DNA of 64,000 bases, from contig NZ_JAJEJV010000004.1 of NCBI RefSeq assembly GCF_021390675.1, positions 868,001-932,000 of the forward strand, given 5' to 3'. The position numbers and the translations under genes were made by a program. The stretch is from Dyella sp. 2HG41-7. GTDB lineage: Bacteria > Pseudomonadota > Gammaproteobacteria > Xanthomonadales > Rhodanobacteraceae. The notes below the pieces were generated by a model. It was not told the DNA's origin and ran no database searches. It saw only the letters and a program-made list of their open reading frames with translations. Shown here piece by piece: positions 1 to 64,000 of this stretch (positions are counted from its first letter, which is position 1; each line of letters begins with the position of its first letter).

Positions 1-10
1 CTCGTTGCCC

Positions 11-115
11 GCGTTGCGCCTGAGCGGTTGCCAGGCGTCAGCGCGCGGCTTGACCAGACGGCCAGTCTGGCGCTGCGCCACGCACTGCCACCTGGCAACC
101 GCTCAGACACAACGC
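11..115. other. Large imperfect hairpin upstream of the glycosyltransferase gene
   Basis: Positions 20-35 (CTGAGCGGTTGCCAGG) are the exact reverse complement of 91-106. Outside them GCGTTG (11-16) pairs with CAACGC (110-115) across a symmetrical 3x3 internal loop. Inside, 39-49 pairs with 77-87 with two mismatches and CCAGAC (54-59) pairs with GTCTGG (65-70) around a 5-nt loop. The result is one rod of about 105 nt ending 16 nt before the ATG at 132. There is no T-tract, so it does not look like an intrinsic terminator. It could be a REP/MITE-like element, a leader structure, or the palindromic end of something outside the window. Confidence 0.6.
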
Positions 116-131
116 AAGCTACGTGGAGATC

Positions 132-1244
132 ATGAGCGGGCTCTTTGGATGGATCGCCGCGTCGCTGCCGGCATTGATGTGGGTAGGGCTGCTGCTGACA
201 CCGTGGCGGTCCTGGAGCACCCGTGAACGAATCGAAGCCGACCCCCATGCGGGGTCGGTCGATCTCAGCGAAATCACCGTACTGATTCCTGCACGCAACG
301 AGGCCGATGTCATCGGTCTCACGCTCGGCGGTTTGCAAGCGCAAGGCCATGGTCTGCAAGTGATCGTGGTGGATGATCAGTCCACCGACGATACGGCGAA
401 AATCGCCGCGTCCTTTCCGCACACACGCGTCGTAAGCGGTCAGCCTTTGCCGGAAGGTTGGGCGGGCAAGTTGTGGGCGTTGGAGCAGGGCAAGGCGCAT
501 GTGGACACGCGCATCACCTTGCTGCTGGATGCGGATATCCAATTGCAGCCCGGATTGCTGCCTGCGTTGCTGGCGCATAAAGAACGCGAGAACAGGCAAT
601 TCGTTTCGTTGATGGCCGACCTGCGGCGCACCAGTTTCTGGGATCGTTTGCTGCTCCCGGCGTTTGTGTATTACTTCAAGCTCATCTATCCCTTCGCATT
701 GTCCAATTCCAACTTCCGCCACGTCGCGGCGGCAGCTGGCGGTTGCATTCTCGTCGACACGGACGCGCTGCATCGCGCCGGCGCGTTCGCCAGTTTGCGC
801 AATGCGCTGATCGACGATTGCACGCTCGCGCGCCAGGTGAAAAACGCCGGCTATCGCATTTGGCTCGGCTTGAGCCGCGATGTGGTGAGTTTGCGTCCGT
901 ATGGCAGTCTGCGTTCCATTCACGACATGGTGGCGCGCTCCGCCTTCACGCAGCTCGGTTATTCCACCGTCGTGCTGCTGGTGGTGACGGTGCTTTTCGC
1001 TCTGGCCTACGGTTTGCCGTTCGTGCTGCTGGGCTATCCCGAGACTTGGCGCCTGGGTCTTATCGCCCTGGTGGCGATGATGATCAGCTATCTGCCCATG
1101 CTGCGTTACTACCAGATGCGGCTGGCGTGGGCTCTGTTGTTGCCGTTCGGCGCCGCGCTCTACCTGGGTATGACCTGGAGCTCAGCCATTCGCTACTGGC
1201 GTGGCGTCCGCTCCCGCTGGAAGGACCGCACTTACAGCACTTGA
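132..1244 (+). CDS. hpnB: HpnB-like family 2 glycosyltransferase, membrane-anchored
   Basis: A protein of 370 residues. An N-terminal membrane segment (about 3-23) is followed by a GT-A fold with the nucleotide-sugar signature VDDQSTDD (about 80-87) and a DAD metal-binding motif (about 133-135). Three or four membrane helices follow in the last 100 residues. Length, order and the end-loaded helices match the hopanoid-biosynthesis-associated glycosyltransferase HpnB, which is predicted to act on a lipid acceptor at the inner membrane. No other hopanoid gene is in view, so the pathway assignment rests on the protein alone. I chose ATG 132 with GGAG at 125-128 close in front; GTG 123 in the same frame is the alternative. 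The large hairpin lies immediately upstream. Confidence 0.75.
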   Translation: MSGLFGWIAASLPALMWVGLLLTPWRSWSTRERIEADPHAGSVDLSEITVLIPARNEADVIGLTLGGLQAQGHGLQVIVVDDQSTDDTAKIAASFPHTRVVSGQPLPEGWAGKLWALEQGKAHVDTRITLLLDADIQLQPGLLPALLAHKERENRQFVSLMADLRRTSFWDRLLLPAFVYYFKLIYPFALSNSNFRHVAAAAGGCILVDTDALHRAGAFASLRNALIDDCTLARQVKNAGYRIWLGLSRDVVSLRPYGSLRSIHDMVARSAFTQLGYSTVVLLVVTVLFALAYGLPFVLLGYPETWRLGLIALVAMMISYLPMLRYYQMRLAWALLLPFGAALYLGMTWSSAIRYWRGVRSRWKDRTYST

Positions 1245-1361
1245 CGAGGCCTTAGGCTCCTATGCCTTCGGACAGGCTTGGAAGATGGGTGACCTCTGGC
1301 TACAGTCGGAGGCTAAACCCTTCGATTCCCGTTCACGGGAAAGCCACTTTCGGGAGCTTTC

Positions 1362-3575
1362 ATGCCTCGTCTTCGTCTTCTTGCGATCGCCACGTCCGTC
1401 GTGCTCGCTGCGTGTTCCCAGTCGCCCAATAACGGCAATAACGCGGCGCCCGCGGCTTCCGGCACGGCGCCGGCCAAGGCATCGACCTCTGCTGCCGTCG
1501 AGGCGCAGGCAAGCAATCCGTTCTTCACGGTCAGCACGCTGCCGTATCAGGCGCCGCCGTTCGACAAGATCAAGGACACCGACTACCAGCCCGCCATCGA
1601 AGAAGGCATGAAGCAGCAGTTGGATGAGGTGGAGAAGATCGCCAACAATCCCGATGCGCCGACCTTCGAAAACACCTATGTCGCGCTGGAAAAATCCGGC
1701 GTGCTGCTCAACCGCGTGATGGCGGTGTTCAACGGCGTGACGTCGGCCAACACCAACGACGCCCTGCAGAAAGTGCAGGAAGACGAAGCGCCCAAGCTCG
1801 CCGCGCACCAGGATGCGATTCATCTCAACGGCAAACTGTTCCAGCGCATTCAAACCGTATACGACCAGCGCGATTCGTTGAAGCTCGATCCCGAATCGCA
1901 GCGCCTGATCGACGTGGTGTACCGCAACTTCGTCATGGCCGGTGCGAAGCTTTCCGACGCCGACAAAGCCAAGCTCAAGGATTACAACAAAGAAGAAGCC
2001 GGACTCCAGGCGCAGTTCAACAACAAGTTGCTCGCCGCGTCGAAGGCGGGCGCCTTGGTCGTCGATGACAAGAGCAAGCTTGCCGGTCTTTCCGACGCCG
2101 ACATTGCCGCCGCCGCGCAAGCGGCGAAAGATCGTCACCTCGATGGCAAGTGGGTGCTCACGCTGCAGAACACCACGCAGCAGCCGCTGCTGCAGGACCT
2201 GACCGATCGCGATACGCGCAAGGCGTTGTTCGATGCGTCGTGGACGCGCACGGAGAAGGGCGACGCTAACGACACGCGCGACCTCATCACGCGCCTCGCG
2301 CAATTGCGCGCGCAGGAAGCGAAGCTGCTCGGTTTTCCGAACTACGCCGCGTGGACGCTGCAGGACCAGATGGCCAAGACGCCGGAAACGGTGATGGATT
2401 TCATGAACAAGCTTGCGCCGGCGGCCGTCGCGCGCGCCAAGATGGAAGCTGCGGATATCCAGAAGCAGATTGACAAGGATCAGGCGGCGCTCAAGCAACC
2501 TACCTTCAAGCTCGAACCGTGGGATTGGGAGCATTACGCCGAAGAAGTGCGCAAGGCCAAATACGATCTCGACGATTCCCAGATCAAGCCGTATTTCGAA
2601 CTGGATAACGTGCTGCAAAACGGCGTGTTCTACGCCGCCAACCAGCTCTATGGTTTGACTTTCAAAGAACGCAAAGACATTCCGGTCTACAACCCGGACG
2701 TGCGCGTGTTCGAAGTGTTCGACAAAGACGGCAAGTCGATGGCGCTGGCGTATTTCGACTACTTCAAGCGCGACAACAAGAACGGCGGCGCGTGGATGGA
2801 CAATTTCGTCCAGCAATCCAAGCTGCTGGGCACCAAGCCAGTGATCTACAACGTCGCCAACTTCACCAAGCCTGCGCCCGGTCAGCCGGCGCTGTTGTCG
2901 ATGGACGACGTGGTGACCATGTTCCACGAGTTCGGCCACGGCTTGCACGGCTTGTTCGCCGATGAGCAATACCCGACGCTCTCCGGTACGCAGACCGCGC
3001 GCGACTTCGTGGAATTCCCGTCGCAGTTCAACGAACACTGGGCGGTCGATCCGAAAGTGTTCGCCAACTACGCCAAGCACTATCAAACGCACCAGCCGAT
3101 GCCGCAGGCCCTGGTCGACAAGATCAAGAAGGCGGGCATGTTTAACAAGGGCTACGACATGACCGAGCTGGTCTCGGCGGCGATGCTCGATATGAACTGG
3201 CATATGCTCGGCGCCGATGAACCCAAGCAAGACGCCGACGCTTTCGAAACGGCAGCGCTGAAGAAGGATGGCACGGATCTCTCCTACGTTCCGCCGCGCT
3301 ATCGCTCCAGCTACTTCCTGCACATCTGGAGCAACGGTTACTCCGCCGGCTACTACGCGTACCTGTGGACGCAGATGCTTGCCGACGACGCGTTCGAAGG
3401 CTTCAAGCAGCACGGCGGCCTGACGCGCGACAACGGCGATCGTTTCCGGGCGATGATTCTTTCGCGCGGCAATACGGTGGAGCTGGCCAAACTGTACAAA
3501 GATTGGCGCGGACAAGACCCGGACATCAAGCCGATGCTGATCAACCGTGGCTTGAAGCAAGAGCCCGCGAAATAA
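1362..3575 (+). CDS. dcp: M3 family zinc metallopeptidase (peptidyl-dipeptidase Dcp-like), lipoprotein
   Basis: A protein of 737 residues. It starts with a lipoprotein signal: basic MPRLR, a short hydrophobic stretch and the lipobox LAAC, then a low-complexity Ala/Asn linker of about 40 residues before the peptidase. The zinc site HEFGH is at 522-526 and a third acidic ligand is expected in the DFVEFPSQF segment just after it. Both are typical of the oligopeptidase A / Dcp (M3A) family, which trims short peptides. The lipobox argues for an envelope, probably periplasmic, location, as in Xanthomonadales homologues and unlike cytosolic E. coli Dcp. The gene is monocistronic: it is followed by a strong terminator and a convergent gene. 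Dcp versus OpdA cannot be settled from sequence alone. Confidence 0.9.
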   Translation: MPRLRLLAIATSVVLAACSQSPNNGNNAAPAASGTAPAKASTSAAVEAQASNPFFTVSTLPYQAPPFDKIKDTDYQPAIEEGMKQQLDEVEKIANNPDAPTFENTYVALEKSGVLLNRVMAVFNGVTSANTNDALQKVQEDEAPKLAAHQDAIHLNGKLFQRIQTVYDQRDSLKLDPESQRLIDVVYRNFVMAGAKLSDADKAKLKDYNKEEAGLQAQFNNKLLAASKAGALVVDDKSKLAGLSDADIAAAAQAAKDRHLDGKWVLTLQNTTQQPLLQDLTDRDTRKALFDASWTRTEKGDANDTRDLITRLAQLRAQEAKLLGFPNYAAWTLQDQMAKTPETVMDFMNKLAPAAVARAKMEAADIQKQIDKDQAALKQPTFKLEPWDWEHYAEEVRKAKYDLDDSQIKPYFELDNVLQNGVFYAANQLYGLTFKERKDIPVYNPDVRVFEVFDKDGKSMALAYFDYFKRDNKNGGAWMDNFVQQSKLLGTKPVIYNVANFTKPAPGQPALLSMDDVVTMFHEFGHGLHGLFADEQYPTLSGTQTARDFVEFPSQFNEHWAVDPKVFANYAKHYQTHQPMPQALVDKIKKAGMFNKGYDMTELVSAAMLDMNWHMLGADEPKQDADAFETAALKKDGTDLSYVPPRYRSSYFLHIWSNGYSAGYYAYLWTQMLADDAFEGFKQHGGLTRDNGDRFRAMILSRGNTVELAKLYKDWRGQDPDIKPMLINRGLKQEPAK

Positions 3576-3594
3576 GCATCACGATCGCGCAATG

Positions 3595-3625
3595 AAAAAG
3601 GCCGGCATCATGCCGGCCTTTTTTT
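3595..3625. terminator. Bidirectional rho-independent terminator
   Basis: GGCCGGC (3600-3606) and GCCGGCC (3612-3618) form a stem with a 5-nt loop. It is followed by seven T on the + strand (3619-3625) and preceded by five A (3595-3599), which gives a T-run on the - strand. It sits between the converging peptidase gene and the GH93-like gene and can end both transcripts. Confidence 0.9.
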
Positions 3626-3645
3626 GTCGTGCGGTGCTACGTCGG

Positions 3646-5208
3646 TCAGTTGAGCTGCCACTGCTGCGGTGGCAATCCGTTATCGGTCCAGATCTGCAAT
3701 TGCGTGCCGTGCGTGGTCGATCCGCCGGTATCGTCCAACATCAATGAACCGGATGCCTGGTTCATCAGTTTGTACGTGCCGTTGCCGAGGTCCATAAACA
3801 GCCACGCTTGGTTGGCGTTGCCCACGCAACCCCACAAGGTAACTTTGTTGCCAGGTGTCGTGCTGCCGCCGGTGTTGTCCACGCACAAGCCCGAGTACTG
3901 ATTCTGGATGCTGTACCAGCCACCGCCCTCGGCGTGCACCGTCCAGTTCTGCACCGACAAGCCGTTGCAATCCCACAGTTCCGCGCTGGTGTTGTTGGTC
4001 GTGCCCCAGCCGGTGTCGTCCAGACACAATGCGGTGTCTTGCATATTGTGGAAGGCGAACGTCGATCCGTCGGCAGGCAGGTTGTTCCACGATTCGCTGC
4101 CGTAGTACGTGATGCATCCGCCATTGTTGTAATCCGACGCCAACTCCAAAATATTCGAGCCGTCGGTGGCGGGCAACAAGGCCGAGGAATAGTTCGGGCA
4201 ATAGTTGTCGTACGCCGTCGGAACCTGCACGGGTGCGTTGATCGTGTACCAATTGCCGCTACCGTCGACATTCGTATTCACGAACAAGACTTTGCCGTTG
4301 TAGCTCGACACGCTGTTGTTGGACTCGTACATCACCTGACCGACCAGCACGATCGCACCGTTGCTTGAGATGGCCGACGGGCTCCACACATTGACCGGCG
4401 CATGTTCCAGATACTGGCCGGACGTCGTCGCGATTTTGGTGCCGGTGTTGGTGGGATCGCCAAAATTCCAACCGTCCGTCGACGTGCGATAGAACACGGT
4501 GCATGCAGCCGGACCGCACAACTCGTAGCTCATAAAGAAATGGCCGTTCGGCAACTTGCTTACCGTCGCCATGCCGGGGCGATCCGCTTGCACGGTGCTG
4601 GCCACCGTATTGGTTTCGTCCTGCCACGTCTGGCCGTTGTACGTACGGATTTGCGCAAGCTTCTGACTGCAACAGCCATCGGTCTCGTCGGACCAGAACA
4701 TCACCAATGCGCCGTCGTTGGCCACTTCGAATTGCGGCTCCCACAAACCGTGCGTGCTATCGCCGCGTGTCACGGGCGTGCTGTGGTACGTCCACGAGAT
4801 ACCTTGGTTGGTGCTGGTATAAACCTCGATGGCCGGTGTCGTCGTATTGTTGTAAGTGGCCGCGAATATCAGCGTCCCGGCTCCCAGCGCGCCGACTTGC
4901 TGAGGAAGCTCGTAGAGCGTCGCACAGCAATATTCGGAACTGCCGCTGATGGCCGGCACCGTACCGATCAAGTTCCAACTCGAGCCATTGTTCGTGCTCT
5001 GAAAAATGACGCCGTTGGTGCTCGCCACCAGCATTCCATTCACTGAAGGCGAACCATGTTCCAAACGAACCACGCGTGGGTAAAGCGTACTGCTGTTAAG
5101 CAAGGTCCCCGTGGCCGCATGAGCCGGTCGCGCGCCGACAGCGAGCGATAACGCCACTAACAGTAGCAACAGGGAACTCCAAGCCGACCAGAACTTCGGG
5201 TGTTTCAT
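3646..5208 (-). CDS. Secreted GH93/sialidase-like beta-propeller glycosidase with C-terminal ricin-type lectin (CBM13)
   Basis: A protein of 520 residues. It has a signal peptide (MKHPKFW, a Leu-rich core, AHA at about 29-31), then a six-bladed-propeller domain with Asp-box-like motifs (STNNGSSW, STNQGISW, RTSTDGWNF) typical of sialidase/BNR and GH93 exo-arabinanase folds. Residues from about 382 form a beta-trefoil lectin domain with three repeats ending QNW, QAW and QQW. Start: ATG at 5208 has AGGAG about 8 nt upstream; an in-frame start 10 codons earlier has none. It lies 162 bp downstream of the sugar porter gene in the same direction and probably belongs to the galactose operon. GH93 enzymes release arabinobiose from arabinan. 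I cannot exclude another exo-glycosidase activity; the catalytic residues were not assigned. Confidence 0.75.
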   Translation of the reverse strand: MKHPKFWSAWSSLLLLLVALSLAVGARPAHAATGTLLNSSTLYPRVVRLEHGSPSVNGMLVASTNGVIFQSTNNGSSWNLIGTVPAISGSSEYCCATLYELPQQVGALGAGTLIFAATYNNTTTPAIEVYTSTNQGISWTYHSTPVTRGDSTHGLWEPQFEVANDGALVMFWSDETDGCCSQKLAQIRTYNGQTWQDETNTVASTVQADRPGMATVSKLPNGHFFMSYELCGPAACTVFYRTSTDGWNFGDPTNTGTKIATTSGQYLEHAPVNVWSPSAISSNGAIVLVGQVMYESNNSVSSYNGKVLFVNTNVDGSGNWYTINAPVQVPTAYDNYCPNYSSALLPATDGSNILELASDYNNGGCITYYGSESWNNLPADGSTFAFHNMQDTALCLDDTGWGTTNNTSAELWDCNGLSVQNWTVHAEGGGWYSIQNQYSGLCVDNTGGSTTPGNKVTLWGCVGNANQAWLFMDLGNGTYKLMNQASGSLMLDDTGGSTTHGTQLQIWTDNGLPPQQWQLN

Positions 5209-5289
5209 AAAGCATCTCCTTTGCCGCGGATGCAGCAATGCGATGAGTTGAAGACAAAGCCGAATGTGTCGTTCTTGTGTGTGTTATGA

Positions 5290-5311
5290 CCGGCCGACGA
5301 ACGTCGGCCGG
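5290..5311. other. Intercistronic perfect hairpin
   Basis: CCGGCCGAC (5290-5298) and GTCGGCCGG (5303-5311) form a perfect 9-bp stem with a 4-nt loop. It sits between the sugar porter stop (5371) and the GH93-like gene start (5208), both leftward. No T-run follows on the - strand, so it is more likely an mRNA-stability or partial attenuation element than a full terminator. Confidence 0.6.
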
Positions 5312-5370
5312 GAGTTCCCCAAACGAGGGTCGCGCACGCAGTGCAAACGACCCTTAAACCCGCCAAATAA

Positions 5371-6759
5371 TCAGCGACCGATTTCGCGCAGTCGCTTGCC
5401 GCTCATTAGATTGCGTTCGATCTGTTCGAGCGTGACGCCTTTGGTTTCCGGCACCAGCCAGATCGTCAACACGATGAACACTGCGTTGAACGCGGCATAA
5501 AGCCAGAACGTCGCCGCGTTGCCGATGCCGTTGAGCAGACTCAGAAAGGACACGCCGACCAACCAATTGGCCGCCCAGTTGGTGAAGGTGGAGCAGCCAA
5601 TGCCGAAATCGCGACCCTTGAGCGGTTGAATCTCCGAGCACAACGTCCAGATCAGCGGACCGGCGGACATCGCGAAGCCCACGATAAAGACCAGCAGCAT
5701 GCCCACCGTGAAAATCTGCTGGACGTGCGTGTGGATGCCCAGATGCATCATCGTGCCGACCACGCCGAGGCCCAGCACCATGACGACGAAGCCAATGTAC
5801 AAAATCGGCTTGCGACCCAATTTGTCCACCAGGCCGATCGCGATAAAGGTGGCCAATACGTTGACCAGATCGACGATGACCGTAAACCACATCTGCGCTT
5901 CCGTCGCGTAACCCATGCCTTCGAAAATGCGTGGGGCGTAATACATCACCACGTTCATGCCGGTGAGCTGCTGCATGATTTGCAGCAGCACGCCAAGACC
6001 CACCGAACGACGGAAGTTCGCGTTCTGGAAAAACATGTGGATGCCGCGTTGCGGCGTCTTCAGCTGCTCGCGGATTTCGCCGATTTCGCGGGCGATGGCG
6101 TCGGTGCTGCCGAGCAAACGATGCAGCACTTGCTCGGCCTCGGGTTCGCGGTTGCGCATCATCAGCCAACGCGGGCTTTCCGGCAGAAAGGCCACGCCAA
6201 CCAGAAACAGTGCGCCGGGAATCGCGATGATGCCCAGCATCCAGCGCCAGTTGCCGGTGTAACTCAGCGCGGCATTGGAAAGCGCCGCGACAAGGATGCC
6301 GATGGTGATCATCAACTGATACAGCGAGATCATCGCGCCACGAATCGATTCCGGCGCGATCTCGGCCAAATACAGCGGCGCGGTGAAACTGGCGATGCCG
6401 ATCGCCAGGCCGAGCACGAAGCGGCCTACGATCAATACCTCGGGTGTCCACGCTACGCCGCACACCACCGATCCTGCGACGAACAACACCGCGCCAAGAA
6501 TCAGCGAGCGCTTGCGTCCCAGTTGACTGGATAGCCAGCCTGCGCTGAGCGCACCGACCGCGGCGCCGGCCATCATGATCGAGACAATCCACTCGATGGT
6601 GTTGTCGCTGATCGCGAAGTCCTTTTGTATAAACTGCTGCGCGCCGGCGATGACGCCGATGTCCAGACCGAACATCAGTCCGGCTAGCGCAGCGAGCACG
6701 CAGGTAAAAATGGCGGTGGCCTTGGCGTGTGTCGCCACGGGTGTAGCAATGGCACTCAT
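5371..6759 (-). CDS. MFS sugar:proton symporter (XylE/GalP/AraE family)
   Basis: A protein of 462 residues with 12 predicted membrane helices. Sugar-porter signatures are visible: the first-loop GRKRS motif after helix 2, PESPRWL after helix 6, its repeat GRKPILYIG in the second half, and PETKGVTLEQIE at the C-terminus. Start: ATG at 6759 is preceded by GGGGAG at good spacing; the upstream in-frame extension is not needed. It follows the lactonase gene by 70 bp. Given the galactose-oxidising enzymes upstream in the same operon, it most likely imports D-galactose (or L-arabinose) across the inner membrane. The substrate is inferred from context. Confidence 0.88.
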   Translation of the reverse strand: MSAIATPVATHAKATAIFTCVLAALAGLMFGLDIGVIAGAQQFIQKDFAISDNTIEWIVSIMMAGAAVGALSAGWLSSQLGRKRSLILGAVLFVAGSVVCGVAWTPEVLIVGRFVLGLAIGIASFTAPLYLAEIAPESIRGAMISLYQLMITIGILVAALSNAALSYTGNWRWMLGIIAIPGALFLVGVAFLPESPRWLMMRNREPEAEQVLHRLLGSTDAIAREIGEIREQLKTPQRGIHMFFQNANFRRSVGLGVLLQIMQQLTGMNVVMYYAPRIFEGMGYATEAQMWFTVIVDLVNVLATFIAIGLVDKLGRKPILYIGFVVMVLGLGVVGTMMHLGIHTHVQQIFTVGMLLVFIVGFAMSAGPLIWTLCSEIQPLKGRDFGIGCSTFTNWAANWLVGVSFLSLLNGIGNAATFWLYAAFNAVFIVLTIWLVPETKGVTLEQIERNLMSGKRLREIGR

Positions 6760-6829
6760 GAATGACTCCCCGGTCGGTTGCGTCGCGCGGATGCCTCCAT
6801 CGACATCTTCATCTTGACGCGAAAAAAAT

Positions 6830-7720
6830 TCATGCAGGTCGGCCTGCGAACAACGGTTCGGGCATGCCGGTGAAGGGAACTTCCATGGCGAACAAGCCGC
6901 CGGCATGCGGATCTTTCGTCAGCGCATCGGGCGATAGACCGTCGCGCGCGCTGGTGATGTAAAGCGTGTTGAAGCGTTCGCCGCCAAAGGCAATGCGTGT
7001 CGGCTGTCGCGTCGGCACGGTGACGACGAGATCTTCCTTGCCGTCACGGTCATAACGCACGACGCGACCCAGCCCCCACTGCGCATTCCACAAGCCGCCT
7101 TCCATATCGACGGCCGAGCCATCGGGATCGCCATCGAGATGCGACAGATCGATATGCGTGGTATCGGCGGTCACACGATCGCCATAATTGCAGCGACGAA
7201 TCACGCCGGCCATCGAATCGCAGTAATACATCGTCCAGCCATCGGGACTGAAGGCGATGCTGTTGCTGATGGCGACATGGCCGAGCGGCAGTTGCTCGAC
7301 CGTGAGATCTGCATTCAACCGATAGAAGCTGCCGGCGGCGCGCCGCGGTTCGTCGCCCACCGGTTCGTGCAGCGTTCCGAACACGAACCGCCCCTGCCGA
7401 TCGCACGCGCCATCGTTGAGTCGCGTGGGCAGGCCGTGTTCGACTTGCGCGATCTCGATCAGCTCGCCGCTATCTTCGTGGAAGAACGCCAGTCGACTCG
7501 ACAACCCAAGCAGCAGCCAACCTTCGTCCTGACATAGCGCAAACGACGCCAGTCGCTCCGGCATCGTCCACTGACGCGTGCTGCCGTCGGCGGGGCGATA
7601 ACGCCACAGCACCGACTGCTGAATATCCGTCCAGTACAACGATTGGCTGCGCGCGCACCACGTGACGCCTTCACCCAACGTGTTGTGCACGTCCAGCAGC
7701 AGTTCGGCTTTCAACGTCAT
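6830..7720 (-). CDS. SMP-30/gluconolactonase family sugar lactonase
   Basis: A protein of 296 residues with the SMP-30 six-bladed propeller pattern. LGEGVTW near the N-terminus carries the metal-binding Glu (about 17), NDGACDRQGRFVFGT and ISNSIAFSPDG supply the usual Asn ligands, and DPDGSAVDMEGGLWNAQW supplies the Asp. Members hydrolyse aldono-lactones using a divalent metal. The start overlaps the stop of the dehydrogenase gene (ATGA at 7717-7720), which implies translational coupling. Its place directly after the sugar dehydrogenase indicates that it opens the galactono-lactone made by that enzyme. It is cytosolic, with no signal peptide when read from this start. Substrate specificity (galactono- versus arabinono-lactone) is inferred. 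Confidence 0.87.
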   Translation of the reverse strand: MTLKAELLLDVHNTLGEGVTWCARSQSLYWTDIQQSVLWRYRPADGSTRQWTMPERLASFALCQDEGWLLLGLSSRLAFFHEDSGELIEIAQVEHGLPTRLNDGACDRQGRFVFGTLHEPVGDEPRRAAGSFYRLNADLTVEQLPLGHVAISNSIAFSPDGWTMYYCDSMAGVIRRCNYGDRVTADTTHIDLSHLDGDPDGSAVDMEGGLWNAQWGLGRVVRYDRDGKEDLVVTVPTRQPTRIAFGGERFNTLYITSARDGLSPDALTKDPHAGGLFAMEVPFTGMPEPLFAGRPA

Positions 7721-8481
7721 GCCCAGCCGCCATCGATAATGAAATCGTGACCCGTGCACATGCGACTGTCGTCGGAGGCTAGAAACAAAGCGGCGCGTGC
7801 GATGTCGTCGCCGCCGAGATAACCGGGCATGCATTGCTTGCGTCGGATCTCTTCTTCGCCGGCTTCGTCGAGCCAAAGCTCACGTTGCTTTTCGGTAATC
7901 ACCCAGCCCGGAACCAGGCCGTTGATGCGAATACGATCCTTGCCCAATTCGCGCGCAAGGCCGTTCACCAGGCCGCGAATGGCCGACTTAGCCATCGCAT
8001 ACATCGGATAGCCGGCATTCTTGATCATCCACCCGGTGGAACCCAGGCAAATGACGGAGCCGCCGCCGAGCTCGCGCATACCAGACACGACGGCCTGCGT
8101 GGCGAAATACTGATGCCGAAGGTTGACGCCGATGCTTTGCTCGAATTCCTCCGGCGTGGTGTCTTGCAAGCGATGACGACGGTCGTTGGCGGCATTGTTG
8201 ATCAACACGCCGAACGTGCCGACGCGCTGGCTTGCCGCGGCAATGGTGTTTTTCAGTGCTGCGATATCCGTTACGTCGCAAGGAAAAAACTGCGGCGCGT
8301 GACGCACGCCCGATATCGACGAAGACAGCGCCGCCGCACCTCTTTCGTCGATATCGAGAAACGCGACGCGCGCGCCTTGCTGCGCGAAATGCGCGACAAA
8401 AGCGGCGCCGATACCGGTGGCGCCGCCGGTGATCAGCACCGAGCGATCGGTCAAGCTTGGATACGTGGCAAACGTGGACAT
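7717..8481 (-). CDS. SDR family sugar dehydrogenase, probable D-galactose 1-dehydrogenase
   Basis: A protein of 254 residues with a classical short-chain dehydrogenase layout: cofactor motif TGGATGIG (18-25), an acidic residue after strand 2 (D43, favouring NAD), NNAA (95-98), catalytic S148, Y161 and K165 (YAMAK), and the C-terminal IDGGW. The first step of the De Ley-Doudoroff pathway is oxidation of galactose to its lactone, and this is the only oxidoreductase in the operon. It starts 26 bp after the stop of the galactonate dehydratase gene and overlaps the lactonase gene by 4 nt. L-arabinose could also be a substrate, since enzymes of this type often accept both sugars. Confidence 0.82.
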   Translation of the reverse strand: MSTFATYPSLTDRSVLITGGATGIGAAFVAHFAQQGARVAFLDIDERGAAALSSSISGVRHAPQFFPCDVTDIAALKNTIAAASQRVGTFGVLINNAANDRRHRLQDTTPEEFEQSIGVNLRHQYFATQAVVSGMRELGGGSVICLGSTGWMIKNAGYPMYAMAKSAIRGLVNGLARELGKDRIRINGLVPGWVITEKQRELWLDEAGEEEIRRKQCMPGYLGGDDIARAALFLASDDSRMCTGHDFIIDGGWA

Positions 8482-8507
8482 GTCGGATCTCGTGAAAGAA
8501 AAGGCGC

Positions 8508-9656
8508 TTACCACTCGGCCACGCTGCCGTCGTTGTGGCGCCAGATGGGATTGCGCCAACGATGACCGACCGCCGCGCGTTCCGCCACATACGCTTCGTT
8601 TACTTCAACACCCAAACCCGGGCCGCCCGGCATCGAGACATAACCGTTTTCGTAGGCGAACACGCTGCGGTCGGTAATGTAGTCGAGCAGATCATTAGTG
8701 GCGTTGTAGTGAATGCCCAGGCTTTGTTCCTGGATAAATGCGTTGTGGCAAATCGCGTCGAGCTGCAAATTCGCCGCCAGCGCGATCGGGCCGAGCGGAC
8801 AGTGCAGCGCCAGCGCGACGTCGTAAGCCTCCGCCATCATCGCAATCTTGTGCGTTTCCGTAATGCCGCCAGCGTGCGAGGGATCGGGCTGGATGATGTC
8901 CACGCCGCCGGTGGTGAACACGCGCTTGAAGTCGTAGCGCGAATACAGACGCTCGCCCAAGGCGATCGGCGCGGGCGAGATGGTAGCGAGTTCGGGGATG
9001 CATTCCAGATGATCAGAAAGCACCGGCTCCTCGATAAACATCAGCTTGAACGGGGCGAGTTCGCGCATCAACACTTTCGCCATCGGCTTGTGCACGCGGC
9101 CGTGGAAGTCCAGGCCGAGGCCGATATCCGGGCCAACCGCATCGCGCACAGCTTGGACGTTTTCAAGCACGCGCTCCACTTTGGCATGCGTATCGACGAA
9201 ATGCATTTCTTCCGTCGCATTCATCTTGACCGCGGTAAAGCCGCGCGCGACTGCATCTTTCGCCGCTTGCGCCGTATCGGCCGGACGATCGCCGCCGATC
9301 CACGAATACACGCGAATGCGTTCGCGCACCGGGCCGCCCAGCAGCGCGTGCACGGGAACGCCGAGGTGTTTGCCCTTGATATCCCACAGCGCCTGGTCGA
9401 TGCCGGCGATCGCGCTCATCAGAATCGGGCCGCCGCGATAAAAGCCGCCGCGGTACATCACGTTCCAATGGTCTTCGATATGGCGTGGATCTTTGCCGAC
9501 CAGATAATCGGATAGCTCTTCGACCGCCGCTGCTACGGTGTGCGCGCGACCTTCCACGACCGGCTCGCCCCAGCCGCTGATGCCCGCATCGGTGTCGATG
9601 CGCACGAACAGCCAACGCGGCGGAACGAGGAAGGTGGTGAGACGGGTGATCTTCAT
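8508..9656 (-). CDS. dgoD: D-galactonate dehydratase
   Basis: A protein of 382 residues, the length of E. coli DgoD, in the enolase superfamily (mandelate racemase group). The metal ligands and catalytic residues fall at the E. coli positions: D183 and H185 in GLDFHGR, E209 in FIEEP, E235 in ALGERLYSR and H285 in HCPLGP. It dehydrates D-galactonate to 2-keto-3-deoxygalactonate in the cytosol. The start overlaps the stop of the aldolase gene as ATGA (9653-9656). With the kinase and aldolase upstream and the dehydrogenase and lactonase downstream, it fixes the pathway as galactose oxidation. Confidence 0.95.
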   Translation of the reverse strand: MKITRLTTFLVPPRWLFVRIDTDAGISGWGEPVVEGRAHTVAAAVEELSDYLVGKDPRHIEDHWNVMYRGGFYRGGPILMSAIAGIDQALWDIKGKHLGVPVHALLGGPVRERIRVYSWIGGDRPADTAQAAKDAVARGFTAVKMNATEEMHFVDTHAKVERVLENVQAVRDAVGPDIGLGLDFHGRVHKPMAKVLMRELAPFKLMFIEEPVLSDHLECIPELATISPAPIALGERLYSRYDFKRVFTTGGVDIIQPDPSHAGGITETHKIAMMAEAYDVALALHCPLGPIALAANLQLDAICHNAFIQEQSLGIHYNATNDLLDYITDRSVFAYENGYVSMPGGPGLGVEVNEAYVAERAAVGHRWRNPIWRHNDGSVAEW

Positions 9657-10288
9657 GCGTTGTTTCCTTGAGAACGGGTCTTCCAGGCGTGTGCGAAGTC
9701 ACGGGCGCGGCGTCCGACATCGGCGGCGTCGCGACCGGGTACATAAAGTGCGGAACCGAGGCCGAAACCATTGGCCCCTGCGGCGATATAGGGCGCCATC
9801 GTGTCGGGCGTAATGCCACCCACCGGCAGCAACGCCAAATCGCGCGGCAACACGGCTCGCCATGCTTTAAGCACGGGCGGCGTCAGCGATTCGGCGGGAA
9901 ATAATTTGATCGCATCGGCGCCGGCATGCAGCGCGGCGAACGCTTCCGTCGGCGTGGCGACGCCGGGGATGCAATACATGCCGGCGCGTTTGGCGGCGGC
10001 GATCACGGCGACATCGGCATGCGGCATCACGATAAGTCGACCGCCGGCTGCCGCGATCTGTGCGACATGTTCCACCTGCAAGACCGTGCCCGCGCCAATC
10101 AAGCAGCGTTGTCCAAACTCGTTCGACAACAAGCGAATGCTGTCGAGCGGTTCGGGCGAATTCATCGGCACTTCGATCACGCGAAACTCGGCGTCGACCA
10201 GCGCGTGCCCAATATCCAACGCCCCCTCGGGCTTCAGGCCGCGAAGAATGGCGACCAGGGGAAGGGTGTCGAGCCACGCGCGAATCAT
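9653..10288 (-). CDS. dgoA: 2-dehydro-3-deoxy-6-phosphogalactonate aldolase
   Basis: A protein of 211 residues of the KDPG/KDPGal aldolase family (TIM barrel). The Schiff-base lysine is K128 in DAIKLFPAE and the catalytic Glu is E39 in RVIEVPMNSP; the phosphate-binding glycines lie near PVGGI. It cleaves KDPGal to pyruvate and glyceraldehyde-3-phosphate. The NSP after the catalytic Glu and the pairing with DgoK support KDPGal rather than KDPG. The ATG at 10288 overlaps the kinase stop (ATGA). An upstream in-frame start exists but would overlap the kinase by about 70 nt and is unlikely. Confidence 0.93.
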   Translation of the reverse strand: MIRAWLDTLPLVAILRGLKPEGALDIGHALVDAEFRVIEVPMNSPEPLDSIRLLSNEFGQRCLIGAGTVLQVEHVAQIAAAGGRLIVMPHADVAVIAAAKRAGMYCIPGVATPTEAFAALHAGADAIKLFPAESLTPPVLKAWRAVLPRDLALLPVGGITPDTMAPYIAAGANGFGLGSALYVPGRDAADVGRRARDFAHAWKTRSQGNNA

Positions 10289-11241
10289 GGTGCTACTCCG
10301 GAATAGGTATGAGTGGTGGTTTGTGCAAGCAATCCCGCCGCGGAGGCCAGTTGCCACAATCCTTGCGCGGCGGCATCGTCGATAATGACGGGCGGTGCAT
10401 TACCAAATTGGACGGCCGCGGTGGCGTAGCGCTGGCACAACGACGAGTCGCCGATCAGGCACAACGATGCGGGATGCGCGCCATCGCGCAAACGGGCGAT
10501 GCGAAATTCTTCGCCAATCAAAAGGCCTGACAGAAAATCCGGCACCTCGGCGCCGGTCAGCTCGCCGGCCAGCATGCGGGCGCGCGTTGAAAACAGGCGG
10601 CTGATAGCGCCTTCGGCACCGCTTTCCTTGACGGCGTTGAGGCCGCGAACAAACGCATCCTCGTTGTGCGATAGCGCAGGATCGCTCGACGCGCCTGCGC
10701 CGAGAATCGAATGCTTCATCAGCAATGCATACATTTCGCCGGTCATCACTGTGTGGAACGCAGTGACGCGACTATCGATGACCGTGGCCCATTTGCTATG
10801 CGTCCCGGGCAACACGAACCGCGCGTTGGTGCGAAGGTTCGGCTGTTGCGCCAGTGCTCCGACGATCTGCGTCTCTTCGCCGCGCATGACATCGGCGGGC
10901 GCTGCTTGGCGCAGACCCGGCGCAATCCACAATGTATGACTGTGGCACGCGTCCACGCGCAGCATGCCGCTTGCGATGCTCGCTGCATCGGCGGGTACAT
11001 CGACATAAGGTATCTCGCGCCAACCTTGACGACTGCCGACCATGCCGGCCGCGACGACAGCGCACGCGGGCCAATCTCGCGTCATCGCCTGCAGGGCGGC
11101 ATCGAATCCGCCCTCGGGCAAATGACGCACGCCCCACGGCTGTTGTCGCGACGCGATCACTTTTCCATCGGCATCGAAAAGATAGGCGCGCAAGCTGCTC
11201 GTGCCCCAATCCAAGCCAATCAATCGTACATCCGTCGTCAT
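10285..11241 (-). CDS. dgoK: 2-dehydro-3-deoxygalactonokinase
   Basis: A protein of 318 residues of the DgoK family (ASKHA fold). The N-terminal phosphate-1 motif LIGLDWGTSSLRAYL is clear, MRGEETQIVGAL and LPGTHSKWA are hallmarks of this kinase, and MTGEMYALL and FLSGLLIGEE follow. It phosphorylates 2-keto-3-deoxygalactonate at O6 with ATP, feeding the aldolase encoded next. It overlaps both neighbours by four nucleotides (ATGA at 11238-11241 and 10285-10288), so regulator, kinase and aldolase are translated as a coupled unit. Confidence 0.94.
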   Translation of the reverse strand: MTTDVRLIGLDWGTSSLRAYLFDADGKVIASRQQPWGVRHLPEGGFDAALQAMTRDWPACAVVAAGMVGSRQGWREIPYVDVPADAASIASGMLRVDACHSHTLWIAPGLRQAAPADVMRGEETQIVGALAQQPNLRTNARFVLPGTHSKWATVIDSRVTAFHTVMTGEMYALLMKHSILGAGASSDPALSHNEDAFVRGLNAVKESGAEGAISRLFSTRARMLAGELTGAEVPDFLSGLLIGEEFRIARLRDGAHPASLCLIGDSSLCQRYATAAVQFGNAPPVIIDDAAAQGLWQLASAAGLLAQTTTHTYSGVAP

Positions 11242-11951
11242 GCCGATTTCCTGGTGCGGCGTTTGCCGGTCATGTTGGCGCGCGAATCCAGAATCATCTG
11301 TTGCATCGCGCGCCGCGCCACTTCCGGCTGACGCCGACGTATCGCTTCGAATACCTGGCGATGATAGGGCAGGGAATATTTGAAATCGCCACTCTTTTGT
11401 GCGGACTGCACAAAAAACGATCCCAGTGCGGTTTCCACGACGGAAAACAAAGAGATCATCAGTTCGTTATTCGTCGCGAGCAGCACCGATTCGTGGAATT
11501 GCAGGTCGGCCGCCGCCCATTCGTCGCTGTTGCGCGCCGCTTCCATCGCACGATAGGCCGCTTCGATATCCTTGACTTGTGCAGCTTCACCGCGGCGCGC
11601 GGCAAACGCGGCAGCGGCGGGTTCGAAGATTTCGCGCATCTCAATAAGTTTGTGCACGAAATCCGCCGGCGGCATGGATGCGCAGCGCCACGCAAGAACG
11701 TCGGCATCGAGCTGATGCCAATAGCGTTCTTCGCGCACGCGCGTGCCGACTTTCGGTCGCGCCTCGACCAAGCCTTTGGCGGAAAGCACGCGCATCGCTT
11801 CGCGCAGCGCCGTGCGGCTCACGTCCATTTGTTCGGCGAGCACTTCTTCGCGCGGCAACGCGTCGCCCGGGCGCAGCGCCCCGCTCACGATACGCACGCC
11901 CAGTTCCTGGGTGACGTGGCCGTGCAGATTACGGGCGCTTGCGACTCTCAT
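11238..11951 (-). CDS. FadR-subfamily GntR transcriptional regulator, first gene of the dgo operon
   Basis: A protein of 237 residues. An N-terminal winged helix (about 8-75) has the recognition region MDVSRTALREAMRVLSAKG, followed by a VEARPKVGTRV wing. The C-terminal FCD ligand-binding domain includes ADLQFHE and PYHRQVF histidines, likely metal or effector ligands. It is first in the operon, overlaps dgoK by 4 nt, and faces galM across 326 bp, so it most likely represses both directions in response to a galactonate-pathway intermediate, like DgoR. It is very similar along its whole length to the regulator at 19340-20134. Effector and operator are not shown by the sequence. Confidence 0.88.
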   Translation of the reverse strand: MRVASARNLHGHVTQELGVRIVSGALRPGDALPREEVLAEQMDVSRTALREAMRVLSAKGLVEARPKVGTRVREERYWHQLDADVLAWRCASMPPADFVHKLIEMREIFEPAAAAFAARRGEAAQVKDIEAAYRAMEAARNSDEWAAADLQFHESVLLATNNELMISLFSVVETALGSFFVQSAQKSGDFKYSLPYHRQVFEAIRRRQPEVARRAMQQMILDSRANMTGKRRTRKSA

Positions 11952-12200
11952 GGGCTCTCGTCTTGAGTGGTGGAATAAAAGAAATCGTGTTGCATTGCGA
12001 AAGGTCTTGCGTGGTCGGCTGGCTTAGTCATGACACTTCGGTGTGCTACTCGTCGATGCTCGGCTTGTCATGTCGTTCGCTTATAACGCCGTTTTTTTCA
12101 AGTCACTACAGGATGCTTTCACGTATGCGATACACGATCCCCATGTCTTTGCGTCATTCGTTAAAAACGTATGCTGCAGTGCGTAAAGCTCGTCCTGCCC

Positions 12201-12220
12201 TGTACGTATATAATCATACA
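12201..12220. promoter_or_regulatory. Candidate galM promoter -10 inside an imperfect palindrome (likely GntR operator)
   Basis: In the 326-bp divergent gap (11952-12277) the interval 12201-12220 begins TGTA and ends TACA, and 7 of 10 half-site positions are symmetrical (inner core GTAT at 12206-12209, ATAC at 12216-12219). A perfect TATAAT is embedded at 12209-12214, 64 bp before galM; I see no good -35. A repressor bound here would cover the -10. A weaker leftward -10 (TATAAG on the - strand) is at 12081-12086. The rest of the gap holds nothing else I recognise. Confidence 0.45.
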
Positions 12221-12277
12221 ATATGCGCAGAAGCGACAGGGCCTATGACTGTGCCATTTCGTAAGGGGATTTACCGA

Positions 12278-13426
12278 ATGAAACCAGCTGCCGTGATCGG
12301 TTGCATCGCCATGACGGCCACCCTGCTGCCGTGCGTGGCGATGGCGGGCGAAGCGACGCAAACGTCGTTCGGACACACGACGGATGGGCAGGACGTCCAG
12401 ATCGTGACGTTGACCAATAGCCACGGCATGCGCGCACGTGTCATGAGTTACGGCGCGTCGTTGCAGTCCTTATTAGTGCCGGATCGCAACGGCAAACTGG
12501 CGGATGTCGTAATCGGCTACGACAGCTTGCAGGGCTATCTCGATCGTCGCCAATACTTCGGCGCCACGGTGGGGCGTTACGCCAACCGCATTGCGCACGG
12601 CAAATTCACGCTGGACGGAAAAACTTACAGCCTCACTCTGAACGACGGCGCCAATTCGCTGCACGGCGGCATCAAGGGTTTCGATCAGCAGGTTTGGAAG
12701 GTGCTGGACGTCAAATCCGGCCCCACGCCCAGCGTGACGATGGAATACGTAAGTCCCGACGGCGACCAGGGTTATCCGGGCGCGGTTACGGTCAAAGCCA
12801 CGTATGCGCTGAGCGATGAAAACCAGCTAAAAATTAGCTACCAGGCGACGACCGACAAGCCCACGCTCGTCAATCTTTCCAATCACACCTATTGGAATCT
12901 GGGTGGTGAAGGCTCCGGCTCGGTGATGGACCAGGAAATGACGATTCCTGGTAATAGCATTACGCCCGTCAGCGATGCGGCGGCCATTCCCACGGGCGAC
13001 ATCACGCAAGTCGCGAACACCCCCTACGATTTTCGCGTCGCTAAACCGATCGGTCGTGATATCCGCGACGGCGCTTCGCAACAATTGCTGTTCGGTCACG
13101 GCTACGACATGAACTGGGTGATCAGCCGCAAAGAAGTCGAGTCGCGTGTGGTCGCGCGTGTGGAAGATCCGCGTTCCGGCCGTGTAATGACGGTGTGGTC
13201 GACGAAGCCAGGACTGCAGTTCTATTCGGGCAATTTTCTGGACGGCACCACGGTCGGCAAGGATCACCACATCTATCGGCAAGGCGATGCGTTCGTGCTG
13301 GAACCGCAATTGTTTCCGGACACGCCCAACCATCCCGACTTTGGATCGGCGCGATTGGCGCCGGGTGAAACCTATAAAAACGTCATCGTTTACCGGTTCG
13401 GTATCGATAACGCTGCAAAGAAATAA
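12278..13426 (+). CDS. galM: Aldose 1-epimerase (mutarotase), exported
   Basis: A protein of 382 residues. A signal peptide (MKPAAVIGCIAMTATLLPCV, cleavage near AMAG) precedes a galactose-mutarotase fold. Conserved residues include SLHGG (H129), the catalytic acid H203 in NLSNHTYWNL, and the catalytic base E342 in VLEPQLFPDTPNHP. It interconverts alpha and beta anomers, here probably of galactose in the periplasm, supplying the anomer used by the porter or dehydrogenase. Start: ATG 12278 has AAGGGG about 9 nt upstream and begins a proper signal peptide; an ATG 11 codons earlier would spoil it. It begins the rightward arm of the sugar locus, 45 bp before the GH5-like gene. Confidence 0.9.
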   Translation: MKPAAVIGCIAMTATLLPCVAMAGEATQTSFGHTTDGQDVQIVTLTNSHGMRARVMSYGASLQSLLVPDRNGKLADVVIGYDSLQGYLDRRQYFGATVGRYANRIAHGKFTLDGKTYSLTLNDGANSLHGGIKGFDQQVWKVLDVKSGPTPSVTMEYVSPDGDQGYPGAVTVKATYALSDENQLKISYQATTDKPTLVNLSNHTYWNLGGEGSGSVMDQEMTIPGNSITPVSDAAAIPTGDITQVANTPYDFRVAKPIGRDIRDGASQQLLFGHGYDMNWVISRKEVESRVVARVEDPRSGRVMTVWSTKPGLQFYSGNFLDGTTVGKDHHIYRQGDAFVLEPQLFPDTPNHPDFGSARLAPGETYKNVIVYRFGIDNAAKK

Positions 13427-13471
13427 ATCTGCTCGCTTAGGGCAAACAGAATCAGAAGGTGATTGGGAATC

Positions 13472-14656
13472 ATGATGCGACTGCGATGGGCTGGATGTTT
13501 GGCGATGGCGTTGGCGCTTGGGATGTCGACGGCGTACGCCGGCGATGCGCAGCCGTGGAGTGCAGCCAAAGCGAACGCGTGGTACGCCAAGCAAGCGTGG
13601 CCGGTCGGCAGTAATTACGTACCTTCCGACGCAATCAATCAGTTCGACATGTGGCAGGCTGCTTCGTTCGATCCGGCGCGCATCGATCAAGAGCTGGGTT
13701 GGGCGCAAGGTCTTGGCATGACCACCATGCGCGTGTTTTTGCACAACATGTTATGGGATCAGGATCGCGATGGTTTCAAGAGACGCATCGATACGTTTCT
13801 GACGATCGCCGCCAAGCATCACATCAAGCCGATCCTGGTGCTGTTCGATTCGTGCTGGGATCCCAATCCCGTGCTCGGTCCGCAACATCCGCCTATTCCA
13901 GGCGTGCACAACTCCGGATGGGTGCAGGCGCCAGGTACCAAAATTCTCGACGACCCGTCGAAATATCCGCAGCTCGAAGCCTACGTGAAGGATATTGTCG
14001 GCAGCTTCGCACACGACAATCGCGTGCTTGCTTGGGACGTCTGGAACGAGCCCGATAACGATGGCGGCGGAAACTACGCCGCTGGCGAACCCAAAGATAA
14101 ATTTCAGCGCGTTGCGCAGTTGCTGCCGCAAGTGTTCGCATGGGCGCGCAGCGAAAATCCGGCGCAGCCACTGACGAGCGGCGTCTGGCACGATCCTGAT
14201 TGGTCGAAGCTGAAAAACCTCAATGCCGTTGAGCGCACGCAGCTGACCGAGTCGGACATCATCACCTTCCACAACTACGATTTTCCGGAAGCGTTTCTGC
14301 GTCGTGTGCAGCAACTTCGCGGTTATGGTCGTCCGTTGATTTGCACGGAATACATGGCGCGTAGTGCGGGTTCGACGGTCGATAGCGTGCTCCCGCTGGG
14401 CAAGAAGCTCGACGTCGGCATGGTCAACTGGGGTTTCGTCTCCGGTAAAACGCAGACGATTTTTCCGTGGGACTCGTGGCAGCACCCTTACACGTTGCAG
14501 CCGCCGGTGATTTGGTTCCACGATTTGCTACAACAAGACGGTACGCCGTATCGCGAGCGTGAAGCCGCTATTTTCCGTGCGTTGAGCGCGGCGCCGAAAG
14601 GCATGGTGCCCGCCGAAGCCGCGATGTTGCCGGTTGCCGAAGGCGCTGCGAAGTGA
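13472..14656 (+). CDS. Exported GH5-like (clan GH-A) glycoside hydrolase
   Basis: A protein of 394 residues. Signal peptide MMRLRWAGCLAMALALGMS with cleavage after AYA. The TIM-barrel hydrolase has the probable acid/base E193 in DVWNEPD and nucleophile E293 in ICTEYMA, the clan GH-A arrangement, and also MRVFLHNMLWDQD near strand 2. GenBank-type names for relatives are usually cellulase family glycosylhydrolase or xylanase, but context (galactose pathway, GH93-like genes, TonB receptor) suggests a galactan- or arabinogalactan-type substrate. It follows galM by 45 bp, so the two are probably cotranscribed. Start at ATG 13472 or 13475, with AGAAGG upstream; no helpful family length is known to me. 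Confidence 0.78.
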   Translation: MMRLRWAGCLAMALALGMSTAYAGDAQPWSAAKANAWYAKQAWPVGSNYVPSDAINQFDMWQAASFDPARIDQELGWAQGLGMTTMRVFLHNMLWDQDRDGFKRRIDTFLTIAAKHHIKPILVLFDSCWDPNPVLGPQHPPIPGVHNSGWVQAPGTKILDDPSKYPQLEAYVKDIVGSFAHDNRVLAWDVWNEPDNDGGGNYAAGEPKDKFQRVAQLLPQVFAWARSENPAQPLTSGVWHDPDWSKLKNLNAVERTQLTESDIITFHNYDFPEAFLRRVQQLRGYGRPLICTEYMARSAGSTVDSVLPLGKKLDVGMVNWGFVSGKTQTIFPWDSWQHPYTLQPPVIWFHDLLQQDGTPYREREAAIFRALSAAPKGMVPAEAAMLPVAEGAAK

Positions 14657-14682
14657 GCGCCGTGTTCTGACATTTGCTGCGT

Positions 14683-14704
14683 AAAAAGGCCGCAGGGTGC
14701 GGCC
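14683..14704 (-). other. Hairpin with a T-run only on the - strand
   Basis: GGCCGCA (14688-14694) and TGCGGCC (14698-14704) form a perfect 7-bp stem with a 3-nt loop. It is preceded by five A (14683-14687), so a T-run follows it only on the - strand. On the + strand, where galM and the GH5-like gene end, there is no T-run. As written it would stop antisense transcription entering from the TonB receptor gene, and it may still mark the 3' end of the + transcript. Confidence 0.5.
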
Positions 14705-14738
14705 CGTTGCTGCGACTGGACGCCGCTGATCATATAGT

Positions 14739-14750
14739 AGTATTAATAGT
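14739..14750. promoter_or_regulatory. Candidate AT-rich operator/promoter site before the TonB receptor
   Basis: AGTATTAATAGT is palindromic at 10 of 12 positions (central TATTAATA is perfect), 85 bp before the receptor start. The surrounding ATATAGTAGTATTAATAGTG is the only AT-rich patch in the 178-bp gap, and TATAGT at 14733-14738 could be a -10. No convincing -35 is seen. It resembles, loosely, the AT-rich palindrome before galM. Confidence 0.3.
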
Positions 14751-14834
14751 GAAACTGGCTTAAAAACACACATCCAACACCACCCGGACAGCCATCACGC
14801 AGAGGGGGCCGTCCAAGCCGGAAGGGGAGAGAAC

Positions 14835-17657
14835 ATGAAGCGCAACACCTGTATCACTTGCACCATGACCCTGCTTGCCGTCGCCATCGCCTCGTCGCTG
14901 GCTACCGCTCGCGCGGATACGACGACGGCGCAGCCGTCGAGCGTCAATCAACCGGCCGCCAGCACCAGCGCTGCGCAAACCGGCGACGCGCAGTCCACGG
15001 ACAACACCGGCAAGAACGCCAAGGATCAAAAGAAAAAGGCGACGCAACAAGAAGCGTCCACGCTTTCCACCGTGGTCGTGACGCCGCTGCGTTCCAGCTT
15101 GGGTTCCGCCGCGGAAATCAAACAGGATTCGGACAACATCGTCGATTCGATCGTGTCGGAAGACATCGGCAAGTTGCCCGACAACAGCGTGGCCGATGCG
15201 TTGCAGCGCATTACCGGCGTGCAGGTCGCACAAGGTTTCCAGGGCGAGACCAACAGTGTGGTCGTGCGCGGTTTGCCTAACGTCGTCACGACGTTGAACG
15301 GTCGCGAGATCGTGAGCGGCGTCGGTCGCCAGTATGCGTTTCAGAATCTTCCCGCCACGGCGGTGAAATCCGTCGAGGTGTACAAGACCAGCGATGCGAG
15401 TTTGCCTGCCGGCGGTATCGCGGGTTTGGTGAATATGCAGTTGTATCGCCCGTTCGATTTCAAAGGACTGGAAGTGGCCGGCACAGTCACCGGCATCAAT
15501 AGCGCCGATGCGGCCCGCACCGATGGCACCGGCAGCTTCTTGATCAGCGACCGTTGGAAGACGGATGCCGGCGACTTCGGCGCACTCGTCAACGCCAGCA
15601 TGATCACGCAGCACTACGATTACAAAGCCGTGTGGGGCGACTTTCCGCGTTTGCTGACCGACGGCAGCGGCAATCCGTTGCGCAGCCCGTCGGGCACGCT
15701 GGTGGAAGTGCCGAACGGTTTCGGCGCCGACTACAACCTGGGTTATCGCCGTCGTCCTGAATTGAACTACGCGCTGCAGTGGGCGCCGAACGATCACACC
15801 GAAGTCTACGCCGAAGGTCTGTACGACTGGGATAAAGACAGCTACAGCCAGCCGTTCTTCTTCTCCTTCCCCACTGGCGTGGTGTCGCCGAGCAAGTACA
15901 CCGTCGGCAATCATTGCTACGCGGATCAATTGCCCGGTCAGTATTTCGGTCAAACCATTTGCGATGCAACCAGCGCAACCTGGAGCGGCAACAGCTATGC
16001 GGCGACAAGCACGCAGGCGCATGCGCAGCACGGTCACGATATTCAGAACGCGATCGGCGCGAAGTGGCACAACGAATCGTTGTCGCTGTCGACCGAACTG
16101 TCTTCGACGCTTAGCTCGTTTATGGACAACACGTTCATCGTCGATACGTTCTTGAAGGGCCCGATCACCACGGTGTGGAACGGCACGTCGGGCAATCAGC
16201 AGAACTGGTCGTTGCTCGGTAGTCCGCAAAACAACGCTGCCAACTACTACTTGAATGGCTTGTTCCAGAACTGGTCGGTGCAGCGCGGTAAGGAACTGAG
16301 CTGGCGCGCCGACGGTGTGTGGACGCTCGATTCGGATTTCTTCCAGAACCTGCAGTTCGGCGTACGCGCGGATGATCATCGCGCCAGTTACGACGGCAGC
16401 GTGACGATTTCGATTCCGCCGCCGGGCGGCACTGGTGCGATTGCGCTCGCGCCCAATCCCGCCAACCAGGTGCTGGCGCGCTTCCCTGCCAGTTATTTCT
16501 GCGCGATGCCGAGTTCGTCGGCGTTGCCGGGCGGCTGGCTGACCGGTTGCTACAACTATTTGAACGGCAACGCGGACGCGATTCGCGCCTTGTACGGCAC
16601 CAACGAAGGTTTGCAGCCGGTCAATCCGGGCCGTTTCTACAGCATCGACGAAAAGAATTTCGCCGGTTACTTGCAGACGGCGTATAACACCACGCTGTTT
16701 GGCATGCCGTTGGACGGTCTGATCGGCGTGCGCATCGAAGACATCAACCGCAATCTGCACGCCTACTCGTACGACAGCGCGACTAATGTGTACACGCCAC
16801 TCGCGTTGTCCACCAGCGCGCCGGTTTACCTGCCGAATGTCAGCGCTGTGCTACACATCAACGACGCGTTGCAGGCGCGTTTCGTAGCGGCCAAAACGGT
16901 GACGTATCCGAACTTCGGCGATCTCAATCCGTCGATCTCGCTCAACCCCGGCACCATCAACCGTGCGGGCGAGGGCAACAGCGGCAACGCGTATCTCACG
17001 CCGGTGCGCTCCAACAACTACGACTTGTCGTTGGAGTGGTACTTCGCGCCGGGTAGCTACGCGAGTGCGGGCGCGTTCTACCGCAGCATCAACGGCTACG
17101 TACAGACGTATGTCACCGACGAAACGATCGGCGGTCTGCCGTACCAGATCAGCAGTCCGGAAAGCGCGGGCAGCGGCTTCCTGGATGGCGTGGAATTGGC
17201 GTATCAGCAGTTCTTCGACTTCCTGCCGGGCGCCTGGAATGGTCTGGGTATGCAGGTGAACTACACCTACATCAACGGTTCCACCAAGTCGCCGCAGTAT
17301 CTGGGCGGGCCGATGACCACCACGCCGCTGCAGAACGTGTCCAAGAACAACGGCAACGTCGTGCTGATGTATGAAAAGTACAACTGGTCGTTCCGTTTGG
17401 CCTACGACTACCGCAGTCGCTTTATCGACGGCTTCAACGCGCAGAACGTGGCCGGCGTAAACGACGAAATCGCGCCTGCTAACCAGGTGGATCTGTCGGT
17501 GGCTTACAACCTCAACGATCACAGCGCCATCGTGCTCGGCATGACCAATCTGCTCGGTGCGAACCTGCATCAGTACTGGGGTGACGGTACGTCGCGTCCG
17601 CGCGACATCCGTTACCAGGATCGCACGGTGAGCTTGGGCTTCCGCTTCAAGCTTTGA
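14835..17657 (+). CDS. TonB-dependent outer-membrane receptor, Xanthomonas/Caulobacter carbohydrate type
   Basis: A protein of 940 residues. Signal peptide ending near ATARA, then a Gln/Ala/Lys-rich linker and a TonB-box-like STVVVTPLR at about 77-85. The plug domain has EDIGKLPDNSVADALQRITG, VVVRGLPNVVTTLNGREI and YKTSDASLPAGGIAGLVN, the wording of the TonB-Xanth-Caul receptor family. The rest is a 22-strand barrel ending in VSLGFRFKL, a normal outer-membrane C-terminal signal. These receptors import plant-derived oligosaccharides in Xanthomonadales. It lies between GH5-like and GH93-like secreted enzymes, so it probably takes up galactose/arabinose oligosaccharides. It has its own upstream gap of 178 bp and a strong terminator after it. 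Confidence 0.92.
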   Translation: MKRNTCITCTMTLLAVAIASSLATARADTTTAQPSSVNQPAASTSAAQTGDAQSTDNTGKNAKDQKKKATQQEASTLSTVVVTPLRSSLGSAAEIKQDSDNIVDSIVSEDIGKLPDNSVADALQRITGVQVAQGFQGETNSVVVRGLPNVVTTLNGREIVSGVGRQYAFQNLPATAVKSVEVYKTSDASLPAGGIAGLVNMQLYRPFDFKGLEVAGTVTGINSADAARTDGTGSFLISDRWKTDAGDFGALVNASMITQHYDYKAVWGDFPRLLTDGSGNPLRSPSGTLVEVPNGFGADYNLGYRRRPELNYALQWAPNDHTEVYAEGLYDWDKDSYSQPFFFSFPTGVVSPSKYTVGNHCYADQLPGQYFGQTICDATSATWSGNSYAATSTQAHAQHGHDIQNAIGAKWHNESLSLSTELSSTLSSFMDNTFIVDTFLKGPITTVWNGTSGNQQNWSLLGSPQNNAANYYLNGLFQNWSVQRGKELSWRADGVWTLDSDFFQNLQFGVRADDHRASYDGSVTISIPPPGGTGAIALAPNPANQVLARFPASYFCAMPSSSALPGGWLTGCYNYLNGNADAIRALYGTNEGLQPVNPGRFYSIDEKNFAGYLQTAYNTTLFGMPLDGLIGVRIEDINRNLHAYSYDSATNVYTPLALSTSAPVYLPNVSAVLHINDALQARFVAAKTVTYPNFGDLNPSISLNPGTINRAGEGNSGNAYLTPVRSNNYDLSLEWYFAPGSYASAGAFYRSINGYVQTYVTDETIGGLPYQISSPESAGSGFLDGVELAYQQFFDFLPGAWNGLGMQVNYTYINGSTKSPQYLGGPMTTTPLQNVSKNNGNVVLMYEKYNWSFRLAYDYRSRFIDGFNAQNVAGVNDEIAPANQVDLSVAYNLNDHSAIVLGMTNLLGANLHQYWGDGTSRPRDIRYQDRTVSLGFRFKL

Positions 17658-17667
17658 TTCCCCCTCG

Positions 17668-17698
17668 GGAGCGCCACCCCTTGGCGCTCCTCTTTTTA
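17668..17698 (+). terminator. Rho-independent terminator after the TonB receptor
   Basis: GGAGCGCCA (17668-17676) pairs with TGGCGCTCC (17682-17690) around a 5-nt loop and is followed by TCTTTTTATT. It starts 11 bp after the receptor stop codon. Confidence 0.93.
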
Positions 17699-17703
17699 TT
17701 CCC

Positions 17704-17724
17704 GGCGATAGCCTGGCTATCGCC
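17704..17724. other. Perfect hairpin in the leader of the second GH93-like gene
   Basis: GGCGATAGC (17704-17712) and GCTATCGCC (17716-17724) form a perfect 9-bp stem with a 3-nt loop. It stands directly behind the receptor terminator, 19 nt before the GAGGAG ribosome site (17744-17749). It may be an operator, a leader structure, or part of a tandem 3'-end structure. Confidence 0.5.
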
Positions 17725-17754
17725 ACCTATTTCAGCGGTGTTCGAGGAGTCATC

Positions 17755-19332
17755 ATGCGTCGAATGGCATGCCATCTCGCAAGTCGCGTCGGCGGTCTTC
17801 TATTCGTGATGGCGGCCGCGAACATCGCACAGGCGCAAGACGTTCCGCCGGATGTCGCCAGCGGACATGTTCTTACCGCGGGCACGGGTTATGCCTCGGT
17901 GGTGCGCATGTCGCAGCAGAGCGATGCGCGCGCGGATGGTCGTCTGTTGTTGGTATTCGAACAGAATGGCATGACGGGCGTTCCGCTGTACGTAAGCAAC
18001 GACAGCGGAAAGACCTGGCAATTTATGCAGAACGTGGTCGATCAGGAGCACGCTGGCGACAAGGCGTGGCAACTGCGCTGGCAGCCGCATATTTCGCAAA
18101 TGCAGCGCGATAGCGGCGATTTGAAGCGAGGCACGTTGTTGCTCGCGGCGAACGCCACGCGCAACGACGAGCGAGGACATGTCGTCGAGGAAGACCTGCA
18201 ACTCTACGCCTCCACCGATCAAGGCAAGTCGTGGCGCTATCGCGGTTCGATCGTGAAAGGCGGCGGTCACCCGGAAGACAAAGACAATCACGGCGTCTGG
18301 GAGCCGAACGTCCACATCCTCGACGATGGACGGATGATCGCGTACTACTCCAGTGAACAGCACAAGCGCGAAGGCTTCAATCAAATCCTCGCGCACAAGC
18401 TTTCCACCGATGGCGGCAAAACCTGGGGCAGCGAAACGATGGACGTGGCGATGCCCGGCGGCGTGGAGCGTCCCGGCATGGCCATCGTGGCGCGCTTGTC
18501 CGACGGCCGGTACGTGATGAATTACGAGGATATCGATGGAGCCAACAACGGCCAAGTCCATGTGAAATTCAGCCCCGATGGACTGACGTTTGGCGATCCG
18601 GCCGATCACGGTACTGCCGTGCAGACCGAAGGCGGCGCCTGGCCTGCCGCATGTCCGGTGGTGACGTGGTTTCCGGTGGGCGGATCGCAAGGCGTGATCG
18701 TCATATCCGCCGAACGCGCCGGCGGCAATGGCGACACCGCCGGACGCAGCTTGTATTGGAACAACGACGGCGGTCGCGGGCCGTGGTGGGAAGTGCCTGC
18801 GCCGGTGCAGAAAGTGACCGGCAATATCCACGCGGGTTGGACGCAGGCATTGCTGCAGCAGAAGGATGGCCGTTTTCTGCATGTCACCTCGTCGTCGGCG
18901 CCGCAACTCGATCAGGCATGGAAGGCCGCCTACAACGTGATGCTCTACGCGGATGCACCACTCAACTTCGATCGTTACGAAGCCGAAGATGCGGCGCGCA
19001 CGAATGCAGTGGTCATCGGCAATCCGCATGCATCCAATCGACGCATGGCGCGTATCGCGGCTGCGCCGTACGGCAAGTTGCAATTTGATATTCACCGCGA
19101 TCACGGTGGCGCGCATACGTTGCGCGTGCGCTATGAAGATATCGGCTTGCCAGCGACGCCGCGCGTCAACGTCAACGGTTCAAGCGTCGCAGCGAGCGGC
19201 AGCAAGGCCGATGGCGGCACTGGCTGGAACGTGATGGACGTGAAGGTCGACTTGCGCGATGGCGATAACGTCATCGTCCTCGGCGGCGCCGAGCATGCTT
19301 ACGACGTGGATTACATCGAGTTCGTCAAATAG
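17755..19332 (+). CDS. Secreted GH93-like exo-glycosidase with C-terminal CBM35/CBM6-like module
   Basis: A protein of 525 residues. Signal peptide to about QAQA (27), then a BNR/sialidase-type propeller with Asp-box-like motifs SNDSGKTW, STDQGKSW and STDGGKTW, plus HGVWEPNVHILDDGRM and GVERPGMAIVARLSDGRYVMNYE, which are shared with the enzyme at 3646-5208. From about residue 400 a beta-sandwich carbohydrate-binding module begins with FDRYEAEDA and ends with YDVDYIEF, a CBM6/35 pattern. GH93 exo-arabinanases are the best-known match. GAGGAG sits 5 nt before ATG 17755. The terminator after the receptor gene and its own leader suggest separate transcription. The two GH93-like genes bracket the sugar locus with different binding modules. 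Confidence 0.78.
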   Translation: MRRMACHLASRVGGLLFVMAAANIAQAQDVPPDVASGHVLTAGTGYASVVRMSQQSDARADGRLLLVFEQNGMTGVPLYVSNDSGKTWQFMQNVVDQEHAGDKAWQLRWQPHISQMQRDSGDLKRGTLLLAANATRNDERGHVVEEDLQLYASTDQGKSWRYRGSIVKGGGHPEDKDNHGVWEPNVHILDDGRMIAYYSSEQHKREGFNQILAHKLSTDGGKTWGSETMDVAMPGGVERPGMAIVARLSDGRYVMNYEDIDGANNGQVHVKFSPDGLTFGDPADHGTAVQTEGGAWPAACPVVTWFPVGGSQGVIVISAERAGGNGDTAGRSLYWNNDGGRGPWWEVPAPVQKVTGNIHAGWTQALLQQKDGRFLHVTSSSAPQLDQAWKAAYNVMLYADAPLNFDRYEAEDAARTNAVVIGNPHASNRRMARIAAAPYGKLQFDIHRDHGGAHTLRVRYEDIGLPATPRVNVNGSSVAASGSKADGGTGWNVMDVKVDLRDGDNVIVLGGAEHAYDVDYIEFVK

Positions 19333-19339
19333 CGCAGCA

Positions 19340-20134
19340 TTACGCTTTGCTGCTGCGCCGCTTGTTGTTGCTCAGATTTTCCCGCGCATCGGCGATCACT
19401 TTCAGCATCGCTTTGTGCGCCACATCCGGTTGCTTGTCGCGAATGGCGATCAATACCGAGCGATGTTGCGGCAACGAGTATTTGAAATTGACGGCCGTGC
19501 GCGCCGACATCGTGAAATAACTGCTGAGCGCCGTTTCGATCACCGAGAACAGCGAAATCAGCAGTTCGTTGCCGGTGGCGGCCAGAATCGCTTCGTGGAA
19601 ATCGATGTCGGCGGTGGTCCAGGCTTCCGGATCGGGCGCCGCTTCCATCGCGTCGAATGCCGTCTGCATACGCTTGAGTTGCGTAACGCTACGATGACGT
19701 GCGGCGCTTGCGGCGGCGGCGGGTTCGATGATTTCGCGCATTTCGGAGAGCTTTTGCACGAAATCCGCCGTGGGCATGGAGCTGCAGCGCCATGCGAGCA
19801 CATCCGCATCGAGCTGGTTCCAGAAGCGCGCATCGCGCACGCGTGTGCCCACTTTCGGGCGCGCTTCCACCAGGCCTTTGGCGGACAGCACTTTCATGGC
19901 TTCGCGCAAGGACGTACGGCTGACGTCCATGTCCTCGGCCATGGTCGCTTCCGGCGGCAACACTTCACCCTGTTTCAGCGCGCCGCTGACGATGCGCTGA
20001 CCGAGCACCTGCACCACATGGCCGTGCAAATTGCGCGCGGCAATGGGGCCTGCGCCGCTGCGGACACGTCGTGCAAGCGCGGGGCGAGCAGGCTTGATAG
20101 CGCCGTCGTCCCTGCCGCTTCGAAAAGATGCCAT
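19340..20134 (-). CDS. FadR-subfamily GntR transcriptional regulator, paralogue of the dgo regulator
   Basis: A protein of 264 residues. An Arg/Ala-rich N-terminal tail of about 30 residues is followed by ARNLHGHVVQVLG, the winged helix with MDVSRTSLREAMKVLSAKG and VEARPKVGTRV, and an FCD domain (ADIDFHE, PQHRSV). About two thirds of positions match the regulator at 11238-11951 when read side by side. Start: ATG 20134 has AAGGAGAT about 8 nt upstream; in-frame ATGs further out lack this. It converges with the GH93-like gene, with a gap of only 7 bp. It probably controls the rightward arm (galM, GH5, receptor, GH93), but this is inferred from position. Confidence 0.86.
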   Translation of the reverse strand: MASFRSGRDDGAIKPARPALARRVRSGAGPIAARNLHGHVVQVLGQRIVSGALKQGEVLPPEATMAEDMDVSRTSLREAMKVLSAKGLVEARPKVGTRVRDARFWNQLDADVLAWRCSSMPTADFVQKLSEMREIIEPAAAASAARHRSVTQLKRMQTAFDAMEAAPDPEAWTTADIDFHEAILAATGNELLISLFSVIETALSSYFTMSARTAVNFKYSLPQHRSVLIAIRDKQPDVAHKAMLKVIADARENLSNNKRRSSKA

Positions 20135-20322
20135 GCCGCCGATCTCCTTCAATGCCATAAGAGCCGTGCCGGACGGGCCGACCGAGTCGTTCATCTACCG
20201 CGACCGGGCGACGCCGAGCCGAGCGCTCTTCACGGCGCTTCGAGAAATGATGCCACGATTCCGGGGCGCGGCCACAGACGCGGGCCGGGACAATTTTTTG
20301 CGCCCTTACAGCAGGATGACGG

Positions 20323-21288
20323 CTATGCGGAGACCAACGATGGGCGCCCATCCCGCGAAACATCCCTGCGAATGCGATGCTCAGAGCCCAAATGGGAGGC
20401 GCTGGCGCGAACACGGCCAGGGCACATGCCGCTGACGCGTTTGAACAGTCGCCTGAATGCCGCTTCGCTGCTGTAACCCAGCCGCTCGGCGATCGACGCC
20501 ACCGACAATTGCCGATCCTGCAACAACCGTTCGGCGATGTTGACGCGCCACTGGGTGACGTACTGCATCGGCGGTACCTTCATCAGCTGCGCGAAACGTT
20601 CGGCGAATGCCGAACGCGACATGCATGCCAGCGAGGCCATGGATTGCATCGTCCATGGATGCCCCGGATTGTCGTGCACCGCTTGCAATACCTTGCAGAT
20701 TCGCGCATCCGCGAGGGCGGAAAACAGGCCGCGGCGATCCGTTTGACGATGCGCGTAGTCGCAGATGGCAAGGGTAAAGAGGGTGTCGGCAAGTTTGTTC
20801 AGCAGCACCCGACGGCCAGGCAACCGCGCGCGAATCAGCTCGATCATCATGCTCGACAGATTGCGAAACAGCGGATCGGCCTGCGCCGCGCGTACGACAA
20901 AACAAGCCGGCAAAGCATGTCGAAGTGGATGATGGGCGTGATCGGAGAAATGCAGTTCGCCGCAGATCATGCCGGTAAATAGCGCGTCGCTGTTCGGCGC
21001 GGCGCGCAGGCGATGAGGGTCGCCGTGCGGAAAGACCACCAGATCGCCGGGCTCCAGCTGCCAAGCTTCGTCGAGCATCGCGCCATCGACCTCGCAGTGT
21101 CCGGCCCCGATCAGGTGAAACACGCCGCAATCGAAACGCGGCTCATCCAGAAACCGGGAATCGCAGCGAAATAGCTCGTCGTCCACCTCAACCCGGAACA
21201 TCGACTGGCTGAGCAGGGATTCCAACGCGGGATCCACACCCGGTGCGAGGGGAACGCCGGCAAGTACGGAGGGGTGCTCGATGTACAT
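20323..21288 (-). CDS. AraC-family regulator with N-terminal cupin domain
   Basis: A protein of 321 residues. An N-terminal cupin (Cupin_6-like: FHLIGAGHCEVDG, LEPGDLVVFPHGDPHRL) is joined to a C-terminal double helix-turn-helix with MSRSAFAERFAQLMKVPPMQYVTQWR and SVASIAERLGYSSEAAFRRLFKRVSG. This layout is found in regulators of nearby oxidoreductases or stress genes. It lies 76 bp after the last gene of the bufferin operon in the same orientation and 188 bp before the GntR gene. It could be a tail gene of the bufferin operon or control the sugar locus. The target is unknown. The last 25 residues are a basic tail beyond the usual end. Confidence 0.85.
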   Translation of the reverse strand: MYIEHPSVLAGVPLAPGVDPALESLLSQSMFRVEVDDELFRCDSRFLDEPRFDCGVFHLIGAGHCEVDGAMLDEAWQLEPGDLVVFPHGDPHRLRAAPNSDALFTGMICGELHFSDHAHHPLRHALPACFVVRAAQADPLFRNLSSMMIELIRARLPGRRVLLNKLADTLFTLAICDYAHRQTDRRGLFSALADARICKVLQAVHDNPGHPWTMQSMASLACMSRSAFAERFAQLMKVPPMQYVTQWRVNIAERLLQDRQLSVASIAERLGYSSEAAFRRLFKRVSGMCPGRVRASASHLGSEHRIRRDVSRDGRPSLVSA

Positions 21289-21364
21289 AGGGCAACACGT
21301 CCTGCGTTGGGAACCATGCCAACTATTCGCAGGAGGTTTCGCCGAAGTTACATCGTGACCGAAA

Positions 21365-22135
21365 TCAGGTCGTCAGCCCCCGGATAAGGCCGGCCGCCAG
21401 CCATGTCCGCAGCAGCGACACCATGCGCGGCGCGGCCTGGGCATCGCCGTGGTGTTCGGCGGACAGGGCGCACAAAGCCGCGAACGGCTCGCCGCGCCGG
21501 GCGGCGCTGAGGACGGGCCATTCGTCGTTTTCCAGTACCCGGTAGTGAACGGTTGTGGCATGGCGCCAGACTGCGATGCGGCGCGGTTTGGCGAGCCGGC
21601 GCACGCCCGGGCGCGCGGTCGCGCGGTCGGCGGCGCGACGAAAGGCGTCCACGTTATGAGTCACCGTCAGCAGATGGAGATTGGCTTGCAAGTCGAGCCG
21701 GAGATTGGCCCACGCCGCCGGCGGCACGGATGCGAGTTCGTCCGTACCGAGGCTTGGTTCGTCGGCAGCGTCGAATGCGATGGAAATGGCCCAATCCAGC
21801 TGCGCCATATCCGCCAACTGCGGTTTGTCGCGATGGGTTTCGCGCAGATACGCAGCCAATTCGGAACCGTGCCAGCGAATGTTGTAGTGCGCGGATGGGT
21901 GCTCGGCGATGTAGTCGTCGAGCAGCGCGTCCAATTGCGATCCGGCCATGCATTGAAGACCGAGAAATTCTTTTTTCAACGCATCGCGCAATCGAATGCG
22001 ATAGCCGTGCTGATAAATCGCCAGTCGGTCGCCGACGTCCGCGACGTTATCGCTACGAATATCCGGCAGCGTTGCCGATCTGGCATCGAGCACGGCGCGC
22101 TGCATCGATTCCTGGATCAATTGCAACGTACTCAT
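21365..22135 (-). CDS. bufC: BufC-like DUF2063 partner protein of the MNIO enzyme
   Basis: A protein of 256 residues. The N-terminal half is a DUF2063 (HvfC/BufC) domain: LQLIQESMQRAVLD, RLAIYQHGYRIRLRDALKKEFLGLQ and AEHPSAHYNIRWHGSELAAYL. The C-terminal half carries the matching WRHATTVHYRVLENDEW. In characterised MNIO systems this partner binds the precursor peptide and delivers it to the oxygenase. The start codon overlaps the stop of the DUF692 gene as ATGA (22132-22135), so the two proteins are made in a coupled way. It is the last gene of the three-gene bufferin operon. No terminator is visible before the AraC gene. Confidence 0.88.
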   Translation of the reverse strand: MSTLQLIQESMQRAVLDARSATLPDIRSDNVADVGDRLAIYQHGYRIRLRDALKKEFLGLQCMAGSQLDALLDDYIAEHPSAHYNIRWHGSELAAYLRETHRDKPQLADMAQLDWAISIAFDAADEPSLGTDELASVPPAAWANLRLDLQANLHLLTVTHNVDAFRRAADRATARPGVRRLAKPRRIAVWRHATTVHYRVLENDEWPVLSAARRGEPFAALCALSAEHHGDAQAAPRMVSLLRTWLAAGLIRGLTT

Positions 22136-22998
22136 GCCGCGTCCCGCAACAGCGGTTCGGCGAGATTGCGCGCGTGGTCGAGTTCCGCGAGCAGCTCCGA
22201 TAGCGGCGGGAAGTTGTCGTCGCGTTCGATCATGGTCGATACGCGACCGAAGCGACGCACGGCCTCGATGTAGAGATCCCACACCGCGTTGGAGACGGGC
22301 GCATCGTGCGTATCGATGATCAACCGCTCGCCTTGTTCGTATCCGGCGAGATGAAATTGCTGTACGCACGATACCGGAATGCCACGTAGATAATCCAGCG
22401 ACGAAAAGCCGTGATTCATCGCGCTGACGTGCACGTTGTTGATGTCGAGCAGAATCAGGCAATCGGCGCGTTCGGCGACTTCGGCGAGAAATTCCCATTC
22501 GGTGAGTTGCGACTGCGCAAAGCTTACGTAGCTGGATACGTTCTCCAGCAGAATGCGGCGTTGAAGCACGTCCTGCACGCGTTTGACGCGGCCGACGACA
22601 TGGTCCAGCGCTTCTTCCGTGTAGGGCAGCGGCATCAAATCATGCAGATTGACGCCCGCTACGCCGGTCCAGCAAAGATGATCCGAGACCCACGCCGGTT
22701 CGACGCGTTTGGCTAGCGCGGCGAGTCGCGTAAGGTAGTCGTTATCGAGCGGGTCGGCGCTGCCGATGGACATCGATACGCCATGCATCACAAGCGGAAA
22801 ACGCTCGCGAAAACGGTCGAGCCACACCAGCGGCAGGCCGCCATCGACCATGTAGTTTTCTGATACCACTTCCAGCCATTGGACTTGCGCCGGTTGGGCG
22901 AGCAGCGCTTCGTAATGCTCTACGCGCAAACCGAGGCCGTAGCCGAGATAAGGAAGTTTGTTGGAGCGTGTGGCGGTCATCGCGAATGTCGCTTGCAT
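22132..22998 (-). CDS. bufB: BufB-like DUF692 multinuclear non-heme iron oxidative enzyme (MNIO)
   Basis: A protein of 288 residues with a TIM-barrel DUF692 fold. The N-terminal LPYLGYGLGLR is typical. The putative iron ligands are all present: H72 (VMHGVS), H107 (SDHLCW), E152 and N153 (LLENVS), D185 and H190 (LDINNVH), H216 (FHLAG), D229/H231 (DTHD) and E259 (IERD). MNIOs oxidise cysteines of precursor peptides into oxazolone/thioamide or thiooxazole groups. The gene follows the Cys-rich bufA and overlaps bufC. Start: I prefer ATG 22998; ATG 22980 is also possible, while ATG 23016 lies in the arm of an 11-bp hairpin and is unlikely. No start has a strong ribosome site, so translation may be kept low relative to bufA. 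Confidence 0.9.
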   Translation of the reverse strand: MQATFAMTATRSNKLPYLGYGLGLRVEHYEALLAQPAQVQWLEVVSENYMVDGGLPLVWLDRFRERFPLVMHGVSMSIGSADPLDNDYLTRLAALAKRVEPAWVSDHLCWTGVAGVNLHDLMPLPYTEEALDHVVGRVKRVQDVLQRRILLENVSSYVSFAQSQLTEWEFLAEVAERADCLILLDINNVHVSAMNHGFSSLDYLRGIPVSCVQQFHLAGYEQGERLIIDTHDAPVSNAVWDLYIEAVRRFGRVSTMIERDDNFPPLSELLAELDHARNLAEPLLRDAA

Positions 22999-23007
22999 GA
23001 ACGTGAC

Positions 23008-23034
23008 GGAGCGCATGCGTCGTGCATGCGCTCC
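23008..23034 (-). other. Perfect intercistronic hairpin between bufA and bufB
   Basis: GGAGCGCATGC (23008-23018) and GCATGCGCTCC (23024-23034) form a perfect 11-bp stem with a 5-nt loop, 11 nt after the bufA stop and 9 nt before the preferred bufB start. There is no T-run, so read-through is expected. It probably protects the bufA 3' end and lowers bufB output, giving more peptide than enzyme. Confidence 0.75.
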
Positions 23035-23045
23035 GCCGAGCGCGA

Positions 23046-23315
23046 TTACTTCTTCGCGGCAGCCTGGGCGGCGTCGCAGTCGGCTTGCGTCTTCTGCATG
23101 GTGAAGCCCTGGCCTTTGCAGGAGTTCTGGCCTTTGCAGGAATTGGAAGCCTGCTTGCAGGCGCCTTGGCCTTTGCAGGACGACGAATTCATGCACTTGA
23201 CCATGGCCTGATCGCCGGCGGGCGAGCCGACGGGCGCGGCGGACACGGCCGCAGCGGCGAACAGACCGGCCACCATCACGGCCATGGCGCTGGCATTGAC
23301 TGTCTTGATGTTCAT
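23046..23315 (-). CDS. bufA: Bufferin-type Cys-rich precursor peptide (BufA family)
   Basis: A peptide of 89 residues. Signal peptide MNIKTVNASAMAVMVAGLFA ending near VSA (about 26), then a mature part of some 63 residues with six Cys. Four of them lie in SCKGQ/ACKQ-type units (SSCKGQGACKQ, NSCKGQNSCKGQGF), with single Cys before and after. Bufferins are secreted peptides whose Cys are modified by the DUF692 enzyme and which bind copper, giving copper tolerance. The neighbouring bufB and bufC genes make the assignment firm at family level. The CKGQ repeats resemble the BufA2 group more than DUF2282 (BufA1). GGAG is 9 nt before the ATG. Which Cys are modified cannot be read from sequence. Confidence 0.87.
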   Translation of the reverse strand: MNIKTVNASAMAVMVAGLFAAAAVSAAPVGSPAGDQAMVKCMNSSSCKGQGACKQASNSCKGQNSCKGQGFTMQKTQADCDAAQAAAKK

Positions 23316-23594
23316 ATCTATGGCTCCAGAAGTTGTGGTCGCCGCAACGCGGCACAGGGGAATGTCTCGTCCGCCGTGCAGGGCTAAGCGTCTGCAGCGA
23401 CGGACAGAGCCATTGTGCTGCCCCGATCCTTCGGTCGCTGCGCCCGCGCATCCTGCATTTATGCCCAATCGTCCGGTACGCTTTGGCTAGGTGTCAGGGC
23501 AGGATTCCCAGCAAGAAAGCCTGGACGTCCGGATATGGTTGGGGTGGGCAAGCCCGCGCATCATGCGCTCAGTTCATTCAAAGGAACATGTGCA

Positions 23595-24056
23595 ATGCGT
23601 CATTTCCTAGCAACCAAGGCCTCTCGCCTGCTTGAGATTCTGTATGCCTGGCGCTGGCTCGGCCCGTTGGTGGTGCGGCTGGCGTTCGGCTATTTCTGGT
23701 TCGAAACCGGCATCGCCAAGGTGCATAACCTGGAGGGTTTCACGCAGCGCTTCGTGGGGTGGCACATTCCGCATCCGGCCTTCAGCGCCGCGTTGTCGGC
23801 GTGGACGGAGTTGCTCGGCGGTTTGTTGCTGATGCTCGGTTTGTTCACGCGACTGGTCACCATCCCCATGATCATCAACATGATCGTGGCGGTAACGCTG
23901 GTGGTGTCGAGCAACATCATGGGCTTGGACGACTTTGTCGAAGCCGACGAAGTGGTCTACTCGTTGATCTTCTTCTGGTTCCTGATGGCGGGCCCCGGCA
24001 AGATTAGCCTCGATACGCTGGTGGCGCGTTGGCTTGGCATCCGCACGCGCGATTGA
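23595..24056 (+). CDS. DoxX-family membrane protein, BufD-like
   Basis: A protein of 153 residues with four predicted membrane helices. The DoxX pattern is visible: RLAFGYFWFETGIAKV, AWTELLGGLLLMLGLFTRLVTIPM and a C-terminal DEVVYSLIFFWFLMAGPGKISLD. Start: ATG 23595 with AAAGGAAC in front; earlier in-frame starts give a poor N-terminus. In many bufferin and HvfABCD loci a DoxX protein is the fourth gene. Here it is divergent from bufABC across 279 bp that must carry both promoters, where I found no clear sigma-factor boxes. A role in electron supply or membrane redox linked to the MNIO is inferred only. Confidence 0.83.
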   Translation: MRHFLATKASRLLEILYAWRWLGPLVVRLAFGYFWFETGIAKVHNLEGFTQRFVGWHIPHPAFSAALSAWTELLGGLLLMLGLFTRLVTIPMIINMIVAVTLVVSSNIMGLDDFVEADEVVYSLIFFWFLMAGPGKISLDTLVARWLGIRTRD

Positions 24057-24072
24057 ATAGTGCGAAAAGGCC

Positions 24073-24711
24073 CTAGTGCACGATAAAGGCGAGCAGCAAC
24101 TTGATCGCGATGCTCCACATGATCAACGCGATCAGAACATCGAGCACGCGCCACGCCATCGGCTTGCGAAACAACGGCGCTAGCAATTTTGCGCCGAATG
24201 CGAGACCGAAGAACCAGATAAACGAAGACGTCGCCGCGCCGATCGCAAACCACGTGCGCGGCCCCGGTGACGGCCACGCCGACGCGAGACTGCCGATCAG
24301 CAACACGGTGTCGAGATAAACGTGCGGATTGAGCCAGGTGAAACCGGCGCACGCCGCAATCACCTGCCACACGCTGCTGGATGCGCCGTGCGTGTCGGCG
24401 GTGAGTACTTCAGGATGAAACGCGCGCCGCAGCGCCTGGATGCCGTACCACAGCAACACCAGTGCACCGGCGCACGCCACCACGGCCAGCATGCGCGGAT
24501 GCTGGCCGATGGCGACGCCCAGGCCGCCGACGCCCGCACAAATCAACACCGCATCGGATAACGCGCAGAACAGCGCGACCGGCAAGCGATGCGCTTGCAA
24601 CAAACCTTGCCGCAACACGAATGCGTTTTGCGCGCCGATCGCGACGATGAGCGATGCGCCGAGCAACAACCCGGCGAGGAACGGCGCGTGCGGCGAGGTG
24701 GCGGCGATCAA
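24073..24711 (-). CDS. LysE/ArgO-family amino-acid exporter
   Basis: A protein of 212 residues with six predicted helices. The family signature [20 protein letters not shown] lies near the N-terminus, and [18 protein letters not shown] in the middle is typical of ArgO/LysE exporters of basic amino acids. Start: I prefer TTG 24711, because AAGGA lies 9 nt before it and it overlaps the gshA stop; the alternative is ATG 24753, inside gshA. The gene is the 3' member of a gshA pair and converges with the DoxX gene with a gap of 16 bp. The substrate (arginine, lysine or another amino acid) is not decided by the sequence. Confidence 0.85.
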
Positions 24712-26075
24712 TATGCGAATTCCTTGAAGACCGGATCCACGCTGCCGTTCCACGCGCCGTGAAACAGCTCCAGCTTGCGTTCGGCCGGCGTCTGATTGGC
24801 CTCGACGATTTCGATCAGCGGCTCAAGGAAAATGCTTTCGTCCGCGCCGTTGCGATTGAGTCGATTGCGGCGTTTCAAACCTTGCGCGGCGATCTGCAAG
24901 GTTTCGCGTGCAAGATCGCGCACGGTGCCGTTGCGGAACGGCAACTTGAGCGCGTACTTGGGTACGCCGTCGCGCAAGGCGTGACGTTCTTCGCGAGTGA
25001 AGTCTTTCACCAGATCCCATGCGGCGTGGAGCGATTCGTCGTCATACAGCAGGCCCACCCACAAGGCGGGCAGCGCGCAAAGACGATTCCAAGGACCACC
25101 GTCCGCGCCGCGCATTTCCAGATATTGCTTTAGGCGCACTTCGGGGAATGCGGTGGTGAGGTGATCGGCCCAGTCTTTCATCGACGCTTGCGTGCCCGGC
25201 AGTTCGTCGAGCGTGCCGGCCATGAAACGTTTGAAGTCCTTGCCGGCCAGATCGATGTAGCGGCCGTCCTGATAGCTGAAATACATCGGCACATCGAGCA
25301 TGTAATCGACATAGCGCTCGTAGCTGAAGCTGTCGTCGAACACGAAGTCGAGCATGCCGGTGCGATCGGCGTCGGTATCCGTCCACACATGCGAACGATA
25401 CGACTGATAGCCGTTGGGCTTGCCATCAGTAAACGGCGAGTCGGCGAACAGCGCGGTGGCGATGGGTTGCAAAGCGAGGCTGGTGCGGAACTTGCGCACC
25501 ATGTCGCCTTCGCTGCTGTAATCAAGGTTCACTTGCACGGTGCAGGTGCGCTTCATCATGTCCAGGCCGAGCGAGCCGACCTTGGGCATGTATTCGCGCA
25601 TGATCTTGTAGCGGCCTTTGGGCATCCACGGCATCTCGTCGCGCGTCCACTTGGGTTGAAAACCCATGCCGAGAAAACCCAGGCCCAGGCCGTTGGCCAC
25701 GGAACGCACTTCTTCCAGATGACCGTTCACTTCGCAACAGGTCTGGTGAATAGTCTCCAGCGGCGCGCCGGACAGTTCGAGCTGACCGGCCGGTTCCAGC
25801 GTGATGTTGGCCTTGTCGCGAACCAGGGCCACCGGCGTGTCGCCTTCGCGGACGATCTCCCAGCCGTAACGCGAGGCGATGCCCTCGAGCAGCGCGCGAA
25901 TGCCGTGCTCGCCTTCAAACGTGGGCGGACGCAGATCGTCGGTCCGAAAGCCGAATTTCTCGTGCTCGGTGCCGATACGCCAGGCATCGCGCGGTTTCTC
26001 GCCGGCAGCGAGGTAATCGATCAGTTGCTGGCGGCCGTAGATCGGCGTGCTTTTGACGGCACTAGGTATGGACAC
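24708..26075 (-). CDS. gshA: Glutamate-cysteine ligase, long plant/alphaproteobacterial-like type
   Basis: A protein of 455 residues. Motifs include [50 protein letters not shown], the catalytic-core [13 protein letters not shown] and [28 protein letters not shown]. This form, found in Xanthomonas, alphaproteobacteria and plants, is much closer to plant GSH1 than to E. coli GshA. It makes gamma-glutamylcysteine from Glu, Cys and ATP, the first step of glutathione synthesis, in the cytosol. The start is GTG 26075, with GAGG about 8 nt upstream. A GCCTCC-GGAGGC hairpin (26097-26114) sits just upstream in the leader. The following LysE gene overlaps its stop. Confidence 0.93.
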
Positions 26076-26214
26076 GTGTCATGCCTCACGGGGGTGGCCT
26101 CCGACTATGGAGGCATCGCACCCCCGCGAAAAGGGGGGCGACCGAAAAAATTGTACGTGACAGTACAGCTACACGGATACCGGTGGAAAAGGACGGCGCG
26201 TCGAGGCGAGCGCC

Positions 26215-27714
26215 TTAAGCGGCAAACGGCGGGAACGTCACGCGCATGCGCGCGCCCGTTCCTTCCAGCGCCGTCAATATCTCGAACCGGGCGCGATGGC
26301 CGCGCGCGATCTCTTCAACGATCGCCAGACCCAAACCGCTGCTTTGCGTATCGCTGCCGGCCGACCGATAGAACCGTTCGCGCACGCGCTCGCGTTCGGC
26401 GGGCGGAACGCCGGGGCCGCTGTCTTCCACTTCCAAATACGGCGCCCGATTGAACAAGCCGCAACGCAGCGTGATGCGCCCGCCATCCGGCGTATGGCGG
26501 ATGGCATTGTCGACCAGATTGATCAGCAATTCGTGCAAGAGCCAATGCACGCCGCGCACCGGCGCCGGTTCGCATTCGGCGCCGAGATCGATGTTGTGGG
26601 CGATGGCGCGGTCCAGCATCGAATCGGCCACGGTGCCGATCAAGGCATCGAGCTGGACGACGGCGAAATCGCCGGGGTTGTGCGCCGAAGGTTCTGCGCG
26701 CGCAAGCGCCAGCAATTGATTGGCGGTGTGCGCCAGGCGATCCACGCTGTTTTGCAGTCGTTCGATGCGCTCGTGTTGGGCTTCGTCCTGCGTTTCGCTG
26801 GCGAGGACTTCCAGCTGGGCTTTCAAGCCGGTCAGCGGCGTACGCAGCTGGTGTGCGGCGTTCGTCAGAAAATGCTGCTGCGACAGCGCGGAATTGCGCA
26901 CGGTAAGCAGCAGCGTGTTGAGCGATTCCACCAACGGATGCACTTCGCTGGGCACCGATTCCAGCGGCAGCGGTTGCAGGGATTGCGGTTGACGGTTGGC
27001 GATACGGTCGCGCAGGCGATTGATCGGGCGCAAAGCGACCGTGATGCCCAGCAAGCACAAGCCCAACACCAGCAACAGCTGGATGCCGTCGCTCAGTCCG
27101 ACCACTGTATCGAGTCGACGCGTAGCTCGGTCGCGCCGATGCACGGTTTCGCCAACGGTGACGATCACCGGTTGGCCGCCAACCTCCGTGTGATAACTGA
27201 CGATGCGCAAAGCCAGTTGCTTGTAGTCGGCATCGCCGTACGAGAAATTGTCGATCTGGTTGCCTTGCGCGACGGGCAAGCCTTTGTCGCCGTCCAGCGT
27301 TTGGCCGTCTGGAAGGCTAATGCGATAGACGAAGCTTTCTTTCGACCCCGGGTACAGTCGCATCCAGGACATCGATCGAATATCCGGACCGAAGCGATTC
27401 GGCGGGCCGCCCCGTTCGAAAGGCACGTCTTCGGGCGGTGGCGGCATGTGCTCGTCCGGCTGACCAAACCGCATCGGGCCCGCATCCGATCGTTCGATAT
27501 AAAGCTGTCCGTCGGCGCCGCGCTGCACGCGCGCGGCCATCGCGACCGCTGCGCGCGACAAAGCGCGGTCGAACGCTTCGGACATTGGCGTCACGTACGT
27601 GCGATGGTCGGCCCAGATGCTGAGGACCAACAGCAGCACCAGCGGCAGCAACAAGTAACCCAGCAACCGCCCACGGATGCTCGGCGCACGTCGCGATTTG
27701 GACCCCAGGGACAT
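26215..27714 (-). CDS. Sensor histidine kinase, TctE-like
   Basis: A protein of 499 residues. Two membrane helices (about 17-35 and 209-228) flank a periplasmic sensor domain of about 170 residues with a Pro-rich stretch (MPPPPEDVPFERGGPP). It continues with a HAMP-like linker, the phospho-acceptor H288 in AAHQLRTPLTGLKAQLE, the N box LLINLVDNAIRHTPDGG, and the G boxes DSGPGVP and SSGLGLAIVEEIA. It is encoded 13 bp after its response regulator. Family members of this length sense carboxylates or metals; the stimulus here is unknown. The pair lies upstream of gshA, separated by 139 bp without a clear terminator. Confidence 0.9.
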   Translation of the reverse strand: MSLGSKSRRAPSIRGRLLGYLLLPLVLLLVLSIWADHRTYVTPMSEAFDRALSRAAVAMAARVQRGADGQLYIERSDAGPMRFGQPDEHMPPPPEDVPFERGGPPNRFGPDIRSMSWMRLYPGSKESFVYRISLPDGQTLDGDKGLPVAQGNQIDNFSYGDADYKQLALRIVSYHTEVGGQPVIVTVGETVHRRDRATRRLDTVVGLSDGIQLLLVLGLCLLGITVALRPINRLRDRIANRQPQSLQPLPLESVPSEVHPLVESLNTLLLTVRNSALSQQHFLTNAAHQLRTPLTGLKAQLEVLASETQDEAQHERIERLQNSVDRLAHTANQLLALARAEPSAHNPGDFAVVQLDALIGTVADSMLDRAIAHNIDLGAECEPAPVRGVHWLLHELLINLVDNAIRHTPDGGRITLRCGLFNRAPYLEVEDSGPGVPPAERERVRERFYRSAGSDTQSSGLGLAIVEEIARGHRARFEILTALEGTGARMRVTFPPFAA

Positions 27715-27727
27715 TCGTTATCGAGTG

Positions 27728-28393
27728 CTACGCGTCATCAAGGCGATAACCCAGGCCGCGGATACCACGCACCGTGGCCGCCTCGCCTAGTTTCGCGCGC
27801 AAACGCGATACGTGCACCTCGATCGCATTGCCGGAGATTTCCTCGTCCCAGCTCACGATGGCCTGAATCAGGCGTTCCTTGCTCACCACGCGGCCGCTGT
27901 GATGCGCCAGGCACTCCAGAATCGACCATTCGCGGCGCGTGAGTTCGAGTACGCGCCCGGTGTCGTCCATGGCGCGGCGACCGGCCAAATCGATGCGCAG
28001 GCGACCGACCACCATTTCATTGGCCGCCGCCGCGGTGGCGCGGCGGATCAGCGCGCGGCAGCGCGCGGCCAATTCGGGCAGGGCGAACGGCTTGACCAGA
28101 TAGTCGTCGGCGCCGAGATCCAGCGCGTTGACGCGGTCGTCCAGGCCGTCGCGGGCCGTCACGATCAAGAGCGGCAGCGAGCTGCCGTCGCGGCGCAGGC
28201 GGCGTACCAGGGTGAAGCCGTCTTCGCCGGGCAGACCCAGGTCGACGATGGCCAGATCGTAGTGAGTGGTATCCAGGCGCGATTGCACGGATTCGGCGTC
28301 GCCTACCGCGTCGACCACGTAACCGGCGGTGGCCAGACCGCGCACGATGGCGTCGGAAACCAAGGGATCGTCTTCAACTAGCAGGATGCGCAT
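27728..28393 (-). CDS. OmpR-family response regulator, TctD/QseB-like
   Basis: A protein of 221 residues. The receiver domain has acidic pair E7/D8/D9, phospho-acceptor D51 in AIVDLGLPGEDG, T79 in IVTARD and K101 in LVKPF. The C-terminal winged helix contains LTRREWSILECLAHHSGRVV and IEVHVSRLRAKLG, ending GLGYRLDDA. It works with the kinase encoded 13 bp downstream. It is transcribed away from the rho terminator, so the promoter must lie in 28394-28540, where I see no textbook boxes. Confidence 0.92.
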   Translation of the reverse strand: MRILLVEDDPLVSDAIVRGLATAGYVVDAVGDAESVQSRLDTTHYDLAIVDLGLPGEDGFTLVRRLRRDGSSLPLLIVTARDGLDDRVNALDLGADDYLVKPFALPELAARCRALIRRATAAAANEMVVGRLRIDLAGRRAMDDTGRVLELTRREWSILECLAHHSGRVVSKERLIQAIVSWDEEISGNAIEVHVSRLRAKLGEAATVRGIRGLGYRLDDA

Positions 28394-28545
28394 ACGACTT
28401 GAAGAGTGGGGAGTCTCAAAATCCTATCAGCTAATACTGTACGAATCCCAAGTCTGTCGACGAGTAAGCGTTGAGGCGCCGATAACGAAAACTTACTGTA
28501 AGGTTCGCCGCGCTTGAAACGGGCGCTTTTGCGTGGATCGCCTCA

Positions 28546-28577
28546 TAAAAAAAGCCGCCTTTCGGCGGCTCTTTTTA
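28546..28577. terminator. Bidirectional rho-independent terminator after rho
   Basis: AGCCGCC (28553-28559) and GGCGGCT (28564-28570) form a stem with a 4-nt loop (GAAA on the - strand). The - strand continues with a run of seven T, the + strand with CTTTTTA. It lies 17 bp downstream of the rho stop codon. Confidence 0.93.
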
Positions 28578-28593
28578 CGTGCCTTTGATGCGA

Positions 28594-30345
28594 TCAGCGC
28601 TTCATCGAGTTGAAGAATTCGTCGTTGGACTTGGTGTTCTTCATTTTGTCGAGCATGAATTCCATCGCGGCCAGCTCATCCATCGGATGCAGCAGCTTGC
28701 GCAGAATCCAGATCTTGGCGAGCAGGTCCGGTTCGATCAGCAGATCTTCGCGGCGGGTGCCGGAGCGGTTGATGTCAATGGCCGGATACACGCGCTTTTC
28801 GGAGATACGGCGAGACAGGTGCACTTCCATGTTGCCGGTGCCCTTGAACTCTTCGTAGATCACCTCGTCCATCTTGCTGCCGGTGTCGATCAGCGCGGTG
28901 GCGATGATGGTGAGCGAGCCGCCTTCTTCCACATTGCGCGCGGCGCCGAAGAAACGCTTCGGACGCTGCAGCGCGTTGGCGTCCACACCGCCCGTGAGCA
29001 CCTTGCCGGAACTCGGCACCACGGTGTTGTAGGCGCGGGCCAGGCGCGTGATCGAGTCGAGCAGGATCACCACATCTTTCTTGTGTTCGACCAGGCGCTT
29101 GGCGCGCTCGATCACCATTTCGGCGACCTGCACGTGACGCACGGCCGGTTCGTCGAAGGTGGAACTGATCACTTCGGCGCGTACGGTGCGGGCGATTTCC
29201 GTCACTTCTTCCGGGCGTTCGTCGATCAACAGCATGATCAGGTGAACGTCGGGATGGTTGTACTGAATCGCCTGCGCCACGTTCTGCAGCATCATCGTCT
29301 TACCGGATTTCGGCTGCGACACGATGAGGCCGCGCTGGCCGCGACCGATCGGCGCGACGAGATCGAGGATGCGTCCGGTGATGTCTTCCGTCGAACCGTT
29401 GCCGCGTTCGAGCTTGAAAGCTTTGCGCGGGAACAGCGGCGTGAGGTTCTCGAAGAGCATCTTGTTCTTCGAGGCTTCCGGCGGATCGCCGTTGATGTCG
29501 TCCACTTTCAGCAGTGCGAAGTAGCGCTCGCCTTCCTTGGGATGACGCACGCGTCCGGTGATGTAGTCGCCGGTGCGCAGGTTGAAGCGGCGGATCTGGC
29601 TGGGCGAAACGTAAATGTCGTCGGGGCCGGCCAAGTAGGATTCGTCGGCCGAACGCAGGAAGCCGAAACCGTCCTGCAGAATTTCCAGCACGCCTTCGGC
29701 CCAGATGCCGCCGCCGGAGCGGGCGTGCGCCTTGAGGATGTTGAAGATCACATCCTGGCGACGCTGGCGGGCGACGCCTTCCTGGATGCCGAGCGATTCG
29801 GCGAATTCCAAAAGCTGGATCGGATTCTTGCGCTTCAGCTCGGTAAGGTTGATGACGCGATCATTGCTGCCGATATCCGCGTTCTCGTCGTCGACCGGCA
29901 AACCGTGCGGATTGCGCGGCTGACCGCCCGGGCCTTGCGGGCGCTGGCCGCCGCGCTCGTGACGGCGGCGGCGATTGCGGTCGTTACGATCATTGCGGCG
30001 ATCGTTGCCGCCCTGACCTTGCTGATTGGCCTGATAACCACCGCCACCGGCGTTGCCGCCCTGGTTGTTCTCGCGGGGTTCCTGATTCTCGCCGCCTTGG
30101 CCGTTGCTGTAGCGCAGCGACTCCTGCGTGGGCGCGGACGTTGCCGGCGCTTCTGTACGGACCTCGACGGGAGGCAGTGCAGGGCGTTCGGCGGGAGCGG
30201 GCCGATCGCTCGACGCGTTTCCTTCGGCTGGCGCCGCGGCAGGCGCGGATCGGCGTGGCGAACGAGTGCGGGTAGGCGTTTCACTCACAGACTTGGTTTC
30301 GGCGCGGGTAGCGTCGGAAGATTCTTTGCTTTCGATATCGGACAC
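28594..30345 (-). CDS. rho: Transcription termination factor Rho with long disordered N-terminus
   Basis: A protein of 583 residues, against 419 in E. coli. The first ~155 residues are an added disordered region: Ser/Thr/Ala/Pro-rich to about 75, then Gly/Asn/Gln-rich, then an Arg/Asn-rich basic stretch. After it the normal Rho begins with [20 protein letters not shown] (RHO_N) and the RNA-binding fold (DGFGFLRS), the Walker [24 protein letters not shown], the Q-loop region and the end DEFFNSMKR. Rho is a hexameric RNA-DNA helicase that ends transcription. Start: GTG 30345 has GAGG 7 nt in front; TTG 30351 is too close to that site. It is 157 bp downstream of trxA, as in many gammaproteobacteria. 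Confidence 0.96.
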
Positions 30346-30502
30346 GGGCAAACCTCACGGGGCGCCGTTGATGACAGGAGGGAGGACGAGCGTTGCGCGG
30401 AACGCGCGAGAGGGCTGGACAGCCCCAACTGAATAAGGAATCTAGCACCCGTCGCGCAGCGCCGTAAAGGGCGGCTGCAGCGACGGATGGTGAGGCGGCG
30501 AA

Positions 30503-30829
30503 TTAGATCGCTTTATCGATCATCTGGACCAGCTGGCCCTTGCTGACCGCGCCGATCTGGGTGGCTTCCACCTTGCCGTTCTTGAACACCATCAGCGTGG
30601 GAATGCCGCGTACGCCGTACGTGCGAGGGGTTTTCTGGTTGTGATCGATGTTCAGCTTCACAATGCGCAGCTTGCCCTCGTACTGCTTGGCCAAGTCGTC
30701 CAGCACCGGGGCGATGGCTTTGCAGGGGCCGCACCATTCGGCCCAGAAGTCCAGTAGGACGGGGGTGTCGGAATTGAGCACTTCCTGGTCGAAGGCGTCG
30801 TCGCTCACATGGGTAATCAGTTCGCTCAC
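30503..30829 (-). CDS. trxA: Thioredoxin 1
   Basis: A protein of 108 residues, the E. coli length. The active site WCGPCK has Cys33 and Cys36. Conserved D27 (LLDFWA), the cis-proline loop GIPTLMVF and KNGKVEATQIGA are all present. It is the cytosolic protein disulfide reductant. It is followed by rho and divergent from rhlB, which reproduces the rhlB / trxA-rho neighbourhood of E. coli. A trxA-rho cotranscript is likely, because no terminator is seen in the 157-bp gap. Confidence 0.97.
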   Translation of the reverse strand: MSELITHVSDDAFDQEVLNSDTPVLLDFWAEWCGPCKAIAPVLDDLAKQYEGKLRIVKLNIDHNQKTPRTYGVRGIPTLMVFKNGKVEATQIGAVSKGQLVQMIDKAI

Positions 30830-31018
30830 CGTGGTGTCTCCGAATAAGGCGAGAGTGGGTCGGGGTTAAGACCGCGTGCTATTCATCAGTTACACTACTT
30901 AAGTGCCCATGAAGCGCGGGTCGATCCGGGAAAGTGGAATTTGCCGTTGCGGCAAGGTTTCCATTCCAGCCTAAGTCGGGACGCGATTCAAGCGATTCAA
31001 GGGTGCCCCGCAGCTTGT

Positions 31019-31071
31019 CCCGCTGGCATAGGTGAGGCCGTTTTACGAGCCGTTTCACCTATGCTGGCGGG
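31019..31071 (+). other. Long hairpin in the divergent trxA/rhlB gap (probable rhlB leader)
   Basis: The gap 30830-31192 (363 bp) carries the promoters for trxA and rhlB. Positions 31019-31035 pair with 31055-31071; all 17 positions pair in + strand RNA if two G-U pairs are allowed. The loop of 19 nt contains a further GGC/GCC pairing. There is no T-run. It is about 120 nt before the rhlB start, so it could be a 5' leader control element. A tandem GCGATTCAA repeat lies at about 30983-31000. I see no convincing promoter boxes elsewhere in the gap. Confidence 0.5.
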
Positions 31072-31192
31072 GGTTTAGCTGTGCTTTCGATGCCATTGCG
31101 AGCATCGCATTCATCCACTGTCCCAAGGTTGCCTGACTGACTGCGGGACCGGGCCCGAGCTTGGTCGCCGGCCCGTACCTGACTCCCCGTTC

Positions 31193-32845
31193 ATGTCGCA
31201 AACCGTACTTACCGAAACCTTCTTCACCCAATTCGACTTGCATCCGCTGTTGCAGAAAGGCCTCGACGAGGCCGGATTTGCGCGCTGCACGCCGATTCAA
31301 GCGCTGACGCTGCCCGTGGCCCTTACCGGTCGCGACGTGGCCGGGCAGGCCCAGACAGGCACCGGCAAAACCTGCGCCTTCCTGGTCGCCATGATGAATC
31401 GGCTGCTGACGCAACCTGCCGTGGCCGAACGCAAGGATTCCGATCCGCGCGCGCTGGTGATCGCGCCTACGCGCGAACTGGCGATCCAGATCGAGAAAGA
31501 CGCCAAGAACATCGGCCGCTACACCGGCCTGCGCACCGCGCTGATCTACGGCGGCGTCGATTACGACAAACAGCGCCAGCAGCTGAAAGACGGCTGCGAC
31601 ATCATCATCGCCACGCCGGGTCGTCTGCTCGACTACTACAAGCAGAACGTGTTCGGCTTCAACGGCGTGGAAGTGATGGTGATCGACGAAGCCGATCGCA
31701 TGTTCGATCTGGGCTTCATCAAGGACGTGCGCTTTATCTTCCGCCGCTTGCCTGCGCGCGAACAGCGCCAGGTGCTGCTGTTCTCCGCCACGTTGTCGCA
31801 TCGCGTGCTGGAGCTCGCGTACGAGCACATGCACAACGCCGAGAAGCTGGTGGTGGAGACGGACAACGTCACCGCCGATCGCGTGCGTCAGCAGGTGTAC
31901 TTCCCCGCCAAGGAAGAAAAGATGCCGTTGTTGCTCAACTTGCTTGAGCAAACCAAGGCCGAACGCAGCATTATTTTCGTGAATACGAAAGCCGCCGCCG
32001 AGCGCATCACCGATCGCGTCAAGCGACAGGGTTACCGCGTCGGCGCGCTCTCCGGCGATGTGCCGCAGCTCAAGCGCCAGAAGTTGCTGCAGCGTTTTCA
32101 GGACGGTCAGCTCGATATCCTGGTGTGCACCGACGTCGCCGCGCGTGGTCTGCATATTCCGGCCGTGAGTCACGTGTTCAATTACGACTTGCCGCAAGAC
32201 GCCGAAGATTACGTTCATCGCATCGGCCGCACCGCGCGCCTTGGCGCCGAGGGCGATGCGATCAGCTTCGCCTGCGATTTGTATGCGATGTCGTTGCCGG
32301 ATATCGAAACTTATATCGGCCAGAAAATTCCGGTAGCGACGATGGATCCGGCGTTGCTGCTGATGCCGGCGCCCAAGCAGATCGATGCGCAGTACGCCGC
32401 CGATGCCGCCGCCGACAGCGAGGCATTCGGCGACAGAGTGACGCCGCACGGCGACAGCAAGAAACCCGGCGGTTCGCGTCGCGGTCGCGGTGGTCGCAGC
32501 GGCGATCGCCCGGCGCGTTCGGAGCAGCGTCGCGACGATCGTCCGCGCAAGCCGCGCGAAGACAAGCCAGCCGCAGCGAACACGAATGTTCAGGTCGAGG
32601 CGCGGCCAGCCGTTGCGCAAGAAGGCGCAGAAGGCGAAGGCCAGCGTCGCCGTCGTCGCGGCGGTCGCGGTCGTCGTCGTCCGGGCGCGGCGCCCGCCGC
32701 GGAGATGGCGGCCAATCAAAACGTGTCGAACGGCGGCAGCCGTCCTTCGCGGCAAGTCGTGGCGCAAACGCCGTCGGGCGAACAAGCCGCGCCGCAAAAG
32801 GTCGGCTTCTTCCGCCGAATCGCGCGTCTGTTTACGGGGCGCTGA
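31193..32845 (+). CDS. rhlB: DEAD-box ATP-dependent RNA helicase RhlB
   Basis: A protein of 550 residues. The helicase core (about 1-390) has the Q motif [70 protein letters not shown] and [10 protein letters not shown]. The remaining ~150 residues are a basic, Arg/Gly-rich disordered tail ([20 protein letters not shown]) ending in a short hydrophobic-basic segment [10 protein letters not shown]. RhlB unwinds RNA for the degradosome. The long basic tail is usual in Xanthomonadales. It is divergent from trxA-rho, as in E. coli, where rhlB neighbours trxA. Start ATG 31193 begins the canonical N-terminus; no strong ribosome site is visible. Confidence 0.93.
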
Positions 32846-32950
32846 ACCCGCGCATGCGTCGCCGCGCAAATTTTTGGCGACGCATCCCGCAAAGGTGCGC
32901 ACAACGCTAACGCTTCCCTTATCCTTGCGCCCATCCAATCACGTTCTAGG

Positions 32951-33640
32951 ATGGGCAGCGCGGTGATCCGCTTCGATCAGGTCAGCAAGCGTTATGAAGG
33001 AGGGCATGAAGCCCTTTCGCAGCTTACGTTCGAAGTCGCCAAAGGCGAGATGGCGTTTGTGACCGGGCATTCGGGCGCTGGCAAGAGCACCTTGCTCAAA
33101 CTGCTGGCGTTGATCGAGCGACCCTCGCATGGCCATGTCACGCTCGATGGCCAAAGTCTCGCCAAGATCGGTCGCGCGGGCATACCCAAATTGCGCCGTA
33201 GCCTGGGCATGGTGTTTCAGGATCATCACTTGCTGATGGATCGCACCGTATTCGCCAATGTCGAGTTGCCGTTGGTGATCGGCGGCATCGCGCCGCTTGA
33301 GCGTGGTCGTCGCGTGCGCGCGGCGTTGGAAAAAGTCGGCCTGCTCGATTACGAACGGCAATTGCCGGCATCGCTTTCCACCGGCGAGCAGCAGCGCGTG
33401 GGTATCGCGCGCGCCATCGTCGCCAAACCGAGCGTGCTCATCGCCGACGAACCCACCGGCAACCTCGATCCGCAACTCGCATTCGAGATCATGGGACTGT
33501 TCGCCGAATTTCAGCAGGTGGGCACTACCGTGCTGGTGGCGACGCACGATCTGCCCTTGATCAAACGCATGAGGAAGCGCGTGGTCGTGCTCGATCACGG
33601 TCGCCTCGTGGCGGACGTTTCCGCGGAGGAGGTGCTATGA
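32951..33640 (+). CDS. ftsE: Cell-division ATP-binding protein FtsE
   Basis: A protein of 229 residues. ABC ATPase with Walker A GHSGAGKST (39-47), Q-loop VFQDHHLLMDRTVFANV, Walker B VLIADEPTGNLD and H-loop VATHD. The signature is LSTGEQQR (141-148), with Thr where LSGGE is usual. FtsEX couples divisome signals to peptidoglycan amidase control. The start overlaps nothing; the stop overlaps ftsX by 4 nt. The N-terminal MGSAVIRFDQVSKRY is standard apart from a 4-residue extension. Confidence 0.94.
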   Translation: MGSAVIRFDQVSKRYEGGHEALSQLTFEVAKGEMAFVTGHSGAGKSTLLKLLALIERPSHGHVTLDGQSLAKIGRAGIPKLRRSLGMVFQDHHLLMDRTVFANVELPLVIGGIAPLERGRRVRAALEKVGLLDYERQLPASLSTGEQQRVGIARAIVAKPSVLIADEPTGNLDPQLAFEIMGLFAEFQQVGTTVLVATHDLPLIKRMRKRVVVLDHGRLVADVSAEEVL

Positions 33641-34614
33641 GCGCATCGACCGACACGCAAACGCCGACGCCCGCACCTGTGCGCAGCGAACGCAGTCATC
33701 GTCGCCCGGTTTCGAGCTGGCGCGAGCATCACAGCTGGAGCGCTGGCGCGAGTTTGCGTCGCCTCGCATCCAAGCCCGTCGGAACCTTGCTCACCGTCGC
33801 GGTGATGGGCCTGGCGTTGGCGTTGCCGCTGGCGTTCTACATGCTGCTTTCGAACGTGCAAACGCTCGGCGATGCGCTGGGACGCAATCAGGTCGTGAAT
33901 GTCTTCCTGAAGCCCGATCAAGTCGCTGGCAATGCGCAGATGCTGGCCAAGCAGATCCAGCAGCACGACGGCGTCGCCAGCGTGACGGTGAAATCGCCGC
34001 AACAGGGCATGGACGAATTGAGCAAGATGCAAGGATTTTCCGATGCGCTGCACGCGCTCGACGACAATCCGCTGCCGTTCGTGCTTCAGGTGCAACCGCA
34101 AGATGGCGTTTCCGCCGATGCGGTCAGTCATCTCGTGGACGATGTGCGCGGTATGCAAGGCGTCGATATGGTCCAGGACAGCGGCACCTGGCGTGAGCGA
34201 CTCGACGCTTTGCTCGGTGTGGGCAATCGCGCTGTGATGATTCTGGCGGCGCTGTTTGCGCTGGCGGTTCTGCTGGTGGTCGGTAATACGGTGCGCGTGG
34301 ATATCACCAGCCGCGCCGAGGAAATCGGCGTGCTGAAGCTGATAGGCGCCAGCCGCGCGTTCGTGCGGCGTCCCTATCTCTATGCGGGCGTCTGGTATGG
34401 CCTCTTCAGCGGCATCCTGGCGGTGGGGTTGGCGATCGCCATCGAATTTGCCTTGGCCGAACCGGTGGCTCGGCTTAGTCAGGTCTACGAAGGGAAATTC
34501 CAGGCTGGCGGCTTGCCGCCGTGGCTGTTGTTGAGCGTTCCCGTCGCTGCGGCTTTCCTGGGTTGGCTGGGCGCACGCTTGGTGAGCGCCTGGCAATTGC
34601 GTAAGGCGGCGTAA
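33637..34614 (+). CDS. ftsX: Cell-division membrane protein FtsX
   Basis: A protein of 325 residues. An N-terminal cytosolic tail of about 45 residues contains SWREHHSWS. Four membrane helices follow: the first at about 54-72, then a periplasmic domain of about 130 residues including LPFVLQVQPQDGVSAD, and three C-terminal helices. The first of these leads into VRVDITSRAEEIGVLKLIGASRAFVRRPYLYAG, the typical FtsX coupling segment. It is the membrane partner of FtsE and regulates septal amidases. The start overlaps the ftsE stop (ATGA at 33637-33640). Confidence 0.94.
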   Translation: MSASTDTQTPTPAPVRSERSHRRPVSSWREHHSWSAGASLRRLASKPVGTLLTVAVMGLALALPLAFYMLLSNVQTLGDALGRNQVVNVFLKPDQVAGNAQMLAKQIQQHDGVASVTVKSPQQGMDELSKMQGFSDALHALDDNPLPFVLQVQPQDGVSADAVSHLVDDVRGMQGVDMVQDSGTWRERLDALLGVGNRAVMILAALFALAVLLVVGNTVRVDITSRAEEIGVLKLIGASRAFVRRPYLYAGVWYGLFSGILAVGLAIAIEFALAEPVARLSQVYEGKFQAGGLPPWLLLSVPVAAAFLGWLGARLVSAWQLRKAA

Positions 34615-34822
34615 ATCGCCCGCCCACGTACGAATGTGGCGAGCGGTGAAGCCGTTCGCACAGCCCGTTGCCTGTCTGATTCACCATAGCGATGTGGTCG
34701 ATGGCCGGCTCGTAACGCGGCTGTTTCCTCACAACCGGATAGAATGTGTGCCTACAGGCGCAGGGGGCGCTTGACGACATGGAGCACGGAAGCCACGCAA
34801 AACCGGGACGGTGGGGTTTTTG

Positions 34823-35671
34823 ATGAGTTCAAGCATCAGCAGCCGTGATCTGAGCACCGCGCCGCGTGTGCTGGTGGTCGACGGTTCCAAGGTGGTTCGC
34901 CAGCTGATTTCGCGCGTCCTGCAAGCGGAATTGCCGCAGGCCGAGGTCGTCGGTTGCGGCTCGGGTGCGGAAGCGCATCGGCTGCTCGAAAACGGCGTGT
35001 TCGATTTCATTACGATCTCGCTGCGCCTACCCGATATGGACGGTTTGGAACTGGCGCGCTACGTGCGCGAATCCGCGCCGCAAGTTTATGTGCCGATCGT
35101 GGTGGTGTCCGGCGATGTGGATGATCGTCTGCATCGACGCGCCTTGGGCGAACACGTCACCGATTACTTCGACAAATCGCTCGGTTTCCAAGCGCTGGCG
35201 GAATTCATCCGCGGTTACGTGCGCCCGGAAAGCGCCGCCGAAGGCGTGGTGCTGTACGTGGAAGACAGCCGCGTGGTGGCGCTGGCGACGCGCCGCATGC
35301 TGGAAAAAATCGGGCTCACCGTGCGTCACGTGGTCAGCGTGGAAGACGCACTGGCCTTGCTCGAATCCGAGCGCGCGCAAGGTACGGTCGGCGCCGATCT
35401 GGTGCTCACCGACGTGAGCCTCAAAGGCGAATTGACCGGCGGCGATTTGCTGAAATTCATCCGTCTCGATTTTGGCTACGGCAAAGGCAAGTTACCGGTG
35501 CTGGTGATGACGGGCGACGAGAACCCGGACAATCAGGCCGCGTTGATTCGCGCGGGCGCCAACGATCTGGTCGAGAAGCCCGTCGAAGAAAAACTGCTGG
35601 TGACCAAGCTGCTGTTCCAGTTGCGCGTGGCGCAACATCTGCGCGGACGCGATAGCGCCGGAGCAATCTGA
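34823..35671 (+). CDS. Double receiver-domain response regulator with a degenerate first receiver
   Basis: A protein of 282 residues with two CheY-like receiver domains and no output domain. Receiver 1 (about 15-130) keeps D20, S97 and K118 but has Gly at the second acidic position and Ser66 where the phospho-acceptor Asp should be (FITISLRLPDMDG). Receiver 2 (about 141-270) is intact: E147/D148, D197 (VLTDVSL), T230 and K252 (VEKP). The product is therefore a pseudo-receiver fused to a working receiver, likely acting by protein contacts. ATG 34823 is preceded by GGTGGGG. It stands alone between ftsX and ung with no kinase nearby. Targets are unknown. Confidence 0.85.
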   Translation: MSSSISSRDLSTAPRVLVVDGSKVVRQLISRVLQAELPQAEVVGCGSGAEAHRLLENGVFDFITISLRLPDMDGLELARYVRESAPQVYVPIVVVSGDVDDRLHRRALGEHVTDYFDKSLGFQALAEFIRGYVRPESAAEGVVLYVEDSRVVALATRRMLEKIGLTVRHVVSVEDALALLESERAQGTVGADLVLTDVSLKGELTGGDLLKFIRLDFGYGKGKLPVLVMTGDENPDNQAALIRAGANDLVEKPVEEKLLVTKLLFQLRVAQHLRGRDSAGAI

Positions 35672-35743
35672 TCGCTCTCGGCTGACGTGTCGCGTCGGCG
35701 CGGTGCGCATACGCGTGGCCGACCTAATCGTTATGATTCGGGG

Positions 35744-36481
35744 ATGGCTAACGATCAACACGCAGCCCCGATGAGCGAAGAAGAACGCGTCAAACTCGAA
35801 CCGTCCTGGAAAAGTCGCATCGGCGATTATTTGCAGCGACCTGAGATGCGCACGCTGTCCGAATTTCTCCGCGCGGAGAAACGTGCCGGCAAAGTGATTT
35901 ATCCGCCGGGCCCCGAGATTTTCAACGCGTTTCAGCACACACCGTTCGAGGCCGTGCGCGTCGTGATACTCGGGCAGGATCCGTATCACGGCCCGGGGCA
36001 GGCGCATGGTTTGTGTTTCTCGGTGCGCCCCGGCGTGCCGGCGCCGCCGTCGCTGGTGAACATCTTCAAAGAGATCCAGCGCGATCTCGGTTATTCGCCG
36101 CCTGACCACGGCTGCCTGACACCCTGGGCGGATCGCGGGGTGCTGTTGCTCAACGCGGTGCTTACCGTGGAGCAGAGCCAGGCCGCCTCGCATCAGGGCA
36201 AAGGGTGGGAAGGTTTCACCGACGCGGCGATCGATGCGCTCAATCGGGAGCGCGAGGGGATCGTCTTCATGCTCTGGGGCTCTTACGCCCAGCGCAAAGG
36301 GCAGCTTATCGACACCTCCCGCCACGCGGTCCTGAAGTCGGTGCACCCCTCGCCCTTGTCGGCGCATCGAGGGTTTATCGGTTGTGGACACTTTTCGAGT
36401 GCCAACCGTTACCTGCAGGAACAGGGGCAACCGCCCATCGACTGGTCGCTGCCGCTTCGAGCTCAGCTGCGCGACGAATAA
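35744..36481 (+). CDS. ung: Uracil-DNA glycosylase, family 1
   Basis: A protein of 245 residues. The catalytic water-activating motif [14 protein letters not shown] (D79), uracil-recognition [19 protein letters not shown] and the DNA-intercalating loop [11 protein letters not shown] are all present. It removes uracil from DNA to start base-excision repair. The C-terminal SLPLRAQ is typical. ATG 35744 follows GGGG directly; ATG 35771 is a second possible start. It is monocistronic as far as visible, 72 bp after the double-receiver gene. Confidence 0.95.
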
Positions 36482-36584
36482 CTACAATTGTTTCGCTGTG
36501 ACCGACCCTTTGGTATGGCGGAGTCATCGGCACGGTGACTGCGGCCATCCGGAATGCACAGGAACTCTGGTGAGGAGCATGGCC

Positions 36585-37466
36585 ATGAATACATCCACCT
36601 CAATGAACAGCCTGCATTTTACGAATCCAGTCGCCCCCGAGCCGCATCCGGTAGGCGCGCATTGCGACATCCGGCAGTTTCGTCACACGGATTTCGGCGA
36701 AGCGATGAGTCCGCTGGTATTGGTTGATCACTTCGTTATGACGGGCCCTACCTTCGAAGTGCACCCCCATGCAGGCATGTCGGCCGTAACGGTGTTATTT
36801 GAGGACACGCAGGGCTGGATGAGCAGTCACGACAGCGTCCACAACGATCACAGGATCGAACCCGGTGGCCTGCATTGGACGCTGGCTGGTCGCGGCGTCG
36901 TGCATACCCAGCAACCCGAAGGCGATAACCCGCGCCTGAATGGCTTGCAGCTCTTTGTCAATCTATCTCAACGGTTAAAGCAGATGGCGCCCGCCACCAT
37001 GCTGCTGCGGCCGCAAGATGTCCCGGTTGTGGAGGTCGAGGGCCTCCGGCTGCGTGTGTTGGCGGGCTCCTTGGAGGGCAAGACAAGTCCGCTGATAACC
37101 CCAGAGCCGATTCTCATCCTGGACGGTTGGCTAGCCGATGGCGCGACAACGCGACTCCCCCTCCAAGCCGCCTGGAATGCTTGGGTTTATGCGCGTACCG
37201 GCAGTCTTTCCGTGCGTGATATCGCCGGTGAAGCGAAGGTCACCTTGGTCCCGGGTCAAGCAGTGGCCGTATCCGCCGATCAGCCCGGAGTGCTTGTATT
37301 GGGGTCGCCAGGCGGCGAGGTCCGTTTCGTGGTCATTGCTGGCCCGGCCATTCACGAACCGGTGGTTCAGTACGGTCCTTTCGTGATGACCAGCATTGAG
37401 GAGATGGAGCAGACCGTTCGAGATTTTCAGGCCGGAAAGTTCGGTACGGTGCGCCCGTTCACTTGA
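36585..37466 (+). CDS. Pirin-family bicupin protein with altered metal site
   Basis: A protein of 293 residues. Two cupin domains: the N-terminal pirin motif VHPHAGMSAVTVLFED, then GGLHWTLAGRGVVHTQQPEG, and a C-terminal pirin domain. Pirins normally bind iron through three His and one Glu; here the His-x-Glu position reads HTQ, so the Glu ligand appears replaced by Gln. Start: ATG 36585 is 7 nt from GAGGAG, whereas ATG 36579 is only 1 nt away. Function is uncertain: some pirins are quercetinases, others regulators. Codon use near the start looks less GC-biased than in neighbours, which could mean a recent arrival. It lies between ung and the rpoH control region. Confidence 0.78.
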   Translation: MNTSTSMNSLHFTNPVAPEPHPVGAHCDIRQFRHTDFGEAMSPLVLVDHFVMTGPTFEVHPHAGMSAVTVLFEDTQGWMSSHDSVHNDHRIEPGGLHWTLAGRGVVHTQQPEGDNPRLNGLQLFVNLSQRLKQMAPATMLLRPQDVPVVEVEGLRLRVLAGSLEGKTSPLITPEPILILDGWLADGATTRLPLQAAWNAWVYARTGSLSVRDIAGEAKVTLVPGQAVAVSADQPGVLVLGSPGGEVRFVVIAGPAIHEPVVQYGPFVMTSIEEMEQTVRDFQAGKFGTVRPFT

Positions 37467-37542
37467 ATCAAGCGGCGTCAGCCCAGCCTTTAACCGGCCA
37501 CAAGTCATGCTTGAACTCCGGCTTTGGGGCACCCATCCGGGA

Positions 37543-37580
37543 TGGACATGCCCGGGGTATTCGTGTACTATTTAGTACAC
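37543..37580 (+). promoter_or_regulatory. Sigma-70-like rpoH promoter with an 18-bp perfect palindrome over the -10
   Basis: TGGACA (37543-37548), 17 bp, then TACTAT (37566-37571) make a credible housekeeping promoter 94 bp before rpoH. The -10 lies within GTGTACTATTTAGTACAC (37563-37580), a perfect palindrome with 8-bp arms and a TT centre, so a dimeric repressor bound here would block this promoter. The regulator is not identified. Confidence 0.65.
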
Positions 37581-37590
37581 AAAAGGCGCC

Positions 37591-37634
37591 GGAACTCATC
37601 GGTGCCTTTAGCACTCTAAGTATCCGAGTGCTAA
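37591..37634 (+). promoter_or_regulatory. Perfect CIRCE element (HrcA operator) with an overlapping sigma-E-like promoter
   Basis: TTAGCACTC (37608-37616), 9 bp, GAGTGCTAA (37626-37634) is an exact match to the CIRCE consensus, the operator of the heat-shock repressor HrcA. It ends 30 bp before the rpoH start. GGAACTC at 37591-37597 and TCTAA at 37615-37619 resemble an extracytoplasmic (RpoE) promoter with a slightly long spacer of about 17 bp. That -10 lies within CIRCE, so HrcA would exclude polymerase. Confidence 0.88.
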
Positions 37635-37664
37635 GCTCAACCCCATATCTCTGGAGGTTCCAAC

Positions 37665-38522
<858 letters not shown>

Positions 38523-38546
38523 AGCCGTACTGACACGGCAATCACG

Positions 38547-38573
38547 ACGGCCTCCCTCGCGGAGGCCGTTTTG
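38547..38573 (+). terminator. Rho-independent terminator after rpoH
   Basis: ACGGCCTCC (38547-38555) and GGAGGCCGT (38561-38569) make a 9-bp stem with a 5-nt loop, then TTTTGTGTTT. It is 24 bp beyond the rpoH stop codon. Confidence 0.9.
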
Positions 38574-38609
38574 TGTTTAAGTCCCGCGTGAAATTCAACG
38601 CGGACGCCC

Positions 38610-39284
38610 ATGCCTCACATCCTGGTCATCGAAGACGACGAGATCACCGCACGCGAAATCGTGCTGGAGCTGGCCGCGCATGGCATCAGCGCCGACCGCG
38701 TGCACGATGGCGCGCAGGGTTTCCAGCGCGCCCAGGAACCACATTACGACGCCATCACCCTGGACTTGATGCTGCCGGGCATGGACGGCCTCACGCTGGT
38801 AAAGCAATTGCGCGAACGCGGCATCACCACGCCGGTGCTGATGATCAGCGCGCTCGGTGACGTGGACGAACGCGTGCGCGGCTTGCGCGCCGGTGGCGAC
38901 GACTATCTCACCAAGCCGTTTGCACCGGACGAAATGGCGGCGCGCATCGAAGTGCTGTTGCGTCGGCATCGCCAGGAACAACCTTCGCAAACCAAGCTGC
39001 GCGTCGCCGATCTGGAACTGGACATCATCACGCGCACGGCGCGCCGTGGAAGTCGCGAATTGACGTTGCTGCCCACCGAATATCGTCTGCTGGAATTCCT
39101 GATGCGCTACCCGGGCCAAGTGCTAACGCGCGCGATGATTTTCGAAAGCGTGTGGGGATTGCGCTTCGATCCCGGCACCAATCTGATCGACGTGCACATC
39201 GCGCGTTTGCGTCGCAAGGTCGACAACGAAGGCGAACCGTCGTTGATTCGCACCATGCGCGGATCGGGATATCGACTTGGCTAA
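38610..39284 (+). CDS. OmpR-family response regulator
   Basis: A protein of 224 residues. Receiver with E8/D9/D10, phospho-acceptor D52 in ITLDLMLPGMDG, ISALGD and K102-region LTKPF. DNA-binding winged helix LTLLPTEYRLLEFLMRYPGQVLTR and IDVHIARLRRKVD, ending GSGYRLG. It is the partner of the kinase whose TTG start overlaps its last codons. The pair lies between rpoH and the RND efflux operon. Regulation of the pump is a reasonable inference, because many RND operons have such neighbours. Confidence 0.92.
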   Translation: MPHILVIEDDEITAREIVLELAAHGISADRVHDGAQGFQRAQEPHYDAITLDLMLPGMDGLTLVKQLRERGITTPVLMISALGDVDERVRGLRAGGDDYLTKPFAPDEMAARIEVLLRRHRQEQPSQTKLRVADLELDIITRTARRGSRELTLLPTEYRLLEFLMRYPGQVLTRAMIFESVWGLRFDPGTNLIDVHIARLRRKVDNEGEPSLIRTMRGSGYRLG

Positions 39285-40680
39285 TCCCACCCAAAATCTC
39301 GGAATTCACTGGCGCGCCACCACCTCGCGTTTGCTGCTTGCCTACGGCGTGTTCTTCGTCATCTGGGGCACGGTGCTGCTGGGGTCCATTTATTGGGAAG
39401 CGCGGCACTATCTGGAAAACCGCACGGATACGCAGCTCAAGCAGCAAATTGGTTATCTGCGCAGCTTGAACGAAGACCACATGCTGGTGGCGTTGAACGA
39501 CTACATGGTGCTCGAGCAAACCAACTACAACGCGTGGGGTTTGTTCGACGCGCACGGCAAGTGGCTGTACGGCGATGTGTTGCAGATACCCGAGGGCCTC
39601 AAGCCCGATATGGTCACCGTGCGCATGTCCACCGAAAATGTGGAGAGCGGCCCGTTCGCGCCGCAAACGCCCACACTTTCAGTGATCGCGACACGCCTCG
39701 ACAACGGCCAAATACTCGTGCTCGCGCATGCCACGCGCATTGCCGCGCGCGTGGGCGGCATCATTTTGCACGCGTTGTGGTGGGGGCTTTCCTTTACTTT
39801 GGTGCCCGGTTTGATCGGTGGTTTGATCCTCAATCGCGCACCGCGTCGGCGCATTCGGCAGATCGAATCGGCCACGCAATTGATCGTGCAGGGCGATTTG
39901 CATCGTCGCCTGCCGGTGGGCGAACGCGGCGACGAACTGGACCGACTCGCCGCCATCGTCAACAACATGCTCGACCAGATCGAGCGATTGATGGGCGAAG
40001 TGAAGGGCGTCTGCGACAACATCGCGCATGATCTGCGCACGCCGTTGACGCGTTTGCGTTCGCAGTTGTACCGCGTGCAACAGCAAATGAAGGAAGACGA
40101 TCCGCACGCCGCGTTGATCGAACAATGCGTCAGCGACATCGATGAAGTGCTCGCACGCTTCCGCGCGCTGCTGCGCATTTCGGAGTTGGAAGATCGGCGC
40201 CGGCGCGAAGGCTTCGTCGCAGTTGATCTGGGCCAGACGCTGCAGCACGTGCACGAACTGTATGCGCCACTGGCAGAGGACCAGCAACTGCAATTCGCGT
40301 TGCAGATCGATCCAGATCTGATCGTGCAGGCGGACCCCGATCTGCTGTTCGAGGCGCTGGGAAATCTGGTCAGCAACGCGATCAAATTCACGCCCTCGGG
40401 CGGTCGCGTGTCGCTGAGCGCGGTGCGCGTCGATGCAGAGTCCGCGCTTCTGGAAGTGATCGACAGCGGTCCTGGCATCCCCGAAGCGCAGCGGCAGGTC
40501 ATCTGGCAGCGGTTCTATCGTGGTGATGCGGGGCGCGATGTGCCGGGTCACGGGCTGGGGCTTAGCATCGTCGCGGCCATCGCCAAGCTGCACGACTTCG
40601 GGTTGTCCATCGGGGATGGCAATGAGGGCACATCGATCAGTATGCAATGCCGTCTGCAGTCTTCGCATTCGACCGCTTAG
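39277..40680 (+). CDS. Sensor histidine kinase of the OmpR/EnvZ type
   Basis: A protein of 467 residues. Membrane helices at about 18-40 and 160-185 flank a periplasmic domain of about 115 residues (NYNAWGLFDAHGKWLYGD). The HAMP domain has GDLHRRLPVGERGDELDRLAAIVNNML, and the phospho-acceptor is H251 in IAHDLRTPLTRLRSQL. N box EALGNLVSNAIKFTPSGG and G boxes DSGPGIP and GHGLGLSIVAAIAKLH follow. The start is TTG 39277, overlapping the regulator stop by 8 nt; there is no ATG before the first helix. The signal sensed is unknown. Confidence 0.9.
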   Translation: MANPTQNLGIHWRATTSRLLLAYGVFFVIWGTVLLGSIYWEARHYLENRTDTQLKQQIGYLRSLNEDHMLVALNDYMVLEQTNYNAWGLFDAHGKWLYGDVLQIPEGLKPDMVTVRMSTENVESGPFAPQTPTLSVIATRLDNGQILVLAHATRIAARVGGIILHALWWGLSFTLVPGLIGGLILNRAPRRRIRQIESATQLIVQGDLHRRLPVGERGDELDRLAAIVNNMLDQIERLMGEVKGVCDNIAHDLRTPLTRLRSQLYRVQQQMKEDDPHAALIEQCVSDIDEVLARFRALLRISELEDRRRREGFVAVDLGQTLQHVHELYAPLAEDQQLQFALQIDPDLIVQADPDLLFEALGNLVSNAIKFTPSGGRVSLSAVRVDAESALLEVIDSGPGIPEAQRQVIWQRFYRGDAGRDVPGHGLGLSIVAAIAKLHDFGLSIGDGNEGTSISMQCRLQSSHSTA

Positions 40681-40765
40681 ATCGCCTATCGCACACCGAT
40701 ACAGGGCCTGAAGTCTCCCGACTTTCCACGCGCACGCCCGGTCGGGATTTTTCAAGTCGCCTCAG

Positions 40766-40845
40766 CGTCATCCCAGCGAAAGCTGGGACCCAGTGCCTTT
40801 GGCCCTTTGTTAAGTCGCTGGATCCCAGCTTTCGCTGGGATGACG
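40766..40845. repeat. REP-like inverted pair between the two-component genes and the RND operon
   Basis: The 28 bp at 40766-40793 (starting CGTCATCCCAGCGAAAGCTG) match the reverse complement of 40818-40845 at 27 of 28 positions, with a 24-nt spacer. Each half is itself partly palindromic (CCCAGC...GCTGGG), the pattern of extragenic REP/BIME units, which in this order are often dispersed by a RAYT transposase. The rest of the gap 40681-41006 holds the RND leader, with no clear promoter boxes. It could also slow transcription from the kinase gene into the RND operon. Confidence 0.85.
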
Positions 40846-41006
40846 AGCAAAAAAACGGAATCGTCGAATTCCAATCATGCCGATTAATGACCGTCGGTCG
40901 GTGCTCGGCCCTTTTATGAAACAATCTTCATGCCTGCGAAAGGCGCCACGGCAGGCGTTTTTCGATAATGCAGCCTCCGTTAGCCCGTGTCGCTGGAAGC
41001 CGCTGC

Positions 41007-44000
41007 ATGTTGGGTCTCGTCAGAATCGCGCTCGCGCGCCCCTACACCTTCGTTGTCCTTGCGCTGTTTATTCTTATCGTCGGCCCCTTGGCCGCGATGC
41101 GCACGCCGACCGATATTTTCCCGAACATTGGTATTCCGGTGATCAGCGTGGTGTGGACCTATAACGGCTTGTCGCCAAGCGCGATGTCCGGCCGCGTCAT
41201 CTACTACTACGAGCGCTCGCTTACCTCGACCGTCAGCGATATCGAGCACATCGAATCGCAGTCGCTGCCGGGCATCGGCGTCGTCAAGATTTTCTTCCAG
41301 CCGGGCGTGGACGTGCGCACGGCGACCGCGCAGGTGACCTCGATCTCGCAGACGGTGCTCAAGCAGATGCCGCCCGGTATCACGCCGCCACAGATCATCA
41401 ACTACAACGCGTCCACCGTGCCGGTGCTGCAGATGGCGATGTCGAGCACCAAGCTCGGCGAGCAAACCATCCGCGATCTTGGGCAAAACTTTCTGCGACC
41501 GATGCTGATTTCGGTACCGGGCGTGGCCATTCCCACACCTTACGGCGGCAAGCAGCGCCAGGTGATGTTGGACCTGGACCCGCAGGCGCTTGCCGCGAAA
41601 GGACTCTCTGCGCAGGACGTCGGCAATGCGTTGGCCGCGCAGAACCAGATCGTGCCCGTTGGTGACGTAAAGGTCGGCAACTACGAATACACGGTCGAAC
41701 TCAACGACAGTCCCGTGGCGATCGAAGAACTCAACAATCTTCCGATCAAGACGGTGGACGGCGCCACCATCACCATCGGCCAGGTGGCGCACGTGCGCGA
41801 CGGCTCGCCGCCGCAGAACAACGTGGTGCGCGTGGACGGGCACCGCGCCGTGCTAATGCCTGCGTTGAAAGGCGGCAATGCCTCGACCCTGGACGTAGTC
41901 GCGGGCATCAAGAAGTTGTTGCCGTTGGCGGAAGAAACGCTGCCGTCGTCGATGAAGATCAAATTGCTCGGCGACCAGTCGATCTTCGTGCGCAGCGCCA
42001 TCGCTTCGGTAGCGCGCGAAGGCATTATCGCGGCGCTGCTGACGTCGGTGATGATTCTGGTGTTTCTCGGAAGCTGGCGTTCGACGGTGATCATCGCCGT
42101 GTCTATTCCGTTAGCGGTGCTATCTGCAATCGCGCTGCTCGCCGTATTCGGCCAAACTCTCAACGTGATGACGCTCGGCGGCCTTGCGCTGGCGGTAGGT
42201 ATTCTCGTCGACGACGCGACGGTCACCATCGAGAACATCAACTGGCATCTTGAGCAAGGCAAAGACGTGCACACGGCGATCATGGACGGTGCCAAGCAGA
42301 TCGTGACGCCGGCCTTCGTGTCGCTGCTTTGCATCTGCATCGTGTTTGTGCCGATGTTTATGCTGGAAGGCGTCGCAGGATTCTTGTTCCGCCCGATGGC
42401 GCTGGCGGTGATTTTCGCGATGGCCTCTTCGTTCGTGCTATCGCGCACGCTGGTGCCGACTATGGCGATGTATCTGCTCAAGCCGCACCAAACGGAAGCA
42501 GGCAAGGGCGATCATCCTGAAGACGCGTACATCAATCATCACGAAGGCGATCAGCGCCCGGCGGTAAAACGCAGTCGCCTGCGCCTTGCGTTGGTGGTTT
42601 TTCAGCAACGCTTCGAACATCGCTTCTCGCAGATTCGCGATGCCTATTACGCTTGTTTGTCACTGGCATTGCGTGCGCGCCGTCGGTTCGTGATCGGTTT
42701 TCTGGCTGTGGTCGTCGTGTCGTTCGTGCTGCTGCCGTTCCTGGGTCAGGACTTTTTCCCATCGACAGAATCGGACGCCATTGCGATTCATGTTCGCGCG
42801 CCGGTCGGTACGCGTATCGAGGAAAGCGCCGCCGAGTTTGATCGTGTCGAAAACGCGATTCGCCAAGTCATTCCGCCGGATCAATTGGACAGCATCATCG
42901 ACAATATCGGCTTGCCGTTGAGCGGTACCAATATGGTCTACAACAACAGCGGCACCATCGGGCCGCAGGATGGCGACATCCAGGTGTTGTTGAATGCGAA
43001 TCACGGCGACACCGACGAGTACGTCAAGAAACTTCGCGCCGCGTTGCCACGGGAGTTTCCGGGAACGAGCTTTGCGTTTCTTCCTTCCGATATCGCCAGC
43101 GAGATTCTCAACTTCGGTGCGCCCGCGCCGTTGGATGTGAAAATTTCGGGTCGTCACAACGCGGAGAATCAGGCTTACGCCATTCGCTTGCTGCGTGAAA
43201 TGCGCAAAATTCCGGGCATCGCCGACGTTCGCTTGCAGCAGTCCACGGGTGCGCCGCAGTTGAACGTGGATGTCGATCGTGTGCGCGCCGACGAGCTTGG
43301 CATCACCGAGCACGATGTCACCAACAGCATGGTCGCCTCGCTCGCCGGCAGTCTGCAGGTGGCGCCGGTGTTCTGGCTGAATCCGTCCAATGGCGTGTCG
43401 TATGCGGTGGTGGCACAGACGCCGCAATACCGCATGGACACGTTCGCGGATTTGCAAAGCTTGCCGGTTACGTCGTCGGCGACCGGTGCGCGGCAGATTC
43501 TCGGTGCGCTCGCCACGATCAAGCGCACGGCGAGTCCCGCGGTGGTCACGCACTACAACATCGCGCCTTCGTTCGATATCTATGCATCGGTGCAAGGGCG
43601 CGATCTCGGCGGCGTCGCGAACGACATCCAAAAAGTCTTGAACGATGCGGCCAAGGATCGACCGAAAGGTTCCATCGTGCAGTTGCTCGGCCAGGTGACC
43701 GCCATGCATACGGCGTTTTCCGGGCTGCTTTTCGGTTTGCTTGGCGCGATCGTGCTGATCTACATGCTGATCGTGGTGAACTTCCAATCGTGGCTGGATC
43801 CGTTCGTAATCATCACTGCGTTGCCTGCGGCGCTGGCCGGCATCGTGTGGATGTTGTTTATCACGCACACCACGCTGTCGGTGCCGGCCTTGACGGGCGC
43901 GATCATGTGCATGGGCGTGGCGACCGCCAACTCGATTCTGGTGGTGAGCTTTGCGCGCGAACGCTTGGCCGAGCACGGCGACGCGTTGAAGGCCGCACTG

Positions 44001-44243
44001 GAAGCGGGCTTTACGCGCTTCCGTCCGGTGTGCATGACGGCGTTGGCGATGATCATCGGCATGATGCCGATGGCGCTGGCGCACGAGCAGAACTCGCCGC
44101 TGGGTCGCGCCGTGATCGGCGGCCTGCTCTTCGCCACCTGCGCCACCCTTTTGTTTGTGCCGGTGATCTTCAGCATCGTGCACGGCCGTGAAAAAACCGC
44201 TGAAAATCCGCATTCCGTTCCGGGGCTTCCTCATGTCGCATAA
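41007..44243 (+). CDS. RND-family efflux permease (inner-membrane component)
   Basis: A protein of 1078 residues with 12 membrane helices in two similar halves and two large periplasmic loops. RND features: PTDIFPNIGIPVISV in the first loop, and the proton-relay pair VDDATVTIEN in helix 4 (GGLALAVGILVDD). An insertion (ETEAGKGDHPEDAYINHHEGDQ-type His/Asp-rich stretch, near 42500-42560) lies between helices 6 and 7 and is unusual. Start: ATG 41007 has GGAAG 7 nt upstream; an earlier in-frame ATG (40968) lacks it. It overlaps the membrane-fusion gene. Substrates are probably drugs or phenolics of HAE1/HAE2 type; the VDD pair argues against a metal CzcA type. Confidence 0.9.
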   Translation: MLGLVRIALARPYTFVVLALFILIVGPLAAMRTPTDIFPNIGIPVISVVWTYNGLSPSAMSGRVIYYYERSLTSTVSDIEHIESQSLPGIGVVKIFFQPGVDVRTATAQVTSISQTVLKQMPPGITPPQIINYNASTVPVLQMAMSSTKLGEQTIRDLGQNFLRPMLISVPGVAIPTPYGGKQRQVMLDLDPQALAAKGLSAQDVGNALAAQNQIVPVGDVKVGNYEYTVELNDSPVAIEELNNLPIKTVDGATITIGQVAHVRDGSPPQNNVVRVDGHRAVLMPALKGGNASTLDVVAGIKKLLPLAEETLPSSMKIKLLGDQSIFVRSAIASVAREGIIAALLTSVMILVFLGSWRSTVIIAVSIPLAVLSAIALLAVFGQTLNVMTLGGLALAVGILVDDATVTIENINWHLEQGKDVHTAIMDGAKQIVTPAFVSLLCICIVFVPMFMLEGVAGFLFRPMALAVIFAMASSFVLSRTLVPTMAMYLLKPHQTEAGKGDHPEDAYINHHEGDQRPAVKRSRLRLALVVFQQRFEHRFSQIRDAYYACLSLALRARRRFVIGFLAVVVVSFVLLPFLGQDFFPSTESDAIAIHVRAPVGTRIEESAAEFDRVENAIRQVIPPDQLDSIIDNIGLPLSGTNMVYNNSGTIGPQDGDIQVLLNANHGDTDEYVKKLRAALPREFPGTSFAFLPSDIASEILNFGAPAPLDVKISGRHNAENQAYAIRLLREMRKIPGIADVRLQQSTGAPQLNVDVDRVRADELGITEHDVTNSMVASLAGSLQVAPVFWLNPSNGVSYAVVAQTPQYRMDTFADLQSLPVTSSATGARQILGALATIKRTASPAVVTHYNIAPSFDIYASVQGRDLGGVANDIQKVLNDAAKDRPKGSIVQLLGQVTAMHTAFSGLLFGLLGAIVLIYMLIVVNFQSWLDPFVIITALPAALAGIVWMLFITHTTLSVPALTGAIMCMGVATANSILVVSFARERLAEHGDALKAALEAGFTRFRPVCMTALAMIIGMMPMALAHEQNSPLGRAVIGGLLFATCATLLFVPVIFSIVHGREKTAENPHSVPGLPHVA

Positions 44244-45435
44244 TCCCGCCCACGTCCAAGTTGTGCAGAAAACGCCGCGGCTTAAACCGCTCGGTATCGG
44301 CGGCGCCATCGTCGCGTTGTTGGTGGTTGCAATAGGTTTGGCCATCCGTTACCACGAGCGGCATGAATTGGTGCAATGGACCGATGCGCAGCTCATTCCC
44401 AGCGTGCGTCTTGCACCGACGATGGATTCCGCGAAGGAACATTTCATTTCGCTGCCGGGTCATCTTTCTGCCTGGAACAGTGCGCCGATCCATGCGCGCG
44501 TTGGCGGCTATCTGAAGGCCTGGTACAAAGATATCGGCGACAAGGTCAAAGCCGGCGATGTGCTGGCGACGATCGATACGCCGGAGCTGGATCAACAGCT
44601 GGAGCAAGCCAAGGCCGTGCTTGCCAAGGCGCAAGCCGATGCCAATCTTGCCAATATCACGGCGAAGCGTTGGCAACATTTGCTCACTTCCGATTCGGTC
44701 TCCAAACAAGAAGCCGATGAAAAGAGCGGCGAAGCGGCAGCCGCGCAGGCGACCGTGCTCGCCGCGAAAGCCGACGTGGATCGCCTGAATGCATTGGAGT
44801 CGTTCAAGAAGATCGTCGCGCCGTTCGACGGCGTGGTCACCGCGCGCCGCACGGATGTTGGCGATTTGATCACCGCCAACAATGAAAGCGGTCCCGAGCT
44901 GTTTACCGTTGCCGACACCAGTCGCATGCGCTTGTACGTGCCGGTGCCGGAAGTCGACGCGAACAGCATCAAGGCAGGCATGAAAGTTCAGCTCGCCGTG
45001 CCGGAACAACCTGGACGCATGTTTGAAGCGACCTTGCTCGGCAACTCCAACGCGATCAATCAGAGTTCCGGCAGTCTGCTTGCGCAATTCGTGGCGGACA
45101 ACACCGACGGCGCGTTGAAGCCGGGCGACTATGCGGATGTGCGCGTGGGCGTGTCGACGAATCCGCATATGGTCAGCGTGCCGGCAAGCTCACTGATTTT
45201 CCGTGCGCACGGCGCGCAAGTGGCGGTGCTCGGCCCGGACAGTCGCGCGCATTTGCACGATGTGCATATTGCTGTGGATCTCGGCTCGACCTTGCAGATC
45301 GATCAAGGCCTGACGTCGGACGATCGCGTGATCGAGAATCCGCCCGATTCGCTGCTCGATGGCGACAAAGTGCACGTGGAAGCGGAAGCTGCGCAAAATC
45401 TGGCCGCGCAAGATACGGGGAAACGCAGTGATTAA
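44233..45435 (+). CDS. RND membrane-fusion (periplasmic adaptor) protein
   Basis: A protein of 400 residues. An N-terminal helix (GGAIVALLVVAIGLAI) anchors it; then come a barrel-sandwich with GHLSAWNSAPIHARVGGYLKAWY and IGDKVKAGDVLATIDTPELDQQL, an alpha-hairpin (AKAVLAKAQADANLANI to ALESFKKIVAPFDGVV), and beta-barrel segments. It bridges the permease and the outer-membrane channel. ATG 44233 overlaps the permease stop by 11 nt; a GTG at 44188 is possible but lacks a better site. It overlaps the next gene by 8 nt, so all three genes are one translational unit. Confidence 0.92.
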   Translation: MSHNPAHVQVVQKTPRLKPLGIGGAIVALLVVAIGLAIRYHERHELVQWTDAQLIPSVRLAPTMDSAKEHFISLPGHLSAWNSAPIHARVGGYLKAWYKDIGDKVKAGDVLATIDTPELDQQLEQAKAVLAKAQADANLANITAKRWQHLLTSDSVSKQEADEKSGEAAAAQATVLAAKADVDRLNALESFKKIVAPFDGVVTARRTDVGDLITANNESGPELFTVADTSRMRLYVPVPEVDANSIKAGMKVQLAVPEQPGRMFEATLLGNSNAINQSSGSLLAQFVADNTDGALKPGDYADVRVGVSTNPHMVSVPASSLIFRAHGAQVAVLGPDSRAHLHDVHIAVDLGSTLQIDQGLTSDDRVIENPPDSLLDGDKVHVEAEAAQNLAAQDTGKRSD

Positions 45436-46885
45436 GCGCGTCGTTGCGGCACTCGGCATCGCTGTCGCGTTGGGCGGTTGCTCGCTCGCGCCCGCGTACC
45501 ATGCCCCGACGCTGCCACCGATGCCGACCAGCTTCAAGGAAGGTGATACGGCGTGGAAGGTTGCGGCGCCGTCGGATGAGGCGTCGCGCGGCAACTGGTG
45601 GGCGGTTTACAACGACAGCGCGTTGAATCAGCTGGAAATGAAGCTGGATAGTGATAATCCAAGCTTGGCTGCCGCACTTGCGAGATACGATGCGTCGCGC
45701 GCATTTGAAAGTCAGCTCCGCTCTGGGTTGTTCCCCGTTTTCGGCGCGATGGCCAATCCTGAGCGCGCGCGTCAGTCCAACAATCGTCCGTTGCGCGGCA
45801 GCAATCAGCCGAACGAATACGATGCGGACACGATCGGTCTCGCGGCCGATTACGATCTCGATCTGTGGGGTCGGATTCGCAATGAAATCAGCGAAGGTCA
45901 CGCGCTTGCGCAAGCATCGCAGGCGAATCTCGCCTCGGCGAAATTGAGCCTCGAATCGCAACTCGCCAACGATTACATGCGGCTGCGCGGTTACGATATC
46001 CAATTGAGCACGCTGCAGGATGCGCTGAAAGCGTATCAGCGCGCGTTGGATCTCACCGAAAACCGTCACGGCGGCGGTATCGCCTCGGGTCTCGATGTGT
46101 CGCGCGCGCAAGCACAGCTCGACGACGCGCAGGCGCAAGTGACCGACGTGCTTGCGCAACGTGCGATCACCGAGCACGCCATCGCAACGCTGGTGGGTGT
46201 GCCGGCCTCGAGTTTCTCCCTTGCATCGACGCAGGATCCGCTGCAGGTGCCCGTTACACCGGTTGGCGTACCGTCTACGTTGCTCGAGAGGCGTCCTGAT
46301 ATTGCGGCGGCGGAACGTCGCGTGTTTTCGGCCAACGCCGGCATCGGCGTCGCGCGTGCGGCGTTTTTCCCGGACTTGAGTTTGTCGGGAAATATCGGTT
46401 TTCAGGACACCGGCATGGGCAGTCTGCTCGCCACCGGCAATCGGTTCTGGGCGTTGGGGCCGTTGGCGACGTTGAATCTTTTCGACGGCGGCTTGCGCCG
46501 CGCCAAGCTGCGTGAAGCGCATGCGGAGTTTGCCGAGGCATCCGATGTTTATCGACAAACCGTGCTCGATGCGTTCCGTCAGGTGGAAGACGATCTCGCG
46601 TTGCTGCATCAGCTTGGCGTCGAAGCCCACCAAGAAGATCAGGCTTTCGCAGCGGCGCAGCAGACGTTGAACATTGCCACCAATCGTTATCGCGAAGGCA
46701 TCGTGAACTATCTCGATGTGGTGACTGCGCAAACCGCGGCGCTCTCGGCGCAGCGCAGTGCGGAGGCGATTCGTACGCGGCGATTGCAGGCAAGCGTGGA
46801 TCTTATTCGTGCGCTTGGCGGCGGTTGGTCGCGCGATACCGGAATGGATGTTGCAGCAGCGCCTGAGGCGGCGAGCGCGCGCTAG
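45428..46885 (+). CDS. Outer-membrane efflux lipoprotein, NodT/OprM type
   Basis: A protein of 485 residues. It begins at GTG 45428 (GGGG 7 nt upstream) with a lipoprotein signal ending LGGC (lipobox), followed by SLAPAYHAP, the usual NodT start. Two OEP repeats have the coiled-coil pattern and the motifs DYDLDLWGRIRNE, LERRPDIAAAERRVFSANAGIGVARAAFFPDLSLSG and YREGIVNYLDVVTAQ. It forms the TolC-like exit duct of the tripartite RND pump. It overlaps the adaptor by 8 nt, and its stop shares the palindrome CTAG with the stop of priA. Confidence 0.92.
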   Translation: MIKRVVAALGIAVALGGCSLAPAYHAPTLPPMPTSFKEGDTAWKVAAPSDEASRGNWWAVYNDSALNQLEMKLDSDNPSLAAALARYDASRAFESQLRSGLFPVFGAMANPERARQSNNRPLRGSNQPNEYDADTIGLAADYDLDLWGRIRNEISEGHALAQASQANLASAKLSLESQLANDYMRLRGYDIQLSTLQDALKAYQRALDLTENRHGGGIASGLDVSRAQAQLDDAQAQVTDVLAQRAITEHAIATLVGVPASSFSLASTQDPLQVPVTPVGVPSTLLERRPDIAAAERRVFSANAGIGVARAAFFPDLSLSGNIGFQDTGMGSLLATGNRFWALGPLATLNLFDGGLRRAKLREAHAEFAEASDVYRQTVLDAFRQVEDDLALLHQLGVEAHQEDQAFAAAQQTLNIATNRYREGIVNYLDVVTAQTAALSAQRSAEAIRTRRLQASVDLIRALGGGWSRDTGMDVAAAPEAASAR

Positions 46886-49056
46886 TACAGATCGATCGGA
46901 TCCACATCCAGCGACCAACGCACTTTGCGCGCGGACGGCAGTTGCGAAAGCTGCGCCGACCACGGACGCATGGCTGCGTGCAAGTGACGACGGTTTGACG
47001 ATTCGATCAGCAGTTGCCCGCGTTGACGCCCTGCGCGCATCGGCATCGGCGCGGGCATGGGGCCGGCGATCTGCAGCGTTTCGGCGTTCGGCAACGCCGC
47101 GCACGCTTCCGATAGAAACGCATCCACCGCGGCGCGTTGATGCGCTTCGCATCGCAACAGTACTTGATGACCAAACGGCGGTAATCCGGTTTGCCGCCGT
47201 TCGGCGAGCAAGTCTTTGGCCGCCGCCGCGTAGCCTTGCGCGAGCAGCGCGCGCAACATCGGATGGTCGGGATGATGCGTTTGCAACAGCACGCGTCCGG
47301 GCTTGCGTGCGCGACCAGCGCGTCCGGCGACTTGCACCACCAGCTGCGCCAATCGTTCGCCTGCGCGGAAGTCGACGCTAAGCAAACCTTCGTCGACACC
47401 GACGATGGCGACCAGGGTGAGATTCGGCAAATCGTGACCTTTCGCCAGCATCTGCGTGCCGACCAAAATCGCCGGCGCATCCACGGACAAGTTGCCAAGC
47501 AAATGTTCGAATGCATCGCGACGTCGTGTGGTTTCGCGGTCGATGCGCAGCACGGGTGTTTGCGGGAAATGCGCGGTGAGCGCTTCTTCCAGTCGTTCGG
47601 TGCCTTGGCCTTGAGGTTTCAAATCCTGACCGCCGCAGACGGGGCAGGTGGCGGGCACGGGCGTCTGGTTGTCGCAGTGATGGCACACCAGCTTTCGCCA
47701 CGCGGCGTGCAGCGTGAGCGGGTGATCGCAACGCGGGCATTCCGCATGCCAGCCGCAGCTGTGACATAAAAGCACGGGCGCATAGCCGCGACGATTGCGA
47801 AACACCAGCGCTTGTTCGCCGCGCGCCACCGTATCCGCTACCGCGTGCATCAGCGCCGGCGAAAGACCGTGATCCAGACGCTGCGCGCGCATATCGATGA
47901 TCTGCACCTGCGGCGGATGCGCGGCGCTGGGGCGCGAGCGCAAATGCAACGCGTGATAGCGCCCGGCTTCGACGTTCGCCAAGCTCTCCAGCGATGGCGT
48001 GGCTGAGCCGAGCACCACCGGCACCTGCAACGCGCGCCCACGTACGAGTGCGAGATCGCGCGCGTGATAACGGAAACCTTCCTGCTGCTTGTATGCGCTG
48101 TCGTGTTCCTCGTCGACGATGATGACGCCCGCGTGCGGCAAGGGCGTAAACACCGCCGAACGCGTGCCGAGCACCACCTTCGCTTCGCCCGAGCGCATGC
48201 GCAGCCATGCGCGCGCGCGTTCGCCTTCGGCGAGATTGGAATGCAGCACTTCGACCGGCACGCCCAGTCGTTCGCGCAGGCGGCGCACCGTTTGCGGCGC
48301 GAGGCCGATCTCCGGCACCAGCAGCAGCGCTTGCTTGCCTTGCGCGAGCGCGCGTTCGATCAGCGCGAGGTAGACCTCGGTTTTGCCGCTGCCCGTTACG
48401 CCGTCGAGCAGAAACGGTTGGAATCGGCCGAACGCTTCCGTCACCGCCGCAACGGCCGTCGTTTGTTCGGCGTGCAAGGCAAGTGCGGGCGCGTTGGGAA
48501 CGAAACCCGATACGGGCGCGGGTTCGCCGCGCTCGATCAAGCCGGCCTCAAGAAGCCGTCGCCCGGCAGCGCGCCAATCGGACAATGCCATGTCCAGTTC
48601 GGAAGCGGATAAAGGGCCAGCGACCAAACTCTGCAACAAGGCGCGACTGCTGCCGCGCCGACTGCCCGCGTCGAGCGCGCTATGGCCGGCGTTCGTCAGC
48701 TGCCAAATCGGTTCCTGCGTTTCCGGCCACGGCTTGTCTTCGCGCAGCAGCAGAGGCAGCGCGTTGGCGTACGCTTCGCCCGGCGCGCCGAGCCAGTAAT
48801 CGGCGGCCCACGCCAAGGTCTGCATCAATTCCGCGTTCAGCAGCGGAGCGTCGTCGAGCACGCGCAGCACCCGCTTCAATCGTGTGTTTCCGACGAGCGC
48901 CGGCACATCGGTTTCCACCACCACGCCGACCGCTTTGTTGCGTCCGAAGGGCACGAGCACGCGACTGCCTGTCGCGACATTGCCGCTTACCGGCGGCAGA
49001 TAGTCGAACAAAGTGGGAAGGGGCACCGGCAGGGCGACGCGGAGAACGGAAGGCAT
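46882..49056 (-). CDS. priA: Primosomal protein N' / replication-restart helicase PriA
   Basis: A protein of 724 residues. N-terminal DNA-binding domain (LPVPLPTLFDYLPP), helicase motifs GVTGSGKTEVYL, LVPEIGLAPQ, DEEHDSAYKQ and LGSATPSLES. Zinc-binding cysteines CHSC, CPRC, CHHC and CPVC occur in two groups, then GTERLEEAL, GTQMLAKGHDLPNLT and VAGRAGRARKPGRV. It restarts replication at broken or stalled forks. The upstream region contains an inverted pair of DnaA boxes. It converges with the efflux operon and shares 4 bp (CTAG) with the end of the outer-membrane gene. Confidence 0.95.
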   Translation of the reverse strand: MPSVLRVALPVPLPTLFDYLPPVSGNVATGSRVLVPFGRNKAVGVVVETDVPALVGNTRLKRVLRVLDDAPLLNAELMQTLAWAADYWLGAPGEAYANALPLLLREDKPWPETQEPIWQLTNAGHSALDAGSRRGSSRALLQSLVAGPLSASELDMALSDWRAAGRRLLEAGLIERGEPAPVSGFVPNAPALALHAEQTTAVAAVTEAFGRFQPFLLDGVTGSGKTEVYLALIERALAQGKQALLLVPEIGLAPQTVRRLRERLGVPVEVLHSNLAEGERARAWLRMRSGEAKVVLGTRSAVFTPLPHAGVIIVDEEHDSAYKQQEGFRYHARDLALVRGRALQVPVVLGSATPSLESLANVEAGRYHALHLRSRPSAAHPPQVQIIDMRAQRLDHGLSPALMHAVADTVARGEQALVFRNRRGYAPVLLCHSCGWHAECPRCDHPLTLHAAWRKLVCHHCDNQTPVPATCPVCGGQDLKPQGQGTERLEEALTAHFPQTPVLRIDRETTRRRDAFEHLLGNLSVDAPAILVGTQMLAKGHDLPNLTLVAIVGVDEGLLSVDFRAGERLAQLVVQVAGRAGRARKPGRVLLQTHHPDHPMLRALLAQGYAAAAKDLLAERRQTGLPPFGHQVLLRCEAHQRAAVDAFLSEACAALPNAETLQIAGPMPAPMPMRAGRQRGQLLIESSNRRHLHAAMRPWSAQLSQLPSARKVRWSLDVDPIDLY

Positions 49057-49216
49057 GGTCGGTAACGTGGAGCCGGTATGGGTCGAGTGTATCGCGTCGC
49101 TGCACGCGCGCTGACAATTCGCCCGCGAAGGGTGGCGTGGTGGATGCTTGCCGGCGATTGCTGCCCTGTCATCTAGGAAAACCCGCTAAGTGGCTCATCA
49201 GCACACGATTTTTCCC

Positions 49217-49251
49217 TTATCCACAAGAGTTGTGGATAAGTCTGTGGATGC
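49217..49251. promoter_or_regulatory. Inverted pair of consensus DnaA boxes, plus a weaker third, upstream of priA
   Basis: TTATCCACA (49217-49225) and its reverse complement TGTGGATAA (49231-49239) are both perfect consensus DnaA boxes facing each other, within a 10-bp-arm inverted repeat with a 3-nt spacer. TGTGGATGC at 49243-49251 is a 7/9 match. They lie about 165-195 bp before priA, in a 401-bp gap (49057-49457). Upstream, on the - strand, TTGAAC at about 49310 and TTTTAA at about 49280 form a possible priA promoter. The adjacent AT-rich stretch is also noticeable. The rest of the gap holds the direct repeats listed separately. Confidence 0.7.
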
Positions 49252-49333
49252 GCCGTTGATCGGATGCCTTTTCGCGCATTAAAACGGCCCTCGTGACACG
49301 CTGTTCAACTTTTGATCAGCTAAAAATAATCAG

Positions 49334-49414
49334 GTATGTCAATAACTTAAAATCGCGCATCGTTCTTGCCCGCGCCGATCTCACGGACTTGACACACGTG
49401 TATGTCAATACCTT
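49334..49414. repeat. Pair of near-identical 15-bp direct repeats with an inverted TTGACA
   Basis: GTATGTCAATAACTT (49334-49348) recurs as GTATGTCAATACCTT (49400-49414), 14 of 15 identical, exactly 66 bp apart. The second copy's TGTCAA (49403-49408) is also in inverted repeat with TTGACA at 49389-49394. This could be a two-site operator upstream of priA, or the 3' region of the DUF3667 gene. No known regulator is recognised. Confidence 0.45.
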
Positions 49415-49457
49415 GACGCTGTGCAAAACCGGGCTTTTAGGGGTCCGAAAATGACAG

Positions 49458-50633
49458 TCAGTGAACAATGCCAAGCGCGGCGGCGACCAGTAGGAACAAG
49501 ACGAGCAGCCAGAAATAGAACCACCCGATAAACCAGAATTTCACGACGGTCATCGCCCATCCCTGCCGGTAGACCCGCTTTTGCATGATGAGCAGGTAGG
49601 CCGGTATCCATAGGAACAGGGGAAGCTGAAGCATGCTCACAGCGTGTCCGGCGAACGAGGAATACGGCTTGAGCCACGTGGACAAGATACCGACGAGCAC
49701 GATCAGCAACAGGCTCAAAAAGATGAACGCGTGACTGTGCAGGGAGACGATCAGATGCTCCATGTAGAGCCGGCGCTTAAAGATATAAAAGAGTGTCAAC
49801 AACAGCGCGAACACGGGGACCAACACCAACATCGTGCCGGGGAGCACGCCATAGAAGCCGGCGACGAGATGATCGATCGCCTCTTGGCGTTCGGCGACGG
49901 TGCCGTGGTGATTCGTATAGTCGAAGGCTTTGAGGTTACGGCGCGCGTGTTCCAGGAACTCGGTCAGGCGTTCATTGGCGAATGCGGGCAGCCAGGAGAT
50001 GTGCACCGGATTGATGGGCTTGTCCGGTTGTTCGGCATGAGGGGGTGGCGCAGCGGCGACCACGGTCGATGCCTTCGCCGGCGCGCCCAGTTCCGTCAAT
50101 CGGTCATTCGCCTGATCCCGGAGCTGCTGCTCGGCTTTGTCGATCTGGGCGACGATCGCGGCGTTGCCAACGGAGCGGGTGGCTTCCAGAGCCGCCAGTC
50201 TTTTGCTGAGGACCGCCGATACCTCAGGCGCGGTTTGGGCTTGCGCAAAATCGTCGTTGGTGACGACCAGCGCGGCCGAGCGATGGCGCTCTTCGATGCG
50301 GTGCGTAATGACATCCGTCGCCAAATGCAGCACGAAAAAAGAGAGCAGACACAACACGAACATCAAACGGAACGGCGCGATGTAGCGCACGCGTCGTCCG
50401 CTGAAATATTCCAGCGTCAGAAAACCCGGTTTGCGAAATAGCGGCGGCAGCGTATGCAGGATGCGCCCGTCGATATGCAGGAAAGTTTCGAAGAACTCCT
50501 CGAACAATCCATGCACCGGCCGCAGCACGCTATGGACCGACTGCCCGCAGTGGTGGCAGTACTCGCCTTCCAGCGGCGTTTGGCAGTTGGCGCAGCATGC
50601 GCCCTCGTACGAGGTCAATTCCTTGTTCGACAT
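49458..50633 (-). CDS. DUF3667-type membrane protein with N-terminal zinc ribbon
   Basis: A protein of 391 residues. The N-terminus has four Cys in CANCQTPLEGEYCHHCGQ, a zinc-ribbon pair typical of DUF3667 proteins. Then comes a cytosolic stretch (VHGLFEEFFETFLHIDGRIL), a first membrane helix near LMFVLCLLSFFVLHL, a soluble domain of about 130 residues, and four hydrophobic segments at the C-terminus (about 250-391). Function is unknown; the ribbon suggests metal binding or regulation of a membrane complex. It is divergent from the MATE gene and 401 bp upstream of priA in the same direction. Confidence 0.72.
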   Translation of the reverse strand: MSNKELTSYEGACCANCQTPLEGEYCHHCGQSVHSVLRPVHGLFEEFFETFLHIDGRILHTLPPLFRKPGFLTLEYFSGRRVRYIAPFRLMFVLCLLSFFVLHLATDVITHRIEERHRSAALVVTNDDFAQAQTAPEVSAVLSKRLAALEATRSVGNAAIVAQIDKAEQQLRDQANDRLTELGAPAKASTVVAAAPPPHAEQPDKPINPVHISWLPAFANERLTEFLEHARRNLKAFDYTNHHGTVAERQEAIDHLVAGFYGVLPGTMLVLVPVFALLLTLFYIFKRRLYMEHLIVSLHSHAFIFLSLLLIVLVGILSTWLKPYSSFAGHAVSMLQLPLFLWIPAYLLIMQKRVYRQGWAMTVVKFWFIGWFYFWLLVLFLLVAAALGIVH

Positions 50634-50734
50634 GCGCTTCCCCTACGATTCAGCGCCGAATCTTGGCAGGTTGGGCGGACGGGGGAAACTGCCAATCGCA
50701 GCGCGGTACACTAAGCGGCTCGGAGTATCCCTTT

Positions 50735-52141
50735 ATGAAACCCTTCCATCTCGACCGAGCCCGGGTATCGCGGGAGATCGGCGCGACCGTGCGCTTGGCC
50801 TTGCCGCTGATGCTGGCCCAGCTTGCCGCGATCGGCAGCAATGTGATCGACGCTGTGCTCGCCGGGCACGTCAGCGCGCATGTGCTCGGTTCCGTGGCGG
50901 TGGGCGCCAGCATCTGGTCGCTGGCGATCGTGAGCGGTATCGGCATGATGATGTCGGTGCCGCCGGTGATTTCACAGCTCGACGGCGCCGGCCGTCGGCA
51001 CGCGGCGGGCGACGTGTTTCATCAGGCGATCTGGCTGGCGCTGATGATGGGTGTGGTGCTGTGGTTCGCCGTGCGTCACGCCGAGCCGTTGATCAGATTA
51101 ATCGGCGTATCGCCAGGGCTTTATGTTGATGTGGACGCCTTTTTGCGCGCCATCAGTTGGGGCGCGCCGGCGTTAACGTGCTACTTCGCGTTGCGCGGTT
51201 TGTCTGAGGGTTTGTCGCTCACGCGGCCTTCCATGTATTTCGCCTTCGGCGGCCTGCTGCTGTTGTTGCCGCTGGGCTACGTCTTCATGTTCGGCAAGCT
51301 CGGTCTGCCGCCACAGGGCGCGCGCGGTTGCGGCATTGCTACGGCCACGGCGTTGTGGGTTGAGATGCTGGCGTTCGCGATTTACATCTTCTTCCATCGC
51401 AACTACCAGGGCATGGGGCTGTTCGCGCATTTCGAATGGCCGGATTGGCGGCGCATCGGGCAGCTGGTGCATATCGGCATGCCAATGGCGATCACGCTGC
51501 TGGCCGAGGCAGGCCTGTTCGTGGCGGCGGCGCTGCTGATCGGCACGATGGGCGAAGACATGGTGGCCAGCCATCAGGTGGCGTTGAACGTGGCCGCGTT
51601 CTTTTTCATGGTGCCATTGGGCTTGGCGATGGCGATTACCGTGCGCGTGGGGAATGCCGTGGGGCGTGGAGATGTGCCCGGTATCCGCTATGCCGGTTTT
51701 TGCGGCATCGGGCTGACCTTGGTCACGCAGACAATTTCGGCGTGCATGATGCTGGGTTTCCCGCGTTTGATCGCCTCGCTGTATACGCGCGACAACACGG
51801 TGATTGAGCTGGCGGTGCAGTTGCTTTTGCTCGCCGGATTGTTTCAGTTTTCCGACGGCATCCAGGTGGCGTCCAACGGCGCCTTGCGTGGCCTGAAAGA
51901 CACGCGCGTGCCGATGGCGATCACGCTGTTCGCGTATTGGATGGTCGGCATGCCGGTGGGGTGGTGGTTGGCGTTCCACCTCAAGCTGGGCGCCCGGGGT
52001 ATCTGGATGGGGCTGATCGCCGGCCTGAGCATGGCGGCCTTGCTTTTATTTATACGATTCTGGCGCAGCTCATCCCGACTTCGTTACGGGACGTTTGGCC
52101 CTGTTGCGCCGGACGCGGCGGATGCGAGGATTCCCTCATGA
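50735..52141 (+). CDS. MATE-family multidrug exporter (NorM-like)
   Basis: A protein of 468 residues with 12 predicted helices in two MatE halves. Recognisable pieces are GATVRLALPLMLAQLAAIGSNVIDAVLAGHVS, ALRGLSEGLSLTRPSM, GMPMAITLLAEAGLFVAAALLIG, GLAMAITVRVGNAVGRGD and SNGALRGLKDTRVPM. It exports cationic drugs by exchange with Na+ or H+. Start: ATG 50735 with GGAG about 10 nt before it. It precedes sppA by 55 bp in the same direction. The substrate range is unknown. Confidence 0.92.
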   Translation: MKPFHLDRARVSREIGATVRLALPLMLAQLAAIGSNVIDAVLAGHVSAHVLGSVAVGASIWSLAIVSGIGMMMSVPPVISQLDGAGRRHAAGDVFHQAIWLALMMGVVLWFAVRHAEPLIRLIGVSPGLYVDVDAFLRAISWGAPALTCYFALRGLSEGLSLTRPSMYFAFGGLLLLLPLGYVFMFGKLGLPPQGARGCGIATATALWVEMLAFAIYIFFHRNYQGMGLFAHFEWPDWRRIGQLVHIGMPMAITLLAEAGLFVAAALLIGTMGEDMVASHQVALNVAAFFFMVPLGLAMAITVRVGNAVGRGDVPGIRYAGFCGIGLTLVTQTISACMMLGFPRLIASLYTRDNTVIELAVQLLLLAGLFQFSDGIQVASNGALRGLKDTRVPMAITLFAYWMVGMPVGWWLAFHLKLGARGIWMGLIAGLSMAALLLFIRFWRSSSRLRYGTFGPVAPDAADARIPS

Positions 52142-52196
52142 CCGGCGCTGCCAGAACCATTACGCTGGCAGCCATACCCTTCCATCCGAGAGTTTT

Positions 52197-54071
52197 ATGA
52201 CGACACCCCCGCCTCTGCGGCAGCCGAACGGATTCTGGGCGTTTCTGCGCGTATTCGGGCGCGGGTTGAACATCGTGCGGTTGATCATTCTCAACCTGGT
52301 GTTCTTCCTGTTCCTGTGGGTGGTGGGGTTGTTCATCCTGGCCCTCGGCGCGTCCAAGCACCTCAACGACATTCAGGACAACAGCGTGTTGGTGCTGCGT
52401 CCGGAAGGGCGACTGGTCGAGCAATACAGCATCAATCCGATGCAACGCGCGTTGTCCAAGCTTTCCGGTAACGAACCGAAGGAAGTGCAGTTGCGCGACA
52501 TCGTCGGCGCGATCGACGCGGCCTCCAAGGATTCGCATATCACGCGCATCGTGCTCGATCCCAGTCATCTGCAAGCCTCGGGTTTTGCGGCGCTGACGGA
52601 AGTCGGCGCGGCGCTGGATCGTTTTCGCGCATCAGGCAAGCCGGTGATTGCGTGGGCTTCGTATCTGGATCAATACCAGTACGACTTGGCGGCGCATGCG
52701 GATCGCATTTTGCTCGATCCCCAGGGCGGTCTGCTGATTACGGGTTTGGCGAACTATCGCCTGTTCTACAAAGATCTGCTCGACAAGTTAGGCGTGAATG
52801 TCTACTTGTTCCGCGTCGGTCAGTTCAAGAGCGCCGCCGAACCTTACATACTAGATCATGCATCGCCCGAATCCAAAGAAGCGGACAGTTACTGGATGGG
52901 CGGCTTGTGGGACGACTACATCGCCCGTATCGCGAAGCAGCGCAAACTCGATCCAGCGGTGGTGCGTGCGGATATCGACGGTCTGCCCGATCGCATTGCA
53001 TCGGCGCAAGGCGATCTAGCCAAACTCGCGCTCGATGAGCACCTGGTGGACGGTCTTGCCACGCGCGACGAGTTGATCGACACGCTTCGCTCGCAAGGCG
53101 TGCCTGCGGGCAAAGATGGACACGGATTCCGCGGCGTGCCCCTGGATCGCTACGCCGATCAGATGCCGAGCCAGGACAATCTGAGCCGCACCGCCGTCAC
53201 GGTGGTGGTCGCGGAAGGCGAGATCGCTTCCGGGCAACAACCGCCCGGTTCCATCGGCGGCGAGTCGACGGCCGCGCTGATTCGCAGCGCGCGCGAAAAC
53301 AAGCGCACCAAGGCGTTGGTGTTGCGGGTGAATTCGCCCGGCGGCGAAGTGTATGCGGCGGAAGAAATTCGACGCGAAGTGGCGTTGACGCGCAAAGCCG
53401 GCATTCCTGTCGTCGTTTCGATGGGCGACGTCGCGGCCAGCGGCGGTTACTGGATCTCGATGAATGCGGATCAGATCTACGCCGAGCCCAACACGATCAC
53501 CGGCTCGATCGGCATTTTCGGCATGTTTTTCACGGTGCCCGGCGCGCTCGGCAAGCTGGGCGTCAACGCCGATGGCGTAAGCACGTCGCCGTTGGCCGGT
53601 GCGTTCAATATCAGTCGTCCGCTCGATCCCAAGGTCGGCACGGTGATTCAGTCCATCATCAACAAGGGCTATCACGATTTCGTAGGCGGCGTGGCGCAGG
53701 CGCGCGGCAAGGATTACGCCGCTATCGACACGATCGCGCAAGGTCGTGTGTGGACGGGTAGTCAGGCGCAGCAGCGCGGTTTGATCGATCAACTCGGCGG
53801 GCTCGACGCGGCGATTCAAAAAGCTGCGGATCTGGCGAAGCTGGAAAAGGGCTACTCCGTGCGCTATCAGGAACAACCGATGGGCACGTTCGAGCGATTT
53901 GTGGTGAGCCTCAATCAATCGGCGATGGTGGCGGGTCTGCAAAGTTACGGCGTAAAGCTGCCGAACTGGTTCGCGCAGTTGCCGGCATTTGCGCCGGAGT
54001 TGAATATGCTGAGCACGGCGCAAGCGGGGCAGCCGAACGTGTATTCGTATTGTTTCTGCACGCCGCATTGA
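52197..54071 (+). CDS. sppA: Signal peptide peptidase SppA, long (67 kDa) type
   Basis: A protein of 624 residues, close to E. coli SppA (618). One N-terminal membrane helix (LIILNLVFFLFLWVVGLFIL, about 25-44) is followed by two S49 domains. The catalytic lysine is K211 in GQFKSAAEPY and the nucleophile S415 in GDVAASGGYW, at nearly the E. coli positions (209 and 409). It degrades cleaved signal peptides at the periplasmic face of the inner membrane. The last nine residues, YSYCFCTPH, are an unusual Cys-containing tail. Start ATG 52197 is 55 bp after the MATE stop. Confidence 0.94.
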   Translation: MTTPPPLRQPNGFWAFLRVFGRGLNIVRLIILNLVFFLFLWVVGLFILALGASKHLNDIQDNSVLVLRPEGRLVEQYSINPMQRALSKLSGNEPKEVQLRDIVGAIDAASKDSHITRIVLDPSHLQASGFAALTEVGAALDRFRASGKPVIAWASYLDQYQYDLAAHADRILLDPQGGLLITGLANYRLFYKDLLDKLGVNVYLFRVGQFKSAAEPYILDHASPESKEADSYWMGGLWDDYIARIAKQRKLDPAVVRADIDGLPDRIASAQGDLAKLALDEHLVDGLATRDELIDTLRSQGVPAGKDGHGFRGVPLDRYADQMPSQDNLSRTAVTVVVAEGEIASGQQPPGSIGGESTAALIRSARENKRTKALVLRVNSPGGEVYAAEEIRREVALTRKAGIPVVVSMGDVAASGGYWISMNADQIYAEPNTITGSIGIFGMFFTVPGALGKLGVNADGVSTSPLAGAFNISRPLDPKVGTVIQSIINKGYHDFVGGVAQARGKDYAAIDTIAQGRVWTGSQAQQRGLIDQLGGLDAAIQKAADLAKLEKGYSVRYQEQPMGTFERFVVSLNQSAMVAGLQSYGVKLPNWFAQLPAFAPELNMLSTAQAGQPNVYSYCFCTPH

Positions 54072-54165
54072 ATACATTGAGCGTCGCGTAAAACCGGCGC
54101 TCTCTTCCAAGAGAGAAGAGCACGCCGTTGCGGCACGCTATGCAAGTCGCAGCGTGTAAAGGGAT

Positions 54166-54987
54166 TCAGTCTACGCTGGCGTGGTAATACGCGCCTTGAC
54201 GCGCGATGCGCATAGGCATGCCGAACGCCGTCGTCAATGCGTCGTTCGTCAACACCTCGGCCTTGCTACCTTGTCGCAGCATGCGTCCGTCGCGCAACAG
54301 CACCACGTGATCGATTTCCGGAAGGATTTCTTCGACGTGATGCGTGACAAGCAGCAGCGTGACGCCACGTTGCGCCAGATGGCGCAGGCTTTCGAGAAAA
54401 CGCCGACGGCTGACCGGATCCAGGCCCGCGCAAGGTTCGTCCAGCAAAAGCGCGCGGGGACGATGCACCAACGCACGGGCAATCAATACGCGACGCGCTT
54501 CGCCGGTGGAGAGGCTCGCCATCTCGCGTCCTATCAACGACGTCGCTTCCATCTGCTCCAGCGCCTCATAAGCGCGTTGGCGCATAACGTCGGTCACGTG
54601 GTGGTCCAAACCGAGACCGCGTGCGGCGAAGAAGCCGGATACGACGGCATCGAAGACTTCCAACGGCGAGTCGCTGGTGTAATCCCGTTGCACCGCCGGC
54701 GATACGATGCCGATCAGGCTGCGCAGCTCGGTGACATTCCAGCGCTCGGAGCCGAATATCTTCACCACTGGCGTGCCGTCCTGCCGCGCAAGCGGATAAA
54801 GCTGCCGCGCGATCAGCCGGATCAGCGTGGATTTTCCCGAACCGTTGGCGCCGAGGATGGCGGTGTGCTGGCCGGCTGCCAAACGCAAGCTGAGCCGATC
54901 GAGAATCAGGCGTTCGCCGCGCAACACGCTGGCTTCATGGATCTCAAGCAAAGGAGTAGCTGCGTGGTGCGTGGTATCGGGACTCAT
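54166..54987 (-). CDS. Orphan ABC-transporter ATP-binding protein
   Basis: A protein of 273 residues. Walker A GANGSGKST, Q-loop IGIVSPAVQRDY, signature LSTGEARRV, Walker B ALLLDEPCAGLD and H-loop VTHHVEEI. The sequence resembles the ModF/YlmA group of soluble ATPases, often found without a permease. The region FGSERWNVTELRSLIGIVSPAVQ resembles ATPases of the molybdate/iron type in length, but no permease or binding-protein gene is adjacent. It may work with an unlinked permease or on another target. It starts at ATG 54987 and converges with sppA (gap 94 bp). Confidence 0.82.
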   Translation of the reverse strand: MSPDTTHHAATPLLEIHEASVLRGERLILDRLSLRLAAGQHTAILGANGSGKSTLIRLIARQLYPLARQDGTPVVKIFGSERWNVTELRSLIGIVSPAVQRDYTSDSPLEVFDAVVSGFFAARGLGLDHHVTDVMRQRAYEALEQMEATSLIGREMASLSTGEARRVLIARALVHRPRALLLDEPCAGLDPVSRRRFLESLRHLAQRGVTLLLVTHHVEEILPEIDHVVLLRDGRMLRQGSKAEVLTNDALTTAFGMPMRIARQGAYYHASVD

Positions 54988-55066
54988 GCCCGAACCTTGC
55001 CTGCATCGGTGGGCGATGGCAAGCGATGGACGTTCAGACGTCCAAACGCCGCTGTGTAGGTAAAAA

Positions 55067-55282
55067 CTATTGTGTTTGCTGTTCGATCTGTTTGTCTTGA
55101 TCCGCCGCTTGCTTTTCCACCAACTTTTTCACGTCCTTGGCGCGTTGCTCGTCCTGCTTCATACCGTCCCATGGCGCGCTAGGCGCTGCGGCGGCGGACT
55201 TGGGATCGGATTGCGGCGCAGGCGGCTTGTTGCTGCAGGCGCCAAGCGCCAGCAAGCAGAACAGTGCGGTAGCGGTTTTCAT
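55067..55282 (-). CDS. Small predicted lipoprotein of unknown function
   Basis: A protein of 71 residues. Lipoprotein signal MKTATALFCLLALGAC with lipobox LGAC (Cys16), then a short Pro/Ala/Ser linker and a charged Lys/Gln/Asp-rich helical tail (DEQRAKDVKKLVEKQAAD) that may form a coiled coil. GAGG lies about 8 nt before ATG 55282, supporting this start. I recognise no family. It is the next leftward gene upstream of the ABC ATPase (gap 79 bp) and divergent from the SDR gene. Confidence 0.68.
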   Translation of the reverse strand: MKTATALFCLLALGACSNKPPAPQSDPKSAAAAPSAPWDGMKQDEQRAKDVKKLVEKQAADQDKQIEQQTQ

Positions 55283-55423
55283 GGCGCGGCCTCGATCAGG
55301 GACGCGTTCAGTGTCTCGCCAGTGGGCGTTTCGGACAAGTCGTTTAAGTAGACACGGCGCACAACCCGCTCGATCCCGGCGATGAACTAGGCAGAGGCAG
55401 CGGACAAGCTCTAAGCTTCGCGC

Positions 55424-56206
55424 ATGAACAGCCGCATCGACGCTTGGCAATTGCAAGACCATACCGCGCTGATCACCGGCGCCAGCAAAGGCATCGGATA
55501 TGCCGCCGCGCGCGAATTGGCCGGCTTGGGCGCGAACCTGTTGCTGGTGGCGCGCGACAGCGATTACCTCGAACAGGTCAGTGTGGAATTGACGGACGAT
55601 TTCTCCGGCGTGGAAGTGATGACGTTCGCCGCGGATGTAAGCGAAGCGGAAGACCGACTCGCGATCTTCGATTGGGTGGCGGATCTGGATATGCCGCTCT
55701 CGCTGCTCGTCAACAACGCCGGCGGCAATTCCCCGAAAGCCACCGTCGACTACGAGGAAGCGGAATACCGCGCCATCTTCGAGCAGAACCTGTTTTCCGC
55801 CTACGAAATGTGCCGGCTCGCGCATCCGCATCTTGCCCAGCACGCCAGCGCAGCGATCGTCAATGTCGGTTCGGTATCCGGCATGACGCATGTACGCACC
55901 GGCTCACCGTACGGCATGACCAAGGCCGCGTTGCATCAGCTCACGCGCAATCTTGCGGCGGAATGGGCGATCGACGGCATCCGCGTCAATGCGGTGGCAC
56001 CGTGGTACATCCGCACACAGCGCTCCGAGCCCGCGTTGGCGGATTCCGATTATCTGGATGAAGTGCTCGATCGTACGCCGTTGCGTCGCATTGGCGAGCC
56101 GGAAGAAGTGGCGGCAGCGATCGCCTTTCTCTGCTTGCCGGCCGCCAGCTACATCACCGGACAAGTGCTCGCGGTAGATGGCGGGTTTCTCAACTTCGGA
56201 TTTTGA
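55424..56206 (+). CDS. SDR-family oxidoreductase, tropinone-reductase-like
   Basis: A protein of 260 residues. Cofactor motif TGASKGIG (19-26), NNAG (95-98 region), catalytic Ser in VGSVSGMTHV, and Tyr/Lys in YGMTK. The C-terminus VDGGFLNFGF is typical. R44 after strand 2 (VARDSD) hints at NADP(H). The substrate is unknown; the tropinone-reductase-like group acts on diverse ketones. It stands alone between the small lipoprotein gene (divergent) and the DUF4124 gene (convergent). Confidence 0.86.
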   Translation: MNSRIDAWQLQDHTALITGASKGIGYAAARELAGLGANLLLVARDSDYLEQVSVELTDDFSGVEVMTFAADVSEAEDRLAIFDWVADLDMPLSLLVNNAGGNSPKATVDYEEAEYRAIFEQNLFSAYEMCRLAHPHLAQHASAAIVNVGSVSGMTHVRTGSPYGMTKAALHQLTRNLAAEWAIDGIRVNAVAPWYIRTQRSEPALADSDYLDEVLDRTPLRRIGEPEEVAAAIAFLCLPAASYITGQVLAVDGGFLNFGF

Positions 56207-56216
56207 GACTTACTTT

Positions 56217-56256
56217 TCCACAGCCGCTGGGGAAACCCTGGTGGTAACGCTGTGGA
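56217..56256. other. Stem-loop between convergent genes, arms resembling DnaA boxes
   Basis: TCCACAGC (56217-56224) pairs with GCTGTGGA (56249-56256), with further GGG-CCC pairing inside. Both arms overlap 8/9 matches to a DnaA box (TTTTCCACA at 56214-56222; the reverse of TGTGGACAA at 56251-56259). No T-run follows. It may end the SDR transcript with the help of Rho. Confidence 0.4.
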
Positions 56257-56323
56257 CAACTCTTCACAACGCTTGTGCGACAGTCACTTGAGTGACGCGA
56301 TGCACATCGTGCGCAAACTTTGC

Positions 56324-56950
56324 TCAGCAATGCTTGAGTTGATCGAGCAGTTCCTTTTCGCGTTGAAGCAGCGGCGGTTGATCGCTCTTGAAGGCGCGCG
56401 ACAGTTTGCGTTCGTTGTCGTCGAATTGATCGCGCAAGGTCGAGCACGTGTCTTGCAGCGTCATCGGTACGCATTGATCCTGCACTTGTATGTAATGGCT
56501 GGCGACCATCGCGGCGTTGGCTTTGACGCCTGGCGTGATATGTCCCAAGGGCGTGGGGACGATGCCGGTCATCGCGAGCGGTGCGTAGTAGGGTGGCGGA
56601 TCGCCGTTGGCACTTAAATAGGTGGTTTGGTCGGTGGCGCGCGTACAGCGATACATCGTCGATGGCGGTGTAGGCGGCGCGGATGGCGGAGCGGGTGGCG
56701 CAACGGCGGCGGCCGGTGGCGCGTTGGGAGACTCCGGCAATGGCGAGGCAGCGGGGCCGCTGTCGTCGAGCTGCATGGTTTGTTGTTGCTGACCTTGCTT
56801 GCACGGTGCGCCTTGGTAGATCAGCTGACCTTGCGCGGTGCGGCACTTGTAAACGGTGAGCGTTTGGGCGTGCGCGCGCGAAGGCGCGCAAAGCGCTGCC
56901 ACGAGAAGCAGCGCGAGTATCAGCACCGCGCAGATGGCCAGGCGAATCAT
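56324..56950 (-). CDS. Exported DUF4124-like protein with Pro-rich linker
   Basis: A protein of 208 residues. Signal peptide MIRLAICAVLILALLLVAAL ending near AHA, then LTVYKCRTAQGQLIYQGAPC, the DUF4124-type Cys-containing motif, followed by a Pro/Ala-rich linker (about 70-97) and a C-terminal Cys-containing domain (MYRCTRATDQTTYLSANGD, DQCVPMTLQDTC, LLDQLKHC). Such proteins are common in Xanthomonadales envelopes with unknown roles. Cysteines probably form disulfides in the periplasm. It follows the DegV gene in the same direction by 45 bp. Confidence 0.75.
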   Translation of the reverse strand: MIRLAICAVLILALLLVAALCAPSRAHAQTLTVYKCRTAQGQLIYQGAPCKQGQQQQTMQLDDSGPAASPLPESPNAPPAAAVAPPAPPSAPPTPPSTMYRCTRATDQTTYLSANGDPPPYYAPLAMTGIVPTPLGHITPGVKANAAMVASHYIQVQDQCVPMTLQDTCSTLRDQFDDNERKLSRAFKSDQPPLLQREKELLDQLKHC

Positions 56951-56995
56951 GCTGCAATGCTCTCGTGCTTTTCGCTTATCGAATGGGCGACAGGC

Positions 56996-57940
56996 TCAGA
57001 ACTCGACGTCGTGTTCTTCTGCCGCAAAACCGATCGTGACCGCGCCTTCGCCGACATTGACCATGCCGGTAATGCTCATCGGCGCCTGCATCAAGGTGAC
57101 GCCGCATTCCTCGCAGGCAGCGGCGAGTTTGTCGAAGCCGGGCAGTTTCGGGAGTTCCGCGAGATCGCCGCCATAAGCCGTGCACATCACCGGAACCAGC
57201 AATCCGGCGCGCACGCGGTCGGCGGCATAGCCGAACAGGGTTTCGCATCCCGTTTCCCAGCCGCGCACCTTGCCGACCGGCATGGTGTCGCCGCGATAAC
57301 CGCGAATCAGCGGTTTGATATCCAGCGTGGAGCCGAGCACCGCGCTAAACAAACCAACACTACGATCGCCTTTTTTCTTGGCGCGTGCGCGCAAGTAATA
57401 GAGGTCGCGCGGAAGCATGTAGCCGTAGGAGTTTTCGGCGATATACGCCACGCGTTCGCGTATCGCCGCAGGCGTTTCGTTCGCCTGCATTAGGCGCGCG
57501 GCCTCGACCACGCACGGCGCGGATCCGGCGAACAGACTGCGTGTATCCAACACACGCATCAAGAACGGACCGGTAATTCCGGCGGGTTCGCGCACGCTGC
57601 GATAGTTTTTCAATACCGCAAAGCTCGCCTTGACGACATTGTCGTAGATGGGGCTGCGCGCTGCGGTGATGGTGAGGCAGAACACGCAGTCCCGCTCCAG
57701 CACGAGCTTTTCCAGAAACAGTTTCTGTACGTCTTCGACCGAGCACGGCTCGGTTTCCGCCGAATGACTGCGACTACTTAGCTTGAGATTGAGGAAGCGC
57801 TCGATTTCGGCCGGATCGCGATTGTCCTTGAACACGGCCTTGTCGATCTGCACCGCGATGGGCATGACGGCGATGTCGTGTTGTTGCAAAAAGTCCTGCG
57901 GCAAATCGCAAGACGCATCGATGGCCAAGCCCATTCGCAT
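56996..57940 (-). CDS. DegV-family fatty-acid-binding protein
   Basis: A protein of 314 residues. The N-terminal GLAIDASCDLPQDFLQQHDI is the DegV motif (Ser/Cys replacing part of DSTSDL), followed by VMPIAVQID and LTITAARSPIYDNVV, the fatty-acyl carboxyl-binding region, then LDTRSLFAG. The C-terminal half has KPLIRGYRGDTMPVGKVR. DegV/FakB proteins present fatty acids to a kinase or bind them for other use. No FakA kinase is in view. Start: ATG 57940 has GAGGGGAG 8 nt before it, better than GTG 57958. It is divergent from the AMP nucleosidase gene. Confidence 0.83.
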   Translation of the reverse strand: MRMGLAIDASCDLPQDFLQQHDIAVMPIAVQIDKAVFKDNRDPAEIERFLNLKLSSRSHSAETEPCSVEDVQKLFLEKLVLERDCVFCLTITAARSPIYDNVVKASFAVLKNYRSVREPAGITGPFLMRVLDTRSLFAGSAPCVVEAARLMQANETPAAIRERVAYIAENSYGYMLPRDLYYLRARAKKKGDRSVGLFSAVLGSTLDIKPLIRGYRGDTMPVGKVRGWETGCETLFGYAADRVRAGLLVPVMCTAYGGDLAELPKLPGFDKLAAACEECGVTLMQAPMSITGMVNVGEGAVTIGFAAEEHDVEF

Positions 57941-58166
57941 GTCGCCAACTCCCCTCACTGTTTGGCGTGCTCACCATAGCACGCACCTATCCTAAGTGAT
58001 TGTCGCAGCGCATAAAGGTTCCGGGCGGCTTCCCGCGCAGTTGTCAGCGGGTTCACGGAGCCGCAGCAACCTGCCGACCGCTGGTTCTAAGATGGCCGCA
58101 CTTGAAATTTGGCATGCCGCCGATAACGCGCAGCGATGACTCGCCGCGCTCGAAAAAGAGCTCTGA

Positions 58167-58955
58167 ATGAAGACTAAGCACGAGATCGTCACCAACTGGT
58201 TGCCCCGCTATACAGGCGTGCCGCTTGAGCAGTTCGGCCGCCACATTTTGCTTACCAACTTCGCCCATTACGTCGACCTCTTCGCGCAATGGCATGGCGT
58301 CGACGTGCAGGGGCGCGATCGCCCGATGCCTAGTGCGACGGCGGACGGCATCACGCTCATCAACTTCGGAATGGGTAGTCCCAATGCCGCGACGGTGATG
58401 GATTTGCTCGGCGCGATTCAGCCCAGCGCTGCATTATTTCTGGGGAAATGCGGCGGTTTGAAAAAGAAGAATCAAATCGGCGATTTGGTGTTGCCGATTG
58501 CCGCCATTCGCGGCGAAGGCACTAGCAACGATTATTTGCCTTCCGACGTGCCGGCATTGCCCGCGTTCCAATTGCAGCGTGGCGTTTCCACCATGATTCG
58601 CGACCTTGGGCACGATTATTGGACTGGCACCGTTTACACCACCAATCGCCGCGTGTGGGAGCACGACGAAACATTTAAGGAATATCTGCGTCGAACGCGA
58701 TGCATGGCGGTGGATATGGAGACCGCCACCATTTTCGCGGCGGGCTTCGCCAACCATATTCCGTGCGGCGCGCTCTTGCTGGTGTCCGATCAGCCCATGA
58801 TTCCCGAAGGCGTAAAAACCGAATTGAGCGATCGGAGCGTCACGATGCAATTCGTCGAATCGCATATTCGCATCGGCATCGAAGCGCTGAAGCTGGTGCG
58901 GCGAAATGGGCGAAGCGTCAAACACCTTCGATTCGAGGACGAATTAGGGGATTAA
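58167..58955 (+). CDS. amn: AMP nucleosidase, short form
   Basis: A protein of 262 residues of the phosphorylase-like nucleosidase fold: LINFGMGSPNAATVMDLLGA, GKCGGLKKKNQIGDLVLP, RGEGTSNDYLPSDVPALPAF and MAVDMETATIFAAGF (nucleobase/ribose-binding Glu in MET). It corresponds to the catalytic domain of E. coli Amn, without its N-terminal regulatory domain, as in many bacteria outside enterics. It splits AMP into adenine and ribose-5-phosphate. Start ATG 58167 is clear. After it lies a 352-bp AT-rich gap before the TonB receptor gene. Confidence 0.84.
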   Translation: MKTKHEIVTNWLPRYTGVPLEQFGRHILLTNFAHYVDLFAQWHGVDVQGRDRPMPSATADGITLINFGMGSPNAATVMDLLGAIQPSAALFLGKCGGLKKKNQIGDLVLPIAAIRGEGTSNDYLPSDVPALPAFQLQRGVSTMIRDLGHDYWTGTVYTTNRRVWEHDETFKEYLRRTRCMAVDMETATIFAAGFANHIPCGALLLVSDQPMIPEGVKTELSDRSVTMQFVESHIRIGIEALKLVRRNGRSVKHLRFEDELGD

Positions 58956-59096
58956 TCGATGCGTTTTTTCTTGCGTTTAATATTCGTATGCTTTTGTTGA
59001 TGTCCAGCTAATGCGGTTCTTTGCGCGAGAGAAAATGCGGTTTACGTAATTACTTGCGAAATACTTGGAAAAGTTGTTACACGTGGGAATTTGTTG

Positions 59097-59125
59097 TTGA
59101 CTTTTTGTTATTCGAGCCCTTAATT
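59097..59125 (+). promoter_or_regulatory. Candidate promoter of the Oar-like receptor with a long AT-rich leader
   Basis: In the gap 58956-59307, TTGACT (59097-59102), 17 bp, then TTAATT (59120-59125) is the best sigma-70-like match; the -10 is weak. The leader would be about 175 nt and is T-rich (several runs of five to seven T), with GGGGAGCTCC just before ATG 59308. I saw no clear riboswitch or terminator fold in it. The first 140 bp after the AMP nucleosidase gene are also AT-rich and hold nothing recognisable. Confidence 0.4.
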
Positions 59126-59307
59126 TCAGGGGTAACAGAGTGCTTAAAGAGCCGTTAAAAAAGGTGTTTGGCTCGAGCAATTTGTCGGGGATGGGGAAGT
59201 AAAAAATCGTTAGCGATCCGGCCGGCATTGGGAACCGCGCTGGGCGGGGTTTTTCGTTGACGGTTTTTCTTTGCCTCTGGGTTTTTTTGCTGCTGGGGAG
59301 CTCCTAA

Positions 59308-62300
59308 ATGAGTATTAAGAAAATTGTGTCCGCATCGAGCAAGCTGCCGGTGCGCCACACCGCGCTGGCCGTCGCCGTTGCGATGGGTTTCGGTTTTTCG
59401 GGACAGGTGTTGGCGCAGGCCACGACGGGCTCGATCTTCGGTACCGCGCCGGCGGCTGCAGGCGAAACGGTTCGCGTCGTCAACACGCAGACCGGTTTGA
59501 CCCGCGAAGTCGCTGTCGATAACAACGGCCGTTACGGCGTCAATCAGTTGCCGACGGGCGAATACACGGTGTCGCTGATGCAGGGCGGCAATGCCATCGC
59601 CACGCACGATCATGTGTCGGTGACGGTGCAAGGCGGTACGCCAGTGGCGTTTGCAACGGCCGAGACGGACAAGAACGTCAAGAACCTTTCAAGCATCACG
59701 GTCACGGCCAACTCGATGCCTGCGATTGACGTGTCCTCCACACGCCAGACCTCGGTGATCACCGCGCAGCAATTGAAGACGCTGCCGATCGCACACAGCG
59801 CTGAAGCCATCGCGCTGCTGGCTCCGGGCGTGACCGGTGGTCCGTCATCGCTTGGTACCGGTCCGACCGGTACGCCGCTGGTTTCCATGGGCGGCAACAG
59901 CGTTGTGGAAAACGCTTACTACCTCAACGGCTTCAATACCACCGACCCCATCGGTGGCTCGGGCGGCGTTGCGCTGCCTTACTTCGCCATTGCCGAACAG
60001 CAGACCATCACCTCGGGCTATGGTCCTGAGTACGGTCGTTCGACTGGCGGCGTGATCAGTCAGATCGGCGCGCGCGGCGGTAACAGCTTCCACGCCGGTG
60101 CTTATGTGTCCGTGCAGCCGGCCTTCGCCGACAGCAATGCCGACAACGTCTATTACAGCAATCCGCTGACGCCGGTCGGTTCTTCCTGGCTGGCGCCGAG
60201 TCAAGGCACCACGGCCTATGCTCCTGGCTACGGCCAGATTGAAAGGGGCAACAGGCAGAACAGCATTTGGCAGACCGTGTACGACGCGTACATCAGTGGT
60301 CCGCTGATCAAAGACAAGCTGTTCTTCTTCCTGACGGCCGAATGGGAGCACGACAGCAACCAGTACGGTCTGGGCTCCAACGGTATCTCGCAGCCGCAAG
60401 GTTTCTGGTCGTCCACTGCGGATAATAAGCCCAAGGTCTACGGCAAGTTGGATTGGAACATCAACGACAGCAACGTGCTGGAGTTGACCGGTGTCCACAC
60501 TCAGGACAACCAAACCAACAACAACTTCTACAACTACAACTACTCGAACCAGAGCGTCGGCTCGTTCTACGGTCCGGGCGTGCTGACCAAGAACACGTTT
60601 GACCTCGGCATCCTCAAGTACACCTCGTACATCACCGACGACCTCACCCTCGAAGTGTTGTACGGCCAGATGGACGGTAAGTACTACTCCAGCCTGGCTG
60701 GCGGTGGCAACGCGGCACCCGTTACCTTCAACTCGGGCGTAGCTGTACCGCCTGGCGTTGTCGTGCCGAACCTGGTCGATACGACGATCGGCAACCCCAA
60801 TCACAAGACCAAAGTCGCCAATCTGCGCGTTGACTTGGATTGGAAAATCACGGCTGACCACGATCTGAAGTTCGGCATCGACAACATGCAGAACCGTGAC
60901 GATCACGACGGTAGCCGAATTCTTGGTGGCGGTTCCTGGGCTTACCTGACGCCGGGCAGCTTGCCGCCCTATGCGACAACGGCTCCGTACGTAAGTACGC
61001 CGGTTCCGGGCAATTACGTGACGCAGAGTCTGTTCGGTTCGGACGTCACGCTGGCCGTCCGCCAGAAGGCACAGTATGTGGAAGACCGCTGGCAGGTAAC
61101 GCCAAGCGTGCTGCTCGACCTCGGCATTCGTAACGACGAGTTCCAGAACTTCGGTCCGAACGGTGTTGCCTACGTGCGGGAAACCAAGCCGCAATGGGCG
61201 CCCCGCCTGGGCTTCAGCTGGGACGTGTTTGGCGATAGCACATTCAAGGTGTTCGGTAACGCAGGTCGCTACTACTTGGCGCTGCCGGCAGGTCTGGCCG
61301 CGCGTAACTCCGCCATGGGTACGATCAATGGCGAAGTCACCTATACCTACACCGGCATCAGCGCCAATGGCGTTCCGACGGGCTTGACTCCGGTTCTCAT
61401 CAACCTGGCACCGGGCGTAACGACGCCTGGCTACTATTCGCCGGACGGTGAGAATGGCGTCCCCGGTAATTCCTTGGACTACGCCGCTAAGAACCTCAAG
61501 GCGGAATACCAGGACGAATACGTGTTGGGCCTCCAGAAGATGATCGGCAATACCGGTCTGGTTTGGGGCATGCAGGCAACCTGGGAACGGGCCGGCAACC
61601 TTGTCGACGATACCAACCTCGTTGCCTGCGGCAACGTCGTGGGTGCGCTGGTCAATCCTGGCAAGTCCAACTACATCCAGCAGCCCTGCGGTCTGTCGGT
61701 GTGGGATCCGAACACCGGACAGGGCGTCTTGACGAACATCATCTCGACGTTCCCGAAGCCGTCGCGTAATTACTACGCGTTGGAAAACTATTTGGAACAC
61801 ACCTGGGACGGCAAGTGGTACGCCAAGGTCGACTACGTGTTCGCCAAGTCGTACGGCAGCAGCGAAGGTCCGACCGAAACCGCGACGGGCCAGACGACGA
61901 ACCAGCGAAACGGCGGTGAGTCGGGTTCGACCACAGCGCAGTGGGACTTCCCGGACATCATGGCGTATGCCAACGGTGAGCAGGCCAACAGCCGTCGCCA
62001 TACCCTGAAGACCTTCGGTTCGTATGCCATTACGCCGGAATGGATGATCAGCGGCACGTACATCATCCAGTCGGGTGCGCCCAACATCTGCTTGAGCGGT
62101 TATGGCGCCACGATCGATCCGGATCTGTACGGTGGCCCGTACCAGCACTTCTGCGGCGGCGTGCCGAGCGGCAACTCGCCCACGGGTGTGGCTTTCGGCG
62201 GCATGGGTTCTCCTCCGGGAACCAGCGGTCATACGCCGTGGACTCATCAGCTCAACCTGAGCTTGACGTACATTCCGGCGTGGGCGGACAAGCACCTCAC

Positions 62301-62478
62301 GTTCCAGGCGGAAGTGCACAATCTGTTCAACGAACAGGCTGCGTTGCTGTACTCGAACATCAACAACTCGTACGTCATCTACCAAGGTTCGACGGGTTAC
62401 TACAACCCGCTGTACAAGACCGCGGTTTCGACGGAACTGCCGCGCTACGTGGATTTCAGCGTGAAGTTCGACTGGTAA
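59308..62478 (+). CDS. Oar-like TonB-dependent receptor with N-terminal carboxypeptidase-regulatory domain
   Basis: A protein of 1056 residues. Signal peptide ending near VLAQ (36), then a CarboxypepD_reg-like fold (about 38-115; VRVVNTQTGLTREVAVDNNG, YGVNQLPTGEYTV), a TonB box-like SSITVTANSM, a plug (QQLKTLPIAHSAEAIALLAPG, GGNSVVENAYYLNGFNTTDP, GYGPEYGRSTGGVISQI) and a long barrel ending YVDFSVKFDW, a normal C-terminal aromatic residue. Oar-like receptors of this order are large and of unknown cargo, thought to take up proteins, peptides or glycans. It is followed by a terminator and converges with a TPR-sulfotransferase gene. Confidence 0.91.
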   Translation: MSIKKIVSASSKLPVRHTALAVAVAMGFGFSGQVLAQATTGSIFGTAPAAAGETVRVVNTQTGLTREVAVDNNGRYGVNQLPTGEYTVSLMQGGNAIATHDHVSVTVQGGTPVAFATAETDKNVKNLSSITVTANSMPAIDVSSTRQTSVITAQQLKTLPIAHSAEAIALLAPGVTGGPSSLGTGPTGTPLVSMGGNSVVENAYYLNGFNTTDPIGGSGGVALPYFAIAEQQTITSGYGPEYGRSTGGVISQIGARGGNSFHAGAYVSVQPAFADSNADNVYYSNPLTPVGSSWLAPSQGTTAYAPGYGQIERGNRQNSIWQTVYDAYISGPLIKDKLFFFLTAEWEHDSNQYGLGSNGISQPQGFWSSTADNKPKVYGKLDWNINDSNVLELTGVHTQDNQTNNNFYNYNYSNQSVGSFYGPGVLTKNTFDLGILKYTSYITDDLTLEVLYGQMDGKYYSSLAGGGNAAPVTFNSGVAVPPGVVVPNLVDTTIGNPNHKTKVANLRVDLDWKITADHDLKFGIDNMQNRDDHDGSRILGGGSWAYLTPGSLPPYATTAPYVSTPVPGNYVTQSLFGSDVTLAVRQKAQYVEDRWQVTPSVLLDLGIRNDEFQNFGPNGVAYVRETKPQWAPRLGFSWDVFGDSTFKVFGNAGRYYLALPAGLAARNSAMGTINGEVTYTYTGISANGVPTGLTPVLINLAPGVTTPGYYSPDGENGVPGNSLDYAAKNLKAEYQDEYVLGLQKMIGNTGLVWGMQATWERAGNLVDDTNLVACGNVVGALVNPGKSNYIQQPCGLSVWDPNTGQGVLTNIISTFPKPSRNYYALENYLEHTWDGKWYAKVDYVFAKSYGSSEGPTETATGQTTNQRNGGESGSTTAQWDFPDIMAYANGEQANSRRHTLKTFGSYAITPEWMISGTYIIQSGAPNICLSGYGATIDPDLYGGPYQHFCGGVPSGNSPTGVAFGGMGSPPGTSGHTPWTHQLNLSLTYIPAWADKHLTFQAEVHNLFNEQAALLYSNINNSYVIYQGSTGYYNPLYKTAVSTELPRYVDFSVKFDW

Positions 62479-62495
62479 TTCCCGTTGCGGATTCA

Positions 62496-62562
62496 CCGGC
62501 GCCAAGGATGGCGCCGGCAACGGAACAAAGAAGAAGGCCGCCGGGAAACCGGCGGCCTTCTT
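62496..62562. terminator. Tandem hairpins, the second a bidirectional terminator
   Basis: CCGGCGCC (62496-62503) and GGCGCCGG (62510-62517) form a first stem. A second, 14-bp perfect stem (62531-62544 with 62549-62562) has a GAAA loop; both strands then run T-rich (TTCTTCGTTT on +, CTTCTTCTTTG on -). It lies between the convergent receptor and sulfotransferase genes and can serve both. Confidence 0.85.
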
Positions 62563-62566
62563 CGTT

Positions 62567-64000
62567 TCAGCGATCGAGACGCTGGATAAGCGGTTGCAGA
62601 AAATCCCGATAGCGCGGGCTGCGCGCCGTGTCGCTGCGAATGGGTTGCCGTACTTGCGCAGCGCTGGCTGTGCTATGCACGTCGCGCTGTGTTTGATGTG
62701 GCGAGAGGCAAGCTTCGTCGAAGGGCAGTTGGCAGAATGAGAGCAATTGCCGAATCAGTACTTCGGGTTCTTGCACTAATGCTTCGTAGGAAAGATCGAA
62801 CACGTAGCCCGAGTAATGCTGCTGCCAGAAGTTGCTAAGATGCACGTAGTCGTTGCTGTAACTGGCCAGATCGTCCAGGTCGTAGCTGAAGAGAATGCCT
62901 TCGCTAAACAACTGTCGATAGCAGGCAAAACAGGTTTCGACGGGATCGCGATGGCAGTTGATGATCTTGGCGCCCGGCAGCATGGCGCGAATAACGCCGA
63001 TCCATTGCCAGTTCTGCAATCCTTTGTCGGTGAAATAGGGGCGTTTTTTGCGCCAGTGCGCGGTGCGCGCAAGATAGTCCTTGCCCAGTCGCGCCCAATC
63101 TTCCGGTGTCGCATCTGCCGCCCAATGCGGAAATGCTTTGCCGCGCCGTTTCGATTCCCTTTCGATGACGTGTGACAAGTCGGAAATCTCATTCGCGCCT
63201 TCCACTTGCGGATGCGAGGCAAGGATGTGCTCGACGAGTGTCGATCCGGAACGAGGCATGCTTGCGATGAAAAGCACCTCGCGCCCGAGGGTTGGATCGA
63301 GCGGCGTTGGCATCGGATGGCGAAACGCTTCGACGATGTCGCCAACATGAGCGTGCTCAACAGCAGCGTTCCACTCAATCAATTGCCGCTTAAGTGCATT
63401 GGCTTCGCGCAACGCTTGAAAGGCGCCGGCGTAGTCGTGTTGATCTTCCAGCGCCCTGTAGAGGCTGAAACCCAGGAATACGCGGTCATCGGGCGCAAGC
63501 CGCGAGCTTTGCAGAATGTGCTGGATTTGTTGCGCATCCTGTTGAGTCAGCGATACGGTTTTCAGATTGGCCAGCCCGTGCCATGCAAGTGCGTGTTCCG
63601 GCTGCAGAGCGAGCACCTTGCGGTATTGGGCGACGGCGCCGGAAATGTCGCCGCGTATCGTGAAGATATCGGCGAGCGTAGTGCGCGCAGCGATGTGTCG
63701 TGCGTCAAGATCGAGTGCACGCCGCAAGGCGTCTGCTGCCGCATCCAGCTGCCAGTTCAATTTCAGCGCTTTGCCAAGGTTGAACCAGACCGCAGCTTGC
63801 ATAGGCGCCAGTTCGGTAGCGCGGCGCAGATGCGTGAAGGCTTCTTCCGTGGCGCCCGAATCGTAGAGCGCGCCGCCAAGGTTGGTGAGGATGCTTGGAT
63901 CATCCGGGCGTTGCAGCGCCGCCTTGCGCATAAATGCGGCGGCATTGACGCTGTCGCCGCGCATCTGGCAAGCGATGCCATACAGAAACTGCGCATTGGC
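62567..64000 (-). CDS. TPR-repeat sulfotransferase, truncated by window end
   Basis: The reading frame continues past position 64000, so the N-terminus is missing; at least 478 residues are visible. The N-terminal part is a run of TPR repeats (pattern A..LRP-DP-I..NLG-AL...G..EEA...L..A..L.P). The C-terminal ~270 residues are a sulfotransferase domain: FIASMPRSGSTLVEHILASHP (PAPS 5'-phosphosulfate loop) and IINCHRDPVETCFACYRQLF (3'-phosphate site). Such proteins, unlike plain sulfotransferases, are frequent next to Oar-like TonB receptors in this order, where they may sulfate or modify a partner. The true start and TPR number need sequence beyond the window. Confidence 0.87.
   Translation of the reverse strand, partial: ANAQFLYGIACQMRGDSVNAAAFMRKAALQRPDDPSILTNLGGALYDSGATEEAFTHLRRATELAPMQAAVWFNLGKALKLNWQLDAAADALRRALDLDARHIAARTTLADIFTIRGDISGAVAQYRKVLALQPEHALAWHGLANLKTVSLTQQDAQQIQHILQSSRLAPDDRVFLGFSLYRALEDQHDYAGAFQALREANALKRQLIEWNAAVEHAHVGDIVEAFRHPMPTPLDPTLGREVLFIASMPRSGSTLVEHILASHPQVEGANEISDLSHVIERESKRRGKAFPHWAADATPEDWARLGKDYLARTAHWRKKRPYFTDKGLQNWQWIGVIRAMLPGAKIINCHRDPVETCFACYRQLFSEGILFSYDLDDLASYSNDYVHLSNFWQQHYSGYVFDLSYEALVQEPEVLIRQLLSFCQLPFDEACLSPHQTQRDVHSTASAAQVRQPIRSDTARSPRYRDFLQPLIQRLDR

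Follow-up and report, generated by a model that had tools for sequence, protein, structure and literature searches.

The bufferins, which bind copper, are a large peptide class, and the literature searched describes no dedicated regulator for the BufA2 branch. Positions 21365-24056 of the window (the 64-kb stretch of DNA that was analysed, positions 868001-932000 of its contig in a genome of 4.26 Mb) hold an intact locus of the bufferin-2 type (BufA2, "captophorin") in a Dyella-like soil bacterium, and among named organisms it is closest to Dyella genomes. The genes bufA2, bufB and bufC follow one another on the minus strand, with the 3' end of bufB overlapping bufC by 4 bp, and doxX is divergent on the plus strand across a gap of 279 bp (23316-23594). 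Another 76 bp (21289-21364) separate bufC from an araC gene. The initial annotation of this DNA had placed a peptide, an MNIO, a DUF2063 partner and a DoxX gene here together with both gaps and had read them as a bufferin locus. All four genes were confirmed where it had put them, and the bufferin reading is supported by BufA2 and BufB, both of which exceed curated NCBIfam cut-offs. The RiPP cluster itself is thus of a known kind, and what goes beyond that annotation is its proposed regulation by the neighbouring AraC.

The bufA2 gene (23046..23315, minus strand) encodes a putative Sec-type precursor peptide of 89 amino acids. A comparison with profile models had been suggested for this product, and it does match a BufA model, scoring 68.4 bits against the curated BufA2 model NF050166 (NCBIfam, cut-off 60). 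No DUF2282 match was found for the peptide in Pfam up to an E-value of 0.1, which rules out a DUF2282/BufA1 identity and agrees with the earlier preference for BufA2 over the DUF2282 type. Six cysteines in CKGQ-type units had also been described: the cysteines lie at positions 41, 47, 53, 60, 66 and 80, three of them in CKGQ and C53 in CKQA. Inspection of the N-terminus by eye showed a basic start, a hydrophobic stretch and a VSA-A site. In an alignment with 13 relatives of 33-87% identity all six cysteines are invariant, as are C47-K-G and C66-K-G. Between congeners, dN of bufA2 was 0.03-0.07 against dS of 0.56-1.21, so the gene is under purifying selection and is not a chance ORF. Other forms of the precursor occur among relatives. 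Several of them have, in addition, one or two BufA2 loci of a CYGVN type, with BufB 53-58% identical (L035-L046), and on some contigs there is an additional BufB that is more distant (42-43%); none of these loci has the AraC gene. In some genera, a tandem two-domain BufA2 (12-Cys type) replaces the single-domain form (L047, L048, G442-G450).

The maturase BufB (22132..22980, minus strand, 282 aa) scored 387 bits against NF050167 (NCBIfam cut-off 310) and 372 bits against the MNIO (DUF692) family PF05114. Its His, Asp and Glu motifs are kept in the alignment to PDB 3bww, which bears out the DUF692 enzyme with putative metal ligands that had been annotated. In the ERDDNFPP motif of BufB, Asp254 occupies the catalytic-base position and Asp255 the position of FonB Phe250, opposite the Phe of 3bww in ERD[DF]NFPP. 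An Asp replacing FonB Phe250 is reported for MNIOs with Cys-Lys precursors (PMC13097082), and by this alignment BufB carries the predicted Cys-Lys specificity residue, matching the motifs of the peptide. Only one MNIO gene, bufB, and one BufA2 are present in the genome, therefore enzyme and substrate pair unambiguously. As to the chemistry, the initial annotation had named both oxazolone/thioamide and thiooxazole groups for known MNIO systems. Of these, 5-thiooxazole is what DUF2063-type MNIO systems are now expected to form, since the oxazolone/thioamide assignment for oxazolin has been revised (PMC13097082). The characterised peptides from such systems are copper binders (PMC12452194, PMC13097082).

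BufC (21365..22135, minus strand, 256 aa), a DUF2063 plus RRE partner of PME type 1, scored 52 bits against PF09836 (DUF2063), over the cut-off, and a phmmer search of PDB sequences with it gave no match. Its predicted structure (pLDDT 92) aligned with NGO1945 (3dee) over 195 residues with a Z-score of 14.9 and with TglI (8hci) with a Z-score of 13.7, and residues 147-254 matched stand-alone RREs, for example TbiB1 with a Z-score of 9.4. On the strength of these fold matches, the modelled BufC is a complete two-domain DUF2063 and RRE partner, in keeping with the DUF2063 protein annotated before. The alternative that BufC is an HvfC was rejected, since its 21.9 bits are far under the cut-off of 142 of the HvfC equivalog NF050145 and the fold comparison groups it with 3dee and TglI.

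The doxX gene (23595..24056, plus strand) encodes an HvfX-like membrane protein of 153 amino acids, which scored 65.1 bits against PF07681 (cut-off 23.6) and did not reach the HvfX equivalog NF050144 (65.4 bits, cut-off 80). A split, divergent BufD-like gene had been proposed at this place. Its divergent position is confirmed and is conserved among relatives, but a split gene is ruled out by the single intact ORF. A longer, GTG-started ORF begins at 23415 and crosses the conserved operators described below, so 23595 is the likely start of doxX. DoxX is an accepted core component of bufferin clusters (PMC12452194).

The araC gene (20323..21288, minus strand) encodes an AraC-family protein with an N-terminal Cupin_6 domain (PF12852, 75 bits) and an HTH_18 domain (PF12833, 72 bits), and the predicted model (pLDDT 81) has cupin-like strands followed by HTH helices. 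An orthologue was found in 52 of 233 Rhodanobacteraceae genomes and adjoins bufA2 in all but one of them; no further one was seen in a sample of 369 genomes of the class. The divergent doxX-bufA2BC-AraC arrangement is present at 21 loci of 6 genera, comprising all 16 genus genomes examined and five other genera, and was also found in Dyella, Rhodanobacter and Frateuria records; D. jiangningensis likewise carries this locus (L085). At most of these loci the unit is flanked by gshA and a sensor kinase gene. It was considered whether AraC is a chance neighbour amid this synteny, which is countered by L033 and L069, where the flanks differ and the five-gene unit is still intact, and by L144, a Hydrocarboniphaga contig with an AraC of 47% identity placed divergently to bufABC-doxX. 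Other Rhodanobacteraceae (L087, L088, L090-L094) have a divergent doxX-bufABC without AraC.

The single exception to the linkage is G033, which kept AraC beside gshA and lost bufA2, bufB and doxX. No operator box was found at its araC/gshA position, so the regulator may have another target. Elsewhere in G033 (L230:4143-4183, minus strand), two box-like sites of 17.3 and 14.6 bits, spaced 22 bp apart, precede an ORF of 835 aa by about 60 bp, and this ORF is a possible alternative target of AraC. AraC paralogues of 46-57% identity were also observed in genomes that have the buf-linked copy as well (L227, L228, L229); neither buf genes nor a box lie close to these paralogues.

Alignment of the doxX-bufA2 intergenic region revealed two strongly conserved blocks that are one element in opposite orientations, CCGGACGATYGGGCATAAA facing bufA2 and CTGGACGNNCGGACATGG facing doxX. 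Each predicted operator is a tandem repeat of a YGGACGNNYGRRCAT-type site with 21-bp spacing. The distal half-site of operator A, CCGGACGATTGGGCATAAA (23458..23476, minus strand), faces bufA2 and is the top matrix match in the 64-kb window with 28.2 bits; the proximal half-site of operator D, CTGGACGTCCGGATATGGT (23521..23539, plus strand), faces doxX and ranks second with 22.4 bits, and the third match scored 11.9. An offset scan around each site, together with the consensus, located a weaker second copy of the half-site at a distance of exactly 21 bp, which lies downstream for A (its proximal half-site, 23437..23455, minus strand) and upstream for D (its distal half-site, 23500..23518, plus strand). 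A putative -10 element of bufA2, CACAAT (23412..23417, minus strand), lies 19 nt past the proximal half-site of operator A and has cA.AAT conserved in 32 aligned loci. The putative -10 element of doxX, CATCAT (23559..23564, plus strand), lies 19 nt past operator D, with CATNATGCG conserved in the genus alignment. A sigma-70 consensus scan of the gap yielded no promoter and no good -35, which fits an activator-dependent promoter without proving one. Tandem half-sites beside a promoter, overlapping the -35 region, are the usual layout for AraC-type activators.

The matrix was trained on the genus only and scored on other, held-out loci. All 36 held-out loci with AraC scored between 15.3 and 27.1, whereas the 13 AraC-less loci of like architecture all scored 8.9 or less. 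L144 carries the 16-mer CCGGACGATCGGGCAT exactly in one clear box that is oriented toward araC; its score of 24.1 is higher than that of any of 5000 Markov shuffles (maximum 15.9). The correlation between AraC and the box is clade-structured, and it offers few independent contrasts (the main clade and L144). Its strength therefore comes from the held-out clades together with the independent arrangement in L144. Among relatives, matches to the A box with 0-1 mismatch were confined to the buf locus, bar one in an unrelated genome. A loose form of the box pattern occurs four times in the genome studied here, twice as the operators and twice within unrelated coding genes; a wider regulon in this genome was rejected, since both extra matches fall inside coding genes. 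The initial annotation had held that the AraC gene could belong to the locus, and its membership in the bufferin unit is now well supported by the linkage to bufA2 and the operator association. From the same arrangement doxX appears to be co-regulated with the bufA2 genes, and no other evidence to date speaks as well as the shared operator pair for a DoxX that acts with the peptide.

Taken as a whole, the locus is probably an operon for a bufferin-2 peptide (Cys-Lys captophorin) that is controlled by an AraC-family regulator of its own, working as follows. In the cytoplasm, BufC would present the precursor peptide to BufB, an iron oxygenase that would turn the cysteines of the C-K-G units into 5-thiooxazoles, very likely C47, C60 and C66 and possibly C53; a disulfide probably joins C41 and C80. 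The product would then be routed by its signal peptide via Sec to the periplasm, where surplus copper would be bound; we infer both the chemistry and the metal from these findings together with published studies of bufferins and captophorins (PMC12452194, PMC13097082). AraC, encoded directly downstream of bufC, would bind both operators of the 279-bp gap, which are inverted relative to each other and each abut a promoter, and thereby switch on bufA2BC and the divergent doxX together, activation rather than repression being suggested by the operator geometry. A more far-reaching version of this proposal is that AraC is a dedicated bufferin-2 sensor-activator and represents a new regulator family for MNIO-made metallophores, which senses copper or the modified peptide via its conserved cysteines and activates bufA2BC and doxX through a mirror-image pair of operators, with DoxX as an obligate functional partner. 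We put this version forward tentatively, as it falls somewhat short of an even chance.

The inducer and the role of the cluster could also lie elsewhere, in oxidants such as reactive chlorine or peroxide, or in a metal other than copper, with protection by thiol or thiooxazole chemistry. The best NCBIfam match of the regulator is RclR (NF040475), a reactive-chlorine regulator, and its cysteines 42, 65, 109 and 176 are conserved. Furthermore, a connection exists in E. coli between HOCl stress and copper stress (PMC7527725), and protection against oxidative or sulphur stress has been suggested for DoxX genes (PMC12452194). However, the regulator scored 130 bits against an RclR cut-off of 400, and copper is what the characterised DUF2063-type MNIO peptides bind. 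We therefore regard an oxidant or another metal as an unlikely inducer. It is more doubtful that the AraC gene is a neighbour through shared history and that another protein binds the conserved boxes. G033 has AraC without bufA2 or boxes, and much of the synteny extends to gshA and the sensor kinase gene, which may be functionally unlinked. Against this, the boxes are found in every AraC locus and in no AraC-less locus of like architecture, an exact box is present in the differently arranged L144, and the tandem half-sites beside a promoter are typical of AraC-family activators. Finally, export of an unmodified BufA2 that holds metal by plain cysteine thiols, with bufBC silent or acting on another substrate, is highly improbable: modification is not readable from sequence and a related cluster in Microbulbifer showed no expression in culture (PMC12538549), but bufB is the only MNIO gene of the genome and shares one operon with the only BufA2, its Cys-Lys specificity residue fits the peptide, and the six cysteines and C-K-G units are conserved.

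The locus was compared with the systems already described. It shares the six-Cys precursor, here putatively Sec-exported, the MNIO, the DUF2063 and RRE partner, DoxX and the bufABC gene order with the Bufferin-2 or Buf_6/12Cys BGCs of Antoine et al. (PMC12452194), and differs from them in the divergent doxX, the linked AraC regulator and the operator pair. AraC is not mentioned in that survey of MNIO clusters, where sigma/anti-sigma genes are reported for Buf1 alone. With the Cys-Lys group of captophorins (Gadgil et al., PMC13097082) it has in common the Cys-Lys motifs, the Asp in place of FonB Phe250 and the catalytic Asp, whereas the product of the present locus is a predicted one; that paper refers to nearby transcriptional regulators in a general way only. 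Bufferin-1 (DUF2282) of Caulobacter follows the same maturation logic, but the precursor here is of another family, with DUF2282 unmatched, and sigma factor/NrsF genes are lacking. Oxazolin/HvfABCX of Haemophilus likewise has an MNIO, a DUF2063 partner and the DoxX-like HvfX, but its precursor is EGKCG-type and the HvfB, HvfC and HvfX equivalog cut-offs are not reached by the locus here. RclR of E. coli resembles the regulator in its AraC/Cupin_6-type architecture and sensor-domain cysteines and is set apart from it by the low score, by other target genes and by rclA, which does not adjoin the gene here. No paper linking bufferins to an AraC regulator was found in the freely accessible literature searched. 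As the regulator gene and the exact operator sequences are conserved across many genomes, the inducing signal and the membership of DoxX are directly testable.

A further conserved feature of the operon is a hairpin (23005..23037, minus strand) directly past the bufA2 stop codon, with a 14-bp stem, a 5-nt loop and a folding energy of -34.3 kcal/mol (z -4.0). A hairpin with a stem of 11-15 bp and a short loop is present at this position in 51 of 52 AraC loci, L210 being the only one without it, and also in most AraC-less loci, with stem sequences that are unrelated between loci. Most of the hairpins lack a U-run, so full termination is less likely than partial termination or protection of the 3' end of the bufA2 mRNA. 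The hairpin probably keeps the precursor mRNA in excess over the enzyme mRNA, and its conservation at this position suggests a way in which RiPP operons set their precursor-to-enzyme ratios. Very large, near-perfect inverted repeats were observed between bufA2 and bufB in L201 (147 nt) and L195 (167 nt), which belong to two congeners of G033; these are perhaps small mobile repeats.

Follow-up and report, generated by a model that had tools for sequence, protein, structure and literature searches.

The window analysed here, a 64,000 nt stretch of the Dyella sp. 2HG41-7 genome, includes a forward-strand gene for the heat-shock sigma factor RpoH (sigma-32) at 37665-38522. Its 285 aa product scores above the cut-offs of both NF005143 and the equivalog model TIGR02392 (412.7 bits, cut-off 323.1), and is 86% identical to the RpoH of Pinirhizobacter soli (Rhodanobacteraceae) and 91% identical to that of a MAG. 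A ribosome-binding site, GGAGG, can be read on the same strand at 37653-37657. The region before rpoH, 32951-37466, encodes an ABC-ATPase in the position of ftsE, FtsX, a double receiver-domain protein, a uracil-DNA glycosylase and a pirin; three genes lie between ftsX and rpoH here, whereas in E. coli rpoH comes immediately after ftsX.

Between these genes and rpoH, on the forward strand at 37608-37634, is a CIRCE element, the predicted operator of the repressor HrcA. It reads TTAGCACTC-TAAGTATCC-GAGTGCTAA, the two arms (37608-37616 and 37626-37634) forming a perfect 9 bp inverted repeat around a 9 nt spacer, and has no mismatches to the consensus TTAGCACTC-N9-GAGTGCTAA. Thirty bases separate it from the rpoH start at 37665. 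It is the sole match in the 64,000 nt window at up to three mismatches, and a chance origin was discarded, as 100 dinucleotide shuffles yielded no match. The presence of an exact CIRCE before rpoH, first noticed in a sequence-only reading of this DNA, is therefore confirmed, both by the perfect match and by the RpoH model match downstream.

Across the whole genome (G000; 4.26 Mb in four contigs), two CIRCE-like sites were found at up to three mismatches: the rpoH site, with none, and a site at groES-groEL, with one. The same scan found no CIRCE at the genome's own hrcA-grpE operon. If HrcA acts at rpoH, this gene would consequently be one of just two CIRCE targets in the genome. The sequence-only reading had asked for a search for hrcA, the absence of which would have counted against its proposal; profile searches identified the gene (PF01628, E = 3e-67; TIGR00331, 321 bits against a cut-off of 197.2), which removes that objection. 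A grpE-like ORF directly follows hrcA. The genome also encodes RpoE (TIGR02939, 317.3 bits, cut-off 236.15), with TGAACTT-N16-TCAGA upstream of its gene, and beside the CIRCE of groESL there is a sigma-32-like promoter upstream of these genes, CTTGAAA-N12-CCCCTAT.

Promoter motifs overlapping CIRCE

Sigma-E promoters are characterised by a spacing of 15 or 16 nt between GGAACTT and TCNNA. In the window, a similar arrangement can be read as GGAACTC-N17-TCTAA, with the -35, ending in C, at 37591-37597 and the -10 at 37615-37619, both on the forward strand; a transcript initiated there would be predicted to start near 37625-37627. The accessible parts of two papers give GGAACTT and TCAAA as sigma-E motifs (PMC4890791, PMC8103513). 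The sequence-only reading had placed the -10 within the left arm of CIRCE, which is correct for the TC of TCTAA, the end of that arm, but not for TAA, which comprises the first three bases of the spacer.

The register of these motifs relative to the operator is highly conserved among rpoH sites of the order. GAAC starts at -17 to -13 relative to CIRCE in 63 of 65 distinct sites, against two to seven in control windows shifted upstream, and TCNNA follows the -35 after 15-17 nt in 56 of the 65 and after exactly 16 nt in 48, the 17 nt spacer of the window being one above this commonest value. In family f12, both elements appear displaced by around 2 nt with respect to CIRCE, their mutual spacing being kept. 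Across the class, the sigma-E part is less widespread, GAAC being at register in 41 of 68 rpoH CIRCE sites. CIRCE sites at groES differ: GAAC is found at register in one of 18, at a locus (L292) that was itself picked by a pattern scan, and the third spacer base is A in none of the 18, compared with 169 of 216 rpoH sites in a set that includes pattern-selected loci. These patterns support the prediction that a sigma-E promoter overlaps CIRCE in the rpoH leader. The promoter motif alone is uninformative in this genome, as a strict search for GGAACT-N17-TCNRA gave fewer matches (four) than its reversed control (11). A genome-wide list of sigma-E promoters based on this pattern was abandoned, because it misses both the genome's own rpoH (N17 after GGAACTC) and its own rpoE (TGAACTT).

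The right arm of CIRCE contributes to a second putative core promoter, an extended -10 of the sigma-70 type. In the window this is TGCTAAGCT (TGC-TAAGCT; 37629-37637, forward strand), made up of right-arm bases followed by GCT, and it would be predicted to direct initiation near 37644. TAAGCT would be weak as a -10 except for the extended TG. The general form, TGCTAAnnT, combines right-arm bases with a conserved T, and this T, the third base past the arm, is present at 59 of 65 rpoH sites in the order and 63 of 68 in the class, against seven of 18 groES sites; conservation of the predicted element at rpoH CIRCE sites is thus borne out. Similar motifs precede rpoH in genomes that lack hrcA: TGnTAnnnT was found in 48 of 75 such genomes in the order (10.8 expected from shuffles) and 20 of 30 in the class (4.4 expected), and the narrower TGCTAAnnT in eight of 75 (0.6 expected) and nine of 30 (0.3 expected), respectively. 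For instance, three genomes without hrcA from families that otherwise possess it (G013, G011 and G021) retain GGAACTT and TGCTAA[AG]AT around a broken palindrome.

Further upstream lies a sigma-70-like promoter, TGGACA-N17-TACTAT (37543-37571, forward strand; one found, 0.1 expected), and most members of the window's family show TGGAC or TTGAC with TAC[TCG]AT after it. Together with the conserved extended -10 at CIRCE, this suggests that the influence of HrcA probably reaches beyond sigma-E transcription, and that rpoH need not rely on sigma-E alone. Similarly, in Xanthomonas campestris neither rpoH nor rpoD could be deleted, whereas the 13 other sigma factor genes, including rpoE1, could (PMC6085468, accessible part), which would imply sigma-E-independent transcription of rpoH in that species. 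The proposal that HrcA controls rpoH at a sigma-E promoter is hence strongly supported as a prediction in so far as the site accompanies hrcA and keeps a fixed register with the sigma-E motifs, but was too narrow in considering sigma-E alone.

These observations could be extended to an arrangement in which the sigma-E-like motif contributes little or nothing in this species, and HrcA controls rpoH mainly through the extended -10 together with the promoter further upstream. Across the class, the T of the extended -10 is steadier than GAAC, the sigma-E spacer of this genome is 17 nt long, and the X. campestris deletions point in the same direction. Set against these are the near-invariant register of GAAC within the order and the retention of the sigma-E core in G013 despite its lack of hrcA, and we regard a subordinate or silent sigma-E motif as rather doubtful. 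Control by HrcA of both types of core promoter remains the preferred reading.

Two further inverted repeats are present in the leader. One (37582-37609) is a potential hairpin, AAAGGCGCCG / CGGTGCCTTT, that encloses the sigma-E -35; its fold z is -5.4 in this genome, and averages -2.3 in family f1 and -0.7 outside it. The stems differ yet stay complementary in several f1 members. A pattern search of the leader for terminators found none here, leaving a terminator reading of this hairpin unsupported. The other, a near-perfect inverted repeat at 37560-37583, TTCGTGTACTA/TAGTACACAAA, overlaps the -10 of the upstream sigma-70-like promoter, and TGTAC[TCG]AT is visible at this position in most f1 members. 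Its 16-base palindromic core (37564-37579) occurs once in the genome, so no regulon can be derived from it.

Distribution of the site relative to hrcA

The relationship between the operator and its putative repressor was surveyed in two samples. That of the order comprised 151 genomes, of which six without an RpoH match at E ≤ 1e-50 were left out, one of them (G033) having hrcA; that of the class comprised 104 genomes spread across families, of which 11 were left out. G000 and G001 belong to both samples, and were counted in the class totals but removed from the class motif profiles. The window searched around rpoH was shortened by contig ends in three genomes (G124, G102 and G030). Of the 70 order genomes with hrcA, 68 have a CIRCE no more than 300 nt from rpoH, as against none of the 75 that lack the gene; these figures are uncorrected for shared ancestry, and no reliance is placed on Fisher values computed from them or from the class counts. 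At up to five mismatches, 66 of 145 loci have a site with a 9 nt spacer, and 68 do if spacers of 7-11 nt are allowed. Both exceptions among genomes with hrcA are atypical: one has a degenerate remnant of the site, and the other a divergent RpoH. Conversely, five genomes that lack hrcA although they belong to families generally bearing the site (G013, G011, G021, G026 and G062) have no site either.

Class-wide, CIRCE precedes rpoH in 59 of 63 genomes with hrcA and 10 of 30 without, again uncorrected for shared ancestry; for one genome with two rpoH copies (G567), the copy lacking a site was counted, the other having a site with one mismatch. Six of the 10 genomes with a site but no hrcA are less than 90% complete. 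G608 and G610, near-complete and without hrcA, have sites with three and about four mismatches, respectively. G626 and G551 contradict a strict rule, being near-complete genomes in which no hrcA was detected but a CIRCE with one mismatch precedes rpoH; candidate readings are that hrcA was missed or is divergent, or that it was recently lost. The co-occurrence is therefore strict in the order and weaker in the class.

This distribution bears on the suggestion that the site is a relic on which HrcA no longer acts in this species. Overlapping promoters that do not depend on HrcA would preserve part of the bases regardless, and some class genomes retain sites without hrcA; nevertheless, the site here matches the consensus perfectly in a genome with an intact hrcA, and the absence of the palindrome from all 75 order genomes without hrcA indicates that it decays once HrcA is lost, making a defunct operator highly improbable. 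Equally improbable is that the inverted repeat functions as an RNA hairpin affecting the stability or translation of rpoH mRNA, rather than as a DNA operator. A transcript from the upstream promoter at 37543-37571 would carry both arms, and the fold around the -35 provides a second hairpin in the window's family, but CIRCE tracks hrcA across the order and no Rfam match was found at E ≤ 1. Moreover, transcripts from the sigma-E and extended -10 promoters would begin within the repeat or downstream of it, and would thus lack the left arm, making such a role unlikely for them. A DNA operator recognised by HrcA accordingly remains the favoured explanation of the repeat.

A scan of a genome collection with the composite pattern GGAAC-N11-TTAGCASTC-N9-GASTGCTAA, which names no part of rpoH, found at least 118 stretches. 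Among the matches listed, 109 of 118 are followed on the same strand by an RpoH match starting within 300 nt. Two of the nine remaining listed matches (L232 and L243) precede what looks like the N-terminus of RpoH, truncated where the stretch ends. L254, from Geobacter, has rpoH at the opposite flank of the site, as L194 and L207 have groES, and the composite lies upstream of groES in L292 and of hrcA in L275; L231 and L182 make up the rest of the nine. Matches listed include representatives of Alcanivorax, Thioalkalivibrio, Stenotrophomonas, Luteimonas, Lysobacter, Azoarcus, Deefgea, Ferrovum, Thiobacillus and Limnobacter. With fixed spacing and at most one mismatch, the composite was found in 13 of 398 genomes of the phylum, the present genome not being among the 13; it was consequently judged too strict for a census, and windows anchored on rpoH were used instead.

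The arms themselves vary in a manner that is partly coordinated. Paired changes from C/G to G/C were seen 12 times among the 118 matches listed, against 2.6 expected. Among 61 distinct sites of the order, paired G/C changes numbered 12 against 7.8 expected, a weak excess that could be explained by shared ancestry, and one-sided changes are also common there (13 C/C and five G/G). In family f2, most rpoH sites are TTAGCAGTC-N9-GACTGCTAA, while at groES these genomes mostly have yTGGCACTC or yTGGCAGTC paired with GAGTGCTAA; the G before TC in the f2 rpoH site resembles the sigma-E -10 context of E. coli P3 and of the present genome's own rpoE. A composite sigma-E/CIRCE motif is also found at G427:C8:47853-47895, in a genome whose detected rpoH, on contig C4, has no such site.

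A proposed circuit and its relation to known systems

The evidence makes it very likely that the CIRCE at 37608-37634 functions as an HrcA operator superimposed on sigma-E and sigma-70-type core promoters of rpoH. From sequence comparisons we infer binding, repression, sigma-E dependence, the start sites and feedback through GroEL. In other bacteria, GroEL supports the activity of HrcA, which is lost on heating or when GroEL is occupied. By this model, HrcA bound to CIRCE would cover both the -10 and start region of the sigma-E promoter and the extended -10, blocking RNA polymerase from each, and its inactivation, by heat or through occupation of GroEL by misfolded protein, would open both. 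Envelope stress would add to rpoH output through sigma-E activity, and the resulting RpoH would raise expression of groESL and other chaperones. As groESL carries both a CIRCE and a sigma-32-like promoter, HrcA would act on these genes twice in the same direction, directly through CIRCE and indirectly through rpoH.

HrcA and CIRCE control the groESL and hrcA-grpE-dnaK operons in systems of the Bacillus type. Sites at both operons are recorded in Table 8 of PMC545781, in the part of that paper accessible to us. The operator sequence and repressor family are common to such systems and the one proposed here, but in the latter the target is an activating sigma factor gene, sigma-E and extended -10 elements coincide in part with the operator, and hrcA-grpE itself lacks CIRCE. 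The same table predicts a CIRCE at rpoH in Geobacter sulfurreducens, likewise an HrcA operator before this gene, although this is a single deltaproteobacterial prediction. In the Geobacter MAG L254, CIRCE is 44 nt from rpoH, after a TATATT-like hexamer and CTTGAAA, and unlike in the gamma- and betaproteobacterial composite does not overlap a sigma-E -10. The E. coli rpoH promoter P3 is a sigma-E promoter (PMC8103513, accessible part). The K-12 sequence shares the sigma-E element, as TGAACTT-N16-TCTGA, but no CIRCE can be read there, and a profile search of the E. coli control genome with the HrcA model gave no match.

That HrcA joins rpoH to a circuit separate from it in E. coli, as originally suggested, thus seems likely, but would not be peculiar to this genome: the wiring looks to be widespread in the sampled hrcA-bearing Gamma- and Betaproteobacteria, with the simpler E. 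coli form the exception. On balance, we favour descent from one ancestral 45 bp rpoH element in these classes with bases common to three readers: HrcA would recognise the whole palindrome, sigma-E a -10 made of the left-arm TC and the spacer, and sigma-70 an extended -10 made of the right-arm TGCTAA and the T. HrcA would stand above RpoH where it has been kept, and the E. coli promoter would be a remnant left after its loss.

In the open full-text literature, as far as accessible, one report of CIRCE at rpoH was found, the G. sulfurreducens prediction; most subscription papers lay outside this scope. The words HrcA and rpoH are absent from the main text of a comparative-regulon paper, PMC5343134, according to a term search. 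No priority is claimed, given this scope and an earlier study that may already have listed rpoH as an HrcA target in beta- and gammaproteobacterial genomes, the survey of these heat-shock regulons in the two classes reportedly made by Permina and Gelfand in 2003. Both an HrcA operator and a sigma-E promoter at rpoH are of known kinds, and the interest lies in the breadth of their combination and in the three-way overlap. Heat-shock control is taught as either a repressor (HrcA) or a sigma factor (RpoH); if the present reading is true, HrcA governs the sigma factor itself in most Gamma- and Betaproteobacteria with both. Genomes with and without hrcA would then form a natural series showing how a promoter can outlast the decay of an operator embedded in it, and ideas on where the E. 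coli rpoH promoter came from could be put to the test.

A minor feature of the window is an ORF at 40647-40919, the product of which includes VIPAKAGTQ...FRWDDE, which we take to be a mark of dispersed repeat elements.
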